Shown here: positions 1 to 64,000 of the stretch, in pieces
Layout: every line of letters starts with the position of its first letter
How positions within the stretch are numbered: the stretch's first letter is position 1
NCBI GenBank assembly: GCA_021107755.1
Contig: JAIOSF010000004.1
Span: 62,001-126,000 of the forward strand
DNA from: Arcobacteraceae bacterium
Lineage (GTDB): Bacteria > Campylobacterota > Campylobacteria > Campylobacterales > Arcobacteraceae
Length of the DNA: 64,000 nt
Reading direction: 5' to 3'
Position numbers and translations under genes: made by a program
Notes under the pieces: generated by a model
Told to the model about the DNA's origin: nothing
The model's database searches: none
What the model saw: only the letters and a program-made list of their open reading frames with translations

Positions 1-231
1 AGAGTATATTCTATTACACTTTTTTGCTTCAAGAATCTCATAACACTCTTTTACAAGACTTAAGGCTTCTGACATACTTGGAAACTCAACTATAGTTGCC
101 ATTGGTGTTAGTTGATAGTCATATCCACTTTCTCTTACACATTTAACAACTGCAGATACATATTCACTTTTACTCTCTCCAACATCTGTTGGGAACATTG
201 AAAATTCTAATAATATTGAGTTATATTCCAT
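1..231 (-). CDS. MTH1187/YqgV-family thiamine-binding protein (3-prime end outside window)
   Basis: The reading frame starts at an ATG at 231 on the minus strand and is still open at base 1, so 77 residues are visible of a family that usually has about 95 to 100. The start MEYNSILLEFSMFP, followed by a VKCVRESGYDYQLTPMAT stretch, matches the small ferredoxin-fold MTH1187/YkoF-like family. That family is known to bind thiamine or related cofactors, but its physiological role is poorly defined. The gene stands alone here; the next gene downstream cannot be seen. The family call is by recognition of the sequence. Confidence 0.75.
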   Translation of the reverse strand, partial: MEYNSILLEFSMFPTDVGESKSEYVSAVVKCVRESGYDYQLTPMATIVEFPSMSEALSLVKECYEILEAKKCNRIYS

Positions 232-337
232 ATAAAACCTCACTTTTTGAATTGATTTTTGATATACAAAATTGATACAATGATTGTAGCAAAATGATAT
301 TAAAATATCTCATTAAAAATAAAAGAAATTTTTAAAG

Positions 338-604
338 TTAAGGGAAGAGTTTATAAATATCTTTTCTATGTAGAAATCTAATAAGGTCAATTTGATTATC
401 TTGATAAGAAAACCCTAGTCTATAATTACCAATTTTCAATCTATAATATATCTCAAAACCTTTTAGTTTTTTTATATTAGTAATATTTTGGAGGTTTGGG
501 ACTTGTTCAAATTCTTCAATAAGCGATTTTAACTTTGTAGCAACTTTTTTATCATTGAGTTTTTGAATATCTTTTAAAAAACTCTTTTCATAATTTATTG
601 TCAT
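338..604 (-). CDS. RelE/ParE-family toxin
   Basis: This 88-residue basic protein has the RelE/ParE plan: an N-terminal helical hairpin (MTINYEKSFLKDIQKL, then a lysine-rich second helix), a central GFEIYYRLKIGNYRLGFSY strand region and a C-terminal FLHRKDIYKLFP. The R-x-K-x-G-x-Y-R-L core and the terminal HRKDIY are typical of RelE-like ribosome-dependent mRNA interferases. It starts 6 bases after the stop of the upstream small gene, the usual antitoxin-toxin order and spacing. Whether it cleaves mRNA (RelE/YafQ) or poisons gyrase (ParE) cannot be settled, though the conserved basic and tyrosine residues favour RelE. Confidence 0.85.
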   Translation of the reverse strand: MTINYEKSFLKDIQKLNDKKVATKLKSLIEEFEQVPNLQNITNIKKLKGFEIYYRLKIGNYRLGFSYQDNQIDLIRFLHRKDIYKLFP

Positions 605-610
605 AACTAT

Positions 611-814
611 TTAGATGGTATTGAGAACTTTAAAAACATCATCTTTTGATACAAAATCTTTTTTATGTTCATCTTGAATCATTTTTACAAATTTTTTATC
701 TTCTAAATCTTCAACTATCAATTCATAAAGATACTCTTTAATTTTCTCTTTTGAATTAAATTGAGAATAAAGAGATTGCTCTAATTCTTGATTATCAATT
801 TGTAGTGATAACAT
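611..814 (-). CDS. Antitoxin of the RelE/ParE pair
   Basis: This 67-residue acidic protein lies immediately upstream of the toxin and is co-oriented with it. It has a hydrophobic, beta-like start (MLSLQID) followed by charged helices (KEKIKEYLYELIVEDLED) and a C-terminal segment that may wrap the toxin. A good ribosome site (AAGGAAATAGG) precedes the ATG. The fold cannot be assigned with certainty; ribbon-helix-helix is possible. The antitoxin role is inferred mainly from size, order and spacing. A promoter and an AT-rich palindrome lie just upstream, which fits autorepression. Confidence 0.75.
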   Translation of the reverse strand: MLSLQIDNQELEQSLYSQFNSKEKIKEYLYELIVEDLEDKKFVKMIQDEHKKDFVSKDDVFKVLNTI

Positions 815-840
815 CCTATTTCCTTTTTGTTGATGGTGTC

Positions 841-885
841 ATTTTATAACAAAAATTATATATTGTCAATTATAATTTAAAATTG
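841..885 (-). promoter_or_regulatory. Promoter and putative operator of the toxin-antitoxin pair
   Basis: On the minus strand a TTGACA -35 (869-864) is separated by 17 bases from a TAAAAT -10 (846-841). The -35 overlaps an imperfect palindrome at 867-885 with CAATT and AATTG arms and a 9-base spacer. Binding of the antitoxin complex there would block the -35. The promoter is seen directly; the operator role is inferred. Confidence 0.6.
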
Positions 886-899
886 ATTTTTTTACATTA

Positions 900-1496
900 T
901 TATTTTGTTTTAATACTATCCAAAACCCATTTATCTAAATCTTTTACAAAACTATTAACAACTATATTTAAAGCTTTCACTGCACCTAGTGCATTGTTTT
1001 GTTCACATGGTTGCGTATAGGTGAAGTTTTTGTAGAAAGTTTCTTTTCTGTTTTTTAGATAGATATTTATTGAAAACTCTACAAAAGTTTCCTCTTTTTT
1101 AAAAATTTGATGAAAATTTATTATTTCACTTAAAATTTGCCAGTCACTTCTTACATTGATATTTGAGTTATTTACAAAAGCATAATTGTATGTTGAGGAG
1201 AGATATTTCACCATTTGTGTTTGGATCATTTTTGATGGGTTGTCACTCCATTTACTTAATGCATAATTTTCACTAGTATAGTTTTTTGTAGAGTATGATA
1301 TATATTTAGAATTGATACTATGAAGTGCTTTGGGTTCTTTTATCTCAAGTTTAATATTTGTACTGTTGTTATTGATTTGTTTACTATTATCTACATTAAG
1401 AGTATATGTTGAGTATGCTGGTACCTCTTTAGTTAGGTTAATACATCCAGTAAAAGTTACAACAAACACTACTAGGATAAGACTATTTATTTTCAT
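900..1496 (-). CDS. ABC-type transport auxiliary lipoprotein of the Mla-like operon
   Basis: Starting at the ATG at 1496, this 198-residue protein begins with a lipoprotein signal: a lysine, a hydrophobic run, then VTFTGC as the lipobox. The rest matches the PqiC-like auxiliary lipoprotein family found as the last gene of MCE transport operons, with the YSTYTLNVD and LEIKEPKALHS regions typical of its first strands. A longer frame to 1562 exists, but it would put the signal peptide inside the protein. The chosen start overlaps the end of mlaD by 14 bases, which suggests coupled translation. It probably sits on the inner leaflet of the outer membrane and assists lipid transfer. Confidence 0.75.
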   Translation of the reverse strand: MKINSLILVVFVVTFTGCINLTKEVPAYSTYTLNVDNSKQINNNSTNIKLEIKEPKALHSINSKYISYSTKNYTSENYALSKWSDNPSKMIQTQMVKYLSSTYNYAFVNNSNINVRSDWQILSEIINFHQIFKKEETFVEFSINIYLKNRKETFYKNFTYTQPCEQNNALGAVKALNIVVNSFVKDLDKWVLDSIKTK

Positions 1497-2373
1497 TTTG
1501 CATCTCCTGTGGTCCATATTTAATATCTCTTGTTTTGAAAATAATATCACCACCATTTTCATTGATATTATCTAGAGTTTCATCAATTTTTTCAATAGTA
1601 TTGTCAATATTTAAAAAAATATCTTCTAAATTTGAAGTACTATCTAAAGTTACATTTGCTTTTTTTACAAGTTCACCTATATCATCATTTATAAACTCTT
1701 TAATATCTTGAGATAATCCACTCCACTCTTTAGTAAGAGTATCAATATTTGCTAAAGTATTTGGTGCATTTGTATCCAAAATAGTATTAAGCTTATCAAG
1801 GGTTTTATTGAAATTATTTGAATTTTTTTCTAGGTTTGAGAGTAGGCTATCTATGTTTTTTATATTACTGTCTTTTAGAAGTTTATTTATTTGATATAAA
1901 GTGAGATTGATATTTTGTGTTATATCTTGAGCACTTGCTGTTAGGTTGTCAAAAAATGATTGTTCTAATGGGAGTTTCTCAAAGCTATCTTTTACTGGAA
2001 GTAAATCTTTTGCATCAGCAGTTCCCCCACCAATCTCAATATTTTTATTTCCAGTTATACCTTGTGATTGGATAGTTGCAAAGCTATTTTCTTTTATCAT
2101 AGATGGGTTGTCTATTTTTAAAATTATCTCTATTTGTTGTAAGTTTTTTGGATCTATTCTAATCTCTTTTACAATACCAATATTTAATCCCTTGTATTCA
2201 ACAAAGGAATTTTTATTGAGTCCTGCAACAGAAGTTTGCGTATAGAGTCTATATTCATAAGATTGTGCATCTTTAAAATTATATTTTGTTTGCCATAATA
2301 TAAATGCCACTAAAGAGACTAAAAAAACAATTATAAATAGACCAACTAAAGTGTATCTAGCTTTATTTTCCAA
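1483..2373 (-). CDS. mlaD: MlaD-family MCE protein, lipid transport
   Basis: This 296-residue protein has one N-terminal membrane anchor (about residues 8 to 28), an MCE domain (about 38 to 120, with the VEYKGLNIGIVKEIRIDP and TGNKNIEIGGG segments) and a long C-terminal helical region rich in Asn, Asp and Leu heptads. MCE proteins form hexameric rings or needles that carry phospholipids across the periplasm. The gene lies 4 bases after mlaF in one operon with the permease and a lipoprotein. The long coiled tail suggests a needle longer than that of E. coli MlaD (inference). Confidence 0.9.
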   Translation of the reverse strand: MENKARYTLVGLFIIVFLVSLVAFILWQTKYNFKDAQSYEYRLYTQTSVAGLNKNSFVEYKGLNIGIVKEIRIDPKNLQQIEIILKIDNPSMIKENSFATIQSQGITGNKNIEIGGGTADAKDLLPVKDSFEKLPLEQSFFDNLTASAQDITQNINLTLYQINKLLKDSNIKNIDSLLSNLEKNSNNFNKTLDKLNTILDTNAPNTLANIDTLTKEWSGLSQDIKEFINDDIGELVKKANVTLDSTSNLEDIFLNIDNTIEKIDETLDNINENGGDIIFKTRDIKYGPQEMQNENK

Positions 2374-2377
2374 AATA

Positions 2378-3112
2378 TTACCCTTTTCTGTTTTGGTTCA
2401 AAAATTTATTTATTGTACCATTATTTTCTTTTAATGCTTCGTCATAAGTGCCTGTAAATACAAGATTTGCTTCTGAGATAATAGTAAATCTATCTAAAAC
2501 ATTTTCTATAGTATCTAGCTCATGGGTGATAATAACAACAGTTAAACCTAACATATCTCGAAGTTCTAAAATAAGTTCATCAAAAGCTTTTGCACTATAT
2601 GGATCAAGTCCAGAGGTTGGTTCATCAAGAAAAAGTATCTTGGGGTCAAGTGCTAAACTTCTAGCTATTGCAACCCTTTTTTTCATACCACCACTAAGCT
2701 CCTCTGGATACAGTTTTCCAACATCTGCATCAAGTCCTACCATTTTGAGTTTTGTATAGGCTATATCGTTGATAATATCTTGTGGAAGTTTTGTATTTTC
2801 TTTTAACATAATCCCAATATTTTCAATAACATTTAATGAGGAGAATAGTGCTCCAAATTGAAATAAAATACCCCAGTTCCTTTTTATATAGTTTCTGTGT
2901 ATGGGTTTTAATTTTGTAAGTTTATGCCCTAAAATCTCAATAGAACCTTCTTGAATCTCATCTAACATTATCATTTGTCTAAGAAGTGTCGTTTTTCCAC
3001 TACCACTTCCACCTAAAAGTCCAAATATCTCCCCATCATGAATATCTAAGGAGATATTTTTATGTACATATTTCCCATAAAAAGAGGTAGAGATATTTTC
3101 AACTTTAATCAT
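2378..3112 (-). CDS. mlaF: MlaF-type ABC transporter ATP-binding protein
   Basis: This 244-residue ATPase has Walker A GGSGSGKTT, the signature LSGGMKKR, Walker B ILFLDEPTSGLDP and the H-loop THE. The LSGGMKKR form is typical of MlaF rather than of LolD or MacB. It powers the MlaE permease in moving phospholipid between the inner membrane and the MCE protein. One base separates it from mlaE, and it belongs to the four-gene minus-strand operon. The Campylobacter jejuni relative is known as iamA (recalled, not checked). Confidence 0.92.
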   Translation of the reverse strand: MIKVENISTSFYGKYVHKNISLDIHDGEIFGLLGGSGSGKTTLLRQMIMLDEIQEGSIEILGHKLTKLKPIHRNYIKRNWGILFQFGALFSSLNVIENIGIMLKENTKLPQDIINDIAYTKLKMVGLDADVGKLYPEELSGGMKKRVAIARSLALDPKILFLDEPTSGLDPYSAKAFDELILELRDMLGLTVVIITHELDTIENVLDRFTIISEANLVFTGTYDEALKENNGTINKFLNQNRKG

Positions 3113-3113
3113 C

Positions 3114-4214
3114 TTAAAACCCTAATTCTATTGATAAAAGTGAGATTAAAGCATTTACGATAATTAACCAAAATATTGCATCAACAACAGACTTTGTAGT
3201 ATATCTTCCAATATCAGTACCTTTTTGCACTTGTAGCCCTCTATAACATCCAATGATAGCTATGAGTATTCCAAAAAGTGGTGCTTTACAAAGTCCCAGC
3301 ATAATATGTCTAAGCTCCACATATTCATAAATTCTATCGATAAATTGTGTATATGGAATACCAAGGTGGTATTTAACTATCACCATCTCCCCAGCCATCG
3401 CAGCCATATCAGCAAAAAATACAATCAAAGGCATCACGATAACTAAAGCTACAATTCTAGGGATGATTAAAAACCTATCCACATCAAGCCCCATAGTTTT
3501 CATAGCACTTATCTCTTCTGTTATTTTCATAGTTCCTATTTGTGCTGTAAAAGAGGAAGCACTTCTTCCTGCTACTATAACCGCTGCTAAAAAAGGTGCT
3601 ATCTCTCTAAACATAGACATCGTAGACATCTCAACAACTATAATTGAAGCTCCAAATCTTCCTAGCTGGTCAGCACCTTGATATGCTGTAACAAAACCAA
3701 CTAAAAAAAGTGACAATCCTATAATAGGAAGTATATAAATAGCTGCTATATCCATTTGATTTATGGTTGCTTTTATTTTGATTTGAGAAGGGTGTCGTAG
3801 GGTATATAAAAAGATAACTAAGATTCTCCCTATAAAATATAAAAAATGTTTAAAATTGACAAAAGTAGAGTGTGCAGTATCTCCAATATCTTCAAAAAAG
3901 TTTGTAGTTGAAACTGTAGGTAGATTATCTTTATGGGTATAGTTACTTGTGTAAAGTGTTAACATATTTTGATGTTTTTTTGAGATATTTAAAAGTGTTG
4001 GGGTGATATTTTGTTTTTTAAAAAGATTGATATATCTTATGATGACAATCATCCCTGAAGAATCTATTTTTTTAAGGTGTGAAAAATCAAAAGTTATTTG
4101 GTTTGTTTTATTATCTAAGTAGAATTTATCCATATCTTTTATATGGTGTTCTATAGTATCATACTCCCAGTCACCAGATATTTTAAATATATTATTCACT
4201 TTGTTATAACCCAC
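3114..4214 (-). CDS. mlaE: MlaE-type permease with fused N-terminal STAS (MlaB-like) domain
   Basis: Of 366 residues, about 1 to 110 form a STAS-like domain, with the FDFSHLKKIDSSGMIVIIRYI strand-helix characteristic of MlaB or anti-sigma antagonist folds. Residues 125 to 366 form the MlaE permease with about five membrane helices and the conserved coupling segment EISAMKTMGLD. In E. coli MlaB is a separate protein, so the fusion explains why no mlaB gene is seen here. It is the first gene of the minus-strand operon, divergent from mnmG. Confidence 0.92.
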   Translation of the reverse strand: MGYNKVNNIFKISGDWEYDTIEHHIKDMDKFYLDNKTNQITFDFSHLKKIDSSGMIVIIRYINLFKKQNITPTLLNISKKHQNMLTLYTSNYTHKDNLPTVSTTNFFEDIGDTAHSTFVNFKHFLYFIGRILVIFLYTLRHPSQIKIKATINQMDIAAIYILPIIGLSLFLVGFVTAYQGADQLGRFGASIIVVEMSTMSMFREIAPFLAAVIVAGRSASSFTAQIGTMKITEEISAMKTMGLDVDRFLIIPRIVALVIVMPLIVFFADMAAMAGEMVIVKYHLGIPYTQFIDRIYEYVELRHIMLGLCKAPLFGILIAIIGCYRGLQVQKGTDIGRYTTKSVVDAIFWLIIVNALISLLSIELGF

Positions 4215-4262
4215 TTTAGAAATTCAATAAAAAGAATTTAACGAAATTATACTTAGATTTGG

Positions 4263-4268
4263 TATAAT
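4263..4268 (+). promoter_or_regulatory. -10 element of the mnmG promoter
   Basis: A perfect TATAAT lies 26 bases before the mnmG ATG in the 80-base divergent spacer with mlaE. No clear -35 is seen, as is common for sigma-70 promoters in Campylobacterota. A GAGCAAGGG ribosome site follows. Confidence 0.55.
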
Positions 4269-4294
4269 ACCATATAAAAAGAGCAAGGGTATCA

Positions 4295-6214
4295 ATGACA
4301 AAACAAACACAAGAGCAATCATCAACACAATATGATGTTATAGTAGTTGGTGGTGGACATGCAGGTATAGAAGCAAGTTTATCAGCTGCAAGAATGGGTA
4401 AAAAAACTTTACTCGTAACTATGCTAGTAGAGCAAATAGGGGCTGCTAGTTGTAATCCTGCTATTGGTGGACTTGCAAAAGGTCATTTAGTTCGAGAGAT
4501 TGATGCACTTGGTGGAGAGATGGGATTGTGTACTGATGCTACTGGTATACAGTTTAGAATTTTAAATGCCTCAAAAGGAGCTGCTGTTCAAGGAAGTCGA
4601 GCTCAAATTGATATGGATGCATATAGAGAGTATATGAGAAATGCCACTTTAAATACACCAAATTTAGATGTATATCAAGATGAAGTGAGTGCTTTAAAAG
4701 TTGAAGCAAGAGAGGATCACTTAGCTGTATTTGGTATTGAAACAAAACTAGGAGAAACTTTTGAGGCGAAAAAAGTTATCTTAACTACAGGTACTTTTAT
4801 GAAGGGGCTTATCCATATTGGCGTTAATCAATACCCAGCTGGTCGAGCTTGGGAGCTACCATCTACAACACTTTCAGATCAATTAAAAATATTGGGTCTA
4901 AATGTAGGAAGATTAAAAACAGGAACTCCTGCAAGGATAAATGTAAACTCAATAGATTTTTCAGTGATGGAAGCTCATGGTGGAGATGAAGAGCCACACC
5001 CATTTAGTTTTAGAACAAACAAAGAAGAATTTCATCCTACACAACTTCCTTGTTATATTACATATACAAATGTAGAAACTCACGATATTATAAGAACAAA
5101 CTTTGATAGAGCACCACTTTTTACAGGGCAAATTGAGGGAACTGGTCCACGGTATTGTCCAAGTATTGAAGATAAAGTAAATAGATTTAGTGAGAGAGAT
5201 AGACATCAATTATTCTTAGAACCTCAAACTATAAGAGCAGAAGAATACTATATCAATGGTCTAAGTTCAAGTTTACCAATAGATGTACAAAAACAAAAAA
5301 TTCACTCTATAAAAGGGCTAGAAAATGCAAAAGTGGTACGATATGCCTATGCTATAGAGTATGATTATATAGACCCAACAGAGTTACAACATACACTTGA
5401 AACAAAAAAGATAAAAAATCTTTATCTAGCAGGACAAATCAACGCAACAACTGGATATGAAGAAGCAGCAGCACAAGGTTTAATGGCTGGGATAAATGCA
5501 AGTTTAGCTATTGAAAATAAAGAGCCTTTTGTATTAAGAAGAGATGAGAGTTATATTGGAGTTTTAATAGATGACCTTGTAACAAAAGGGACAAATGAAC
5601 CATATAGAATGTTCACAAGTAGAGCTGAATACAGACTTCTTTTAAGAGAAGAGAGTGCCGATATGAGACTTATGGGATATGGACATGATTTTGGACTTAT
5701 AGATGATGATACTTACAATACAATGACTCACAAAAAACAAACTATCAAAGAATCTATAGAGTTTATGGAAAATGAGTGGTTCACATCAAAAAAAGAAAAT
5801 CTAGCACTTCTTGAAGAGTTAGGTGAAGACAAAATTTCAGACCAAATTTTACTTGTAGATTTAGTAGGAAGAAATACTATCACAAAAGAAAAATTTGATA
5901 GATTGGTTCCTAGTCTTGCACATCTTGATGACTATTTAAAAGAGCAAGTGATAGTAGAAGCAAAATATTATAGATATGTAGATAAACAACAAAAACAGAT
6001 AGAAAAGATGAAAAAGATGCTAAATCTAAAAATACCAGAAGATTTCATCTACGATAACTTACCTGGACTTTCATCAGAAGTTATCGAAAAGCTTAAAAAG
6101 TTCAAACCACCAACACTTTTTAACGCTTCACAAATAAGCGGGATTACCCCAAGTGCAGTGGATATTATCCATCTTCATATAGATATGAAAAATAAAAAAG
6201 TTACTGTACAATAA
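4295..6214 (+). CDS. mnmG: tRNA uridine-5-carboxymethylaminomethyl modification enzyme MnmG
   Basis: The protein has 639 residues, close to the usual 620 to 630. It has an N-terminal FAD site with GGGHAG at 19-24, the conserved [17 protein letters not shown] segment, the [10 protein letters not shown] motif and the C-terminal helical domain. With MnmE it installs the cmnm5 group on wobble uridine of tRNAs, using FAD and methylene-tetrahydrofolate. It is the last widely conserved gene before the nos region. The Crp/Fnr gene begins 5 bases after its stop, so read-through is possible. Confidence 0.97.
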
Positions 6215-6219
6215 ACAAT

Positions 6220-6891
6220 ATGGATAACACTTTCTCTTTAAAGAATATAATACAAAAATTAGATTTTTTTCATAGATTGAATGAAAAACAAATTAATAGA
6301 TTAAGTGAAATATCCACCATTGAAAGTTATGAGAGAGATTACATCTTATCTTATGAAAAAACTAAAATAAATAAATTGTTTTTTTTAGTTGAAGGTTTAG
6401 CAAAAGCTTATAAAATTGATAAATATGAAAATGAAATTTTTTTATTTCATATTTATCAAAATAATATGATTTCAGAAATATTAGATACTAATAATGATGA
6501 ATTGGAATTTTTTTCAAATATATCTTTTATAAAAGATTCTAAAGTATTAATTGTTGATTATAAAGGCTTCAAACATGAGTTTTTAGAACAAAATATACTT
6601 AATTCTGAGTTTACTAATCAAATTGTTTTACAATCTATAAAATTACAATCGCTTATTAATAGAGAATTTATATATGATGCAGTATCTAAAGTTGCCAAAA
6701 TGATAAGTACTGATTTAGAAATATTTAATGAATTAAAAAGATCAGATATTTCTCTTATGCTACATATTCGACCCTCAACATTATCAAGAGTTTTAAATAA
6801 TTTAAAACGAAGAGAAGTTATAGATATTGATCATGGCAAGGTTTTTATTACAGATCAGTATAATTTAGATTTAATTTATAAAGAAATTTAA
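6220..6891 (+). CDS. Crp/Fnr-family transcription regulator of the nos region (cysteine-free)
   Basis: This 223-residue protein has a cyclic-nucleotide-binding-like beta-barrel (about 20 to 120), a dimer helix and a C-terminal winged helix. Its recognition helix reads RPSTLSRVLNNLKRR, keeping the Ser-Arg pair that reads TTG in Crp/Fnr sites. It contains no cysteine, so it cannot hold an FNR-type Fe-S cluster. It resembles the Nss, DNR or NNR type of nitrogen-oxide regulators in context. Family and domains are seen; N2O or NO sensing is inferred. TTG-N8-CAA sites ahead of nosZ, nosB and a NosL-like operon are the likely targets. Confidence 0.85.
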   Translation: MDNTFSLKNIIQKLDFFHRLNEKQINRLSEISTIESYERDYILSYEKTKINKLFFLVEGLAKAYKIDKYENEIFLFHIYQNNMISEILDTNNDELEFFSNISFIKDSKVLIVDYKGFKHEFLEQNILNSEFTNQIVLQSIKLQSLINREFIYDAVSKVAKMISTDLEIFNELKRSDISLMLHIRPSTLSRVLNNLKRREVIDIDHGKVFITDQYNLDLIYKEI

Positions 6892-6902
6892 GGGGATATA
6901 AT

Positions 6903-7865
6903 ATGAATAAAATAAAAATACTTGGGATAATGATTTTTTTATTATCATTATTATTGGTTGTAATTGTAAATTATATCGATAAACAGAATAAACAAAAAAG
7001 CAATATTTTAACACTAATTAATCAACAAAAAGATTATACGCAAGAGATATCAAAAAATATTTTTTATATTTATAGAAATCCAAATCATCCCACTATTCAA
7101 CTAGATAAAGCAGTGGAAAATTTTACTAATAATCTCAATAAAAAAGATAGAATACTAATGAATATTAAATCTGAAAAAATCAAAAGACAAAGTCAAAAAA
7201 TATTTGAATTTTGGAAGCAATATCATTCAGAAGTTATATTATTTAAAAATCAAATAAAAGTTATTATGCCTTATACAAATATATTATTAGAGGAAACAAT
7301 CACAAGAATATATATAAGTAATATGTCTTTAACAGCTGAATTTGATAGTTTAATTAAATTACATAAAGATTATTTTAATGAGTCATTAAGAGAATACAAA
7401 ATTATTCAATATATTTTATTTATTCTCATAAGTAGTCTTCTTATGTATCTTTTTTTACAAGTAAAACCCCTTCTTTCTTTTATACAAAAATTTATGAGTT
7501 CTGCAAATAATATTATCCAAAAGAATACAATTAGCGAGTTAGAACCAATTAATATAAAAGTTCATAATAAAGATATTCAAAATGTAGCAAACAATTTCAA
7601 TAGTTTGGTACAAAACATTAATAGTTCTATTGAACAAGGATATACTGCAATAGATTATACTTCAAATTCTTTAGAAAATATTGAAAATAATATTGAGGTA
7701 TTTTTAATACTTTTAAATGAAATGAATGATAAAAAAAAGATTGATATTGATATGGCAAAAAAAGAAGATGCCGTTATTCAATCTTTAGAAGAATTAATGA
7801 ATATTGCTTCAAAATTAAAAGATTTACAATCTAAATTAAAGGACTTAATACAACATAAAAAATAA
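6903..7865 (+). CDS. Membrane sensor-like protein with PilJ/NarX-type periplasmic domain
   Basis: The protein has 320 residues. One membrane helix (about 5 to 23) is followed by a helical periplasmic domain (24 to 165) resembling the PilJ-type N-terminal domain found in NarX-like sensors. A second helix (about 167 to 186) leads to a cytoplasmic tail with a HAMP-like stretch and coiled coil. No kinase, GGDEF or chemotaxis signalling hairpin is present. It lies 11 bases after the Crp/Fnr gene and before nosZ. It may sense a nitrogen oxide and pass the signal by protein contact, but this is inference. Confidence 0.6.
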   Translation: MNKIKILGIMIFLLSLLLVVIVNYIDKQNKQKSNILTLINQQKDYTQEISKNIFYIYRNPNHPTIQLDKAVENFTNNLNKKDRILMNIKSEKIKRQSQKIFEFWKQYHSEVILFKNQIKVIMPYTNILLEETITRIYISNMSLTAEFDSLIKLHKDYFNESLREYKIIQYILFILISSLLMYLFLQVKPLLSFIQKFMSSANNIIQKNTISELEPINIKVHNKDIQNVANNFNSLVQNINSSIEQGYTAIDYTSNSLENIENNIEVFLILLNEMNDKKKIDIDMAKKEDAVIQSLEELMNIASKLKDLQSKLKDLIQHKK

Positions 7866-7881
7866 AAACTACTTTTTTTAC

Positions 7882-7929
7882 AATAATTTGCCCTAAGTCA
7901 AATTATTTTCTTATTTTTTCATATATCAT
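7882..7929 (+). promoter_or_regulatory. Crp/Fnr-type site and promoter of nosZ
   Basis: A perfect 9-base inverted repeat (7882-7890 and 7899-7907) contains TTGCCCTAAGTCAA at 7888-7901, a TTG-N8-CAA site centred at 7894.5. A TATCAT -10 at 7924-7929 begins 29.5 bases downstream of the centre, predicting a start near 7936 and a site at -41.5. This is the class II activator position. The nosZ leader then has a GGAGAAAAGGAG ribosome site. The same geometry recurs before nosB and at 19517-19558. Confidence 0.75.
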
Positions 7930-7991
7930 TTTACAATCACTTGAATTTTAATCTTTATTCAAATGAAATATAAGGGAGAAAAGGAGAAAGT

Positions 7992-10589
7992 ATGAGTAGG
8001 GTTTTTAGTAAATTATCAACTTTAGTTTTAGGTACAACTATTGCTGCAACCGTTGCAACGGCAAGTACTGGTGAACTAGATAAGATAATGAAAAAAAGAG
8101 GCTTAACAGAGAATGATGTTATTCGTGCTGCAAAAACATATTTACCGACAGGTGGTAGAGATGAATTTGTAGTGTTTAGTTCTGGTGGTCAATCTGGACA
8201 AATGATTGTTTACAGTGTTCCATCTATGAGAATTTTAAAGTATATCGCAGTATTTACACCAGAACCATGGCAAGGATATGGGTTTGATGAAGGTTCTAAA
8301 AAAATTCTTAGACAAGGGAATATTAGAGGAAGAGAGATAAATTGGGGAGATACACATCACCCAGCACTTTCAGAAGTTGATGGAAAATATGATGGGAAAT
8401 GGTTAGCGATTAATGATAAAGCCAACCCGCGAATTGCAATTATTGATTTAGCAGATTTTGAAACTAGACAAATTGTAGTTAACCCTGTTTTTAAATCAGC
8501 TCATGGTGGAGCTTTTTTTACTCAAAATTCTGAGTATATAATAGAAGCTGCACAATATGCTGCACCATTTGACAATGACTATCACCCAATTGAAGACTAT
8601 AAAGAAACTTATAGAGGTGGGGCTACAATGTGGAAATTTGATTCTGAAAAAGGTCGAATTGATGAAAAAGCTTCATTTACAATAGAGATGCCTCCATATA
8701 TGCAAGATTTATCAGATTCTGGTAAAGGTGTATCTGATGGTTGGGGATTTACAAACTCATTTAACACAGAAATGTACACTGGTGGAATCGAAGTTGGTAT
8801 GCCACCAAATGAAGCTGGTATGAGTAGATTTGATACTGATTTTTTACATGTATATAACTGGGAAAAATTAGCAAAACTTGCGAAAGATCCAAAAAATGTA
8901 AAAGTTGTTAATAATCATAGAATCATACCTATGGATATTGCTGTTAAAAATAATGCTTTATTTTTAATTCCTGAACCTAAATCACCTCACGGTGTAGATG
9001 TTTCACCTGATGGTGAATATATTACAGTTTGTGGAAAATTAGATACACATGCTTCAGTATATAAATGGAGTAAAATTAAAAAATTAATTGATGCTAAAGA
9101 ATATATTGGAAAAGATCCATATGGTATTCCTATTTTAGATATGAAAAAATCTTTACATGGTCAAGTTGAATTAGGTCTTGGACCATTACATAATCAATAT
9201 TCAAATGTTGATGGTGAAATTTATACTTCACTTTATGTTGATTCACAAATCGTAAAATGGAACTATAAAGATCTTAAAGTTTTGGATAAAGAAAATGTTC
9301 ATTATAATGTTGGACATTTATGTGGTATGGAGGGTAAATCTGCTGACCCACAAGGTAAGTATATTATCTCTTTAAATAAACTTGCTATTGATAGATTTCA
9401 AAATGTTGGTCCACTTCACCCACAAAATCATCAGTTAATTGATATTAGTGGTAAAACAATGGATCTACTTGTAGATATGCCTTTACCTTTAGGTGAACCA
9501 CATCAAGCTGTTGCAATTAGAGCTACTAAATTACACCCACATGTAAGATATCCAATGGGTACAAATGTTACAACAGGTGAACAACATATTGGTAAAACTT
9601 TAGCTGGTCAAGAAAGAATTGAAAGAGATGGGAACAAAGTAACAGTTTTTGCTACTATGGTTAGATCTCATATTAACCCAGAAAGAATTACAGTTAACAA
9701 AGGTGATATAGTTACTATGCATTTAACTAACCTTGAAAGAGCTCAAGATGAAACTCATGGTTTTACAGTAGATCATTATAATGTTCATGCTTCTTTAGAG
9801 CCAGGTGAAACTGCATCTATTAAATTTGAAGCTGATATAGAAGGTGTTTTCCCATACTATTGTACAGAATTTTGTTCAGCACTTCATTTAGAGATGATGG
9901 GATACTTAATGGTTAAAGATCCAAATAAAAAATATACATCAGCTCAAAAACTTAAAATGAAAACAATGACTACTGAAGAATTAAAAGCAGAATATGATAA
10001 AACAGTTGCAGTTAATGATGCTACAGATGCAGTTATTCAATCTGTTGTTAAGTTTTTAAAAGAAAATAAATTCGGTGATCATAAAGTTGTAGCAGCTCTT
10101 GTAACTGATGCTTTTGATCAATATGGACAAATTCCTGCTCAGAAAAAACTAGCTAATGAAGCCTTAAAAGATGGGGATATAGAAAAAGCTATTTTATTTG
10201 AAAATATGATTTGGCAATTAATGGTTAAAACAGCGGATGTTGGTATTAGAGCCAAAGATGCACTTGTAAGAATAATAGCAACTAAGCAAAGTCCTGCTGC
10301 TCAAAGAGGTGAAAGAGCATTTAATGAGGGTGGTTGTTCTGGATGTCATGTTGTTGGAAAAGTATCTTCAGGTCCTGATTTAACGGGTGTTTTACAAAGA
10401 CATGAAAATGCTGAAAAATGGGTAAAAAGTTTTATTCTTAACCCAGAAAAAATGTATAAAGATCCATACGTTGATGGTATGATTAACTATTTTAATCTTA
10501 GAATGCCAAATCAACATATGAGTGAGAAAGAAACAGACGACATTATTGAATATTTTAAATGGATAGATAAAAATGCTAACTTATTTTAA
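7992..10589 (+). CDS. nosZ: Nitrous oxide reductase, clade II (Sec-type, cytochrome c-fused)
   Basis: This 865-residue periplasmic enzyme reduces N2O to N2. It starts with a Sec-type signal peptide without twin arginines. An N-terminal seven-bladed propeller carries the CuZ histidines, including the D-T-H-H motif at 120-123. A cupredoxin domain follows, with CuA ligands H589, C624, C628, H632 and M635. A C-terminal cytochrome c domain has a CSGCH heme site at 782-786. The fused heme domain and Sec signal define the Wolinella-like clade II enzyme. The residue matching the CuA tryptophan of Pseudomonas NosZ is Glu626. All catalytic ligands I looked for are present. Confidence 0.98.
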   Translation: MSRVFSKLSTLVLGTTIAATVATASTGELDKIMKKRGLTENDVIRAAKTYLPTGGRDEFVVFSSGGQSGQMIVYSVPSMRILKYIAVFTPEPWQGYGFDEGSKKILRQGNIRGREINWGDTHHPALSEVDGKYDGKWLAINDKANPRIAIIDLADFETRQIVVNPVFKSAHGGAFFTQNSEYIIEAAQYAAPFDNDYHPIEDYKETYRGGATMWKFDSEKGRIDEKASFTIEMPPYMQDLSDSGKGVSDGWGFTNSFNTEMYTGGIEVGMPPNEAGMSRFDTDFLHVYNWEKLAKLAKDPKNVKVVNNHRIIPMDIAVKNNALFLIPEPKSPHGVDVSPDGEYITVCGKLDTHASVYKWSKIKKLIDAKEYIGKDPYGIPILDMKKSLHGQVELGLGPLHNQYSNVDGEIYTSLYVDSQIVKWNYKDLKVLDKENVHYNVGHLCGMEGKSADPQGKYIISLNKLAIDRFQNVGPLHPQNHQLIDISGKTMDLLVDMPLPLGEPHQAVAIRATKLHPHVRYPMGTNVTTGEQHIGKTLAGQERIERDGNKVTVFATMVRSHINPERITVNKGDIVTMHLTNLERAQDETHGFTVDHYNVHASLEPGETASIKFEADIEGVFPYYCTEFCSALHLEMMGYLMVKDPNKKYTSAQKLKMKTMTTEELKAEYDKTVAVNDATDAVIQSVVKFLKENKFGDHKVVAALVTDAFDQYGQIPAQKKLANEALKDGDIEKAILFENMIWQLMVKTADVGIRAKDALVRIIATKQSPAAQRGERAFNEGGCSGCHVVGKVSSGPDLTGVLQRHENAEKWVKSFILNPEKMYKDPYVDGMINYFNLRMPNQHMSEKETDDIIEYFKWIDKNANLF

Positions 10590-10614
10590 AATATAGAATT
10601 TTGTTTAATAAAAT

Positions 10615-10665
10615 GAATATAACTTGATTATTGTCAAGTTATATTCTCTCGAAATTAGTTATAGT
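10615..10665 (+). promoter_or_regulatory. Crp/Fnr-type site within a stem-loop, and promoter of nosB
   Basis: Between nosZ and nosB a perfect 13-base inverted repeat (10615-10627 and 10634-10646, 6-base loop) contains TTGATTATTGTCAA at 10624-10637, an FNR-like box centred at 10630.5. A TATAGT -10 at 10660-10665 begins 29.5 bases after that centre, the same spacing as at nosZ, predicting a start near 10672. The repeat could also form an RNA hairpin after nosZ, protecting its mRNA or lowering read-through. There is no T-run, so it is not a classic terminator. Confidence 0.7.
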
Positions 10666-10749
10666 CATTTATATACTATTTAAAAAATTATAATTTAAAT
10701 AAGTATGATTTTAATAAATTTATATTTATTTAAATTAAAAAGGAAGAAC

Positions 10750-11532
10750 ATGCATTCAAGTTTTAACAAAGCAAAAGTATTTGCCTTATTGGCTCTTATT
10801 ATTTTAACAGTCTCATTTACATTTCCAATGATTTCTTTTCATGGAGTTTTAAATAAAGTTCACGAAAATAAAGGAGATGAAGTATCTTCTTTTAGTAAAG
10901 TGGTTTGGAATTTTTATAATCAAGGTAGATATAAAAGTGTCACTGTAGATAAGGAAGCTCATAACAATTTAGAAAAAATGATCGAAACACAGTCAGAATT
11001 AGGGGTAGCCTCACTTCCTATTTGGGCTGTTTCACTGGAAGCACCAAATTACCCAAAAGAAGCATTTCCTGAAGGTATCCCTGTGTTTTTTCACTTTGAT
11101 GGGTATAGTGGAGAAGTTCATGAGATGAATACAATTAATCACTATGTTGGTATGGATCCTATGTGGGTAGGTGGAACTATAGAAAGAGAGATAGGAATAT
11201 ATGCATTACTTGCATTGTCTTTAGGTATGGTTTACTTTATTTTATATAACAATAGAATATTAAATTATTTAATGCTTATACCTGCATCATTGCCAATTCT
11301 TTTTATAGCGGATTACTCATATTGGTTATATTGGTTTGGACATAATTTACATGATTGGGGAGCATTTAAGATTAAACCTTTTATGCCAACAGTTTTTGGT
11401 GATGGTAAGATTGCACAGTTTATAACTCATTCATATCCTACAATTGGTTTTTATATGATTATTGGTATTAGTTTATTGAGTTTATTAGCTTTTTTTGCCA
11501 AACAAAAAGCAATGAATGAAACTAGTAAATAA
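10750..11532 (+). CDS. nosB: NosB, membrane protein of clade II nos clusters
   Basis: Starting at the ATG at 10750, preceded by AAAGGAAG, this is a 260-residue membrane protein. It has one N-terminal helix, a periplasmic domain of about 120 residues with a YWLYWFGHNLHDWGAF-type loop later on, and about four more hydrophobic helices. A frame opening at 10705 would add 15 residues without a ribosome site. Its place directly after nosZ and its topology match NosB of Wolinella-type clusters. The role of NosB is unproven; it is conserved with clade II nosZ. Confidence 0.85.
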   Translation: MHSSFNKAKVFALLALIILTVSFTFPMISFHGVLNKVHENKGDEVSSFSKVVWNFYNQGRYKSVTVDKEAHNNLEKMIETQSELGVASLPIWAVSLEAPNYPKEAFPEGIPVFFHFDGYSGEVHEMNTINHYVGMDPMWVGGTIEREIGIYALLALSLGMVYFILYNNRILNYLMLIPASLPILFIADYSYWLYWFGHNLHDWGAFKIKPFMPTVFGDGKIAQFITHSYPTIGFYMIIGISLLSLLAFFAKQKAMNETSK

Positions 11533-11547
11533 GGTAATGTAATTATT

Positions 11548-12768
11548 ATGCTAAAAATATTTATTACTATTTGCTTATTATCTCTTTCGTTATTTGCGGG
11601 GACAAATATTTTGCAAGAGGCAATTGATAATGCTCCTGAGGGTTCTATTTTGCAACTTAATGCCGGAGTATATAAAGGAAATATTGTAATAAATAAACCT
11701 ATAACAATTATAGGTAAAGAAGAGGGTGTTATTATAGATGGGCAAGGAGTTGGAACTGTTATAAAAATTAATAGTTCTTTTGTAACACTTAAAAACTTAA
11801 AAGTAATTAATAGCGGTAATTTACATCATCAATTAGATGCTGCAATTACTTTAAGCAATGGTAAACAGTGTGAAGTAAGTGATTGTATCATTGATGATTG
11901 TTTATTTGGGATAGATGCTCAGCAAATTTCTAACTCAATAATTTCAAATAATACAATCACATCAAAAGATTATGATTTAGGACTTAGAGGTGATGGTTTA
12001 AGACTTTGGTATAGTAATGATAATATTATCAAAAAAAATTCTTTGATAAAATCAAGGGATATGGTTATTTGGTATTCTCATGGAAATATAATAGAAGAAA
12101 ATTATGGAGAATATGGTAGATACTCTTTACATTTTATGTATGCAGGAAAGAATTATGTACGAAATAATACATATAAATATAATTCTGTTGGTATTTTTTT
12201 TATGTATTCGCAAGATACAATTGCTACTGGAAATATTGTAAAAAGTTCTTTAGGGGCTACAGGTATGGGTATTGGACTTAAAGATGTGTCAAATTTTAGA
12301 ATTGAAGATAATACTATAATATATTGTGCACAAGGTTTATATGTAGATAGATCACCTTTTGAACCAGGTACAAATAATTGGATAACCAATAATAAAATAT
12401 TATATAACAGTGAAGCTATACATTTTCACTCTTTAAGTGAGAATAATGTTATTAAAGAAAATGTGATTATGGGAAATATTGAAGATGTAGTCAATGATAG
12501 TAGGGGTTCTAAAACAAATGAAAATGAAATAGTTGGAAATTATTGGGATAACTATACAGGATTTGATAGGAATGATGATAATATAGGGGATACTCCTCAT
12601 AAAGTTTATCAATATGCAGATCAATTATGGATATACAATCCAAATGTAAAATTCTTTTATGGTTCTCCTGTAATTTCAATATTAAATTTTCTAGCAAAAC
12701 TAGCTCCTTTTTCTACTCCAGTATTTTTAATGGAAGATGAAAAACCAAAAGTTAGAATAAAGGATTAA
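11548..12768 (+). CDS. nosD: NosD, periplasmic copper-site maturation factor
   Basis: This 406-residue protein has a signal peptide (MLKIFITICLLSLSLFAG) followed by a right-handed parallel beta-helix of CASH-type repeats, visible as recurring N-x-I and NNTI turns such as IISNNTITSKD. NosD works with the NosFY ABC transporter in supplying sulfide or assembling the CuZ centre of NosZ. It follows nosB by 15 bases. Length and repeat pattern are as expected for the family. Confidence 0.95.
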   Translation: MLKIFITICLLSLSLFAGTNILQEAIDNAPEGSILQLNAGVYKGNIVINKPITIIGKEEGVIIDGQGVGTVIKINSSFVTLKNLKVINSGNLHHQLDAAITLSNGKQCEVSDCIIDDCLFGIDAQQISNSIISNNTITSKDYDLGLRGDGLRLWYSNDNIIKKNSLIKSRDMVIWYSHGNIIEENYGEYGRYSLHFMYAGKNYVRNNTYKYNSVGIFFMYSQDTIATGNIVKSSLGATGMGIGLKDVSNFRIEDNTIIYCAQGLYVDRSPFEPGTNNWITNNKILYNSEAIHFHSLSENNVIKENVIMGNIEDVVNDSRGSKTNENEIVGNYWDNYTGFDRNDDNIGDTPHKVYQYADQLWIYNPNVKFFYGSPVISILNFLAKLAPFSTPVFLMEDEKPKVRIKD

Positions 12769-12770
12769 AA

Positions 12771-13517
12771 ATGGCAACAGTAAAGACGGATAGAAGAGAT
12801 TTTATTAAATACTCAACAATAGGTATATTAGCACTTGTTGGTGGTGGAGGAATGGTTTTTAGTCCTATGGGTGTAAAAGCTGAAAATAGATTAAGACCAC
12901 CAGGTGCAGTTGCTGAAAAAGAGTTTTTAGCTTTATGTATAAAATGTGGTCAATGTCTTCAAGTTTGTCCATATCATTCTATTGAGTTATCAGATTTTGG
13001 AAAAGGACATGGTGTTGGAACTCCCTTTATAGATGCAAATAAAAGAGGATGTTATGCCTGTGAGGCAGTACCTTGTGTATTGGCCTGTCCTAGTGGTGCT
13101 TTGGATCATGATACAGAAAAAGCAACTGATATTAAAATGGGAATAGCAGTTTTAGAACATAAAAGAACTTGTTTAGCTGTTAGAAATGAACCTGTACCCG
13201 CAGGTTATGATAATAAGATGAAAGAGTTCATAAAAAATCAAACAAATATAACAGAATATGAAAAGAAAGTATTAGAAAAATTTGATGGTTATGAAGGGAA
13301 ACCTTGTACATTATGTGCAGATATGTGTCCTATGCCAAACCCTCTTACAGCAATTGCAATGGTTAGAAATAAAGCAGGGATAAACAAGCCAGAGATTTAT
13401 GATGGTTGTACAGGATGTGGTGTATGTCAAGAAGTTTGTCCTACTGCACAACCATCTATTATCATTAAACCACGATTATCTTATGAAGATTATTATATTA
13501 AAGGGATGAGAATATGA
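12771..13517 (+). CDS. nosG: NosG, Tat-exported iron-sulfur protein (NapG-like)
   Basis: This 248-residue protein has a twin-arginine signal (DRRDFIK, then a hydrophobic run to about residue 35) and four cysteine clusters for 4Fe-4S centres: CIKCGQCLQVCP, CYACEAVPCVLACP, CTLCADMCP and CTGCGVCQEVCP. Like NapG, it is thought to pass electrons from menaquinol by way of NosH toward cytochromes serving NosZ. It lies 2 bases after nosD and overlaps nosC1 by 4 bases. Confidence 0.93.
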   Translation: MATVKTDRRDFIKYSTIGILALVGGGGMVFSPMGVKAENRLRPPGAVAEKEFLALCIKCGQCLQVCPYHSIELSDFGKGHGVGTPFIDANKRGCYACEAVPCVLACPSGALDHDTEKATDIKMGIAVLEHKRTCLAVRNEPVPAGYDNKMKEFIKNQTNITEYEKKVLEKFDGYEGKPCTLCADMCPMPNPLTAIAMVRNKAGINKPEIYDGCTGCGVCQEVCPTAQPSIIIKPRLSYEDYYIKGMRI

Positions 13518-14122
13518 AAAATAATATAACACTATTATTGATTACACTATTTGTATTTATTGGGTGTGGAGATAAAACAAAAGAAGAGAGTACTGATCAA
13601 AATATTAAAACTACCACTCCTCAAATTGAAGTTATAACAAATGCAAATCCAAAAGCAATAAAAGTTGAAGAAAAAGAAAAAACAGAAATAAAAACAAAAG
13701 AGGGAAAAGCATATTATTATGACTATAATGTGGAAAGTTCTTATGATGAAAATTCACGACCTGCAAACAAAGATGCTTCAGTTCGTGTAAAACCAAGAAC
13801 AGTATTAGATGCAAATATGCATATAAGAAGTCCTTATGAAAGAGTTCAAATATCGTTAATCGTTAAACAGTTAAGTACAAATTTTAAATTAAAATGTAGT
13901 GCCTGTCATGATGACTATGCAAATGGTGTTATTGGACCATCTCTTTTAGGTAAAGATGCTGAATTTATTTATAAATCAATTAATGATTTTAAAAATGGAA
14001 GCAAATCAAATCCTTTGATGGTAGATTTAATTAAACAAATGACAGATAAAGATATTAAAGATATATCTACTGAGATATTTTTATTCAATAAAAAGATAGA
14101 AGAATTAGGAGCAAGACAATGA
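13514..14122 (+). CDS. nosC1: NosC1, lipoprotein monoheme cytochrome c
   Basis: This 202-residue protein has a lipobox (FVFIGC, Cys18), a low-complexity charged linker rich in Lys, Glu and Thr (about 20 to 90), then a small cytochrome c domain with CSACH at 128-132. It is probably anchored to the periplasmic face of the inner membrane and carries electrons toward NosZ or its heme domain. Its ATG overlaps the nosG stop, and its end overlaps nosC2 by 4 bases, so translation is coupled. Confidence 0.9.
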   Translation: MKNNITLLLITLFVFIGCGDKTKEESTDQNIKTTTPQIEVITNANPKAIKVEEKEKTEIKTKEGKAYYYDYNVESSYDENSRPANKDASVRVKPRTVLDANMHIRSPYERVQISLIVKQLSTNFKLKCSACHDDYANGVIGPSLLGKDAEFIYKSINDFKNGSKSNPLMVDLIKQMTDKDIKDISTEIFLFNKKIEELGARQ

Positions 14123-14625
14123 AAAATATAATAGCAGGTTTAGCGACATTAATAGTTATAGGACTTATGATATATACAGCATCAAATGGTAGAGCATATC
14201 ATGGTGGTGAACATGGTAAAATCATTAAAGATTTTGGAGATACTATAAAAAATTCTAGTATTACTGAAAGTCCTCAAGAGAAAGATGATAGAGAAAAAGA
14301 GATGGATGCTCTAACTGCATTAAGGGATAAAGCTGGAAATGCAGGTGCATTTAAAGTCAGTAACAAATATAAAAGTAAATGTGCTTCTTGTCATGGAGTA
14401 AATGGTTCTGGTTTTCAAAATGGTAAACCAATGATGGGACCTAGACTTATAGGACAAACAGAAGAAAAACTTTTTAAAGACTTAATTGACTTTAAGGCAG
14501 GGCGAAAAGAAAATGTTGTTATGAAAGGACTTTTACTGTCACTTGAGCAAGAAGATTTAAGAGAACTAGCAAAAGAGATAGGCGAATTTCCTGCACGAGC
14601 TAAAGCATTAACTAATGCTAAATAG
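14119..14625 (+). CDS. nosC2: NosC2, membrane-anchored monoheme cytochrome c
   Basis: This 168-residue protein has an N-terminal hydrophobic anchor (about residues 3 to 22), a charged helical linker and a class I cytochrome c domain with CASCH at 88-92. A later methionine-rich GKPMMGPRL segment could supply the second heme ligand. It pairs with NosC1 in the clade II electron-transfer chain to NosZ. It overlaps nosC1 by 4 bases and is followed 32 bases later by nosH. Confidence 0.9.
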   Translation: MKNIIAGLATLIVIGLMIYTASNGRAYHGGEHGKIIKDFGDTIKNSSITESPQEKDDREKEMDALTALRDKAGNAGAFKVSNKYKSKCASCHGVNGSGFQNGKPMMGPRLIGQTEEKLFKDLIDFKAGRKENVVMKGLLLSLEQEDLRELAKEIGEFPARAKALTNAK

Positions 14626-14657
14626 ATTTTTTAGCCAAATATAAATGGAGTTTTTTT

Positions 14658-15563
14658 ATGGATAAGTATAACAACAGAGAAACGATAGGGAAAACAACTT
14701 TTTGGTCAACTTTTTTTGATAAAACAAAAGAGGGTAAATCTATATTTAGTTATAGAATGAAAAGATGGGTTTTAGTAATTTCAATTCACCTTTTCTTTTT
14801 CTTATCATTTTTTATAGATTTACAAATGCTAGAAGGAACACTAAGTGGTTCAAGATTTTTAGGATTTCATATGATTGATCCTTTTATGACTATACAAATG
14901 TTTTTGGCAACTTATCATTTGCCTATAAATATGATAATAGGTACGGTAACAATTTTGATAGTATATTTACTTCTTGGTGGAAGAAGTTACTGTTCTTGGG
15001 TTTGCCCGTATGGAATACTGAGTGAAATTGGTGAAAAATGGCACAACACACTTGTATCAAAAAAAATAATTAAAAATAGAAAATTTGACCATCGAGTAAG
15101 ACATATCTTTTGGGTTATATTTTTAGTATTATCCTTTACAAGTGGTTATTTAGTATTTGAAACTTTTAATGTAGTTGGGATATTAAGTAGAATGGTAGCT
15201 TACGGTTGGAGTGTAGCACTTATATGGGTTGTAGTTGTATTTACTATGGAAGTGTTTTTTTCAAGAAGAGCATGGTGTACTTATATTTGCCCAATAGGGA
15301 CTACTTATGGATATGTAGGTAAAGTTTCTGCACTTAGAATAGAGTGGAATGACAACTGTGATCATTGTATGGTATGTCATGATGTATGTTTTGAAAATCA
15401 AGTATTAGAGATCACAAAAGCTAAATATGACAAACAAAGGGAAGAAAAGAATATAACTAAAGAGTATATTACAGGCGCTGATTGTACTTTATGTGGTAGG
15501 TGTATAGATGTATGTCATGAAGATGCCCTTAGTTTTGGTTTTAGATTAAAAGGATTAGTATAA
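14658..15563 (+). CDS. nosH: NosH, membrane polyferredoxin (NapH-like)
   Basis: This 301-residue protein has four to five membrane helices, two CxxxCP motifs near the membrane (C112/C116 and C207/C211) and two C-terminal 4Fe-4S binding clusters (C234, C237, C240, C244 and C276, C279, C282, C286). This is the NapH/NosR-C-terminal architecture, which takes electrons from menaquinol and hands them to NosG. The last cysteine of each C-terminal cluster is not followed by the usual proline: the motifs end CFE and CHE. That is a small departure from the CP norm. Confidence 0.93.
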   Translation: MDKYNNRETIGKTTFWSTFFDKTKEGKSIFSYRMKRWVLVISIHLFFFLSFFIDLQMLEGTLSGSRFLGFHMIDPFMTIQMFLATYHLPINMIIGTVTILIVYLLLGGRSYCSWVCPYGILSEIGEKWHNTLVSKKIIKNRKFDHRVRHIFWVIFLVLSFTSGYLVFETFNVVGILSRMVAYGWSVALIWVVVVFTMEVFFSRRAWCTYICPIGTTYGYVGKVSALRIEWNDNCDHCMVCHDVCFENQVLEITKAKYDKQREEKNITKEYITGADCTLCGRCIDVCHEDALSFGFRLKGLV

Positions 15564-15565
15564 TT

Positions 15566-16207
15566 ATGATAAAAGTTAATAATCTGACAAAAAAGTTTGG
15601 ACAACATATATCATTAAATAATATTAGTTGTGAATTTAAAAAAAATGATTATATAGCACTTATGGGTGCAAATGGTGCTGGTAAAACTACACTTATTCGA
15701 TCTATTTTAGGATATTATCATCCTGATAATGGGAATGTTTTAATCAATGGTTTAGATCCAATAAAACAAAGAGTTAAAGTTTTAGAAAATATTAGTTTTA
15801 TTCCTCAATTACCACCACCTATTAAATTAAGTATTGCGGAATTAATTCAGTATATTAGTGTAAGTGCAAAAGTAGATAAAGAGTTGATAAGACATTATGC
15901 AAATGAGATGAAACTAGATATAAATGAGAATATGAATAAATCCTTTTTTAAACTAAGCGGTGGTATGAAACAAAAACTTCTTATTGCTATTAGTTTAGCA
16001 AAAAAAAGTAGTATTATTATTTATGATGAACCAACAGCAAATCTTGATCCCAAAGCAAGAGAAGATTTTTATAGACTTTTAAAACAAAATGAAGATGACA
16101 AAGTATTGTTATTTGTAACGCATAGGCTTGAAGAAGTTGAAGAGATTGTCAATAGGCAAGTTTATATGGATATGGGAAAAATTATTTCAGATGAAACTAT
16201 TATTTAA
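15566..16207 (+). CDS. nosF: NosF, ABC transporter ATP-binding protein
   Basis: This 213-residue ATPase has Walker A GANGAGKTT, signature LSGGMKQK, Walker B IIIYDEPTANLDP and the H-loop THR. With NosY it forms the ABC transporter that drives NosD-dependent copper-sulfide centre assembly. It starts 2 bases after nosH, and its last 17 bases overlap the start of nosL in another frame. Confidence 0.95.
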   Translation: MIKVNNLTKKFGQHISLNNISCEFKKNDYIALMGANGAGKTTLIRSILGYYHPDNGNVLINGLDPIKQRVKVLENISFIPQLPPPIKLSIAELIQYISVSAKVDKELIRHYANEMKLDINENMNKSFFKLSGGMKQKLLIAISLAKKSSIIIYDEPTANLDPKAREDFYRLLKQNEDDKVLLFVTHRLEEVEEIVNRQVYMDMGKIISDETII

Positions 16208-16643
16208 TTTATTTTTAATTGTATTATTTGCATTTTTATATATTGGATGCGATTCAAATAGTAATCAAAATAAGAAGCAAGTAAGAATTTGTCCACAATG
16301 TAATATGAAATTACCAGATACAAATATACACACGGCTGATATGAAACACGATGATAAAATAGTATATTTTGATGATATAGGATGTATGATCTTATGGGCA
16401 AAAAAAGAAAAAATAGATTTAAAAAAAACAGAAACTAGAATTTTTTCAAATGATACAAAAAAATATATAGATCCTTTTACAGCAAGTTTTGCAATAAATG
16501 CAAAAACACCAATGTTGTATGGTTTTTCTGCCTATGAAAATGAGTGTAATGGGTGTATAAAATTTGAAGAAGTTATAATGAAAATGTTAAGGGGTGAACA
16601 TATGGCAAATCCAAAAATTAGAAAAAAAATATTAGGATATTAA
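16191..16643 (+). CDS. nosL: NosL, copper chaperone lipoprotein
   Basis: The ATG at 16191 lies within the end of nosF and gives a 150-residue protein with a lipobox (FLYIGC, Cys20). A copper-binding motif CPQCNM has C34, C37 and M39, and FDDIGC (Cys65) is characteristic of NosL. A second Cys pair (ECNGC) lies near the C-terminus. NosL delivers Cu(I) to NosD or apo-NosZ in the periplasm. An upstream in-frame start at 16128 would bury the signal peptide, so it was not used. Confidence 0.92.
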   Translation: MKLLFNLFLIVLFAFLYIGCDSNSNQNKKQVRICPQCNMKLPDTNIHTADMKHDDKIVYFDDIGCMILWAKKEKIDLKKTETRIFSNDTKKYIDPFTASFAINAKTPMLYGFSAYENECNGCIKFEEVIMKMLRGEHMANPKIRKKILGY

Positions 16644-16645
16644 AA

Positions 16646-17473
16646 ATGAAAAATTTATATTTAATCGCATATTTAGATTTGAAAGAATCAATCAGAGCAA
16701 AATGGTTTTTAATCTATTCACTAGTATTTGGCGGCTTGATAGCTATATTTTTTATAGCAGGAGTTACTGAATCACAAGTAATGGGTTTTAGTGGACTAAG
16801 TAGATTATTACTTATGTATATTCAAATCACAATTGTAATTTTACCTATATTTATACTTATAACTACTGTTCGGTCGATTTCAGGGGATAGAGATAATCAT
16901 ATTTTAGAGTATATGTTATCTTTTCCTATTTCACTTAAGCAATATTATTGGGGTAAAATAATTGGAAGGTTTATCACTGTTTATTTACCTGTATTATTTG
17001 CTATGGTTGTTGCTATAACATATGGAATGGTTAAGGGTGCCAGCATACCGTGGGATATATTCTTTTTATATACAGGACTCTTATTTGCTATGTCTAGTGT
17101 CTTTTTAGGAATTGCTTTTTTCATCTCTTCATTTGTAAAATCAAGTGAAGTTGCACTTGGGATTGCTTTTTTTGTTTGGATAATTTTATTAGCATTTATA
17201 GATATTGCGTTGATATCTTTAATGATGAGCCAAAGATTCGATGATCAATTGATTATATTTATTGCTATGATAAATCCTATGGAAATATTTAGAGTTGCTG
17301 CTATCTCATTGTTTGATCCTGAGTTAACAGTTATGGGACCTGTTGCCTTTTATATTTTAGATTCAATGAAGCAAACAACTTTTGTAGTTCTTTCTATTGT
17401 CTATCCTGTTGTATTAGGTTTAGTTTTTTCTTTTCTTGGATTTAAAATTTTTAAAAGAAAAGATTTAGTTTAA
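16646..17473 (+). CDS. nosY: NosY, ABC transporter permease
   Basis: This 275-residue protein has six hydrophobic helices of the ABC-2 type, with N-terminal YLDLKESIRAKWFLIYS and the conserved SGDRDNHILEYMLSFPIS loop typical of NosY. It partners NosF and binds NosD on the periplasmic side. It lies 2 bases after nosL. The order nosF-nosL-nosY puts nosL between the two transporter genes. Confidence 0.94.
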   Translation: MKNLYLIAYLDLKESIRAKWFLIYSLVFGGLIAIFFIAGVTESQVMGFSGLSRLLLMYIQITIVILPIFILITTVRSISGDRDNHILEYMLSFPISLKQYYWGKIIGRFITVYLPVLFAMVVAITYGMVKGASIPWDIFFLYTGLLFAMSSVFLGIAFFISSFVKSSEVALGIAFFVWIILLAFIDIALISLMMSQRFDDQLIIFIAMINPMEIFRVAAISLFDPELTVMGPVAFYILDSMKQTTFVVLSIVYPVVLGLVFSFLGFKIFKRKDLV

Positions 17474-17501
17474 TAATAAATTTAACAAAAAGGAAAATAA
17501 A

Positions 17502-18005
17502 ATGTTCAAATTATTAATAGGTATATTTATATTCATATCAGTTGCTTATAGCTCAAATTCATTGCTAGTGAAAGCTCCAATGAATTATCAAATGGACTAC
17601 ACTAAGGAAACTAGGTGTTTAGTGAGAAACTTTTTTATCTATAAAGATCCACAATGGGCAGCCAAAATAGAACTAAATAATGGTAAAAAAATCTTTTTTT
17701 CAAGTCCGAAATCTTTAATAGAGTTTTATCATAGACCTGGAAAGTGGTTTGATATTGGTGTAAAAAATGAAAAAGATTTTAAAGATATTATTGTAACTGA
17801 TTATGTAACAATGAAACTAATCAATGCAAAAGATGCCTTTTATATTTATGGGAGTCGTGCAATTTCCCCATCAGGTGATGATTTAGTAGCCATAGAAAAT
17901 GAACAAGATGCAAAGAATTTTGCTAAAAAATATAATGGCAAAAGGGTATTTAAATTTAATGAAGTCTCAGACGCACTTATTAGACTTATAAATGGGAGAA
18001 TATAA
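17502..18005 (+). CDS. Second NosL-family protein, secreted, single cysteine
   Basis: This 167-residue protein has an ordinary signal peptide ending near VAYSS and no lipobox. The body resembles the NosL core: KKIFFSSPKSLIEFYHRPGKW, then IVTDYVTMKLINAKDAFYIYGS and a C-terminal DAKNFAKKYNGKRVFKFNEV. It lacks the CxxCxM motif and has one cysteine (Cys39), preceded by methionines (APMNYQMDY) that could bind copper. It is separated from nosY by 28 bases and overlaps the PAS gene by 1 base. A periplasmic copper-handling role is inferred. Confidence 0.75.
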   Translation: MFKLLIGIFIFISVAYSSNSLLVKAPMNYQMDYTKETRCLVRNFFIYKDPQWAAKIELNNGKKIFFSSPKSLIEFYHRPGKWFDIGVKNEKDFKDIIVTDYVTMKLINAKDAFYIYGSRAISPSGDDLVAIENEQDAKNFAKKYNGKRVFKFNEVSDALIRLINGRI

Positions 18006-18532
18006 TGAAAAATAATAAACTAGTACTAGATGAAGAGATTCAATTAGACCCAAAAAGATATATAGTTAGCGAAACTGATGCAAAAGGTAGAATTACATTT
18101 TGTAATGATTATTTTATAGAAATATGTGGGTATAGCAAAGAGGAACTTCTTGGGCAACCTCATAATATAATTAGACATCCCGATATGCCAAAAATTGTAT
18201 TTAAATTATTATGGCAAACTATATCTACAGGTAAAAATATAAATGCAGTAGTAAAAAACTTAGCAAAAGATGGAAGATATTATTGGATATTTACAGAATT
18301 TGAATCAAGACGAGATACAGATACTCATGAAATTATAGGATATACAGCTTCAAGGAAAAGTATATCAAAACATGTAATTGAAGTTATATCTGAATTGTAT
18401 AAAGAACTTTTAAAAATTGAACAAGAAGAGGGTATAGATGCAAGTGAAAAATACCTCATAAACTTTTTGAAAGAAAAAGGTGAAGATATAGAATTTAGTA
18501 ATATTATGGAAGAAATTCATAAGTTTTATTAA
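18005..18532 (+). CDS. CetB/Aer-like PAS-domain protein
   Basis: This 175-residue soluble protein has a PAS domain at about 15 to 130, with the FAD-type PAS signature PHNIIRHPDMP (52-62) and Trp70, as in Aer and Campylobacter CetB. The C-terminal 45 residues are charged helix with no output domain. CetB works with a separate membrane protein, CetA, in energy taxis. Here it closes the nos operon, so it may report respiratory state during N2O respiration (inference). No CetA is seen next to it. Confidence 0.8.
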   Translation: MKNNKLVLDEEIQLDPKRYIVSETDAKGRITFCNDYFIEICGYSKEELLGQPHNIIRHPDMPKIVFKLLWQTISTGKNINAVVKNLAKDGRYYWIFTEFESRRDTDTHEIIGYTASRKSISKHVIEVISELYKELLKIEQEEGIDASEKYLINFLKEKGEDIEFSNIMEEIHKFY

Positions 18533-18544
18533 TTCTTAATTTTA

Positions 18545-18582
18545 CAAGAAGAGTTATTTTCCGATTAGTAAAACTCTTCTTG
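18545..18582. terminator. Bidirectional terminator between converging operons
   Basis: Perfect 11-base arms (CAAGAAGAGTT and AACTCTTCTTG) with a 16-base loop lie between the PAS gene and the opposing NosL-like gene, overlapping the 3-prime end of the latter. The position between converging operons suits a two-way terminator. Short T-runs only, so strength is uncertain. Confidence 0.5.
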
Positions 18583-19012
18583 AAACTTCCTCAAAATTAA
18601 TTATTTCTTGATTTTGTTTGATTGTATTTTTTGTTTTATGTGCTGAAAATCCGTAAGCCATAGGTGTTATGTTTTCAGTATCATAAAATGCAGTTCGTGC
18701 ATCTATCCATTCGCCATTATTAACATCAGTAATCCAAATAACTGCTTTATCTTTCCACATAATTTGTTCCTCATTAAACCATAAAATAGTGCAGCCAATA
18801 TCATCAAACATATATGTTTTCCCTGTATTGGGATTTTTGATTTGAACTGTATTCTTTCTATCACTAACAACCATAACACATCTTGCACACATATCTCTAT
18901 CCCAGTGTACTTTGGTAATACCATCATCTACTTTTTTTTCACAACCAATGAATAACAAAGGAAGAGTAAAAAGCAATAAAAATATTAAATTAAATTGAAT
19001 ATTTCTAATCAT
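18554..19012 (-). CDS. Third NosL-family protein, lipoprotein
   Basis: Taking the ATG at 19012, this is a 152-residue lipoprotein (LLFIGC, Cys24) with the NosL copper motif CARCVM (C42, C45, M47) and FDDIGC (Cys74), as in the nosL of the main cluster. It is 8 bases overlapped with the upstream secreted protein, so the two are cotranslated. A Crp/Fnr-type site lies before the pair. It may serve the facing ABC/FtsX operon or give a second copper route to NosZ; both are inferences. Confidence 0.85.
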   Translation of the reverse strand: MIRNIQFNLIFLLLFTLPLLFIGCEKKVDDGITKVHWDRDMCARCVMVVSDRKNTVQIKNPNTGKTYMFDDIGCTILWFNEEQIMWKDKAVIWITDVNNGEWIDARTAFYDTENITPMAYGFSAHKTKNTIKQNQEIINFEEVSRRVLLIGK

Positions 19013-19490
19013 TAGCAAGTGCCATTTTTTCTAGTAAAAAACATTTATTTTGGTCAATCTCAAATTGAAATAATTTGGCTTTAGATTTTGCACTAACATA
19101 ATTATAAATTATGACAATTTGTGCTTCTAAAAATCTTTTAGAAGTACTACATACTCCATTTACTACAGCTTTTTCCATTCTTTTGTGATCTTCTTTTTTT
19201 ACAGCTTCATCACTCTTTGAACCTATATTTATTTCAAATGTATATATAAGTGTTGTTTTCTCAGATTTAATTGAAGTAAATTTTGTATATTTATCTACAA
19301 CCTTTGGCAAATCTTTTGATAATTCTATTGCAACATATTTAGCTATTTCCACATTTTGAGACTGTAACTGTTCGGGAGATACATCTTGTTGTTTCACTTC
19401 TAAATCATTAGCAAACAAAGAACTAACCGATACTATCAATAAAATAAACAAACCAAATTTTTTACGAAACTTAGAACTTAAAATATGCAT
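19005..19490 (-). CDS. Secreted protein of unknown function paired with NosL-like lipoprotein
   Basis: Starting at the ATG at 19490, which has a GGAG 8 bases upstream, this 161-residue protein has a signal peptide cleaved near SLFAND. The mature part is mixed alpha-beta, with two cysteines (in VCSTSKR and NKCFLLE) that could form a disulfide. I do not recognise the family. A GTG at 19499 is a possible alternative start, but it lies at the SD. It is the first gene after a Crp/Fnr-type promoter and is cotranslated with a NosL-like lipoprotein, so a periplasmic role in copper or N2O metabolism is likely. Confidence 0.6.
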   Translation of the reverse strand: MHILSSKFRKKFGLFILLIVSVSSLFANDLEVKQQDVSPEQLQSQNVEIAKYVAIELSKDLPKVVDKYTKFTSIKSEKTTLIYTFEINIGSKSDEAVKKEDHKRMEKAVVNGVCSTSKRFLEAQIVIIYNYVSAKSKAKLFQFEIDQNKCFLLEKMALAND

Positions 19491-19516
19491 TATATACACT
19501 CCAATTATTTTTTATT

Positions 19517-19558
19517 ATTGTACCATTTTATAAAAATAAAAATATTGACAAACATCAA
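19517..19558 (-). promoter_or_regulatory. Crp/Fnr-type site and promoter of the secreted-protein/NosL-like pair
   Basis: Read on the minus strand, TTGATGTTTGTCAA (19558-19545, centre 19551.5) is followed by a TACAAT -10 at 19522-19517. The centre-to-minus-10 distance is 29.5 bases, identical to nosZ and nosB. The predicted start near 19510 leaves a 20-base leader before the ATG at 19490. Confidence 0.72.
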
Positions 19559-19559
19559 A

Positions 19560-20516
19560 TTATAACCAAACACCATTTTTTATATAATATATTAAAGGGT
19601 AGCTACTTACTAAAAGTAAAAATAAAAGATTGAATACAAGAGATAGTTTATATGCTTTTTTTATTCTTGTATTATCATGAATAAATCCAACAGTCAATCC
19701 ATTAAAAGTACCTACAAAAAGTAGAGTATAAATGAAATAACCAATATAATAATAATCTTTTTGTAAAAAACAAAATGGACAATGATGTGTAGGTAGTTCA
19801 TAAATATAGGTACCAAAATATGAGATAAGACTAATAATTGAGATAATTATGAAGAATAAATTTGCCAATGAAAAAAACTCTTTTTGTCTTAAATAATAAA
19901 ATATTATTATTAGTAAAAAGTTTCCATAAAACAAAGATAATAATATAGGAGTTTGTATCAAAAAGATATTTGATATATAAGAAGTAGCACTACTTGAATA
20001 TAAAGTACCACAACAACTTACCATTTTATCAATATCTATAGCACTAAACATAATACCTTCGAATATAATTTCTGTTAAAAACAATAAAAAAATAATAATA
20101 AAAAATCCAAATTTTATTTTAGTATATTTTAACTCTTTACTTTTTATATCTAAATAGTGTAAAACTAACCAAAATCCAAAAAGATAAATATTAATAATTT
20201 TAAGTATAAAAAGATATGTTCCATATTCTGTTGCATCTACAACTCCAGCTGCACACATAGCTCCTGTAAGGAGATTTGATATCTTATCTAATGTAAATAT
20301 AAAAAATAAAAACAAAGGTAATTTGATAGCAAAAATATATTTAATAATAGTTGCTGTTAAAAAACTTTGTTTTTCAAGTGAATATTGAAGTTTTGTAGTT
20401 GCATTTAAATCCCATTTAAAAAATATTCTTACAGCTAATACAAATGCTACTAAGCTAAAAAAAGCAAAAATAATATTAAGTATAAATATCGCTATTACTT
20501 CAGGAACTAACATCAT
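19560..20516 (-). CDS. Polytopic membrane protein with conserved-looking Cys/His loops
   Basis: This 318-residue protein has about eight hydrophobic helices. Polar loops carry Cys88 (GAMCAAG), Cys168-Cys169 (SCCGT) and a HHCPFC motif at 254-259. I do not recognise the family. The CPFC pair next to two histidines looks like a redox or metal site, broadly recalling VKOR-like CxxC proteins, without enough likeness to assign it. It is the last gene of an ABC/FtsX operon, overlapping the ATPase gene by 4 bases, and neighbours the NosL-like pair. A metal or thiol handling role is inferred. Confidence 0.55.
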   Translation of the reverse strand: MMLVPEVIAIFILNIIFAFFSLVAFVLAVRIFFKWDLNATTKLQYSLEKQSFLTATIIKYIFAIKLPLFLFFIFTLDKISNLLTGAMCAAGVVDATEYGTYLFILKIINIYLFGFWLVLHYLDIKSKELKYTKIKFGFFIIIFLLFLTEIIFEGIMFSAIDIDKMVSCCGTLYSSSATSYISNIFLIQTPILLSLFYGNFLLIIIFYYLRQKEFFSLANLFFIIISIISLISYFGTYIYELPTHHCPFCFLQKDYYYIGYFIYTLLFVGTFNGLTVGFIHDNTRIKKAYKLSLVFNLLFLLLVSSYPLIYYIKNGVWL

Positions 20517-21193
20517 TCGTGTATATCTCCAATAGTACCATTTTTTATCTCTATAATTTTATCTACAAAATCAAGATTAAAAAACAAAGGATCGTGAGTA
20601 GCTACTATAATTGTTTTATTTGATTGTTTGAGTTTTCGTAAAATATCTATAAAATTAAGTGAAAGTTTTTCATCAAGATTTGCAGTTGGTTCATCTGCAA
20701 TTATAATTTTTGGATCATTTATATGGGCTCTTGCTATTGCAACTCTTTGTTGCTCACCTCCTGATAAATTTCTTACAATCATATTTTGTTTATGGCTTAT
20801 ATCAAATTTTTCCATCACTTGATTTAATTTATTAAGTGCTTCTTTTTCATCTGGATTTGTTGGTACTAGGGGTAAAAGTATATTGTCTTTTACACTTAGT
20901 GTTGGAATCAAATTATATTTTTGGAATATAAAACCAATATTTTTTCTTCTATAAAGAGCCGCAAAATTATCTGGAAGTTTTGATATACGATTATTATCCA
21001 CTATTACTTCGCCACTAGTAGGCTTACTTAAAGCTGCAATAAGTGATAAAATTGTACTTTTCCCACTTCCGCTAGCTCCTTTAAGTACTATTAATTCGCC
21101 CTCTTTGAACTCCAAGTTTATATTTTCTAATGCTGTTACTTTATGATCATTATTTATCTCATATATTTTTGTGACATTTTCTAATTTTATCAT
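20513..21193 (-). CDS. MacB/LolD-type ABC transporter ATP-binding protein
   Basis: This 226-residue ATPase has Walker A GASGSGKST, signature LSGGEQQRVAIARA, Walker B IIIADEPTANLDE and H-loop ATHD. It is of the LolD/MacB class, which usually works with FtsX-type permeases in mechanotransmission or lipoprotein extraction rather than in substrate import. Both neighbours overlap by 4 bases, so the operon is translationally coupled. Its permease is the adjacent FtsX-like protein. Confidence 0.9.
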   Translation of the reverse strand: MIKLENVTKIYEINNDHKVTALENINLEFKEGELIVLKGASGSGKSTILSLIAALSKPTSGEVIVDNNRISKLPDNFAALYRRKNIGFIFQKYNLIPTLSVKDNILLPLVPTNPDEKEALNKLNQVMEKFDISHKQNMIVRNLSGGEQQRVAIARAHINDPKIIIADEPTANLDEKLSLNFIDILRKLKQSNKTIIVATHDPLFFNLDFVDKIIEIKNGTIGDIHE

Positions 21194-22383
21194 CTTATAA
21201 CCTCGTCTGTTTCAAGTGTTGCTGTTCTCCAAGAAGGGATAATAGTTGCTGCTATATAAATAGGAACACTTAGGAAAAATACTAAAAATAAAGTCTGAAA
21301 ATCAAATACAAAAGGCAACTCAAAAGTTGTTTTTAATTCACTATATCCAACAAATACATCTCTTAAAAGTGGAGCTTGAAATAAATAAACAAATGCAAAT
21401 GCAGATATAATTCCTATCATATAAGCTAAAAATGAGATAATAAAACTTTCATAGAATTTTTCTTTTAAAACATCATCTACCGTCCATCCTATTGCTTTAA
21501 GTATTCCTATTTCTCTTTTTTCTTCACTACTTAAGCCACTTGATTTATCATAAATAATCATAAAAAAAGTAAATAATGAGATAATAAATATAGTTAAAAA
21601 TATTCCACTTTTGTAGTTAAAAATATTTTGATAACTTACTTTAAAATCTTCAGAAGTTACAACTCTAGTATCTGGATACATAAGTTTTATTTTTTGTGAT
21701 ATTGTACTTATCTCTTCCGGGTTTGCTACTTTTACAACTATATCTGTAGTTTTATCTTCATTTATATCAAATATTTCTTTTGCATTTTCTTTTGACATTA
21801 TTATCACATCATTGGATTCTAATTGTATATTACTATTAAATGTTCCTGCTATTGTAAGCTTTTTGATTGAGCCATCTGGTTTAATAAAGTTAAAATAATT
21901 TTGTAAATAATATCCTTTTTTTAGAGATTCATACACTCCTTGTCCAACTATCATGGAGGAATTTTCACTTAACTCATTTAGGTCAAATTTTTTTACAATA
22001 TTCTCAAAGCTTTTTTTATACTGATTCTCATAAGCATCTAATCCAACAATAGTAAAATTTACTCCTACATTTTCAAAATAATAATATCCCCAAACTCTGG
22101 CAACCGCATCAGTAACCCCAGTGATGGTCAAGATATCATCAACAACACTTGTATCTATATCGTATGATTTTCCAGCTTTTATTTTTTGTACTGTAATTTG
22201 TGGTAAGGCTTCAACAGTAGAGTTTAATTCATATTTAATAGAATTGGATATAAAAAAAATTGAAGTTAATAAAAAAGTTAAAAGTATAAAAATATTTAGA
22301 ATAAAAAAATTCTTACTTTTTTGTCTTAATATTGCATTTATTGCATATTGAATTAAATATAAATTTATTTTTTCTTTTATCAT
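21190..22383 (-). CDS. FtsX/MacB-like ABC transporter permease
   Basis: This 397-residue protein has the MacB plan: a first membrane helix (about 25 to 48), a periplasmic domain of about 210 residues, then three helices near 263-285, 312-335 and 358-380. The SSEEKREIGILKAIGWTVDDV segment after the second helix is the coupling motif of this class. It has no fused ATPase. Between its neighbours it forms a four-gene operon with 4-base overlaps. The substrate is unknown; the link with NosL suggests copper-related periplasmic work. Confidence 0.85.
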   Translation of the reverse strand: MIKEKINLYLIQYAINAILRQKSKNFFILNIFILLTFLLTSIFFISNSIKYELNSTVEALPQITVQKIKAGKSYDIDTSVVDDILTITGVTDAVARVWGYYYFENVGVNFTIVGLDAYENQYKKSFENIVKKFDLNELSENSSMIVGQGVYESLKKGYYLQNYFNFIKPDGSIKKLTIAGTFNSNIQLESNDVIIMSKENAKEIFDINEDKTTDIVVKVANPEEISTISQKIKLMYPDTRVVTSEDFKVSYQNIFNYKSGIFLTIFIISLFTFFMIIYDKSSGLSSEEKREIGILKAIGWTVDDVLKEKFYESFIISFLAYMIGIISAFAFVYLFQAPLLRDVFVGYSELKTTFELPFVFDFQTLFLVFFLSVPIYIAATIIPSWRTATLETDEVIR

Positions 22384-22673
22384 TTGTATCCTTGTGAATG
22401 TGAATATGTGAATGTTGAGGGGAAGTACTCTCTTAAATTTCCATCATCTTTATAGATACTAAATATATCAGCTAAACTTCTATGTCTTATATAAGTAGCC
22501 TCAGTAGAGATTGCAAGATCAGGAAGTTGCACTAGTTGTACAAACTCTATTTTTGCCTCTTTCATCTCTTTTGTCATAGACTTATTGTTTTGTAAATAAA
22601 TAACTTGTATGAAAAGTAGAGTAAATAATGAAATTATTGTATAAAATAGATACGTAGTTTTTTTATTCATCAT
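22380..22673 (-). CDS. Small single-pass membrane protein leading the ABC/FtsX operon
   Basis: This 97-residue protein has one N-terminal membrane helix (about 8 to 27) and a periplasmic part of about 65 residues with a KIEFVQLVQLPDLAISTEATYIRHRSLADIF segment, quoted here only as evidence that it is polar and probably folded. I do not recognise the family. It is the first gene of the four-gene operon and overlaps the permease gene by 4 bases. No clear ribosome site or Crp/Fnr site is seen upstream. It may be a membrane-fusion-like or substrate-binding partner of the permease. Confidence 0.6.
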   Translation of the reverse strand: MMNKKTTYLFYTIISLFTLLFIQVIYLQNNKSMTKEMKEAKIEFVQLVQLPDLAISTEATYIRHRSLADIFSIYKDDGNLREYFPSTFTYSHSQGYK

Positions 22674-22778
22674 TAGCCAACTTGTAAATTTTTTTCATAA
22701 ATATAAATATCTCTTTTAATAATTATTTGTTTATAATATCTAATATATGTTAAATAAATCTACTTAATATTGTAATAT

Positions 22779-23675
22779 TTAATATTTTATCCATTGTTGT
22801 TTAATGTTTTTAATATCTAAACTTGGGCTAATCCCAAAATAGCTTGTGTACTCCCTACTAAATTGAGAAGGGCTTTGATATCCAACAGAAAAAGAAGCTC
22901 CGGTAATATCCATATTCTCTGACACCATCAAGCTTTTTGCTTTTTGTAGTCTTTGAATCTTTATATATTTTAGTGGACTAACAGAGGTTATTGTTTTAAA
23001 ATGTTTATGAAAAGATGAAATACTCATATTTACAGACTTTGCAAGATCTTCAATAAAAATCAAGTCAAATAAATTATCATTTATATAGAGTATAGTTTGA
23101 TAAACTTTATAGGCATTCCCTTCTGCAAATGCAAGTTGTTTAAGTTCTGTATTATTATTTGAGATAAGTAATCTATACAAAATTTCTTTTAGATATAAAT
23201 CGCTAAGTGCATTGATATCTTCTGGGTTTTTTAATAAGTTAACTAAACGAGAAGTCGCATCCAATAAATTTTCCGTTATATTATATGAAGATATGGCTAA
23301 TTTTGTATGAGAAGTTTTTTTAGCTTTAATAGAAAATTGTTCAATAGTTTCAAATATTTGTTTTAAATTAAAAATAATTTGCAGGGATAAAAAAGGTTTA
23401 TTTTCACTTGCTTGAGTAATTTTACCAGATACGGGTAAAAAAGAAGATGAAATAAGATAGGAGGAAGAATCATATTCTATTGTTTGATTATTAATTGTAA
23501 CAAGCTTTTTTCCTTGAATAATTATAAATAATGAAGGTTCATAAATAGTTTGTAGAGTTTGAGTTGTATTTGATGATTTAAAAATATTTACAGAAGGAAT
23601 TAGTGTATGATTAATCCCTTCTTTTAAAGATTGCATTTGAATTAAATGTAATAAATTTTCAAATCGATTATCCAT
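22779..23675 (-). CDS. AraC-family transcription regulator
   Basis: Of 298 residues, an N-terminal AraC_N cupin-like domain (about 20 to 180, with YEPSLFIIIQGKK) is followed by a C-terminal double helix-turn-helix (about 195 to 295). The second helix-turn-helix carries the AraC signature region, with ASFSVGYQSPSQFSREY. It starts one base after the SDR stop, so the two are cotranscribed. It probably regulates the SDR gene or detoxification genes in response to a small molecule. The ligand is unknown. Confidence 0.9.
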   Translation of the reverse strand: MDNRFENLLHLIQMQSLKEGINHTLIPSVNIFKSSNTTQTLQTIYEPSLFIIIQGKKLVTINNQTIEYDSSSYLISSSFLPVSGKITQASENKPFLSLQIIFNLKQIFETIEQFSIKAKKTSHTKLAISSYNITENLLDATSRLVNLLKNPEDINALSDLYLKEILYRLLISNNNTELKQLAFAEGNAYKVYQTILYINDNLFDLIFIEDLAKSVNMSISSFHKHFKTITSVSPLKYIKIQRLQKAKSLMVSENMDITGASFSVGYQSPSQFSREYTSYFGISPSLDIKNIKQQWIKY

Positions 23676-24428
23676 TTATAAAAACATACCTCCTGAGATT
23701 TCTATTCTTTGGGCATTAATCCAATGACATTCTTCTGATACAAGGTTAGCCAATGCAGCACCTATATCATCAGCATAACCTGCTCGACCAAGCGCAGTTT
23801 GTGAAGATATGAAGTTATTAACTTGTTTATTATCTCTAACAGTACCATTGCCAAAATCTGTTTCTATTGCTCCTGGAGCAATTGTATTTACTGTGATATT
23901 ATGATTTCCCAACTCTTGTGCTAGATATTTTGTCATAACTTCAACTGCTCCTTTCATCATAGCGTAAGCACTAAAACCTGTTAAACAAAATCTTGTAAGA
24001 CCTGTTGAAATATTAATTATAGTACCACCATCCTTTATGAAAGGTAAGAGTTTTTGTGTTAAAAAGTAAGGACCTTTTACATGTACATTATATAATTGAT
24101 CTAATTCTTCTACTGTTGTATTAGCGATAGAAGCATTGATACCTATACCTGCATTATTGACCAATAAATCTATATTTTGGCATTGCCATTTAGTTTGTAT
24201 TTCATTCTTTAGTTGAGTGATAAATAGTTCAAAAGAATCAACTTTAGTAGTATCAAGCTGTAATGCAATAGCCTCTTGTCCATAAAATTTAATTTCTTGA
24301 ATCACTTCATCTGCTTTTTCTTTTGAATTGTTGTAGGTAAAAATGATGTGATAACCTTTTTGTGCTAAATGCAAAGCCATACTTCTACCTAATCCTCTAC
24401 TTGCCCCTGTAATCAATCCTATTTTCAT
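23676..24428 (-). CDS. SDR-family NAD(P)-dependent oxidoreductase
   Basis: This 250-residue classical short-chain dehydrogenase has the cofactor motif TGASRGLG at 7-14, the NNAG motif, and a catalytic Ser-Tyr-Lys set in NISTGL, then YAMMK. A TDFG segment follows the PG motif. It resembles 3-oxoacyl-ACP reductase-like enzymes, but the substrate cannot be told. It leads a two-gene operon with the AraC regulator. A TATAAT -10 candidate lies at 24464-24469 (minus). Confidence 0.9.
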   Translation of the reverse strand: MKIGLITGASRGLGRSMALHLAQKGYHIIFTYNNSKEKADEVIQEIKFYGQEAIALQLDTTKVDSFELFITQLKNEIQTKWQCQNIDLLVNNAGIGINASIANTTVEELDQLYNVHVKGPYFLTQKLLPFIKDGGTIINISTGLTRFCLTGFSAYAMMKGAVEVMTKYLAQELGNHNITVNTIAPGAIETDFGNGTVRDNKQVNNFISSQTALGRAGYADDIGAALANLVSEECHWINAQRIEISGGMFL

Positions 24429-24463
24429 AGTGGATCTCCTATATTTTAATAGTAGTGTAACAA

Positions 24464-24469
24464 ATTATA
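24464..24469 (-). promoter_or_regulatory. -10 element upstream of the SDR/AraC operon
   Basis: TATAAT reads on the minus strand 35 bases before the SDR start in the 164-base spacer between the SDR and hisIE. An AGGAGATCC ribosome site precedes the ATG. The rest of the spacer shows nothing else recognisable. Confidence 0.45.
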
Positions 24470-24592
24470 GAAGTTAAGTGTTAGATGATTTCTCTTTAAT
24501 ATTTGCCTAATTCTCTAAAATATTAATAATTTGATTGAGATGAATGGTACATGAAGTTAGTAAAAAGTTTATGAGAAGCGGGTAGTTTTATA

Positions 24593-25276
24593 CTACTCAC
24601 TTCTTGAATTTTTTTCCTCAATGCCACTTAAACCAAATCTTTTTGCAATCTCTTGTTTGATTCTATCTGGGCTTATATTTTGGCTAGCAAGTGCTACTAA
24701 AGAATGGTAAAGTAGATCAGCACCTTCATAGATGATTTCTTCTGTGTCATTATCTTTTACTGCAAAGGTAAATTCTCCAGCTTCTTCTACAATTTTTTTG
24801 AGCATTGAGTTTTGTTTCCCTTGGAGAAGTTTTGCTGTGTATGATTTAGTTGGGTCATCGTGCTTTCTCTCAAGGATTGTGTGATATAAACTATCTACTA
24901 CACCGTAAGCAGCTGTTGTATCAACTTCTACTTCACTTGTAGTCTCTCCTGTTTTTATATCTGTAAAAAAGCAAGATTTTCTCCCTGTATGACAAGCTAC
25001 TCCTGCTTGATTTACTTTCAATAGGATTGTGTCATTGTCACAATCAAGGCTTATAGATACAACCTCTTGAGTATGGCTTGAACTTTCACCTTTTTTCCAA
25101 AGTCTTTGTTTGCTTCTACTAAAATAGTGAGCATAATTTGTGCTAAGTGTTAATTCTAATGCTTCTTTATTCATATATGCAAGCATAAGCACTTCATTTG
25201 TTGTGTTGTCTTGTGTAATAACTGGAATGATTCCGTTATTTTTTTCAAAATCTATTGTATCTATGATGTTAGCCAT
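24593..25276 (-). CDS. hisIE: Bifunctional phosphoribosyl-AMP cyclohydrolase / phosphoribosyl-ATP pyrophosphatase
   Basis: Of 227 residues, the HisI domain (about 1 to 115) has the metal site region DCDNDTILLKVNQ and CHTGRKSCFF. The HisE domain (about 128 to 220) has the MazG-like KIVEEAGEF motif. The enzyme performs steps two and three of histidine synthesis. The fused order HisI-HisE is usual in this phylum and in enterobacteria. It follows a coiled-coil protein gene by 10 bases in the same direction. Confidence 0.96.
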   Translation of the reverse strand: MANIIDTIDFEKNNGIIPVITQDNTTNEVLMLAYMNKEALELTLSTNYAHYFSRSKQRLWKKGESSSHTQEVVSISLDCDNDTILLKVNQAGVACHTGRKSCFFTDIKTGETTSEVEVDTTAAYGVVDSLYHTILERKHDDPTKSYTAKLLQGKQNSMLKKIVEEAGEFTFAVKDNDTEEIIYEGADLLYHSLVALASQNISPDRIKQEIAKRFGLSGIEEKNSRSE

Positions 25277-25286
25277 CTATTTCCTC

Positions 25287-25667
25287 TTAGTTGTTAAATA
25301 TTTTATCAAAAATTGATTTTTCTTCTTTTTGAATCTCTTGGTTTTCTATCGTAGTATTTGTGTCGTTTATAGTAGTATTAGTATCAATATTTGTGGTGTT
25401 GGTATCACCTCTATCATATTTTATTAATACTAACTCCTCTTCAAGTAAAAATATTTTTTGTTTTTGTGTTGCAATAGTATCTTGTAATACTTGATTTTCT
25501 GCTTTTAAAGTGGAAATTTGGCTTTCTAAGTTTTCAATTTTTTTACTTGAAGATGAGTTTTGTTGTAGAAGTGAATTTGATATTTTATCATAGTCAGTTA
25601 ATTGGATATATAGAAATACCAATGCTAATGCTAAGATAAGGATGATTATATATTTTATTTTTTGCAT
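25287..25667 (-). CDS. Single-pass coiled-coil protein with Asn-Thr repeats
   Basis: This 126-residue protein has an N-terminal membrane helix (about 5 to 23), a coiled coil (about 35 to 85), and then a low-complexity stretch with three DTNTT-type repeats near residues 88 to 107. A short charged tail ends IFDKIFNN. The function is not recognised. It lies between the SPFH gene and hisIE, both co-oriented. The plan recalls small envelope scaffold proteins, without firm support. Confidence 0.6.
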   Translation of the reverse strand: MQKIKYIIILILALALVFLYIQLTDYDKISNSLLQQNSSSSKKIENLESQISTLKAENQVLQDTIATQKQKIFLLEEELVLIKYDRGDTNTTNIDTNTTINDTNTTIENQEIQKEEKSIFDKIFNN

Positions 25668-25675
25668 TATATAAT

Positions 25676-25697
25676 AAAGAGAGAAAAATCTCTCTTT
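25676..25697 (-). terminator. Hairpin after the SPFH protein gene
   Basis: Nine-base arms (AAAGAGAGA and TCTCTCTTT) with a 4-base loop lie 7 bases beyond the SPFH stop on the minus strand. The T-run is short, so termination may be partial. The next gene begins at 25667. Confidence 0.5.
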
Positions 25698-25703
25698 TTA
25701 AAG

Positions 25704-26822
25704 CTAATTGCTAACAGCTGTAGCTCTTTGTGTATCTTTTGTATCTACCCAAATATTTGGAGTAGAACCACCAGGAGTTAAGAAAATTTTAGCATCTTTG
25801 TTCTCTCTAAGTGCATCATTAAATCTTCCTTGTACTTCAATTTGTTGCATATGTAAAAGTTTTGAAGTTAAAGACTCTGCAACCAATTTATTTGCTTTTG
25901 ATTGTGCAGCAGCTTCAATAGTAACAGCATCCGCTCTACCTTGTGCTTCAATTCTATTTTTATCAGCTTCCCCTTTTGCTAGAGCTGCTTTCTTTTCAGC
26001 TTCTTGCTTCGCTCTTAAAACTTCATATTTTACTCGCTCAGATTCTTGGTTTGCTATTTGTACTCTTTCAATTTGCTCTTTAATTTTAACTGGAAGTACA
26101 ATCTCTCTTAATTGAACTGATTCAATAGATACAGGTCTTCCCTCTAGTGCTTCAATTTGCGATCTAATACCATTTTCGATTAATACAGCTATCTCATTTC
26201 TTTTTGTTGGAAGTTGTTCTGCGTTGAACTCACCTACAACATTTCTTACAATATTTCTAACAACTGGATTTACGATTTTATCTTCCCAGCTTAGACCCCA
26301 AGTAGCTATAGTCATAGGAGCACCTGATGGTAAAAGTTTGTACTGTACAGTAAGTTCAATAGATACTGGTAACCCTCTTGCATCAAGAATATTAATAGCA
26401 GGATTTACTTTAATTCCACTATCAAATCCACTCATTTGCTCAACTGTCATATAGTTTATAAGTCTCACTTTTGTATCAACAGTTATAACTTTTTGAATAA
26501 CTGGGATATAAAGGTGAAAACCTGGTTGTAATGGGTCAGTTTCATACTTACCTGTTGTTACTTTGATACCAACTTCACCTGAGTTAATAATAACAAAAGG
26601 TTTTGTGAAAAATAACAATACAGCAAGTATTATAATTCCATAGATGATACCTGATTGTTTATTGAAGTTTTTAAATAAATCAGGAGCCTGAAAAGGAGGT
26701 TCATAACCACCTCCACCATTTCCACCACCATTATTGTTGTTTTTATTATCGTTACTACTATTGTTTGTAGAACCACTTTGTTGTTTTTGTCTATTTTTAA
26801 AATAGTCATTATCTATTGGCAT
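25704..26822 (-). CDS. SPFH/prohibitin-family membrane protein
   Basis: This 372-residue protein starts with an Asn/Gly-rich cytoplasmic leader (about 1 to 45), as in HflK. One membrane helix follows (about 58 to 78), then the SPFH domain (about 80 to 270) and an Ala/Glu/Lys-rich helix (about 250 to 330). Family members form large cages in the inner membrane around FtsH. The FtsH gene is in this window but not adjacent. The prohibitin-type call rests on the VNSGEVGIKVTTGKYE start of the SPFH domain. Confidence 0.88.
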   Translation of the reverse strand: MPIDNDYFKNRQKQQSGSTNNSSNDNKNNNNGGGNGGGGYEPPFQAPDLFKNFNKQSGIIYGIIILAVLLFFTKPFVIINSGEVGIKVTTGKYETDPLQPGFHLYIPVIQKVITVDTKVRLINYMTVEQMSGFDSGIKVNPAINILDARGLPVSIELTVQYKLLPSGAPMTIATWGLSWEDKIVNPVVRNIVRNVVGEFNAEQLPTKRNEIAVLIENGIRSQIEALEGRPVSIESVQLREIVLPVKIKEQIERVQIANQESERVKYEVLRAKQEAEKKAALAKGEADKNRIEAQGRADAVTIEAAAQSKANKLVAESLTSKLLHMQQIEVQGRFNDALRENKDAKIFLTPGGSTPNIWVDTKDTQRATAVSN

Positions 26823-26894
26823 TATTTATATTCCTCTTTTTTTGTAAATGGATTGCTATAATATTAAAATCCACTTTATCTTCACTTAATTATA

Positions 26895-27815
26895 TTAGTT
26901 AATGTATGTTAAGTATTTTAAATACTTCTCATTTTTTCCTGCAACCACATCAAAATATGCTGATTGAAGTTTTTCTGTGATTGGTCCTCTACTACCACAA
27001 CCGATAGTTCTAGCATCAACATCTCTTACTGGTGTAACTTCAGCAGCAGTTCCAGTTAGGAAACACTCATCACAAATATATATCTCTTCTCTTGTGATTC
27101 TTCTTCTCTCAACTTTAATACCCATATCATTAGCTAAATCTATAATAGTAGATTGTGTAATTGATTTTAAAGCATTATCACTTGGAGGTGTTACTAGAAC
27201 ACCATTTTCAACCATGAAAAATGCAGCTCCACTGGCTTCTGCAATATACCCTTGATCATCTCTCAAAAGTGCTTCATCATATCCAGCTTCTACAGCTTCA
27301 TATTTTGCCATTTGTGAGTTAAGGTAGTTTGCAACTGCTTTTGCTTTCCCCATACTTGAAGTATTTGGTGTTCTAGTCATTGAAGCAATTTTAAGTCTAA
27401 TACCTTTTTTTAAACCTTCATCACCAAGATATGCTCCCCATTTCCATGCACTAATTGATACATTTACAGGTGCATCTTTGTGATACAATCCCATAACACC
27501 ATATCCTAAATATACAAGAGGTCTTATATATGCACCTTCAAAAAGTTCATTTTCTTGCAACAGTTTTACTTGAGCATCGTTTAATTCTTCTACACTATAA
27601 GGTACATCCATAAGTGTCATTTTTGAAGAGTTAATAAGTCTTTGTGTATGCTCTGTTAGTTTAAAAATAGCACATCTACCATCAACTGTTTTGTATGCTT
27701 TTGTACCTTCAATTGCACCATTTCCATAGTGTAGTGTATGTGTAAGAACATGTACCTTTGCTTCATCCCAAGGGGTAAGTTCACCATCCATCCATATATA
27801 TTTTGCTTTATCCAT
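26895..27815 (-). CDS. ilvE: Branched-chain amino acid aminotransferase
   Basis: This 306-residue fold-type IV PLP enzyme has KYIWMDGELTPWDEAKVHV at the start, the active lysine in the GKAKAVANYLNS region, and the EASGAAFFMV and TGTAAEVTPV motifs. It makes the last step of valine, leucine and isoleucine synthesis. It diverges from recJ across a 76-base spacer. Length and motifs are standard. Confidence 0.96.
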   Translation of the reverse strand: MDKAKYIWMDGELTPWDEAKVHVLTHTLHYGNGAIEGTKAYKTVDGRCAIFKLTEHTQRLINSSKMTLMDVPYSVEELNDAQVKLLQENELFEGAYIRPLVYLGYGVMGLYHKDAPVNVSISAWKWGAYLGDEGLKKGIRLKIASMTRTPNTSSMGKAKAVANYLNSQMAKYEAVEAGYDEALLRDDQGYIAEASGAAFFMVENGVLVTPPSDNALKSITQSTIIDLANDMGIKVERRRITREEIYICDECFLTGTAAEVTPVRDVDARTIGCGSRGPITEKLQSAYFDVVAGKNEKYLKYLTYIN

Positions 27816-27879
27816 TTATAAATCCTAAATTCAATTAATTAAATAGCAATTATTTTATCTAAAAATAGTTTAAAAACGA

Positions 27880-27885
27880 TATAAT
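27880..27885 (+). promoter_or_regulatory. -10 element immediately upstream of recJ
   Basis: TATAAT ends 6 bases before the recJ ATG at 27892, so transcription from it would start at or next to the A of ATG. No Shine-Dalgarno sequence is visible upstream. See the finding on a leaderless recJ mRNA. Confidence 0.5.
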
Positions 27886-27891
27886 AAAAAT

Positions 27892-29463
27892 ATGAAAAGA
27901 TTAACAATAAATGATATAGAAGAGATTTTACACAGTAGAGTCAAAGATGATCAGTTTAAGACACTTAAGAGTTTGCCAACACCTGATAGTTTTAAAGATA
28001 TGCAAAAAGCAACAACTAGAATCATAAAAGCGATACATAATGGTGAGACAATCAATGTGGTTGGAGATTATGATGTGGATGGGGTTACTTCAACAGCTAT
28101 TATGGTGAATTTTTTTACTAGTTTAGGGGTTGAGATAAACTATATTATCCCCAATAGATTTGAACATGGGTATGGATTAAGCCCAAATATACTTGAAGAG
28201 ATTTATGATGGGATTATTATCACTGTTGATAATGGAATTAGTGCTATTGAAGCTGCAAATATTTGTAAGCAAAGAGGATTAGATTTAATCATAACAGATC
28301 ATCATACTGTTGGGCTAGAACTTCCTGATGCGTATGCTATTATAAATCCTAAACAAAGTGATTGTACCTTCCCATTTAAAGATATTTGTGGGGCACAAGT
28401 TGCTTGGTATTTGTGTGCAAGTATAAAAAATGGTCTTAATTTTAAATACAACCTTATGGAGCTTTTTGACTTACTCTCTTTAGCAATTGTTGCAGATATC
28501 ATGCCTATGAAAAGTTTAAATCAAACAATGGTGAAAGCAGGGCTAAAAAGTATTCAAAATTCTCAAAGACCTTGTATGGTCGCTTTAAGACAAAGATATG
28601 GTCTTGATGTTGTAACAGAAGAGGATATTGGCTTTAAAATAGCTCCTCTTATAAATTGTGCAGGGAGGATGTCTGACCCCTCAATCGCTTTAGAGTTTTT
28701 ACTCTCTTTTGATAAGATTGAAGCAAATATGCAATTAGATTATCTTATAGAGTTAAATGAGATGAGAAAACAAGAACAGTTACAAATTTTCAATGAAGCA
28801 AAAGAGCAAGTAAATGAAAATGATAAAGTAGTAGTTGTTGCAAGTGATAGTTGGAATGAGGGAATTATAGGGATAGTTGCTTCAAAACTATGTGAAAAAT
28901 ACAAAAAACCATCAATTGTTTTTAGTGTCAATGAGATAAAGGCAAAAGCAAGTGCTCGAAGTACAGCACAAGTTAATTTATATGAACTCATTGCTAGTTG
29001 TAGTGAAGTTTTAGATGGTTTTGGTGGACATAAACAAGCAGCAGGGCTTAGTTTACATAAAAGTAAAATAACTCAATTTAAAGAGATGTTAAATATAAAT
29101 ATAGAACAACAAATTGTTTTAGAAGAGGATGTTGAAACTAACTCTTTGGGTGAATTTTGCATTAGTGAAGTTGGTGAAAATATTTATAATCTTATAGAAT
29201 CTTATAGACCATATGGGATTACCAATCCCTATCCAATATTTACTTTTTCAAATATGGAAGTTTTAAATGCAACCAAAATAGGAAAAAATAAAGAATATAC
29301 AAAATTAGAAGTATCAAATGGAAATATCTCTATCGAGGTGGTTGTTTTTATAGATTTTGATGAGGTTGCAGTTGGTCAAAAGATAAGTTTCACTGCAAAT
29401 ATATCTAAAAATGAATTTAGAGGTGAAGTAAAATTTAATTTGATGTTTAAAGAATTATTATAA
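27892..29463 (+). CDS. recJ: Single-stranded-DNA-specific 5-prime exonuclease RecJ
   Basis: This 523-residue enzyme has the DHH-family motifs GDYDVDGVTS (motif I), VDNGIS and ITDHHTV, and the DHHA1 motif GGHKQAAGLS. It degrades single-stranded DNA 5-prime to 3-prime in recombination and mismatch repair. It is shorter than E. coli RecJ (577) but normal for Campylobacterota. It is probably a single gene or the first of its unit; the next gene has its own promoter. Confidence 0.96.
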   Translation: MKRLTINDIEEILHSRVKDDQFKTLKSLPTPDSFKDMQKATTRIIKAIHNGETINVVGDYDVDGVTSTAIMVNFFTSLGVEINYIIPNRFEHGYGLSPNILEEIYDGIIITVDNGISAIEAANICKQRGLDLIITDHHTVGLELPDAYAIINPKQSDCTFPFKDICGAQVAWYLCASIKNGLNFKYNLMELFDLLSLAIVADIMPMKSLNQTMVKAGLKSIQNSQRPCMVALRQRYGLDVVTEEDIGFKIAPLINCAGRMSDPSIALEFLLSFDKIEANMQLDYLIELNEMRKQEQLQIFNEAKEQVNENDKVVVVASDSWNEGIIGIVASKLCEKYKKPSIVFSVNEIKAKASARSTAQVNLYELIASCSEVLDGFGGHKQAAGLSLHKSKITQFKEMLNINIEQQIVLEEDVETNSLGEFCISEVGENIYNLIESYRPYGITNPYPIFTFSNMEVLNATKIGKNKEYTKLEVSNGNISIEVVVFIDFDEVAVGQKISFTANISKNEFRGEVKFNLMFKELL

Positions 29464-29491
29464 TTTAAACCATCTGTAACTAAGTTTTGAC

Positions 29492-29497
29492 TATAAT
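29492..29497 (+). promoter_or_regulatory. -10 element of the DUF6394-leuS-lptE-folC transcription unit
   Basis: TATAAT lies 38 bases before the ATG at 29536, preceded by TTTTGAC too close to act as a -35. A TAGGAG ribosome site follows. Gene spacing downstream suggests one long unit running into the cell-shape genes. Confidence 0.5.
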
Positions 29498-29535
29498 CGT
29501 GGATTATTTAAGATTTGTAACTTTAGGAGTATTAT

Positions 29536-29880
29536 ATGGATTGGGGTAAGGTAGTTTATATTTTCTTTTCATTGATGAGTTTGACAACAACGGCTGGTTT
29601 TTTATATGACCATAACGCAGTAGCACTATTTATAGCAGCTGGGGTAAATGTAATATCAACAATATTAAAAATTGGGGTGAGAAATTTACTATCTGCTGAG
29701 TTATTAGCCAGTTCTTTAGTAGCAGATTTACACCTTATACCTGCATTTATCGTATACACATTTACAAATAATGTAGAATTATCAGTAGCATTAGCAATTG
29801 GTGCAGTTGTGGCAAATCTATTTGCAGTAGCATTAGCATTAATAGAGAGTGCAAAAAGTACAGAGAAGGATGATTATTAA
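29536..29880 (+). CDS. Small integral membrane protein, DUF6394-like
   Basis: This 114-residue protein has four hydrophobic helices (near 8-24, 27-45, 58-80 and 84-104) and a charged tail. It matches a conserved membrane protein that sits before leuS in Helicobacter and relatives. No function is known. Its stop overlaps the leuS ATG by one base, so expression is coupled to leuS. Confidence 0.75.
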
Positions 29881-32363
29881 TGGATTATAATCCACAGAAT
29901 ATTGAGAAAAAGTGGCAAAATTATTGGAATGAAAATAGTAGTTTTGAACCGTTAAGTGAAGATTCGCAAGAGGCAAAAGAAAAAGAGAAAAAATATATCC
30001 TAAGTATGTTCCCATACCCAAGTGGAAGAATCCATATGGGACATGTTAGAAACTATTGTTTAGGTGATGCTTTTGCTAGACATTTTAGGAAAAATGGTTT
30101 TAATGTATTACACCCAATTGGTTGGGATAGCTTTGGGATGCCTGCAGAAAATGCAGCGATAAAACATAAACTCCATCCAAAAAAATGGACTTATGAAAAT
30201 ATTGATTATATGAGAAAAGAGCTAGAGGGTCTTGGACTATCTTTTTCTAAAACAAGAGAGTTTGCAACTAGTGATGAACTTTATACAAAATGGGAACAAG
30301 AGTTTATTATAAAGATGTATGAGGAGGGACTTTTATACCAAAAAAGTTCAACTGTAAATTGGTGTGAACCTTGTCATACTGTTTTAGCAAATGAGCAAGT
30401 TGAAGAGGGATGTTGTTGGAGATGTGATACACCTGTTGAACAAAAAGAGATGCCAGGGTATTATGTAGCGATTACAAAATATGCACAAACATTACTTGAT
30501 GATTTAAAAACTTTAGAGGGGAAATGGCCATCACAAGTTTTAACTATGCAAGAAAATTGGATAGGGAGAAGCACTGGATTAGAGTTTGAATTTAATTTAA
30601 GCGATGATGCAAAAGAAAAACTAAATAATAATTTTGAAAAATATGAAGTATTTACAACAAGACCAGATACTATCTATGGAGTAACATATACAGCACTTGC
30701 ACCAGAACATTCAATAGTAAAATATCTAGTAGAAAATAAACTTTTAAGTGATGAAAAAATAGCACAAATTGAAGCTATGCAAAAAGTAACTGAGCGAGAT
30801 AGAGCAACACAAGAAAAAGAGGGATTAGATTTAGAGATAACTGTAATCCATCCATTAACAGGAAAAGAGATACCTGTATGGGTTGCAAACTTTGTATTAG
30901 CAAGTTATGGTGGAGGTGCTGTTATGGCAGTTCCTGCTCATGACCAAAGAGATTTTGAATTTGCAAGTAAATATAAACTTGATATTAAAATAGCAATAGA
31001 TACAAAAATGGGTATTATCAATTTAGAAGAAGCTTTTACAGAAGAGGGAATTTTAGTAGATAGTGATGATTTTACTGATATGCCTAATGTGACTGCTAAA
31101 AAAGTTATTATAGAACATTTTGAAAAAAATAATTTAGGGAGAGAAAAAGTAAACTTTAAACTAAGAGATTGGGGGGTTTCACGACAGAGATATTGGGGTG
31201 CACCAATTCCATTTGTTCATTGTGACGATTGTGGAATTGTTTCTGAAAAAATCGAAAACTTACCAATTGCCTTACCTGAAGATGTAGAGATTACAGGAGA
31301 GGGAAATCCTCTGGAAAATCATCCTACTTGGAAAAACTGTTCTTGTCCAAAATGTGGAAAAGCAGCAACTAGAGAAACAGATACTTTAGATACTTTTGTT
31401 CAATCATCTTGGTATTTTTTACGATATGCAACAAATCCATCAAAATGGAATGAGGTTGGTATTGATAAAGAAAATTCAAATTATTGGATGGATGTAGATC
31501 AGTATATTGGTGGAATTGAACATGCTATTTTACATCTTTTATATGCGAGATTTTTTACAAAAGCTTTAAATCAACTAGGATATACAAATAGTGTTGAACC
31601 ATTTAAAAACCTACTTACACAAGGGATGGTTTTAAAAGATGGTGCAAAAATGTCAAAATCAAAAGGAAATGTTGTAGACCCAGATGCGATTGTATCAAAA
31701 TATGGAGCTGATACTGCAAGACTTTTTATGATGTTTGCAGCACCTCCAACTAAAGAGTTAGAGTGGAATGATAGTGCGGTTGAGGGAGCTTTTAGATTTA
31801 TACGAAGATTTTATGAGTCTGTGGGTAAATGTGAAGGTTCAAATGCTTCCAAAATTGAGAGAATTGAACATAATAGTTTAACAAAAGATGAACAAGAAGC
31901 GAGAAAAAAAATCTATGAAGCTTTACAAAAAGCTGATGAGGTTATGAATAAAACTTATGCTTTTAATACACTTATTGCCGCTTCAATGGAAGCATTAAAT
32001 GCTTTAAATAAACAAGAAAACCCTACTATTTGGATAGAGGGATATTATATCTTAACAAATATTTTAGAACCAATTATCCCACACACATGTTGGGAATTAA
32101 GTGATATGTTATTTGCTAGAAGTAATTTTGATAAAACTATTGAAGTAAAACAAGAAGTTTTTGTGCAAAATAGTATCACAATAGCCATCACTGTAAATGG
32201 TAAAAAAAGAGGTGAAATAGAAGTATCCCCAGAGGCTTCCAAAGAGGAAGTTTTAGTATTAGCAAAAGAGAATGAAAATACAAAAAAATGGATTGATAGT
32301 AAAGAGATAATTAAAGAGATAGTTGTACCAAAAAAATTAGTTAATCTAGTAGTTAAAGGCTAA
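29880..32363 (+). CDS. leuS: Leucyl-tRNA synthetase
   Basis: This 827-residue class I synthetase has HMGH at 52-55, KMSKS at 590-594, a CP1 editing domain (about 220 to 415, with TTRPDT and the [15 protein letters not shown] segment) and a zinc-like Cys cluster near CDDC and CPKC. It charges tRNA-Leu and edits mischarged tRNA. It starts within the stop of the preceding gene. The order leuS-lptE-folC is conserved in the phylum. Confidence 0.98.
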
Positions 32364-32365
32364 TT

Positions 32366-32890
32366 GTGAATTTTAAATCTATTATAATCTCATTTGTAAT
32401 TCTTAACTATACACTCTTTATGTTAAGTGGTTGTGGATATAAACCATCTTCATATTATGCAAAAAATGAGATTAGTGGGAAAGTATATGTTGACCTTGAG
32501 ATGGATATTGAAAATTCACAAAATTCTGTTTTAGTAAAAGATGCAATGAATGAGATGGTTTTAAGTAGATTTAATGCACAACTAACACAAAACAAAGAGG
32601 AAGCAGATACGCAAGTATTTGTAAGACTAGCAAGTGTATCACATAGTGTTATGGCTTCAGATAATGAAGGGTATGCAAAAACATATAGAGCAAATGTAAC
32701 TATCTCTGTAATATATCAAAAAAGAGATCAAGAGAAGAAGAATCTTTCTGTATCAAACTATTATGATTATAATGTAGAGGCTAACTCTCTTGTATCAGAC
32801 CAACAAAAACAAGAAGCTGTAAAAAATGCTGCAACAAAAGCTTTAGGAGATCTTTTTTCTAAAATTGCAGTTAATAGTTTTAAGGAGTAG
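32366..32890 (+). CDS. lptE: LPS-assembly lipoprotein LptE
   Basis: This 174-residue protein uses a GTG start 2 bases after leuS. It has a signal peptide with lipobox LSGCGY (Cys23) and a mixed beta-alpha domain of the LptE type. With LptD it inserts lipopolysaccharide into the outer membrane. The position between leuS and folC matches the Helicobacter arrangement. Sequence identity in this family is low, so the call relies on lipobox, fold pattern and position. Confidence 0.82.
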   Translation: MNFKSIIISFVILNYTLFMLSGCGYKPSSYYAKNEISGKVYVDLEMDIENSQNSVLVKDAMNEMVLSRFNAQLTQNKEEADTQVFVRLASVSHSVMASDNEGYAKTYRANVTISVIYQKRDQEKKNLSVSNYYDYNVEANSLVSDQQKQEAVKNAATKALGDLFSKIAVNSFKE

Positions 32891-32892
32891 TC

Positions 32893-34023
32893 ATAGTAAA
32901 TAGTTTATTAGAGTTTTTAGAGACAAAAACTCTTTTTTATGACAAGATAGATTATGATGTTATCAAACAATCTTGGGAGATTTTATCTAAATATATAAAA
33001 CTACCTTATGTAATACATATAATAGGGACAAATGGTAAGGGCACAACGGGAAGATTTATAGCATCATTTTTAGAACAACAAAATAAAACAGTACTTCATT
33101 ATAGTTCTCCACATATAATTGAATTTAATGAAAGAATCTGGATAAATGGAACTAATAGCAGTGATGATCAGTTAAATTTTGCCCACGAAAAGCTTCAAGA
33201 GCTACTACCTATAAACTTGATAGAAAAACTTACATATTTTGAATATACTACACTTATTGGATTGTATCTCAGTAATAATTTGGAATTTTTAGTTTTAGAA
33301 GCTGGTCTTGGTGGAGAGTTTGATGCAACAAATGTTGTTGTAAATGATTTAACGGTTATAACAACAATTGATCTTGATCATCAATCGTTTTTAGGTGATA
33401 CAATAGAAAAAATAGCTAGTACAAAACTGAGAAGTTGTGATAATGCTTTTATAATATCTTCTCAGATAAATAATGAAGTATATGAGGTAAAAAATCTACT
33501 TTTAAAAGATAAAAAAGAGATTGAGCTGAAAAAATATCCACTCTCTGTGGAATCTAATAATTTACCACAATATTTACAAAATAATTTGCAAGTAGCTTTA
33601 AGTGTGTTGGAGTATTTAAAAATTGACTGCAATAACTATATAATACCTAAACTTTTTGGAAGATTTCAAAAAATAGCAGATAATATTACTATTGATGTTG
33701 GACATAATCCACTTGCCGCAAAAGCTATCGCGCAAGAGCTAAAAAAATCAGATAAAAAAGTTATTTTGATATACAATAGTTACAAAGACAAGGATTATAA
33801 AGAGGTTTTGAGAATATTGCAACCATTTATAAAAGAGATACAAATTATACAATGTGATGATAAAAGAATGCTCAATACAAAAGAATTAGAGTGTTTTATA
33901 AAGAGTTTATGCTTAAATATAAAATATTTTGATATAATGAATATAAGAAGAGATAATCATTATTTAGTATTTGGTTCGTTTATTGTGGTTGAAAATTTTT
34001 TAAAGGAATTTAATAGTTTATGA
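32893..34023 (+). CDS. folC: Folylpolyglutamate synthase/dihydrofolate synthase, apparent AUA start
   Basis: The frame encodes about 376 residues: a short lead (VNSLLEFLETKTLFYDKIDYD), the P-loop IGTNGKGTTG, the LEAGLGGEFDATNV motif and the C-terminal ligase domain with DVGHNPLAA. No ATG, GTG or TTG occurs in frame before the P-loop; the first TTG, at 33217, would delete it. An AAGGAG at 32882-32887 sits 5 bases before ATA at 32893, which I take as the start. The enzyme adds glutamate to folates. It overlaps the next gene by 4 bases. Confidence 0.9.
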   Translation: MVNSLLEFLETKTLFYDKIDYDVIKQSWEILSKYIKLPYVIHIIGTNGKGTTGRFIASFLEQQNKTVLHYSSPHIIEFNERIWINGTNSSDDQLNFAHEKLQELLPINLIEKLTYFEYTTLIGLYLSNNLEFLVLEAGLGGEFDATNVVVNDLTVITTIDLDHQSFLGDTIEKIASTKLRSCDNAFIISSQINNEVYEVKNLLLKDKKEIELKKYPLSVESNNLPQYLQNNLQVALSVLEYLKIDCNNYIIPKLFGRFQKIADNITIDVGHNPLAAKAIAQELKKSDKKVILIYNSYKDKDYKEVLRILQPFIKEIQIIQCDDKRMLNTKELECFIKSLCLNIKYFDIMNIRRDNHYLVFGSFIVVENFLKEFNSL

Positions 34024-34895
34024 AAAGAGACAGATTAGTCATAACAATATCTGATGTAGATAAGTCGCGCTCATATAATGTTAATAAAATTATAAAGAAA
34101 ATTATTTTATGGATAATTTTGGTAACATTAGGGATAGTAAGTTTAAGTTTTTTTACAATATCACAATTAGCAACAAGTGTAAATGACCTTTCAAAAGAGA
34201 GAGATGCATTGACAAAAGAGAATAGTTTGTATAGTGATCAAATTGAAGCAAAAGTGACACAAATACAAGAGTTAGGTGATGAACTACAAAAAATAGAAGA
34301 TATTATTGGTATAAATGTTGATGATACAACAGACTTAATACAAAGAGCAACCTTGGCAAAGTTAACTTCTGCTGAAAAAAGTTATATGTTACAAACAATA
34401 CCAAATAAATGTCCATTAGAAGTGTGTACAACAACTTCAAAGTTTGGATGGAGAACAAATCCTGTTACAAATGAAAAACAATACCATAAAGGTATAGATT
34501 TAAGAGCTGCCAGAAGAACTCCTGTACATGTAACAGCAGATGGGGTTATAAGATATGTAGAAGATAAAAATAAAGGTACTTTTGGTAGAGTTATTATCGT
34601 ATCTCATAACTTTGGATTTGAAACTGTATATGGACACTTACGATTTGTTGATGTGAAAGTGGGAGATGTTGTAAAAAAAGGGCAAGTGATAGGGCGAAGT
34701 GGAAATAGTGGAAGAAGTAATGGACCACATTTACACTATGAAGTTATCCATGCAAGTAAAGTTTTAGATCCAAGACATTTTATAGATTGGGATATGAAAA
34801 ACTATGAGGAAATATTTGAAAAACAAAGGAGGGTAAATTGGGAATCTTTAGTAAAGCTAGTAAGCGATCAGAGCAACAAGATGGCACAACAGTAA
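34020..34895 (+). CDS. M23-family zinc peptidase, cell-shape type (Csd-like)
   Basis: This 291-residue protein has one membrane helix (about 27 to 48), a coiled coil (about 55 to 95) and a C-terminal LytM/M23 domain. Zinc-site residues are in KYHKGIDLRA-type (H, D) and HLHYEV (HxH) motifs. It cuts peptidoglycan crosslinks. It overlaps folC by 4 bases and the bactofilin gene by 58. In Helicobacter the same place holds csd1 and csd2, which set helical shape with the bactofilin CcmA. Confidence 0.93.
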   Translation: MKRDRLVITISDVDKSRSYNVNKIIKKIILWIILVTLGIVSLSFFTISQLATSVNDLSKERDALTKENSLYSDQIEAKVTQIQELGDELQKIEDIIGINVDDTTDLIQRATLAKLTSAEKSYMLQTIPNKCPLEVCTTTSKFGWRTNPVTNEKQYHKGIDLRAARRTPVHVTADGVIRYVEDKNKGTFGRVIIVSHNFGFETVYGHLRFVDVKVGDVVKKGQVIGRSGNSGRSNGPHLHYEVIHASKVLDPRHFIDWDMKNYEEIFEKQRRVNWESLVKLVSDQSNKMAQQ

Positions 34896-35248
34896 TCAAC
34901 AGTGGTACATCATTTAAAGGTATGATTGATACAAAGGGGTCTATTTTTATTGATGGTAGATTTGAAGGTATTATTGTAGCAACACAAGATGTTACTATTG
35001 GAAAAAATGGTGAAGTATTAGGTGAAATACGATCAAAAGTATTAACAGTAAATGGTTTAATTGATGGTTTATTTGATGTTGAGCAGGTAAATATTTTAGG
35101 TTTTGGAAAAGTAATAGGGAAGATGCAATATGATGAGCTATTAATAGAACAAAATGGTGTATTTGAAGGTGAAGGTAAAAAAAGAAACTCTACTTTGACA
35201 AGTAAATATAACAAGTTGGAGATTAACGAACATCATATTACACAATAG
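34838..35248 (+). CDS. ccmA: Bactofilin (CcmA-like cytoskeletal protein)
   Basis: This 136-residue protein has repeating short beta-helix turns (GSIFIDGRFEGIIVATQDVTIGKNG quoted in shorter form: GSIFIDGRFEG, VTIGKNGEVLGEI, LTVNGLIDG) typical of bactofilins. A TTG start at 34838 has a strong AAAGGAGGG site just upstream, inside the end of the peptidase gene. The 58-base overlap is therefore real and probably couples expression. Bactofilin filaments position the peptidase and define cell curvature. The basic tail is typical. Confidence 0.93.
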   Translation: MGIFSKASKRSEQQDGTTVINSGTSFKGMIDTKGSIFIDGRFEGIIVATQDVTIGKNGEVLGEIRSKVLTVNGLIDGLFDVEQVNILGFGKVIGKMQYDELLIEQNGVFEGEGKKRNSTLTSKYNKLEINEHHITQ

Positions 35249-36676
35249 ATGGAAAATATTGATAAAGAACTAAAAACTTTATATGAACAAAAAGAACAGC
35301 TAGAGAAGCAAATTGAGTTTTTAGAAAATAAAAAACAATCTAGCATAAAAAGTTATATAGTATTAAATGATGCTATATATATAGAAACATCCCATTTATC
35401 AAAAAAGCTAATTGAATCTTTAGAACAATTAGCAACCTTTGAAAATCCTCAAATAAAAACTTTACAAGCTTTGCGAAAACCCATTTATAATACCCCTAGA
35501 TATCTTAAAAGTTATGAAAATAAAAACGGAATATTAACTCTTCCACGAGGTTTAATGAGAGGAGTAATTGAACTTTTTTCCCAAAATAACCTTGATACAA
35601 CTTATGTTGATAAAAGATTTTATAAAGAGGTTGCATTTCCTAAAATAACTTATCAATTACGACCAGAACAAAAAAAGGCTATAGAGCAAATATCAAAAAA
35701 AGATTTCTCTTTATGTGTTGCCCCTCCAGGTTTTGGAAAAACACTTTTAGGTGCTAAAATGATAGAGGTGAGAAATGTAAATACACTGGTAATTGTCAAT
35801 AAAAATATGTTGCTAGATCAATGGATTGAAAGATTTGTAAATTATTTTGGATATTCAAAAAAAGATATTGGATATTTAGGAAAAGGGAAAAATAAACTAA
35901 ACAATTCCCTTGATGTGGCAACTATGCAAAGTTTAAAAAATAATCTAGAATTAATCAAAAATTATTCATTTGTTATTGTTGATGAGTGTCACCATATACC
36001 AGCACTCACTTTTGAACAAATTATAAAGCAATTTTGTGGAAAATATATCTTAGGACTGAGTGCAACACCAAATAGAAAAGATGGGATGGAACCACTTATT
36101 TATCAACAGTTAGGTTCAATAGCATATGAGGTAAAAAGTAAAAAAGTATTTACAAATAAATTAAAAATAGTAGAAACTGATTTTATAAGTAATGTGGATA
36201 ATTTTGCAGACTTAGTAAACGAAATGATAAATGATGAGAAGAGAAATAATGTAATCATAGAGCAAATTATCCAATACAAAGATAGAAAAATTTTACTTTT
36301 AACTGATAGAATAGAGCATATTGATAATTTAGAATTGATATTAAAATCTCAACAAATACCGTATGTTGCGATTCATGGAAGTTTAAATAAAAATGATCAA
36401 AAGATAAATATGGAAAAAGTAAATAATGCCTCATTAGTAATAGCAACAACTTCTTATTTTGGAGAGGGGATAGATTTTCCTCATCTAAATACTATAATAT
36501 TTGCAACTCCAATATCTTATTATGGAAGATTGGTTCAATATCTTGGTAGAATAGGGAGGGGAGGGAGTGATTGTTTAGCAATAGATATACTTGATATACA
36601 AAATCCTTTTGCCTTAAGTAGCTATAAAAAAAGAAAAGATGGGTACAAACAATTACACTATATAAAGTCTAAATGA
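35249..36676 (+). CDS. SF2 DEAD/DEAH-type helicase resembling the TOTE helicase module
   Basis: Of 475 residues, an N-terminal coiled coil (about 1 to 32) is followed by a domain (about 35 to 125) with LATFENPQIKTLQALRKP and LTLPRGLMRGVIELF. This recalls the region before the helicase core in TOTE-type proteins. The core has Walker A APPGFGKT (158-165), DECHH (245-249), LSATPNRKDGMEP and a C-terminal motif VI QYLGRIGRGG. It starts right after the bactofilin stop. No primase or TOPRIM partner is nearby. Function is not known; the substrate could be DNA or RNA. Confidence 0.8.
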   Translation: MENIDKELKTLYEQKEQLEKQIEFLENKKQSSIKSYIVLNDAIYIETSHLSKKLIESLEQLATFENPQIKTLQALRKPIYNTPRYLKSYENKNGILTLPRGLMRGVIELFSQNNLDTTYVDKRFYKEVAFPKITYQLRPEQKKAIEQISKKDFSLCVAPPGFGKTLLGAKMIEVRNVNTLVIVNKNMLLDQWIERFVNYFGYSKKDIGYLGKGKNKLNNSLDVATMQSLKNNLELIKNYSFVIVDECHHIPALTFEQIIKQFCGKYILGLSATPNRKDGMEPLIYQQLGSIAYEVKSKKVFTNKLKIVETDFISNVDNFADLVNEMINDEKRNNVIIEQIIQYKDRKILLLTDRIEHIDNLELILKSQQIPYVAIHGSLNKNDQKINMEKVNNASLVIATTSYFGEGIDFPHLNTIIFATPISYYGRLVQYLGRIGRGGSDCLAIDILDIQNPFALSSYKKRKDGYKQLHYIKSK

Positions 36677-36724
36677 TTATTATGGTAAAATCAATTAAAT
36701 ATTATAAATTATAAAGGAATAGAA

Positions 36725-38104
36725 TTGGAATTTAGAAAGAAAAAAAGAGGTCCATTTGGTATTATATTTGGATTATTATTTGTTATTTTATTAGTTGGAG
36801 CTGGATATGTATATTTTTCACCTGCTTTTGAACAAAATAAACCACAAATAATCTCTCAAGGTAATATATATTGGAATTTAAAATCACCAATAAAAATAGA
36901 TTTAAAAGATGAGAGTGGAATTAAATATTATAAAGTTATTTTTAGAGATGGTCAAAAAAGTATAGTATTAAATCAAGAGGTATTAAAAAAGGTTGAAAAA
37001 AACTTATCAATAGAAGTTTTACCTCCTAAACTAGATATGTTTTATAAAGGTGTTGATACGACTTTAGAGATTGAAGTAGTTGATAATAGTAAATGGAATT
37101 TATTAGAGGGAAATAAAGCAGTTAAAATTATAGATATAAAAATTGATACGCTTAAACCTGTTGCAAATGTAATTGATAATTCAAGATATATACAAAGAGG
37201 TGGAAGTGCTGTAGTTGTTGTGAAGGTAAAAGATACAAATTTAAAAGAGGCATATATCTCATTTAATGATGAAAAAAGATTTAAACTCATCCCTTATTAT
37301 AAAGAGGATTATTATGTATCACTTATAGCGTGGCCTATAGACTTTGAAGAGTTTAGTCGTGTGAATTTAATAGCGGTGGATAAAGCTGATAATAAAACAA
37401 TCACAAAGGTACCTCTGTATATACAAAAGAAAAAAATCAGAGTTGACAATATTACTTTAAGTGAAAATTTTATAAAAAATATAAGTGCAAGTGTATTAGA
37501 ACAAAGTTTTGAAGAAGTACCTTCTAATACAAAAGATATTTTCTTATATTCAAATAAAGACTTAAGAGCTAAAAACATACAAACTATAGAGCAAACAGTT
37601 GATAAATATATGAATAATCAATTTATAGAAAAATATTCAATAAATTCTTTTGATAGGTTAAGAGGTTCAAAAACTGTTGCTGGTTATGGGGAGAGAAGAC
37701 ATTATTACTTAGATGGTGAAAAGATAAATGAAGCATGGCATTTAGGGATAGACTGGGCAAGTGTTAAAAAAGCACCCGTAAGAGTTTCAAATGATGGAAC
37801 AGTTATTTTTAATGGTTATTTAGGACTGTATGGGAATACAATAATTATTGATCATGGTATGGGATTAGCTACACTTTATGCACATACTAGTTCGCAAAGT
37901 GTAAAATTAGGTGATCAGGTAGTTACAAATCAAAAAATTGCAAATACAGGTGCCACTGGTGCTGTTTTTGGGGACCATCTTCATTTTGGTACACTAGTAC
38001 AAGGGGTTGAGGTAAATCCAATAGAGTGGATGGATAAACACTGGATTAAAGTGCGAATTACTGATGTATTATCAAGTGCCAAAAAACTAATAGATGGTAA
38101 ATAA
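36725..38104 (+). CDS. M23-family zinc peptidase with large periplasmic region
   Basis: This 459-residue protein uses a TTG start. It has one membrane helix (about 10 to 30), a beta-rich periplasmic region (about 40 to 240), a helical linker and a C-terminal M23 domain with zinc motifs WHLGIDWA and DHLHFGT. Although the metal ligands look complete, the substrate is inferred to be peptidoglycan. It overlaps lpxC by 1 base. This is the second such enzyme in the cluster. Confidence 0.92.
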   Translation: MEFRKKKRGPFGIIFGLLFVILLVGAGYVYFSPAFEQNKPQIISQGNIYWNLKSPIKIDLKDESGIKYYKVIFRDGQKSIVLNQEVLKKVEKNLSIEVLPPKLDMFYKGVDTTLEIEVVDNSKWNLLEGNKAVKIIDIKIDTLKPVANVIDNSRYIQRGGSAVVVVKVKDTNLKEAYISFNDEKRFKLIPYYKEDYYVSLIAWPIDFEEFSRVNLIAVDKADNKTITKVPLYIQKKKIRVDNITLSENFIKNISASVLEQSFEEVPSNTKDIFLYSNKDLRAKNIQTIEQTVDKYMNNQFIEKYSINSFDRLRGSKTVAGYGERRHYYLDGEKINEAWHLGIDWASVKKAPVRVSNDGTVIFNGYLGLYGNTIIIDHGMGLATLYAHTSSQSVKLGDQVVTNQKIANTGATGAVFGDHLHFGTLVQGVEVNPIEWMDKHWIKVRITDVLSSAKKLIDGK

Positions 38105-39003
38105 TGAAACAAAGAACTATAAAAAAAGAGGTTGAAATTGTAGGTATAGGGCTTCATAAAGGGGTGCCTGTAAAGATGAGACTTGAACCTTTAGGTGATG
38201 ATATGGGCATAGTTTTTTATAGATCTGATGAGGCTGTATCTATTGAACTAAAGCCTGAAAATGTAATAGATACAAAAATGGCAACTGTTATAGGAAAAGA
38301 TAATGTTGTTATCTCAACAATTGAACATCTTTTATCTGCTATTTATGCGTATGGTATTGATAATTTACGAGTGGTATTAGATAATGACGAGATACCAATA
38401 CTAGATGGAAGTAGTAGTGGTTTTTGTATGCTACTAGATGAAGTTGGTATTGCAGAACAAGAGAAAAGTAAAAAAGCTATTCGTGTAAAAAAAGAGGTTG
38501 AGGTAAAAATTGACAATAAATTTGTAAAATTGAAACCTTCTAATCACATAATATATAATTTTTCTATAAATTTTGAGCATCCAGCAATTGGGGAACAACA
38601 ATTCAATTTTGATTATTCTGTTGAAGAGTATAAAGAGAATATTAGTCGCGCTAGAACTTTTGGGTTTTTACATGAGGTACAATATTTAAGAAGTATCGGT
38701 TTAGCACAAGGTGGAAGTTTAGATAATGCAATTGTATTAGACGATCAAAAAATAATTAATCCTGAGGGGTTAAGATATGATGATGAGTTTGTGAGACACA
38801 AAATACTTGATGCGATTGGAGATATGTCACTGCTTGGTTATACAATGATAGGTGAATATAATGCACATGCAGGAAGTCACCACCTAAATCATCTTTTAAC
38901 AAAAAAGCTTTTAGAGAGTGAAGAGAATTATGAGATAGTTGATTTAGAAGAGGAAAAAGATCAAGTACAAGCTATCCAAAGAGCATATGCAACTGTAAAA
39001 TAG
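38104..39003 (+). CDS. lpxC: UDP-3-O-acyl-N-acetylglucosamine deacetylase
   Basis: This 299-residue zinc enzyme has STIEHLLSAI with a zinc histidine, the ILDGSSSGF segment, RTFGF, and the AHAGSHHLNHLL end with further metal and catalytic residues. It performs the committed step of lipid A synthesis. It is usual in length. The lpxC-tsaB-like-thrB order recurs in Campylobacter. Confidence 0.97.
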   Translation: MKQRTIKKEVEIVGIGLHKGVPVKMRLEPLGDDMGIVFYRSDEAVSIELKPENVIDTKMATVIGKDNVVISTIEHLLSAIYAYGIDNLRVVLDNDEIPILDGSSSGFCMLLDEVGIAEQEKSKKAIRVKKEVEVKIDNKFVKLKPSNHIIYNFSINFEHPAIGEQQFNFDYSVEEYKENISRARTFGFLHEVQYLRSIGLAQGGSLDNAIVLDDQKIINPEGLRYDDEFVRHKILDAIGDMSLLGYTMIGEYNAHAGSHHLNHLLTKKLLESEENYEIVDLEEEKDQVQAIQRAYATVK

Positions 39004-39017
39004 TATTTGGAAAATAA

Positions 39018-39476
39018 ATGGCAATTTCAGTAGTAGTTATATCAATCTCATCACCAATTCTTATAGGTATTTATAAAGAAGATATTCTAATAGATACAAT
39101 ACAAAATGAGGGGAAAACAAGTGATGTACTCCCTTGGATATTTGATTTGTTATTAGCAAAATATGATATTGAAAATATATATTATGTAAATGGTCCAGGT
39201 AGTTATATGGCAATTAAAATATCGTATATCTTTTTAAAAACATTATCAATAACAAAAAATATACCACTAAAAGCTGCAAGTGGATTTTTGTTTAATGAAA
39301 ATAGCCCAATTAAAGCATTGGGAAAAAAATATTTTTTTAATGGACAAGATGATAAAATAACTATAGATTTTATAGAAGATTTAGAAGAGTTGAAAAATTT
39401 TAAACTCCCAAATGATATATCTAACATATCGTTTAGTGAAGATACTTTACCTAATTATCATCTACCAGTTGTGTAA
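39018..39476 (+). CDS. TsaB-like protein, short form
   Basis: This 152-residue protein matches the N-terminal ASKHA lobe of TsaB, with NGPGSYMAIKISYIF as the core motif. It is shorter than typical TsaB (about 220 to 230) and lacks a clear second lobe. TsaB dimerises with TsaD for the t6A37 tRNA modification. Its place between lpxC and thrB is as in Campylobacter jejuni, so a short TsaB is likely a phylum trait. Activity as a partner of TsaD is inferred. Confidence 0.75.
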   Translation: MAISVVVISISSPILIGIYKEDILIDTIQNEGKTSDVLPWIFDLLLAKYDIENIYYVNGPGSYMAIKISYIFLKTLSITKNIPLKAASGFLFNENSPIKALGKKYFFNGQDDKITIDFIEDLEELKNFKLPNDISNISFSEDTLPNYHLPVV

Positions 39477-39509
39477 AAAGACTCTAAATAATCAAGTTTA
39501 AGGAATAAA

Positions 39510-40391
39510 ATGAAAATAAGTGTACCAGCTACAAGTGCTAACTTAGGTCCAGGTTTTGATACTTTAGGATTAGCACTAAATATTAGGAATGAAGTGGTTA
39601 TTAAACCAGCAAAATTTCATAGTGTCTCCTTAAAAGGGGAAGGTTCAAATAATCCAAAATTAAAAGATAATAATATGTTTATCTCAACTTTTAATGATTT
39701 TCATCAAAACTTATCAAGTAATAAACAACAGTATAGATTTGAATTTCAAAATTCGGTACCTCTTTCTCGTGGACTTGGTAGTAGTAGTGCAGTTATAATC
39801 AGTGCAATAGCTTCTGCATATGCAATTGAAGGAATTGAGCTTCATGATAAAAAGCTTTTAAATTTAGCATTAAGTTATGAATCACATCCCGATAATATTA
39901 CACCTGCAGTTATGGGTGGATTTACAGTAGCTACAATACATGAAAATGAGGTATATTTTATAAGAAAAGATATACCAAATACATTAAAGGCAGTAGTTGT
40001 TATACCAAATAGACCAATATCCACAAATCTTTCAAGAAAAACTTTACCTTATAAATATAGTAAAGAGGATGCAATCTTTAATATATCTCACAGTTCTCTT
40101 TTAACAGCTGCTTTTATGAGTGAGGATTGGAGAATGTTAAAGAAAGCTTCAAAAGATAGATTTCATCAATATTATAGAATGAAACAGATGCCTGAGCTTT
40201 TTGCAGTACAAAAAGTTGCACTTAGAAATGGTGCTTTGATGAGTACTCTTTCAGGCTCGGGTTCAACTTTTTTCAATATGGTATATAATAAAGATGCCTC
40301 AAGATTAGTAAAAAAACTAGAAGAGAATTTTCCACATTTTAGAATTTTAGTTTGTGATTTTGATAATAATGGTATCATTGTAGAAGATTAA
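39510..40391 (+). CDS. thrB: Homoserine kinase
   Basis: This 293-residue GHMP kinase has [15 protein letters not shown] at the start, the ATP loop [11 protein letters not shown] and the C-terminal [11 protein letters not shown] motif. It phosphorylates homoserine in threonine synthesis. It lies 34 bases after the tsaB-like gene and before ylxR-infB. Confidence 0.97.
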
Positions 40392-40407
40392 GGGCAATTT
40401 AGATAAA

Positions 40408-40647
40408 ATGTTGAAAATAACGATAAGAACTTGTGTAGTTTGTAGAGAAAAAATTTCACAAAATTTATTAAATAGATTACAATGTAATGAAAAAAAGCTA
40501 AGTTTATTCACAGGAATAGGGAGAAGCTTTTATATATGTAATGATTGTCTAAAAGATGAAAAAAAATTAGAAAAGTCATTATATAGAGTTTGTAAAAATA
40601 AAGATAATTATATCGTACAATTAAGGGAGATATTCGCGAATGGATGA
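40408..40647 (+). CDS. YlxR-like (DUF448) RNA-binding protein
   Basis: This 79-residue protein has RTCVVCREK at its start and a GIGRSFYICNDCLKDEK segment, as in the YlxR family usually found next to infB and nusA. It is thought to bind RNA or act as a nucleoid-linked regulator. Its last 8 bases overlap infB. The cysteine pairs could bind a metal. Confidence 0.85.
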   Translation: MLKITIRTCVVCREKISQNLLNRLQCNEKKLSLFTGIGRSFYICNDCLKDEKKLEKSLYRVCKNKDNYIVQLREIFANG

Positions 40648-43396
40648 CAAAGTTAGGGTTTTTGAAATAGCAGAAGAAGCTGGTTCTACAAGTGCAGAAG
40701 TAATAAAAAAAGCAGCAGATTTAGCAATAGTTTTAAAATCACCACAAAGCTCAGTTTCTATTGAAGAAGCAGGAGAAATAGCAGGGTATATAATGACTGG
40801 AAAAAGTAAGTTATTAAAACCTAAAAAAGAGACCGTGAAAAAGAAAAAAACTGAAGTTAAGCAAGAAGAAGTTCAGCAGAAAGAAGCTACTCAAGAAGAA
40901 AAGCCTAAAGAGGTAAAAAAAGAGGAAAAGAAAGTTTCTAAATCTAAAGAGTTGCCAAAACGAAAAGAATTAAAAATTGTTCAAAAGAAAAGTAGTGAAA
41001 CAGAAGAGGAAGTGGTACCTGAAATTAAAAAGGAAACTCCAAAAGCTGTAGAGTCTAAAGAGGTTTTAGAAACACAAGAGAAACCAAAAGAGATAAAAAA
41101 AGAGGAAGAAACTCCTGTAAAAATTGAAACAGAAGAGAAACCACAAGTTGAAGAAGAGAAAAAGAAAACAGGTGGAGACAATGATAAGGTTGTTCTTAAA
41201 AAAAGAGGACTTACTATCGTTAAAAAGAAAAAACCTGTAATATCTCATGCACCAACTACACCTCAGTCTAAAAAACAAAAAATGGCATCTATGAGTGAAT
41301 TATTTGGTGCTGGTCCTGATTTAAAAGAGGAATACTCATCTAAACCAAAAAAAGTAAAAGCTAAAACAGCAGCTAAAGCTCATGAGCATGGGAAAAAATT
41401 GATTGTAGAAGCAGATAGAACTGATTTTAAAGAACCTGATGAATCATTAATGGGTGAAGAGGTTGTTCTTCTAGATATGGGACTAATGGAAACTTCAAAA
41501 TTTTTACAAGAAACTCCTAAACCAAAAAATATAAGAACCACTAAACCTAGTGCTTTTGGGAATCAACCAAGAGGTATTAAAAGAGGGAAGAAAAAGAAAA
41601 AGTACAAAAAAGCAGTTGAAGAGGTAGAGATTACTGAAGTAACAATACCAGAAGAGTGTAGAGTTTACGAATTTGCTGAAAAAATCGGTAAAACTGCTGG
41701 TGATGTAATAGGTAAACTTTTCATGCTTGGTATGATGGTTACAAAAAATGACTTTTTAGGAAATGATGAGATAGAGATACTTGGTGAAGAGTACGGTATT
41801 GATATTACTATTAAAGATGAACTAGAAGATGTAAACTATGTTGAAGATTATCATGATGATGAAGTAGATACATCAAACTATGTTTCAAGACCTCCTGTTG
41901 TAACAATTATGGGACATGTTGATCATGGTAAAACTTCACTTTTAGATAAAATTAGAAGTAGTAGAGTAGCAGCTGGTGAAGCAGGTGGAATTACACAACA
42001 TATCAGTGCATATACTATAAATAAAAATGGTCAAGATATCACTTTTGTAGATACACCAGGACATGAAGCATTTAGTGCAATGAGAGTAAGAGGAGCTAGT
42101 GTTACTGATGTTATTATTTTAGTAGTTGCAGCAGATGATGGTGTAAAACCTCAAACTATAGAATCAATAAAAGCTGCAAAAGCAAGTGGTGCTCCAATCA
42201 TTGTCGCTGTTAATAAAATGGATAAAGAAACAGCTAATATGGATATGGTAAAAGCTGGTATGGCAGAGCAAGAGATGACACCTGCTGATTGGGGTGGAGA
42301 GTATGAGTTTATCCCTGTTTCAGCACATACTGGAGATGGGATTGAAGATCTTTTAGAAAATATTCTAATCCAATCTGAACTTCTTGAACTTCAAGCAGAT
42401 CCAGATGCTTTAGCAAAAGCGACTGTAATAGAGTCTTTACAGGTAAAAGGTAGAGGTCCAGTTGCAACTGTTATTGTTCAAAGTGGTACACTTAAAGTTG
42501 GAGATAATGTGGTTGCTGATACAACATTTGGTAGAGTTAAAGCTTTACTTGATGATCAAGGAAAACCAGTTAAAGAATTAGGACTTAGTAGAACAGGTCA
42601 AGTTGTAGGATTGAATGATGTTCCTCCAACTGGTTCTCATCTAGTTGCGCAAAATAGTGCAGCAGAAGCAAAAGATATCGCGACAACAAGAGCTGAACAC
42701 GCTAGAGCAAAAGAGTTAAGTGCTTCTACAAAAGTGAGCTTAGATGAGATGGCAGCACTTATTGCTGAGGGTAAAATTAAAGCATTACCAGTTATTTTAA
42801 AAGCTGATGCAGGTGGTAGTTTAGAAGCTATAAAAGCTAGTTTAGAAACTATTAAAAATGATGAAGTAAAAGTGAAAATTATCTCTGCAGGTGTTGGTGG
42901 TATAACAGAAGCTGATGTTGCTATGGCAAGTGCAAGTGATGATTGTATTATTTTAGGATTTAATGTAAGACCTACAGGTAGTGTAAAAACAAAAGCAAAA
43001 GCTGAAGGTGTTGAGATAAAAACATATAGTATTATCTACGCACTTTTAGATGATATTAAATCTACACTTTCAGGTATGATGAGTAGTATTGTTATTGAAG
43101 AAAATACAGGTCAAGCAAATGTTCTTGATACATTTGTTGTACCAAAAGTAGGAACTGTTGCAGGATGTAAAGTAACTGATGGTAAAGTTGTACGAGGTGG
43201 ATTAGCAAGAATCATTAGAGAAGGTGTTGTTGTTTACACAGGTGCAATTAAATCTCTGAAACGATTTAAAGATGATGTTAAAGAGGTTTCTAATGGTTAT
43301 GAGTGTGGTATTATTTTTGAAAGTTATAATGATATCAGAGTAGATGATTACATCGAAACATTTATAGAGCACAAAGAAGAACAAACAATAGATTAA
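40640..43396 (+). CDS. infB: Translation initiation factor IF-2
   Basis: Of 918 residues, an N-terminal IF2-N domain (1 to about 55) is followed by a long Lys/Glu-rich linker (about 60 to 340) and a second IF2-N-like domain (about 350 to 400). The GTPase domain has GHVDHGKTS at 425-433 and NKMD. Domains II to IV complete the protein. It brings initiator tRNA to the ribosome. The linker is repetitive and highly charged, which gives rise to false frames on the other strand. Confidence 0.98.
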
Positions 43397-43500
43397 AAAG
43401 CTTTATAGCGTGCAATCTTTCACAAAACTCAGTATTTGAGGTACTATTCGTACATCTTCATACTGAGTTTTGCAAAATCTCACACACTCTCAAGCTTTTT
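43395..43500. repeat. Nested inverted repeat between infB and rbfA
   Basis: Outer 9-base arms (AAAAAGCTT 43395-43403, AAGCTTTTT 43492-43500) enclose an inner hairpin with perfect 13-base arms (43423-43435 and 43460-43472). An innermost GTAC-N5-GTAC closes the loop. The whole is about 106 bases inside an otherwise tight operon. It could be a mobile REP/MITE-like palindrome, an attenuator or an RNase processing site. Confidence 0.65.
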
Positions 43501-43524
43501 AGATATTCTATATTAGAGGTTAGA

Positions 43525-43905
43525 ATGAAAGAAAAAAGTATAAACTTACAACGAACTCAATCACTTTTGATGGAGCTTATCCCTGAAGCACTTAGCAGTT
43601 TAAATGATCCATATGTTAAATCTTTAGCAATTACAGATGTAGATTGTAAAAATGGTAAATATGATGCTAAAGTATATTTTGATGGAAGTGATTTTGATAA
43701 TGCGGAACTTAAAGTTATCAGAGCAACTTTGAGAAAAGTAAATGGTAGAATAAAGTCATATATCCTGAATGCAACAGGCTGGTACAAATGTCCAAACTTT
43801 GAGTTTATCAAAGATGAGGATATAGAAAAAAGTAAAAGATTAGAAGATCTATTTGCTCAAATAGCTACAAAAGATGAAAAAACAGATTCAAAGGAAAAGA
43901 ACTAA
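43525..43905 (+). CDS. rbfA: Ribosome-binding factor A
   Basis: This 126-residue protein has the KH-like RbfA fold, with RTQSLLMELIPEALSSLNDP at its start and the DVDCKNGKYDAKVYFDGSD strand region. It aids 16S rRNA maturation in the 30S subunit. It follows infB after the nested repeat and is 3 bases from rimP. Confidence 0.9.
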   Translation: MKEKSINLQRTQSLLMELIPEALSSLNDPYVKSLAITDVDCKNGKYDAKVYFDGSDFDNAELKVIRATLRKVNGRIKSYILNATGWYKCPNFEFIKDEDIEKSKRLEDLFAQIATKDEKTDSKEKN

Positions 43906-43908
43906 ATT

Positions 43909-44355
43909 ATGGAACAAGAATTAGAAGAATCTATAAAATTAGCCGTAGAGGGATGTGGTGTAGACCTTTATGATATTCAAATTGCAAAAGAGCATAAGCT
44001 GAATATCTTAAGAGTATATATCACATCAAAAGATGGTGTGAATCTTGATCAATGTGCCCATGCAAGTAGAATGATATCGCCACTTTTAGATATTTATGAA
44101 CCAATGAATGGGAAGTATAATTTAGAAGTAAGTTCTCCAGGTATTGAGAGAAAATTAAAAACACTATATCATTTTTCTTGTTCAATTGGGAGTAATGTGA
44201 AGATAAAAGAGTATTCTAGTAAAGTTACTAAAGGGAAACTTTTAGAGGTATCTGAAGATGGTTTAGTCGTTATAGAGGATTTAGATAAAAATAGAGTTCA
44301 GATAAAATTTGATGATATATTATCTGCTGCTACTTATTATGATTGGAACAAATAA
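43909..44355 (+). CDS. rimP: Ribosome maturation factor RimP
   Basis: This 148-residue protein has the RimP start with an alpha-helix and LYDIQIAKEHKLNILRVYI, then DGVNLDQCAHASRMISPLLD and the LEVSSPGIERKL motif. It acts in 30S assembly. Length is typical. The following two-component genes start 48 bases later. Confidence 0.94.
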   Translation: MEQELEESIKLAVEGCGVDLYDIQIAKEHKLNILRVYITSKDGVNLDQCAHASRMISPLLDIYEPMNGKYNLEVSSPGIERKLKTLYHFSCSIGSNVKIKEYSSKVTKGKLLEVSEDGLVVIEDLDKNRVQIKFDDILSAATYYDWNK

Positions 44356-44403
44356 AAATAGAAGAAAACTAAATATCTAATATTTATTTTCAATGAGGTA
44401 AAA

Positions 44404-45060
44404 ATGAAAATTTTAATAGTTGAAGATGATGAAAACATTCTCTCTTTGTTAAAAAGAGGTTTTGAAGAAGAGGGTTATATAATAGATAGCTCAAGTGATG
44501 GTGAAGAAGCTGAGTATCTTATAATAACAAATAGTTATGACATTATAATATTAGATTGGATGCTTCCGAGTAAAAATGGGATTGAGATACTTCAATCAAT
44601 TAGAGAAAAAAATATCACTACTCCTGTTATTATGCTTACTGCAAAAGATGAGATTGACAATAGAGTTTTAGGACTTACTAGTGGTGCAGATGACTATATG
44701 TGTAAACCTTTTAGTTTTAAAGAGTTGCAAGCAAGAGCAACAGCACTTTATAGAAGATCAATCTCTTTAAATACAAATATTATACAAATAAAAGATCTCA
44801 CTATAGATATTGATGCAAAAAATGTAAAAAAAGATGATGTGGATATACTTTTAACCCAAAAAGAGTATGAGCTTTTACTATTTTTAATCAAAAATAAAAA
44901 TAGAACAGTTTCCAATAGCATGATAGAAGAGCAACTCTGGAGTAATGAAGAGTATATAAATAGTAATGTGATACAAGTTACTATTTATAATTTAAGAAAA
45001 AAAATATCAAAAGATTTTATTAAAAGTTCAAGAGGACTAGGGTATAAAATTGAAGTTTAA
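44404..45060 (+). CDS. OmpR-family response regulator
   Basis: This 218-residue protein has a receiver domain with acidic pocket ED-D (7-9), phosphoacceptor Asp51 in ILDWMLPSKNG, and the conserved Lys in MCKPFSF. The C-terminal winged helix (about 125 to 218) ends SRGLGYKIEV. It overlaps the kinase gene by 11 bases. Targets are unknown. Confidence 0.93.
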   Translation: MKILIVEDDENILSLLKRGFEEEGYIIDSSSDGEEAEYLIITNSYDIIILDWMLPSKNGIEILQSIREKNITTPVIMLTAKDEIDNRVLGLTSGADDYMCKPFSFKELQARATALYRRSISLNTNIIQIKDLTIDIDAKNVKKDDVDILLTQKEYELLLFLIKNKNRTVSNSMIEEQLWSNEEYINSNVIQVTIYNLRKKISKDFIKSSRGLGYKIEV

Positions 45061-46390
45061 TAGTTTAAAAACAAAAGTACTATTTTGGTTTGGGGCGGCA
45101 ACTTTACTTGTTCTTATCTTATTTAATGTTGCAATTTATCATTTTTTAGAACAAAATACAAGATTAAGTATTCAAAATAAACTCTATAATAAAGCTGTGT
45201 TTATCAATGATAGTATTAAAGCAAAAAAATCAGTAAAAGAGTTGTTGGAAAACAAAGAGTTAGAATCATTTGATGTGGCAATTATAAAAGAGAATAAGAT
45301 TATATTTAAAAAGGGGGATATGGCTTTTGAGCCATTATTACCTTTTTTAAAAGATAAAAAGTCGTTTTTTGTTTTTAATCAAGGGGATGTTTTAAATGGA
45401 TTATATATTTTCAAAATAACAGAACCTTTTGAGGGTGCTATTTTTTTCCTTGAACAAAATATAAACAAAGAGATAGACAAAGATAGTCAAAAAATAAAAG
45501 AAGTATTGATAGTTTTAGAGCCAATCTTATTCTTTTTATTAATATTTATTGCAAGTAAACTTACAGATAAAATTTTAAAATCGATTAAGAATATTACACA
45601 AACTGCAAATACTATTTATGTTACAGACTTATCCCAACAGATACCACAACCAAAATATGATGATGAGATAAAAGATTTAGTTGATTCATTTAATAAAATG
45701 ATTCAAAGATTGAAAAGTGGAGTTGAACTATTAGAGCAATTTAATAGTGATGTTTCCCATGAGTTAAAAACACCGCTTACTGTTATCAAAGGGGAGATAG
45801 AGATAACCCTAAATAAAGTAAGAGAGCCAGAGTATTATATGAGAAGTTTAGAAACAATTAAAAGTGAGACGAATCAGATTCAAGCTATAGTAGATAATCT
45901 TTTGATGTTGACAAAATACACAAAAGAAAATATAGAACAAACTTTTACTAGTTGTAGTTTAGATTCTATTTTATTAGAAACAATCAATAAATATAATAAA
46001 CAATTACAAGATAAAAATATTAAATTGCATTTGAAAAAGTTTGAATCTATAACATTAGAGGGGAATACACTTTTATTAACAACAATATTTTCAAATCTTA
46101 TAGACAATGCTATTAAATATACTCCTGATAATAAAAATATATTTATCTCTCTTTATATACAAAAAGAGAAAATCCATTTTGTGATTCAAGATGAGGGGAT
46201 AGGTATAAACAAAGAGCAATTAAAAAAAGTGATGGACAGATTTTATAGAGTTGAAGAATCACGAAATAAAAAAATAAAAGGTTTTGGTTTAGGTTTAAGT
46301 ATTGTTAAAAATAGTGTAGAGTTACATAGTGCAACTATAACAATTGACTCGACTATAGATATTGGAACAAAAGTAGAGATTATTTTTTAA
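45050..46390 (+). CDS. Membrane sensor histidine kinase
   Basis: This 446-residue protein uses a TTG start inside the regulator gene. It has two membrane helices (about 12 to 32 and 152 to 170) around a periplasmic domain of about 120 residues, a HAMP segment, the phosphoacceptor His237 in SHELKTP, and the N, G1 and G2 boxes of the ATPase domain. It pairs with the upstream OmpR-type regulator. The signal is unknown. Confidence 0.93.
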   Translation: MKFNSLKTKVLFWFGAATLLVLILFNVAIYHFLEQNTRLSIQNKLYNKAVFINDSIKAKKSVKELLENKELESFDVAIIKENKIIFKKGDMAFEPLLPFLKDKKSFFVFNQGDVLNGLYIFKITEPFEGAIFFLEQNINKEIDKDSQKIKEVLIVLEPILFFLLIFIASKLTDKILKSIKNITQTANTIYVTDLSQQIPQPKYDDEIKDLVDSFNKMIQRLKSGVELLEQFNSDVSHELKTPLTVIKGEIEITLNKVREPEYYMRSLETIKSETNQIQAIVDNLLMLTKYTKENIEQTFTSCSLDSILLETINKYNKQLQDKNIKLHLKKFESITLEGNTLLLTTIFSNLIDNAIKYTPDNKNIFISLYIQKEKIHFVIQDEGIGINKEQLKKVMDRFYRVEESRNKKIKGFGLGLSIVKNSVELHSATITIDSTIDIGTKVEIIF

Positions 46391-46412
46391 AGTTTTTGTA
46401 GTTCAATCCAGT

Positions 46413-46434
46413 ATTTCATTTTCATTTCATTTTC
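46413..46434 (+). repeat. 11-base tandem duplication after the histidine kinase
   Basis: ATTTCATTTTC occurs twice in tandem and continues partially (ATTCATT). The 11-base period matches the spacing of OmpR-type half-sites, but the position after the operon weakens a regulatory reading. Confidence 0.6.
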
Positions 46435-46477
46435 ATTCATTACAATTAGGTACGAAATTTAACAAGAGATATAATAA

Positions 46478-46507
46478 AAAAGAGTTGTTTCCTTTTGCAA
46501 CTCTTTT
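46478..46507. terminator. Terminator hairpin after the two-component operon
   Basis: Perfect 10-base arms (AAAAGAGTTG and CAACTCTTTT) with a 10-base loop lie about 90 bases after the kinase stop. The A and T flanks suit intrinsic termination in both directions. Confidence 0.65.
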
Positions 46508-46527
46508 ACAATTCAACCAAAATTTGC

Positions 46528-46533
46528 TACACT
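46528..46533 (+). promoter_or_regulatory. Possible extended -10 of ribD
   Basis: TGCTACACT gives an extended -10 (TACACT) 31 bases before the ribD ATG, just after the terminator. No -35 is evident. Confidence 0.4.
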
Positions 46534-46564
46534 ACAAACTAATAAATCAAAAAGAATACAATCA

Positions 46565-47569
46565 ATGAATAATAAAAAGTTTATGCAATTAGCTATAGAT
46601 AAAGCTTGGAAATATCAGTTTTTAACATATCCAAATCCAGCTGTTGGAGCAACAGTTGTAAAAGATGGTAAAGTACTATCTGTAGAAGCCCATAAAAAAG
46701 CTGGTATGCCCCATGCAGAAGTGTTAGCACTAAAAGTTGCATATCTTACACAATATAATAAAGATTCACCACTTCAAAAATTAGAAACATCATTAGATAT
46801 TCATAATTATTTAATAAAAAATCATAAAGATTTTTTTAAAGATTGTGAAATATATGTCACCCTTGAACCTTGTAACCATATAGGGAAAACCCCAGCTTGT
46901 GCAATGCTTTTAGAAGCAATAGGGATAAAAAAAGTTTATATAGGTACTATGGATTGTAATAATGAAGCAACAGGTGGTTTGCAAAGATTAAGAGATGCTA
47001 ATATAGAAGTTGAAATTAATGTATCTGAAGAACAAACAGACGAATTATTATATCCTTTTAAAAAATGGCAAAAAGATAATTTTGTTTTTTTTAAACTAGC
47101 AATGAGAGCAGATGGGACAGTTGAAGGCGGATATATAACTACGAAGGACTCTTTAAAAGTAGTACATGAGATAAGAAATAATCTAGATTTATTAGTTATA
47201 GGTGGAGAAACAGTAAGAACAGATAGACCAACTTTAGATTCACGATTTGCAACAACGAATAATCCTCCAGATATTTTAATATATTCAAAAAGAGATGATT
47301 TTGATAAAACAATACCACTATTTTCAATTGCTAATAGAGATGTAGAAGTTTCAAATAATTTAAAAATAATAACAGATAAAAATTTTGTAATGATTGAGGG
47401 GGGATACAATCTATTAGAAAGTATAAAAACTAAGCTAGACTATCTTGTGATATTTTTATCAACAAAAGTAAAAAATGGTAAAAAAATTGATATAACAAAG
47501 TTTGGATTTAAAGAAGTGTATAGATATGAAATCAATGAAGATGATACTGTAATTTTTTTAAAAAAATAA
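46565..47569 (+). CDS. ribD: Bifunctional riboflavin biosynthesis deaminase/reductase RibD
   Basis: Of 334 residues, the deaminase domain has zinc ligands His50 (HAEV), Cys103 and Cys112 (EPCNHIGKTPAC). The reductase domain (about 160 to 334) has the GGETVRTDRPTLD motif. About 35 extra residues lie between HAEV and the PC motif compared with common RibD, giving a loop that may be a phylum trait. It makes steps two and three of riboflavin synthesis. Confidence 0.94.
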   Translation: MNNKKFMQLAIDKAWKYQFLTYPNPAVGATVVKDGKVLSVEAHKKAGMPHAEVLALKVAYLTQYNKDSPLQKLETSLDIHNYLIKNHKDFFKDCEIYVTLEPCNHIGKTPACAMLLEAIGIKKVYIGTMDCNNEATGGLQRLRDANIEVEINVSEEQTDELLYPFKKWQKDNFVFFKLAMRADGTVEGGYITTKDSLKVVHEIRNNLDLLVIGGETVRTDRPTLDSRFATTNNPPDILIYSKRDDFDKTIPLFSIANRDVEVSNNLKIITDKNFVMIEGGYNLLESIKTKLDYLVIFLSTKVKNGKKIDITKFGFKEVYRYEINEDDTVIFLKK

Positions 47570-47670
47570 GAATCATTACAAGATAAATTTAAAAATAAAA
47601 TTTAAACTATTTTAAACATCATTTTAGATAAAATCTTCACTATTTATAAAAAATTATATAAGGTAGATAT

Positions 47671-48507
47671 TTGGAAAAATATTATTATGAGTTGCAAATA
47701 CAGCCAAGTTTGTATTATGAACTGTTCTTAGATTTAGTATCAAGCTTAACTGCTGAAGCTATTGAGGAATATGAAGAGACAATTATCATACGAAGTGAAG
47801 ATACACTGGATGATATAGAAGCTGGTATTATTGCATTTGCAAAAGAATTAAGTTTAGCATTTGATACTCAAATTGAGTGTAAAACAACTTTGGTAAAAAA
47901 AGAGAATATTGATTGGATAGCAGCATATCAGCAAAGCGTTCAGCCTATTGAGGTTGGAGAGTTTTATATTCATCCAAGTTGGTGTGACAAACAAGATGGT
48001 AAAATTAATATTGTTATAGACCCAACTTTAGCATTTGGTTCAGGGCATCATGAAACTACAAATAGATGTCTTAAAGCGGTAGAGAGATATGTTACAAAAG
48101 ATATGAGTGTATGTGATGTTGGAAGTGGAAGTGGTATTTTAGGTATTGCAGCTTCTAAACTAGGGGCAATAGTTGATATTTGTGATACAGATATAGTAGC
48201 TGTTGAAGATGCAAAGAAAAATTTTGCTCAAAATAGTGTTGAGGTAAATAAATATTGGGAAGGCTCAGCAAACAGCACATCAACAACTTATGATTTAGTT
48301 ATCGCAAATATTGTAGCGGATGTTTTAGTGATGATTGCAAAAGATTTAGTGAAAATAACAAAAGAAAATGGGATTATTATACTATCAGGTATAATGGAAC
48401 AGCATAAACAAAAAGTGATAAATAAATTTAGCAAAAGTTGCGAAATTATAGAAGAGTTACAAGAAAATGAATGGGTAACACTTGTAGTTAAAAAGTTAGT
48501 AAATTAA
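47671..48507 (+). CDS. prmA: Ribosomal protein L11 methyltransferase
   Basis: This 278-residue protein uses a TTG start. It has an N-terminal substrate-recognition domain and a C-terminal Rossmann methyltransferase with the VCDVGSGSGILGIAA SAM motif and DLVIANIVADV. It methylates ribosomal protein L11. It is 9 bases upstream of ftsH. Confidence 0.94.
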   Translation: MEKYYYELQIQPSLYYELFLDLVSSLTAEAIEEYEETIIIRSEDTLDDIEAGIIAFAKELSLAFDTQIECKTTLVKKENIDWIAAYQQSVQPIEVGEFYIHPSWCDKQDGKINIVIDPTLAFGSGHHETTNRCLKAVERYVTKDMSVCDVGSGSGILGIAASKLGAIVDICDTDIVAVEDAKKNFAQNSVEVNKYWEGSANSTSTTYDLVIANIVADVLVMIAKDLVKITKENGIIILSGIMEQHKQKVINKFSKSCEIIEELQENEWVTLVVKKLVN

Positions 48508-48516
48508 AGGAAAGAA

Positions 48517-50499
48517 ATGAATAACCAGCAGAACAATAATAATGACAATAATAACAATAATCCAAATGGTTTTTTTGATAAAAACCCAATAATAGTTTTT
48601 GTAATATTTTCAATCGTAACAATTATGGCTTTTAAAAGCTTTTTCCCATCTGAGGATATGAGTGTTAATAATGGCCAGCCAGTTTATGGTCAAAGTGTAA
48701 ATAAAAATGTTGCATACTCTGAGATTAAAAAGCTTATAGCTAACGGTGAGATAGAGTATGTTGGTATCGGTGATACTAATATAAAAGCTATCTCAAAACC
48801 ATCAGGTGGAAAAGTTACTACATATAAAGCAAGAAAAGTAGGAAATGATGATACTTTAGTACCAACATTAGAAAAAATGGGTATTGAATATGGTGGTGTA
48901 AATGAGCAAAATCTTTTAGCTGATATGTTATTTGGTTGGGTTTTACCACTATTTATATTCTTTGCAATCTGGATGTTTTTAGCTAAAAGAATGTCAAAAT
49001 CACTTGGTGGTGGTGCTGGTGGTATTTTAGGTATGGGTGGCGCTAAAAAGATGATAAATAGTGAAAAACCTAAAGTTACCTTTGATGATATGGCTGGAAA
49101 CAAAGAAGCTAAAGAGGAAGTAACTGAGATTGTTGAGTTTTTAAGAAACCCAGATAGATATGTAAATCTTGGTGCTCAAATACCAAAAGGTGTTCTTCTT
49201 GTAGGACCTCCAGGAACTGGTAAAACACTTTTAGCAAAAGCGGTTGCCGGTGAAGCAGATGTTGAGTTTTTAAGTGTTACAGGTTCTAGTTTCATAGAGA
49301 TGTTTGTTGGGGTTGGTGCTTCTAGAGTAAGAGATCTTTTTGAACAAGCTAAAAAAGTTGCTCCTGCTATTATTTTTATTGATGAGATTGATGCTATTGG
49401 TAAAAGTCGTGCTAGTGCTGGAAACATGGGTGGAAATGATGAGCGAGAGCAAACATTAAATCAGCTTCTAGCAGAGATGGATGGATTTTCTAGTGCAGGT
49501 GCTCCTGTTATTGTATTAGCAGCTACAAATAGACCAGAAGTACTAGACCCAGCACTCTTAAGACCAGGAAGATTTGATAGACAAGTTTTAGTTGATAAGC
49601 CAGATTTAGAAGGACGAATAGAAATTTTAAATGTACATATTAAAGATGTGAAAATAGCTAATGATGTGGATTTAAGAGAAGTTGCTGTTATGACAGCAGG
49701 ACTAGCAGGAGCAGATTTAGCAAATGTTATTAATGAAGCTGCACTACTTGCAGGTCGTGCAGAAGATACAGAAGTAAGATCTGAACACTTTAAAGAAGCA
49801 GTAGAGAGACAAATTGCAGGACTAGAAAAGAAAAGTAGAAGAATCTCTCCAAAAGAGAGAGAGATTGTTGCTTATCATGAATCAGGTCATGCAATTATTG
49901 CTGAGATTACAAAAGGTGCAAAAAAAGTAAATAAAGTATCTATAGTTCCAAGAGGTTTAGCTGCACTTGGATATACACTTAATACACCTGAAGAAAATAA
50001 ATATCTTATGCAAAAACATGAGTTAGTTGCTGAGGTTGATACACTTTTAGGTGGACGAGCAGCTGAAGAGGTATTTATAGGTGAGATTAGTACTGGTGCT
50101 GGAAATGACCTTGATAGAGCAACAGATATTATAAAATCTATGGCTACAATTTATGGAATGAGTGATATAGAGATAGCTGGACTTATGGTATTACATAAGC
50201 AAAACAATCAGTTCTTAGGTGGTGGACAATCAAATAAAGACTATAGTGATGAGATGGCACATAAGCTTGATGACTATATTAAAAAAACACTAGAAGCAAG
50301 ATATCGAGCTGTAATTGAAATACTAAAAGAAAATAGTGCAGCGATGGAACAAATGACAGCTGAATTGTTAGATAAAGAGGTTATCTCTGGAAAAAGAGTT
50401 CAAGAAATAATCACTGAAAATGGTGGTGAAGTATATAAAGGTGAAGAGCTTCATGATGACGAAGATTTAAAACATGATAACGGTAAAGATGATGAATAG
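48517..50499 (+). CDS. ftsH: ATP-dependent zinc metalloprotease FtsH
   Basis: Of 660 residues, an Asn-rich leader precedes two membrane helices (about 23-40 and 140-160). The AAA domain has Walker A GPPGTGKT and FIDEIDAIG, and the protease domain has HESGH with His454, Glu455 and His458. It degrades membrane proteins and regulators such as LpxC in other bacteria. The poly-Asn leader (about 1 to 16) is a simple-sequence expansion. Confidence 0.98.
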
Positions 50500-51100
50500 T
50501 ATAAGCTTTATATCAAATAGGGGTGTGAAGCCTATAATTGTTCTAATTACACTAACTATTATTTTTAGTATAATTTCAGATTTTTTTGGAGGTTTGTTTT
50601 TTTTAATAACTCTTTTTTCTCTTTATGTTTTTAGAGATACAAAAAGATATATATTTGAAAATAGTGATAGTGTTTTATCCCCTATTGATGGAAAAGTAAT
50701 TGCCATTGATAGGGTTGATGATAAGGTAAAAGTATATTGTAAAGTGTCTCTTTGGGATAATCATACAGTAAGAGCACCATTTAGTGGTGAAGTTAAAGTT
50801 AAAAAATATCATAAAGGTTTAAATTTAGATCCTAATACAGTAAAAGCAAAAACTTTAAATGAACAGATTAGCTATAAGTTTATTTCAGACAATAAAAAAG
50901 AGTATTTAAAATTAAAGTTAATAAGTGGTTTTTTTAATATTGGTATTGAAAAAACTGAGAACAAAACTCTTTTACAAGGAGATGCTATATCATTTTTTAT
51001 AGATGGCATTGCTGTAATTACTGTAAGTAAAGAGAGTAATCTATTAGTTCAAATAGGGGATAAAATATCTTCTGGACAATCTATTCTATATAAAAAATAA
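50492..51100 (+). CDS. Phosphatidylserine decarboxylase-like protein lacking the processing site
   Basis: From the ATG at 50492 (8-base overlap with ftsH; ATG at 50489 also possible) this is a 202-residue protein. It has two close membrane helices (about 12 to 50), then a Psd-like domain with SPIDGKVIAIDRV and SLWDNHTVRAPFSGEV. The usual FGS or LGST site that forms the pyruvoyl group is absent; the protein ends SGQSILYKK. It may be a non-processed relative of Psd. Whether it has any decarboxylase activity is open. Confidence 0.7.
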   Translation: MNSISFISNRGVKPIIVLITLTIIFSIISDFFGGLFFLITLFSLYVFRDTKRYIFENSDSVLSPIDGKVIAIDRVDDKVKVYCKVSLWDNHTVRAPFSGEVKVKKYHKGLNLDPNTVKAKTLNEQISYKFISDNKKEYLKLKLISGFFNIGIEKTENKTLLQGDAISFFIDGIAVITVSKESNLLVQIGDKISSGQSILYKK

Positions 51101-51122
51101 TCTGATTTTATTTTAAAAAAAG

Positions 51123-51199
51123 TGGCGCGGTTGACGAGACTCGAACTCGCGGCCCCCTGCGTGACAGGCAGGTATTCTAACCAACTGAACTACAACCGC
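51123..51199 (-). tRNA. tRNA-Asp (GTC), copy 1
   Basis: A 77-base cloverleaf with acceptor GCGGTTG/CAACCGC, anticodon GTC in the CCTGCCTGTCACGCAGG arm and an encoded CCA end. It is identical to the copy at 51592-51668 and is the last gene of the tRNA operon. Confidence 0.97.
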
Positions 51200-51279
51200 A
51201 CACCAAAATACATTGAAGTATTAAAAAAAGAAATTTGATTCTTAAAAAACTCTACATATAGTAAACTTTTTTAAACTCA

Positions 51280-51355
51280 TGGTGGTCGATATAAGACTCG
51301 AACTTATGACATCTACCTTGTAAGGGTAGCGCTCTACCAACTGAGCTAATCGACC
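51280..51355 (-). tRNA. tRNA-Val (TAC), copy 1
   Basis: A 76-base cloverleaf with acceptor GGTCGAT/ATCGACC, anticodon loop CTTACAA (TAC) and encoded CCA. It is identical to the copy at 51828-51903. Confidence 0.97.
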
Positions 51356-51365
51356 TAAAAATTGT

Positions 51366-51440
51366 TGGTGACCCCTAGGAGACTCGAACTCCTGTAACAT
51401 GGATGAAAACCATGGATCCTAACCACTAGACGAAGGGGCC
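51366..51440 (-). tRNA. tRNA-Glu (TTC), copy 1
   Basis: A 75-base cloverleaf with acceptor GGCCCCT/AGGGGTC (one G-U pair), anticodon loop TTTTCAT (TTC) and encoded CCA. It is identical to the copy at 51696-51770. Confidence 0.97.
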
Positions 51441-51505
51441 AACAATTAATAACAACATAAATGTTTAATTTTGAATTAGAATAACTCACAATTAAAAATT
51501 ACGAA

Positions 51506-51581
51506 TGGTGACCCGTGATGGATTCGAACCATCGGCCACCTCCTTAAAAGGGAGATGCTCTACCGGCTGAGCTAACGGGTC
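51506..51581 (-). tRNA. tRNA-Lys (TTT), copy 1
   Basis: A 76-base cloverleaf with acceptor GACCCGT/ACGGGTC, anticodon loop CTTTTAA (TTT) and encoded CCA. It is identical to the copy at 51940-52015. Confidence 0.97.
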
Positions 51582-51591
51582 ATAAAAAAAG

Positions 51592-51668
51592 TGGCGCGGT
51601 TGACGAGACTCGAACTCGCGGCCCCCTGCGTGACAGGCAGGTATTCTAACCAACTGAACTACAACCGC
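51592..51668 (-). tRNA. tRNA-Asp (GTC), copy 2
   Basis: The same 77-base sequence as copy 1, lying 10 bases from tRNA-Lys copy 1. It is part of the second set in the eight-gene array. Confidence 0.97.
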
Positions 51669-51695
51669 ACTTTTTATATAAATTAATTTAAATGT

Positions 51696-51770
51696 TGGTG
51701 ACCCCTAGGAGACTCGAACTCCTGTAACATGGATGAAAACCATGGATCCTAACCACTAGACGAAGGGGCC
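51696..51770 (-). tRNA. tRNA-Glu (TTC), copy 2
   Basis: The same 75-base sequence as copy 1. In this half of the array it lies next to tRNA-Asp, whereas in the other half tRNA-Val does. Confidence 0.97.
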
Positions 51771-51827
51771 AACATTAAAAAAATTGTTCTTTGCTAAACT
51801 GTATATTAGTACACTTTATCAAATTTA

Positions 51828-51903
51828 TGGTGGTCGATATAAGACTCGAACTTATGACATCTACCTTGTAAGGGTAGCGCTCTACCAACTGAGCTAATCG
51901 ACC
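51828..51903 (-). tRNA. tRNA-Val (TAC), copy 2
   Basis: The same 76-base sequence as copy 1. It lies second in transcription order after tRNA-Lys copy 2. Confidence 0.97.
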
Positions 51904-51939
51904 GTGTAACCCCGCAGTAAAACGAGGACAAATAACATA

Positions 51940-52015
51940 TGGTGACCCGTGATGGATTCGAACCATCGGCCACCTCCTTAAAAGGGAGATGCTCTACCGG
52001 CTGAGCTAACGGGTC
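51940..52015 (-). tRNA. tRNA-Lys (TTT), copy 2
   Basis: The same 76-base sequence as copy 1. It is the first gene of the array in transcription order, about 15 bases after the predicted start from the consensus promoter at 52037-52065. Confidence 0.97.
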
Positions 52016-52036
52016 ATATTTGTTAAATGGAGTGGA

Positions 52037-52065
52037 ATTATAGTGAATTTTATTTTTTTTGTCAA
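52037..52065 (-). promoter_or_regulatory. Consensus sigma-70 promoter of the tRNA operon
   Basis: On the minus strand a perfect TTGACA (52065-52060), a 17-base A/T-rich spacer and a perfect TATAAT (52042-52037) precede the array. The -35 overlaps the pncC stop region. A full consensus -35 is unusual among the promoters I could see here and fits the high demand for tRNA. Confidence 0.85.
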
Positions 52066-52562
52066 GAGTTTTTTGACAAAATTTTGAAAATTGTATTTAA
52101 GGCTGTTTTTGCTGCTTGAATTTGTATCTCATTTCTGTTGCCATTAAAATTATATATTTTTATATCTTTACTGTTATCAGTTCCCATTATACCTATTACA
52201 ACAGTACCAACTGGTTTGTTTTTTGTACCACCTGATGGACCAGCTACTCCACTAATAGCAATGGAATAATTTGCATTAAATTTTTTTAATGCACCTATAC
52301 ACATTTGCTCCACAACTTCACAACTTACAACCCCATATTCAATCATTGTCTCTTTTTTAACATCGAGTTCTTGCTCTTTTATCTCATTGCAATAGGTAAC
52401 AATTGAACCTTTAAATATTGAAGACGAACCAGAGTTTTGTGTTATATATGAAGCAACGAGTCCACCTGTACAACTTTCAGCACAGGTAATAGTTTGATTT
52501 TTTTCAATTAGGAGGTTTTGTAAATTTAACATTTTAGCTTGGTTAAATATATTGTTAAACAT
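52062..52562 (-). CDS. pncC: Nicotinamide-nucleotide amidase (CinA C-terminal domain)
   Basis: This 166-residue protein has the CinA C-terminal motifs: TITCAESCTGGLVASYIT, SIAISGVAGPSGG and KPVGTVVIG. The family deamidates NMN in NAD recycling. It lacks the MoaB-like N-terminal half of full CinA, as is usual for stand-alone PncC. It is divergent from ileS. Confidence 0.9.
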   Translation of the reverse strand: MFNNIFNQAKMLNLQNLLIEKNQTITCAESCTGGLVASYITQNSGSSSIFKGSIVTYCNEIKEQELDVKKETMIEYGVVSCEVVEQMCIGALKKFNANYSIAISGVAGPSGGTKNKPVGTVVIGIMGTDNSKDIKIYNFNGNRNEIQIQAAKTALNTIFKILSKNS

Positions 52563-52630
52563 TTAAACACCTTTTAAATCTTATTTGGGTACACTTTAGC
52601 CTATTTTAAATTACAGGATTATTAAAAATT

Positions 52631-55381
52631 ATGTCACAAGATACACAATCAATAGATTATAAAAATACCTTACAATTACCAACTACAAGTTTTCCAATGA
52701 GAGGAAGCTTACCACATAACGAACCAAAACAATATAAGCTTTGGGACGATGAAAAAGTTTATGAAAAAATGAAACAAAATAGAGTAGGATGTGAAACTTT
52801 TACTCTACACGATGGACCTCCTTATGCAAATGGTAATACACATATAGGACATGCACTCAATAAAGTACTAAAAGATATCATTGTTAAATACCATTATTTT
52901 GATGGAAAATCAACTAGATACACTCCAGGTTGGGATTGTCATGGTTTACCAATTGAGCAAAAAGTTGAAGAGAAGATTGGTGGAAAAAAGAAAAAAGAGT
53001 TACCAAAATCAAAATTAAGAGAACTTTGTCGAAACCATGCTTCTAAATTTATCGATATTCAAAGAGATGAGTTTAAAGCTTTAGGTGTAATTGGTGATTG
53101 GGAAAATCCATATTTAACAATGGATTTTAAATTTGAAGCAAATATCTATAGAGAACTTATAGCTATTGCTAAACAAGGATTATTAATCCAAAGAAGCAAA
53201 CCTGTTTATTGGTCATGGGCAGCACAAACAGCTTTAGCTGAAGCAGAAGTTGAATATGAGGATAAAGTGAGTCCATCTATCTATGTAGCATTTAAGTTAC
53301 AAGATAAAGATGAAAGTGTAATTATCTGGACAACAACACCTTGGACACTTCCTGCAAATACTGGAATTGCTCTTAATGGTGAAGAGACTTATGTGAAAAC
53401 AACTGATGGTTTTATAGTTGCAAAAAAACTATATAATTTTTGTATTGAAAATGAGATAGTAAAAGGTGAAGTTATTGAAGATATTGATCCAAAAACTTTA
53501 GAAAACAGTTTTGCAATCAACCCATTAAATGGAAGAAAATCTACAATTGTTTTAGGTGATCATGTATTAATGGATAGTGGTACTGGTGCAGTACATACAG
53601 CACCAGGTCACGGTGAAGATGATTATAAAGTTGGTTTAAAATATGGACTTGAAGTTATTATGCCAGTTGGTGCAAATGGTGCTTATGATAATACAATAGT
53701 GAGAGAGAATTTATTACCAAATCCAGAAGAGTTTTTAAATGTAAATGTATTTCAAGCAAATGAGAAAATCTTAGAACTTTTAGGTGATGCATTGATACAA
53801 AGAGTTGATATAACTCACTCTTATCCTCATTGTTGGAGAACACATAAGCCAGTTATTTTTAGAGCTACTAAACAATGGTTTATAGCTATGGATGAGCCTT
53901 ATGGGAAAAAAGGGAAGACTTTAAGAGAGAATGCTTTAGATGCCATAGAAGATGTTGAATTTTTTCCAGCGCATGGTAAAAATAGATTAAAAACTATGGT
54001 AGAGGGGCGACCTGATTGGTGTATCTCAAGACAAAGAGATTGGGGAGTTCCTATTGCATTTTTTAGAAATAAACTTACTGATGAGATAGTTTATGATGAA
54101 AGAGTTTTAAACTATGTTGCGATGATTTTTGAAACTCACGGGTGTGATGCTTGGTATGATATGGAGATTAAAGATTTATTATTCCCAGGAAGTGGACTCA
54201 ATCCTGATGACTTAGAAAAAACTATGGATATTCTTGATGTTTGGTTTGATAGTGGTTCTACACAAAATGCAGTTTTACGAAGTGGAAACTATGATGCAGG
54301 AACATATCCAGCAGATATGTATCTTGAAGGGAGTGACCAACATAGAGGTTGGTTCCAATCTTCACTTTTAACTTCTTTAGCTTCAAGTGAAATTGCACCT
54401 TATAAATCTGTCCTTACCCATGGTTTTACTGTGGATGCTAAGGGTGAGAAGATGTCAAAATCTAAAGGGAATGTTGTAGCTCCTGATAAAGTTTTAAAAG
54501 AGTATGGTTCTGAAATTTTAAGAATGTGGGTTGCAATGTCTGATTATCAATCTGATTTAAAAATCTCTGATGGTATTTTAAAGCAGATGGCAGAGCAATA
54601 TAGAAAAATAAGAAATACTGGAAAAATTCTACTTGGTAATATCAATGATTTAGAAGAGATAGCATCTCTTGATACTATGAGTGAAGTTGATTTATGGATT
54701 TTAGATAAAGCACAAAAAGTATTTACAGAAGTTGATGAGAGCTTTAGAGAATATGATTATAGTCGTGGTTTAAATAGATTAAATCACTTTTTAGTAGCTG
54801 AGTTATCAAATGTATATATAGATGTGTGTAAAGATAAAATGTATTGTGATGGAAAAGACTCAGTAACAAGAGTTGCAAGTGTAAGTGCTATGGCAATGAT
54901 TGCAAAAGCTTTCATAACTACTTTAGCACCGGTTTTAACATACACAATGGATGAGTTGATTCAACACGCACCAAAAGTTATCACTGATGGTGTGACATCT
55001 ATTTTTGATATGCAAAAATACTATTTACCGGAAGTTAAAATAAATCTTAATGAAATACATTTATTAGATGCAAAAAGTAAATTTGCAGAAATAAAAGATA
55101 AACTTAACAAAGAGAAAGTGATAAAATCAACTTTAGAGTTAGTTATATATACAAATAGTGAAGATATATTAGCAATGGATAGTACTCTAGCTGAAGACTG
55201 GTTTGTTGTGAGTAAAATAATTTCAGATAAACAAGAAGAGAACTTAGGTTGTTTTGAGGTTGATGGAAAAACTTTTGAGGTTTATAGAGCAAGTGAACAT
55301 AAATGTCCAAGATGTTGGAAATTTAGAGCAGTTACTGAAGAGAAATTATGTGAAAGATGTGACGGGGTTGTAAACTCTTAA
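52631..55381 (+). CDS. ileS: Isoleucyl-tRNA synthetase
   Basis: This 916-residue class I synthetase has HIGH at 71-74, KMSKS at 607-611, an editing domain with WTTTPWTLPANTGIA, and a C-terminal zinc site of two Cys pairs (CPRC and CERC). It charges tRNA-Ile and clears valine. A 34-residue frame begins immediately after its stop. Confidence 0.98.
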   Translation: MSQDTQSIDYKNTLQLPTTSFPMRGSLPHNEPKQYKLWDDEKVYEKMKQNRVGCETFTLHDGPPYANGNTHIGHALNKVLKDIIVKYHYFDGKSTRYTPGWDCHGLPIEQKVEEKIGGKKKKELPKSKLRELCRNHASKFIDIQRDEFKALGVIGDWENPYLTMDFKFEANIYRELIAIAKQGLLIQRSKPVYWSWAAQTALAEAEVEYEDKVSPSIYVAFKLQDKDESVIIWTTTPWTLPANTGIALNGEETYVKTTDGFIVAKKLYNFCIENEIVKGEVIEDIDPKTLENSFAINPLNGRKSTIVLGDHVLMDSGTGAVHTAPGHGEDDYKVGLKYGLEVIMPVGANGAYDNTIVRENLLPNPEEFLNVNVFQANEKILELLGDALIQRVDITHSYPHCWRTHKPVIFRATKQWFIAMDEPYGKKGKTLRENALDAIEDVEFFPAHGKNRLKTMVEGRPDWCISRQRDWGVPIAFFRNKLTDEIVYDERVLNYVAMIFETHGCDAWYDMEIKDLLFPGSGLNPDDLEKTMDILDVWFDSGSTQNAVLRSGNYDAGTYPADMYLEGSDQHRGWFQSSLLTSLASSEIAPYKSVLTHGFTVDAKGEKMSKSKGNVVAPDKVLKEYGSEILRMWVAMSDYQSDLKISDGILKQMAEQYRKIRNTGKILLGNINDLEEIASLDTMSEVDLWILDKAQKVFTEVDESFREYDYSRGLNRLNHFLVAELSNVYIDVCKDKMYCDGKDSVTRVASVSAMAMIAKAFITTLAPVLTYTMDELIQHAPKVITDGVTSIFDMQKYYLPEVKINLNEIHLLDAKSKFAEIKDKLNKEKVIKSTLELVIYTNSEDILAMDSTLAEDWFVVSKIISDKQEENLGCFEVDGKTFEVYRASEHKCPRCWKFRAVTEEKLCERCDGVVNS

Positions 55382-55486
55382 ATGGAGCAGCCAGTTACAA
55401 TAGAATTTGTATTTCAAACAATAGGTGTAGTACTAGCTATTACAGCTATAGGGATAATATTAGTAAAATATAAAAGTAAAATATAA
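55382..55486 (+). CDS. 34-residue membrane peptide between ileS and nfu
   Basis: ATG directly follows the ileS stop and gives MEQPVTIEFVFQTIGVV, then a single hydrophobic helix (about 10 to 28), and ends KYKSKI. The gap between ileS and nfu is otherwise unexplained. The ribosome site is weak, so it would rely on coupling to ileS. The sequence looks like a real single-pass miniprotein (hydrophobic core, basic C-terminus), but it could be chance. Confidence 0.45.
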   Translation: MEQPVTIEFVFQTIGVVLAITAIGIILVKYKSKI

Positions 55487-55497
55487 AAGGATTTTTG

Positions 55498-55773
55498 ATG
55501 AGTATGCCATTTACAGACGAAGATTTACAACAACCTGTAAGTAATATCATTCAAAACAAGATTGCACCAATGTTGGCCAAAGATGGTGGCGCAATTGCAT
55601 TACTTAAAATAAATAATGGTAAAATATATGTACAGTTACAGGGTGCATGTGTAGGGTGTGCTGCAAGTGGGAGTACACTAAAGTTTATAGTTGAAAAAGA
55701 ATTAAAAGAAGCTATACACCCTGATTTAGAAATAGTAAATGTACCTCAAGGTATGGAAGAAGAGATAAAATGA
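55498..55773 (+). CDS. NifU-like (Nfu) iron-sulfur scaffold
   Basis: This 91-residue Nfu domain has VSNIIQNKIAPMLAKDGGAI, then GACVGCAASG with Cys51 and Cys54 as the cluster ligands. The ATG at 55498 is preferred to the in-frame TTG one codon earlier. It stores or delivers Fe-S clusters. It overlaps the next gene by 4 bases, and the nfu-TPR-murE order recurs in Campylobacter. Confidence 0.92.
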   Translation: MSMPFTDEDLQQPVSNIIQNKIAPMLAKDGGAIALLKINNGKIYVQLQGACVGCAASGSTLKFIVEKELKEAIHPDLEIVNVPQGMEEEIK

Positions 55774-56360
55774 TTAATGTAGAAAAATTATTAAAACAAG
55801 CTCATTCATATTTTAGTGCAAAAGAGTATGACAAAGCATTATTTTTATATTCACAAGTATCATCAACGCAACCAAAAAATATAGAGTATCAGATTTATTG
55901 TCTTTTGTGTGATGTAGGATTTGAAAATGATAAAAAAGCACAAAACTTATTTGACTATTTTATAGTAACAAAAGATGATAAGTTTAAAGAAGCAGTCACT
56001 TATGTACAAGATGTTATTACAGCATATGATGGTGATAATGAAAAGATGATGGGTCTATTAAAAGATATGTCTCATGTAAATGTAGAAGCATTAGATGCAA
56101 TAGAATATAAAGATTTTCAAGAGTTAGTATTAAGTCGTGGTTCATTTAGAGAAGCCTATCAAGATATTATGTTTAGTACAAAAGTTGCGATTACTTCAAA
56201 AGATGATTTGATTGATTTTATAGATAAACTTATTGAAAATAATTTTAGTAATACAGCTTATACATATTTAGATGGTTTTAATGAATTTTTCTCTTATGAT
56301 GAGGAGCTTACAGCACTATATAAAAAACTAGAGAGAAAAAATATTGAAAATAACCAATAG
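55770..56360 (+). CDS. TPR-like helical protein of unknown function
   Basis: This 196-residue all-helical protein has a first hairpin with AHSYFSAKEYDKALFLYSQVS that fits the TPR pattern, followed by several amphipathic helices. No signal peptide. It overlaps nfu by 4 bases and murE by 17. A similar protein lies between the same two genes in Campylobacter (from memory). Function is unknown. Confidence 0.7.
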   Translation: MINVEKLLKQAHSYFSAKEYDKALFLYSQVSSTQPKNIEYQIYCLLCDVGFENDKKAQNLFDYFIVTKDDKFKEAVTYVQDVITAYDGDNEKMMGLLKDMSHVNVEALDAIEYKDFQELVLSRGSFREAYQDIMFSTKVAITSKDDLIDFIDKLIENNFSNTAYTYLDGFNEFFSYDEELTALYKKLERKNIENNQ

Positions 56361-57639
56361 GGATAGAGTATTTACAGACAATTCAAATGAGGCTACAAGT
56401 GAAGTTACTTTTGTAACTTCAAAACAAAATAAAAACTTTGTTCAAAGTGCAAAAGAAAACGGATGTACACAGTTTATAAAAAGTAGTGAGTTAAAAAACT
56501 ATTTTGATTTTTCTACTATAAAAGTTGTTGGTATTACAGGTACTAATGGAAAAACTACAACAGCAGCTGCTATTTATTCTATTCTTTTAGATTTGGGATA
56601 TAAAGTTGCTTTACAAGGTACTCGTGGCTTTTTTATCAATGATGAAAAAATTGAAGATTATAGTTTAACTACACCTGTTCAAATATCAAATTTTCTCCAC
56701 ATTCAAAAAGCTTTAGAAAGAGATTGTGATTTTTTTATTATGGAAGTGAGCTCCCATGCTATAGAGCAAAATAGAATTGAAGGTCTTGATTTTGCTTTGA
56801 AAATCCATACAAATATCACTCAAGATCATCTTGATTATCATAAAACAATTGAAGAATATATCAAGGTAAAAAATAGCTTTTTTTCTGATGAAAGTATGAA
56901 ACTTATCAATAAAGATGATAAAAATATCAAGTTTAATATAAAAAACACTTTTGCCTATGGAGCTGAAAATCCAGCAACTTATAAAGTTACTGCCTATAGT
57001 TTAAAGAATGGACTTCATGTAGCGTTACAACATTTTTCTAATATGGTTCATTTTAGTTCTCCTATGATGGGATTATTTAATGTTTATAATTTAACAGCAG
57101 CAGTTGCAAGTGTGAATCTTTTGACAAAAAAACCACTTCAAGAGATTTGTGATGTGGTTGAGTATTTTGGTGGAGTTGCTGGAAGAATGGAAGTTGTCTC
57201 AACTGAGCCTTTGATTGTAGTAGATTTTGCCCATACACATGATGGTATGAAAGAGGTTTTTAATAGTTTCCAAGATTATGAGATAATAAGTGTTTTTGGT
57301 GCAGGTGGAGATAGGGATAGAACTAAAAGACCTATCATGGGAAAAATGGCAGAACAATTTAGTAAAGAGATAATTGTAACAGCAGATAATCCAAGATTTG
57401 AAGATCCTGATATTATATGTGAGGATATCCTTAAAGGGATAGAAAATAAAGAGAATGTTACTGTTGAACTTAATAGAAAAGAAGCAATCAAAATTGCATT
57501 AGAAAAATCAAAAAACTATAAAAATCCTATAATTTTAGTTTTAGGAAAAGGTGATGAAGAATATCAAATAATATACGATAAAAAACTTCCACAAAATGAT
57601 AAACAAATGATTCAAGAGATATTAAATGAGTACAAATAA
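56344..57639 (+). CDS. murE: UDP-N-acetylmuramoyl-tripeptide synthetase MurE
   Basis: This 431-residue protein uses a TTG start overlapping the TPR gene. It has the ATP loop GITGTNGKTTT, the HLDYHKTIEEYIKVKNSFF segment and the C-terminal DNPRFEDP motif, which is the Mur ligase DNPR diaminopimelate-type signature. It adds meso-diaminopimelate to the peptidoglycan stem. It is shorter than E. coli MurE (495), as usual in the phylum. Confidence 0.95.
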   Translation: MKITNRDRVFTDNSNEATSEVTFVTSKQNKNFVQSAKENGCTQFIKSSELKNYFDFSTIKVVGITGTNGKTTTAAAIYSILLDLGYKVALQGTRGFFINDEKIEDYSLTTPVQISNFLHIQKALERDCDFFIMEVSSHAIEQNRIEGLDFALKIHTNITQDHLDYHKTIEEYIKVKNSFFSDESMKLINKDDKNIKFNIKNTFAYGAENPATYKVTAYSLKNGLHVALQHFSNMVHFSSPMMGLFNVYNLTAAVASVNLLTKKPLQEICDVVEYFGGVAGRMEVVSTEPLIVVDFAHTHDGMKEVFNSFQDYEIISVFGAGGDRDRTKRPIMGKMAEQFSKEIIVTADNPRFEDPDIICEDILKGIENKENVTVELNRKEAIKIALEKSKNYKNPIILVLGKGDEEYQIIYDKKLPQNDKQMIQEILNEYK

Positions 57640-59341
57640 AAAAGTTTTAACAATAGTAATTACAATGCTATTGAGTGTTTCTCTTGTAAGTATTATGGTG
57701 TTTATTTATAATTTTAAACAATTTAGTATAAAAAACACAACAGATAAAGCAATAAGCATAGCTCAAAATGTGAGAGATGGTTTAACAGCTCATATGGTAA
57801 ATGGTACTATGGATAAAAGAGCGCTATTTCTAGATAATATTGCTACCAATCAAAAAATAGAAAATTTTCATCTTTTAAGAGCTCCTTCTGTTGTAAATCA
57901 ATATGGAACAGGGTTTTATGGAGAGACAAGAATATCTTCACTAGAAGAAAAAGTTGTTAAAACAGCAAAACTACAAACTAAACTTATTGAAACTATAGAT
58001 AATGTAATATTAAAAGTGAGTATTCCATATATTGCAAGAGCAGATGCAAAACCTAATTGTCTAGAGTGTCATACTGCTAAAGAGGGTGATGTTCTTGGGG
58101 TTATTAGTATGGACTTAGAGGTAAGTTCAACACGAATGGAAGGTGTATTTATAGCTTCTAAGATTTTGTTTATATTGTTAGTAATTTTAGTTATCTCTAT
58201 TTTTGTAGCAAATTATTTTATAAGACCATATATAAAACTTTTTGATGATTTAGAAAATGGGATATTGCAAGCATATAGAGGTGATTTCTCTTATAAAGTG
58301 GATACTACACTTAAAAATGAAGCTGGAAAAGTTGCAGATAGACTTAATGAGTTATCTGAAATCTATAGGTTTAAAAAGACAATTGAGTTAGACGAAAATA
58401 AAATAGTGATATATAACAGAATTGTTCATATACTTCAAAGTAAATTTAAAATAAGTAAATTTATATTTTTTGAGATTAATAATAAAAATAAAATAAGAGA
58501 GGTTATTTTCGACTCCGCTGATTTAAACGGAATAGAGTTGGATGAAAATGCAAATGTTTGTAGATCATTTAGAACTTCAAATCATGTATATTCAAGTGAC
58601 TTTGATGATTTATGTTTAAATTGTAAACAAAAGTTGAGTGAATATATTTGTTTAAATTATGACATAGATGAGGTAAACTCATTAGTTTTACATATACAAT
58701 CATCATCACAAGAAGAGATAAAAAGAATAAAAGATGAGATACCCGTTATAAGTAACTATTTTGATATGGCGAAACCTGTTATTGAAAGTAAAATACTTAT
58801 GGATATTTTAAAAGAGACAACACTTAGAGACCCAATGACAGGGTTATATAATAGAAGATTTTTAAATGAGCTGTTGGATTCAAATATTACAAGTCGAATA
58901 GTAAATGATAATATACACGCTATTTTGATGATAGATGTTGATTTTTTTAAAAAAGTTAATGATAGTTTTGGACATGATGTTGGAGATGAAGTTATTAAAA
59001 GACTAGCAAAAATTATGAAAGAATCTACTAGAAATTCAGATATCGCTGTTAGATATGGTGGTGAAGAGTTTCTTATATTGTTACAAAACACCACAAAAGA
59101 AAAAACTTTAAAAATTGCAAAAATGATAAATGAGAAGTTTAAATCAGAGGTTTTTAGTGCAAATTCAACCACTTTTTCGAAAACATTAAGTGTTGGAATT
59201 TCTTATTATCCAAGTGATGCAGATACATTATGGAAAGCGATAAAATATGCAGATGATGCACTTTACAATGCGAAGAACAATGGACGAGATAAAGTGGTTG
59301 AGTTTGAGCTTTTTATGCATAGTGGAGGAGAGGATTACTAA
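57626..59341 (+). CDS. Periplasmic heme-c sensor diguanylate cyclase
   Basis: Of 571 residues, a membrane helix (about 8 to 28) is followed by a Tll0287-like (DUF3365) periplasmic domain with a CLECH heme-c site at 145-149. A second helix (about 176 to 198) leads to HAMP, then a GAF-like region (about 260 to 390) containing Cys residues in CRSF, CLNC and YICLN, and a GGDEF domain with GGEEF at 478-482. The inhibitory RxxD site (469-472) is intact. It makes c-di-GMP, probably in response to redox or a gas bound at heme. It overlaps murE by 14 bases. Confidence 0.9.
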   Translation: MSTNKKVLTIVITMLLSVSLVSIMVFIYNFKQFSIKNTTDKAISIAQNVRDGLTAHMVNGTMDKRALFLDNIATNQKIENFHLLRAPSVVNQYGTGFYGETRISSLEEKVVKTAKLQTKLIETIDNVILKVSIPYIARADAKPNCLECHTAKEGDVLGVISMDLEVSSTRMEGVFIASKILFILLVILVISIFVANYFIRPYIKLFDDLENGILQAYRGDFSYKVDTTLKNEAGKVADRLNELSEIYRFKKTIELDENKIVIYNRIVHILQSKFKISKFIFFEINNKNKIREVIFDSADLNGIELDENANVCRSFRTSNHVYSSDFDDLCLNCKQKLSEYICLNYDIDEVNSLVLHIQSSSQEEIKRIKDEIPVISNYFDMAKPVIESKILMDILKETTLRDPMTGLYNRRFLNELLDSNITSRIVNDNIHAILMIDVDFFKKVNDSFGHDVGDEVIKRLAKIMKESTRNSDIAVRYGGEEFLILLQNTTKEKTLKIAKMINEKFKSEVFSANSTTFSKTLSVGISYYPSDADTLWKAIKYADDALYNAKNNGRDKVVEFELFMHSGGEDY

Positions 59342-59425
59342 AAATATCATTTTAGATAGTTTTAAGTAATCTCGGATAAAATTCGCGAATAAAATAAAAT
59401 TTAAAGATAAACAAAGGAAATAAAT

Positions 59426-59788
59426 ATGGAAATGCCACAAATACCACAACCAACATTTTATATATTCAAATGTGAACAAAGTGCACCTCCTGGGATGCCA
59501 AAACCATCATGTGTAAGTGAACAAACAAGAGATTTGTTTAATCATATGGCACAATCAATGATGCAAAAAGGTCTTATGGGACCAGTGCAACCAATAAGAA
59601 CAAGTTGTTTAGGAAGATGTCAAATGGGTCCAGTTATGCTTGTAGAACCAGGACATCACATGTATGTGCAGTTAGATAAGGAAAAAATAGATAGAATTAT
59701 AGATGAACATCTAATTGGTGGAAATCCAATACAAGAGTATATTATCCCTGAACAATTCTGGGGTGAGCCTCTATCTTTGGCAAAATAA
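59426..59788 (+). CDS. Thioredoxin-like [2Fe-2S] ferredoxin
   Basis: This 120-residue protein has cysteines C16, C29, C61 and C65 in the pattern of the thioredoxin-fold [2Fe-2S] ferredoxins, with [18 protein letters not shown] as the second pair. It carries one low-potential electron. It sits 8 bases upstream of panD; no redox partner is adjacent. Confidence 0.85.
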
Positions 59789-59796
59789 GGATAAGA

Positions 59797-60177
59797 ATGA
59801 CATTTGATATGTTGTATAGTAAAATTCATAGAGCTACAGTAAGTGACGCAAACCTTAATTATGTAGGTTCTATAACTATAGATGAAGACTTGCTTGATGC
59901 AGCAGCTCTTAGAGTTGGTCAAAAAGTAGAGATAGTAAATGTAAATAATGGTGAGCGATTTTCAACTTATGTTATAAAAGGGAAGCGTGGAAGTAAAGAT
60001 ATGTGTCTTAATGGAGCAGCTGCTAGAAAAGTTGAAATTGGTGATAAGATTATTGTTATTGCATATGCTTCATACCATAGTGATGAATTAGAAAACTATA
60101 AACCAATAGTAGTTCATGTAGATGAAAAAAATAATATAAGTGAAATTACAAACGAACTTATAGGGAGTGATCATTAA
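59797..60177 (+). CDS. panD: Aspartate 1-decarboxylase proenzyme
   Basis: This 126-residue protein has the self-cleavage site Gly24-Ser25 in YVGSITID, with Lys9 and Tyr22 nearby and [10 protein letters not shown] later on. Ser25 becomes the pyruvoyl cofactor. It makes beta-alanine for pantothenate. It overlaps the ybaB-like gene by one base. Confidence 0.96.
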
Positions 60178-60494
60178 TGTTTGAGGGTATTGATTTAAGT
60201 AAAATTAACCTAAATGAGATGATGGGTCAAGTGCAAGAGATGACTGAAAAAGCCAAGGCTGAAGGTGCAAAACAAGTATTTACTTCAAAAGTTGGTGGAG
60301 GTATGATTGAACTTTCTATTAATGGTAACTCTGAAGTTACTGATTTACAAATAGATGATTCTCTTCTTGAAGATAAAGATTCGTTACAAATACTCCTTAT
60401 AAGTGCAATGAATGATGTAATTAAACAAAGTGATGAAGCTAAAAAATCAATGGCTATGAATATGATGGGTGGAATAAACCCTTTTGCAAAATAG
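60177..60494 (+). CDS. YbaB/EbfC-family nucleoid-associated protein
   Basis: This 105-residue protein has the YbaB pattern: an N-terminal helix with MMGQVQEMTEKAKAEGAKQ, three strands and a C-terminal helix with NDVIKQSDEAKKSMA. It binds DNA as a dimer. It sits between panD and ispA. Confidence 0.9.
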   Translation: MFEGIDLSKINLNEMMGQVQEMTEKAKAEGAKQVFTSKVGGGMIELSINGNSEVTDLQIDDSLLEDKDSLQILLISAMNDVIKQSDEAKKSMAMNMMGGINPFAK

Positions 60495-60501
60495 GTAAAA
60501 A

Positions 60502-61371
60502 GTGAAGAGTGAAGAGTTACTAAATCAATTTGAAGAGTATTTATTAAATAATCTTCCATCTTCAAATACTTTTCATCCAATCTTTGAAAAAGCATTACAA
60601 GATATGCTCACTGCAGGTGGAAAAAGATTTCGACCTATGCTTATACTTTCAATTGTAGATGCTATAGAGCCTCTTTTAACTAAAAATGCACTTCCTGTAG
60701 CACTTGGAGTTGAGTATCTTCATACATACTCTTTAATCCATGATGATTTACCCTCAATGGACAATGCAGATTTAAGAAGAGGTCATCCAACTTTACATAA
60801 AACTTATGATGAAGTGACTGCAATACTAGTTGGAGATGCTCTCAATACACATAGCTTTAATCTTCTTGCAAATGCACCACTAAGCAATGATGTCAAAATA
60901 GAGCTTATTAAAACACTAAGTAGTGATGGTGGAATTGATGGGATGATTATTGGTCAAGCTATTGATTGTTATTTTGAAAATCAAAAAATTTCTTTGGATA
61001 AGTTAGAATTTCTCCATATTCATAAAACAGCAAAATTAATAGCTGCAAGTTTAAAAATGGGTGCAATTATTAGTAATTTACCTTATGAGCTTCAAGAGAA
61101 ACTTTATGCTTTTGGTATCGATATAGGATTGTTATTTCAAATACAAGATGATATTATAGATGAGGTTCAAAGTGAAGTTCAAGCTGGTAAAACTACATCA
61201 AATGATTCAAGTAAAAATTCATTTGTAAATCTACTTGGTTTAGATGGTGCAATAAAAAGTGCTAATGAACTATCTCATAAATGTAATGCCACTTTAAATA
61301 ACTTTGGTAATAATATAAATGAAAATTTAAATGAATTATTATCAAAATATCTTAATAGACATCTTGTCTAA
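60502..61371 (+). CDS. ispA: Farnesyl/geranylgeranyl diphosphate synthase
   Basis: This 289-residue protein uses a GTG start. It has the first Asp-rich motif in HDDLPSMDNADLRRG, the GKRFRP motif and the second Asp-rich motif QDDIIDE. It condenses isopentenyl units. The ybaB-ispA neighbourhood recalls Campylobacter. Confidence 0.94.
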   Translation: MKSEELLNQFEEYLLNNLPSSNTFHPIFEKALQDMLTAGGKRFRPMLILSIVDAIEPLLTKNALPVALGVEYLHTYSLIHDDLPSMDNADLRRGHPTLHKTYDEVTAILVGDALNTHSFNLLANAPLSNDVKIELIKTLSSDGGIDGMIIGQAIDCYFENQKISLDKLEFLHIHKTAKLIAASLKMGAIISNLPYELQEKLYAFGIDIGLLFQIQDDIIDEVQSEVQAGKTTSNDSSKNSFVNLLGLDGAIKSANELSHKCNATLNNFGNNINENLNELLSKYLNRHLV

Positions 61372-61409
61372 TATATAATAGATTAAATTTATTAATTATT
61401 AAGAAATAT

Positions 61410-61442
61410 TATAATACTATTTAAAAATTGACCAATGGTCAA
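61410..61442 (+). promoter_or_regulatory. Promoter and operator of the TetR-efflux operon
   Basis: A TATAAT -10 at 61410-61415 predicts a start near 61422. A perfect palindrome TTGACCAATGGTCAA at 61428-61442 lies just downstream, in the leader before the TetR ATG. It is well placed for TetR self-repression. Confidence 0.7.
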
Positions 61443-61454
61443 AAAAGGTGTTAT

Positions 61455-62036
61455 ATGTCTAAACAATTAAAAAAAATTAATAAAAGAAAAGCAATAGCAA
61501 AATCAACTTGTGATCTTTTTATAACAAAAGGTTTTGTTAATATCTCCATAAGTGAAATAGCCAAAGTTGCAGGTATCGGAAAAGGTACCATATATGAATA
61601 TTTTACTAATAAAGAGGATATCATCTTTGAACTTATGAGTTGTTTACAAGAAGATTATGATCCTAAACTAAAAGAGAGTTTACAAAATAGTCAATCTATA
61701 AATGAAAAAATAAAATATCTTTTTTCTTTATATTTAAGTGATCATCCTACCGTTAAAACACAACGACAAATATATAAAGAGTTTTTAGCAGTAACACTCA
61801 ATAATCCAAGTGCTGCTATTATAGAATATCAAAATAATATGATGGAAAAATATACGAATATTTTATTAGAGATAATACAAGAGGGTATTGAAAATAATGA
61901 ATTGAAAGAAAGTGCTGTACATTTTATACCTAGTATTTTTGCTACGATGGATGGTTTTTTTATATCTCGAAAACCAAAAGATATTATTATAGAGTATATT
62001 GATAATTTATCTAATTTATTAAAAAAAGAGGAATAG
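61455..62036 (+). CDS. TetR-family repressor of the efflux operon
   Basis: From the ATG at 61455, this 193-residue protein has the N-terminal HTH with GFVNISISEIAKVAGIGKGTIYEYFTNKED typical of TetR (shown as the region only) and a helical ligand domain. An in-frame TTG at 61428 lies in the operator, so it was rejected as the start. It probably represses itself and the TolC and adaptor genes downstream, released by a small molecule. Confidence 0.9.
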   Translation: MSKQLKKINKRKAIAKSTCDLFITKGFVNISISEIAKVAGIGKGTIYEYFTNKEDIIFELMSCLQEDYDPKLKESLQNSQSINEKIKYLFSLYLSDHPTVKTQRQIYKEFLAVTLNNPSAAIIEYQNNMMEKYTNILLEIIQEGIENNELKESAVHFIPSIFATMDGFFISRKPKDIIIEYIDNLSNLLKKEE

Positions 62037-62039
62037 GTG

Positions 62040-63437
62040 ATGAAAACATTTTTTATAATACTTTGTTTACAACTATTTTTGTATTCTTATACAATAGATT
62101 TTAATGAATCATTAAATAAAACATTGGAAAATAATAAAGGTTTAAAAGCAAAACAATTAGAGATTGAGAAAGCAAAAATCTCTGTAGATGAAGCATCTGG
62201 TTATAACTATGGAAATCTTGTATTTCAAGAAAATATTAGTAGAACTAACAATGCTGGATATGTTTTTGGTATGAAATTAGCTTCAAGAGAAGCTAATTTT
62301 GGTGCTTTTGGTTTTAATGAGTTTATTTCGCAAATGGATACAATTACTCCAACTTCTCCAACTTATGATGGTGGAACAAAAATACTTGCTACACAACCAA
62401 ATGATTTAAATTATCCAGGTTATAGAACAAATTATGAAACAAAAGTTGTATATCAAGCCCCAATATTTACAGGATTTAAACTTGATAGTGCAAAAAAGAT
62501 GGCGCAGTTACAGTTACTTGCACAAAAAGCAAAATATATGTATGATGAAAAAAATCTAGCACTAGAGGTTATCAAAGCTTATAATGGAGCAGTAGCTGCT
62601 CGCGAGTTTATCAAAGCTACACAAAAAGCTAAAAAAGCAACCGTTTCTTTTGTGGAGTTTGCTCGGGCACTTTATGATGAAGGACTAGTAACAAATATAG
62701 ATGTAAAACAAGCACAAGTGTATGATATGGGGGTAGAAGCACAAAAAATAGAAGCACAAAATAGATTTGAATTAGCTATAGCATATTTGAGATTTCTAAC
62801 ATCAGATTATGAGATAAGTGATGTGGGGGATTTTAAATCAGTTTATATTGATACTACTACAATAGAAGCACTAGAAAAAAAAATATATGAAAATAGAGAT
62901 GATTATTTGTGGATGAAATATAATACTCAGACATTAAAATCAAAAATTGATTTTGATAGTGCAGGAAAATATCCAACTATTGGAGTTCAAGCAGAGTATG
63001 GATATAACGATGATACCTTTAGTACAAGTAATATAGATGAAAAAGATTATTATATGGGTGCAATAGGTATCTCTTATACACTCTTTGATGGTGGAGTCAC
63101 AAGTAAAAAATCACAAAAAGCAAAGATAGAATATAATCAGATTCTGAATAATTTTGAATATATGAAAGATGGTATTAAACTTGAAGTTGAGAAAAATATT
63201 TTAACACTCAAAGCAAAAGAGAAAATGCTTAAACAAAAAATAAAAGCACAAAAACTTTCAGATGAGGTATTAGAGCAATCATCACAAATGTATAAAAATC
63301 ATTTAATCAATATGAGTAACTTGTTGATGCAACAAGCAAATCAACAAAAAGCAAGTGCCCAAACAATTATGGCAAAATATGAAAAATCTTTAGCAGCAGC
63401 TCAAGTAAAAATATCTTTAGGGGAGAGTTTAAAATGA
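62040..63437 (+). CDS. TolC-family outer membrane efflux protein
   Basis: This 465-residue protein has a signal peptide (MKTFFIILCLQLFLYSYT), then the two TolC-type repeats with long coiled-coil helices and a beta-barrel segment (YYMGAIGISYTLFDGG). It forms the outer membrane duct of a tripartite pump. It starts 4 bases after the TetR stop and overlaps the adaptor gene by 4 bases. Confidence 0.92.
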   Translation: MKTFFIILCLQLFLYSYTIDFNESLNKTLENNKGLKAKQLEIEKAKISVDEASGYNYGNLVFQENISRTNNAGYVFGMKLASREANFGAFGFNEFISQMDTITPTSPTYDGGTKILATQPNDLNYPGYRTNYETKVVYQAPIFTGFKLDSAKKMAQLQLLAQKAKYMYDEKNLALEVIKAYNGAVAAREFIKATQKAKKATVSFVEFARALYDEGLVTNIDVKQAQVYDMGVEAQKIEAQNRFELAIAYLRFLTSDYEISDVGDFKSVYIDTTTIEALEKKIYENRDDYLWMKYNTQTLKSKIDFDSAGKYPTIGVQAEYGYNDDTFSTSNIDEKDYYMGAIGISYTLFDGGVTSKKSQKAKIEYNQILNNFEYMKDGIKLEVEKNILTLKAKEKMLKQKIKAQKLSDEVLEQSSQMYKNHLINMSNLLMQQANQQKASAQTIMAKYEKSLAAAQVKISLGESLK

Positions 63438-64000
63438 TGAAAAAAAGTTTAATAGCATTATTTGTTTTAGTTAATATATCTTTTGGACAAACATTAGAGT
63501 TAAGCTCTACTGTTATATCAGATAATGAAAAATTTATCACAAGTAGATTTATGGGTTTTATAAAAAGTGTTCATGTGAGTGAAGGAAGTATGGTAAAAAA
63601 AGGGCAAATTTTATATGCAATAGATTCAACAGAGATTGATAATAAAAAACAGCAAGCACTTTTAAGTGTACAAATGTATGAAAATCAATATCAAACTATG
63701 AAAAGAAATTATGAGAGATATAAAAGATTGTTTGAAAAAGGGTTGGTATCAAAGTTTGATGTTGAGCAATTAGAACTTGGAACAAAAAATCTTGAAGATA
63801 TGGTAACTATTAGCAAATCACAAGTTAAAGAGGTAGAAAACCAATATAAATACCTTACAATAAAGGCTCCAAATGATGGGGTAATAATAAAAAAGAATAT
63901 CAAAGCAGGGGAGATGGCAATACCTGGTATGCCAGCACTTGTATTGACAGATTTAAGTAGTTTAAAAATCACAGCTGAAATTTCAGAGAGTGATTTGTAT
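63434..64000 (+). CDS. HlyD/MFP-type efflux adaptor (3-prime end outside window)
   Basis: The 189 visible residues have a signal peptide ending near NISFG, a biotinyl-lipoyl motif (GFIKSVHVSEGSMVKKGQIL), a helical hairpin with YERYKRLFEKGLVSKFDVEQLE and the return lipoyl segment IKAPNDGVIIKK. It links an inner membrane pump, expected just beyond base 64000, with the TolC protein. The frame is open at the window end. Confidence 0.9.
   Translation, partial: MMKKSLIALFVLVNISFGQTLELSSTVISDNEKFITSRFMGFIKSVHVSEGSMVKKGQILYAIDSTEIDNKKQQALLSVQMYENQYQTMKRNYERYKRLFEKGLVSKFDVEQLELGTKNLEDMVTISKSQVKEVENQYKYLTIKAPNDGVIIKKNIKAGEMAIPGMPALVLTDLSSLKITAEISESDLY

Follow-up and report, generated by a model that had tools for sequence, protein, structure and literature searches.

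The window analyzed here, a stretch of 64,000 nucleotides, corresponds to positions 62001-126000 of contig C10 in a 2.62 Mb draft genome whose nearest relatives are Arcobacteraceae. Its minus strand carries a gene pair at 19005..19490 and 18554..19012. The first product, termed SEC, is a protein of 161 amino acids with an N-terminal signal peptide, two conserved cysteines (Cys114 and Cys150) and, according to structure modeling, a predicted fold of the AspS/PA3611 type. Sequence searches of Pfam, NCBIfam and PDB gave no usable match for SEC, a search of plasmids found no homologues, and no earlier description of SEC beside nosZ was found in the open-access literature. The second gene encodes a NosL-like lipoprotein. 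The SEC stop codon and the NosL start overlap by 8 nt (ATGATTAG), so that the two genes form one unit. Upstream of the pair, the genes for a small protein, an FtsX-type permease, an ABC ATPase and a membrane protein occupy 19560..22673 of the minus strand, a context in which read-through into the pair is possible. The matching row of small protein, permease, ATPase and membrane protein genes in the relative G051 has NosL-like, DsbD-like and two-NosL-domain genes ahead of it, a gene order which suggests that the row at 19560-22673 encodes a copper or NosL delivery transporter.

The clade II NosL protein is a copper chaperone lipoprotein with a CXXCXM motif (PMC6530538). Both a lipobox cysteine (LFIGC) and this copper motif (as CARCVM) are present in the 18554-19012 product. 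Its PF05573 score of 20.1 bits is under the 24-bit cut-off, and it shares 53-63% identity with the products of many genes located about 6 kb downstream of nosZ in relatives. Compared with the NosL-like protein from the usual nosL place of this genome (16182-16643), it is the one that resembles the in-cluster NosL of many relatives more closely. An earlier reading of the window, made from the sequence only, had described a NosL-like gene pair, and the second gene probably is a member of the NosL family. Like clade II NosL (PMC6530538), its product is a nos-linked CXXCXM lipoprotein, but it is a further copy that lies away from the usual nosF-nosL-nosY place, has a predicted promoter of its own and is paired with SEC. 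Three NosL-like genes (16182-16643, 17502-18005 and 18554-19012) lie in one nos region; CXXCXM occurs in two of them, as CPQCNM and CARCVM, and the gene at 17502 gives a strong NosL profile match without CXM at the motif place.

A Crp/Fnr-type box, TTGATGTTTGTCAA, which fits TTGAY-N4-RTCAA and was also found before SEC homologues, is located at 19558-19545 of the minus strand (centre 19551.5) and starts right behind the stop codon of the gene 20516-19560 on the same strand. The -10 hexamer TACAAT follows 22 bases past the box, at 19522-19517 (minus strand), and the distance from the box centre to the first -10 base is 29.5 in the window sequence. Crp/Fnr activators of class II promoters typically sit at -41.5, and the distance of 29.5 bases places the box there. 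The box/-10 spacing gives a predicted transcription start at about 19510, followed by a putative ribosome-binding site GGAG (19499..19502, minus strand) and, past it, the SEC ATG at 19490. With a palindromic box at -41.5 and a -10 at the matching distance, the SEC site is a predicted class II activator-dependent promoter of the Crp/Fnr type. The sequence-only reading had placed a Crp/Fnr box with TACAAT at 29.5 bases before 19490-18554 and had assigned the same geometry to nosZ and nosB; both claims hold. On the plus strand, the nosZ promoter has the box TTGCCCTAAGTCAA (7888..7901) with TATCAT at 7924-7929, and the nosB promoter has TTGATTATTGTCAA (10624..10637) with TATAGT at 10660-10665; the centre-to--10 distance is again 29.5 bases in both, a register common to the SEC site, and the nosZ box is the weaker one, with the left half TTGCC. 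The nosZ gene itself (7992..10589, plus strand) encodes a clade II N2O reductase by homologue comparison. Among the nosZ upstream regions of 30 Arcobacteraceae, a box with a -10 at gap 22 was found in 19, and each other gap from 14 to 30 was found in 6 at most.

Within the window, bare TTG-N8-CAA was rejected as evidence, its count being at chance level (35 found vs 33.2 expected), and TTGA-N6-TCAA showed a marginal excess (8 found vs 3.8 expected); the informative unit is the palindrome plus the spaced -10. A pattern search of the genome yielded 44 TTGAY-N4-RTCAA sites, or 88 orientations, and TANNNT stands exactly 22 bases on in at least 14 of the 88, compared with about 3 expected (binomial P of about 3e-6); these whole-genome counts come from pattern searches and selected stretches. 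The geometry described in the sequence-only reading exceeds chance. The consensus given there, TTGAY-N4-GTCAA, correctly described a Crp/Fnr box but was too narrow, the box being the symmetric TTGAY-N4-RTCAA. Beyond SEC, nosZ and nosB, the genome has about a dozen further promoters with box and -10. They precede cytochrome genes (small cytochrome c genes and a multihaem cytochrome operon), the genes napA, moaA and trmO, a DUF2249/NnrS-like cluster, genes for a TonB receptor and a hemerythrin-like protein, and an FmdE-like gene; the Crp gene that diverges from the latter has its own box. The promoters on contigs C6, C17 and C21 were partly picked for a spaced -10, so this list is illustrative and the unbiased figure is that of at least 14 in 88. 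An N2O-only regulon, as originally proposed, was rejected: the identical kind of promoter precedes napA, moaA, DUF2249/NnrS-like, hemerythrin-like, TonB receptor and crp genes, so that nap, moaA, NO-related, cytochrome and Crp genes are covered as well. The regulon is one of nitrate, NO and N2O respiration, wider than the nos genes.

In Nitrosophilus labii, a TTGA-N6-TCAA box begins 48-49 bases upstream of the start at napA, norE and nosB, and the paper describing it refers to NssA/B/C of Wolinella (PMC11539149). The box and the -41.5 geometry found here resemble those by which Nss-type regulators control nap, nor and nos genes in Wolinella and N. labii; SEC-nosL is not reported there as a target (PMC11539149). 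The regulator in the present genome is identified by position only. Because the consensus and the spacing have already been published for N. labii (PMC11539149), the promoter is ordinary in kind, and the novelty is its target, SEC-nosL.

SEC occurs in 15 of 104 genomes of the family (weakly in G037), and nosZ is present in 14 of these 15; the exception, G096, is an assembly 86% complete. For the class-level set, a clear SEC homologue was defined by E < 1e-30, with G037 (26% identity, E 8e-6) and distant homologues (E of about 1e-4 to 1e-10) left out. By this definition, SEC is present in 40 of 397 Campylobacterota genomes, and all 40 have clade II nosZ (counting the broken nosZ of G329), compared with 129 of the 397 overall (hypergeometric P 3e-22, shared ancestry ignored). 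Conversely, 89 of the 129 nosZ genomes have no SEC, and SEC is therefore not generally needed for N2O reduction. Named records of SEC come from Sulfurimonas, Sulfurovum, Sulfuricurvum, Hydrogenimonas, Arcobacter, Poseidonibacter and Halarcobacter. The gene order is SEC, crp, P-box protein gene and nosZ in nine Sulfurimonas-type genomes that were inspected, the last three being homologues of 6220-10589 in the window. Among 80 named loci, which overlap with the preceding set, 29 have a relative of the 6220-6891 crp gene close to SEC and 11 have a NosL gene there. SEC is linked to N2O-reducing denitrifiers, more strongly than the sequence-only reading could know when it tied an unrecognised secreted protein to N2O respiration, a proposal that co-occurrence, gene order and promoter conservation now back. 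We consider it probable that the class II promoter drives SEC-nosL within the nitrogen-oxide regulon and that SEC is a periplasmic factor for N2O reductase biogenesis in denitrifiers.

The promoter could also be real while SEC serves denitrification overall, for instance in NO stress or in nitrite or NO reductase assembly, rather than N2O reduction. SEC tracks norB almost as closely as nosZ: norB is present in 39 of the 40 SEC genomes, SEC occurs in 39 of 66 genomes with both nosZ and norB and in just 1 of 63 with nosZ and no norB, and the regulon to which the box belongs is a general nitrogen-oxide one. However, none of the 18 genomes with norB and no nosZ has SEC (Fisher P 2e-6, likewise with shared ancestry ignored), nor does any of the 250 with neither gene, and in the inspected loci SEC adjoins nosZ-linked genes or nosL, never nor; we regard such a general role as rather unlikely.

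The AlphaFold2 model of SEC, based on 14 aligned sequences, has a pLDDT of 83, and strong matches to it in the PDB were limited to PA3611 (3npd) and two pilotins, EpsS (6i2v) and AspS (4ftf). The predicted order of a helix, three strands, two helices, two strands and a helix, with a cysteine pair between helix 2 (Cys114) and helix 4, the last helix (Cys150), both residues being invariant, is that of the AspS/PA3611 fold. In AspS, a disulfide between Cys74 and Cys111 fastens the last helix to helix 2, and the SEC model agrees with AspS in strand order and cysteine pair (PMC3542185). Like PA3611, the function of which was undetermined in PMC3542185, SEC has a signal peptide and no lipobox. Its sequence is only 13-16% identical to PA3611, AspS and EpsS; for SEC, unlike these proteins, no linkage to secretion genes was seen and the distribution is tied to nosZ. 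This match to the AspS/EpsS fold would also suit a role as pilotin or secretin chaperone in a secretion or pilus system that is incidentally induced in anaerobiosis. Such a role is improbable, and SEC was not classed as a pilotin of the AspS kind, an outer-membrane lipoprotein by which a T2SS secretin is delivered, given that no lipobox cysteine follows the signal peptide, no secretin gene lies beside SEC in the inspected loci and SEC keeps company with nosZ. Judging from the model, SEC may instead work like a periplasmic binding protein of the AspS/PA3611 fold.

Promoters upstream of SEC homologues were scored with thresholds of at least 9/10 for the box and at least 4/6 for the -10. Gap 22 was found in 19 of 47 genomes, while most other gaps were found in 0-5, with 8 at gap 25 and 10 at gap 32. 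Among the 80 loci, 24 of 75 SEC loci have the gap-22 promoter, compared with 0.5 on average and 3 at most in 200 resampled sets. The box is kept despite differing neighbour genes: in G071, SEC has TTGATATTTGTCAA with TACAAT and an unrelated gene ahead of it, and in several further Arcobacteraceae, boxes like TTGATTTATATCAT stand with TAAAAT before SEC in an htpG neighbourhood. Of the three genomes with the closest SEC-nosL neighbours, G047 and G051 lack the box, and the locus in G053 is cut by the contig end; more than half of the SEC homologues have no box by the criterion used. It is very improbable that TTGATGTTTGTCAA is a chance palindrome in an AT-rich spacer, with the pair read through from the upstream ABC-transporter genes: the upstream gene does end at 19560, adjoining the box, and in G047 the pair lies 39 bp behind a homologue of this gene without a box, but G071 has the exact box and spacing behind an unrelated gene, and the promoter recurs across several families, far above the resampled controls.

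In the preferred reading, with SEC as a factor for N2O reductase biogenesis, a Crp/Fnr-superfamily dimer of the Nss/DNR type would bind TTGAT-N4-GTCAA at -41.5 beside RNA polymerase, presumably under nitrogen-oxide-respiring conditions, and the two-gene unit of SEC followed by the NosL copper chaperone would be turned on together with the nap, NO-related and nos genes. SEC would be exported to the periplasm and adopt an AspS/PA3611-like fold with a stabilising disulfide; as a small protein, it would bind or chaperone a periplasmic client in N2O reductase biogenesis, with NosZ and NosL as the obvious candidate clients. Most likely, SEC is a periplasmic accessory protein, not described before, that serves N2O reduction in denitrifiers and the biochemical role of which we infer.

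The best candidate activator would be the product of 6220..6891 (plus strand), assigned by sequence and gene order as a Crp/Fnr-superfamily regulator without cysteines, or a paralogue on contig C6. An Fe-S-cluster Fnr was rejected for this protein, which has no cysteine. The recognition helix of Fnr has the pattern ExxSR, and that of the 6220-6891 product, PSTLSRVL (PATLSRVL or PETLSRVL in orthologues), appears to be near it. Other Crp genes are located near nap on C6 (two) and on C22 (one). The gene at 6903..7865 (plus strand), conserved between crp and nosZ, encodes, by alignment and gene order, a membrane protein that lacks an output domain and in which the P box is altered. It aligns with a paralogue beside another Crp gene on C6 that has a canonical P box (PilJ/NarX-type, PF13675), the P box reading QKDYTQEISKNIF vs QRMLTQKITKNIF in the paralogue. 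The close clade of the 6903-7865 product (E < 1e-38) is found only next to nosZ, in the own genome and in Sulfurimonas-type genomes, all of them SEC-positive, and this protein could provide the input to the nos regulator. Tentatively, and with less confidence than in the biogenesis role itself, SEC may be the founding member of a new pilotin-fold family whose periplasmic members assist the assembly of clade II N2O reductase in denitrifying Campylobacterota; it would then work together with NosL and be wired to the nosZ-linked cysteine-free Crp and the altered-P-box membrane protein.

N2O, a strong greenhouse gas, has its biological sink in N2O reductase, and the assembly of the clade II enzyme is only partly known. 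SEC, a secreted protein that is widespread and consistently associated with nosZ and for which a fold and a promoter are predicted, is a direct knock-out target, and the crp-P-box-nosZ trio offers a testable route to nitrogen-oxide sensing upstream of N2O respiration. The norB gene of the present genome (L050, 11932-13302, contig C6) is 84-92% identical to copies in some genomes of other families, e.g. G371, G394 and G342, most norB-like matches being about 40% identical to it; these identities suggest that denitrification genes have been transferred between families.
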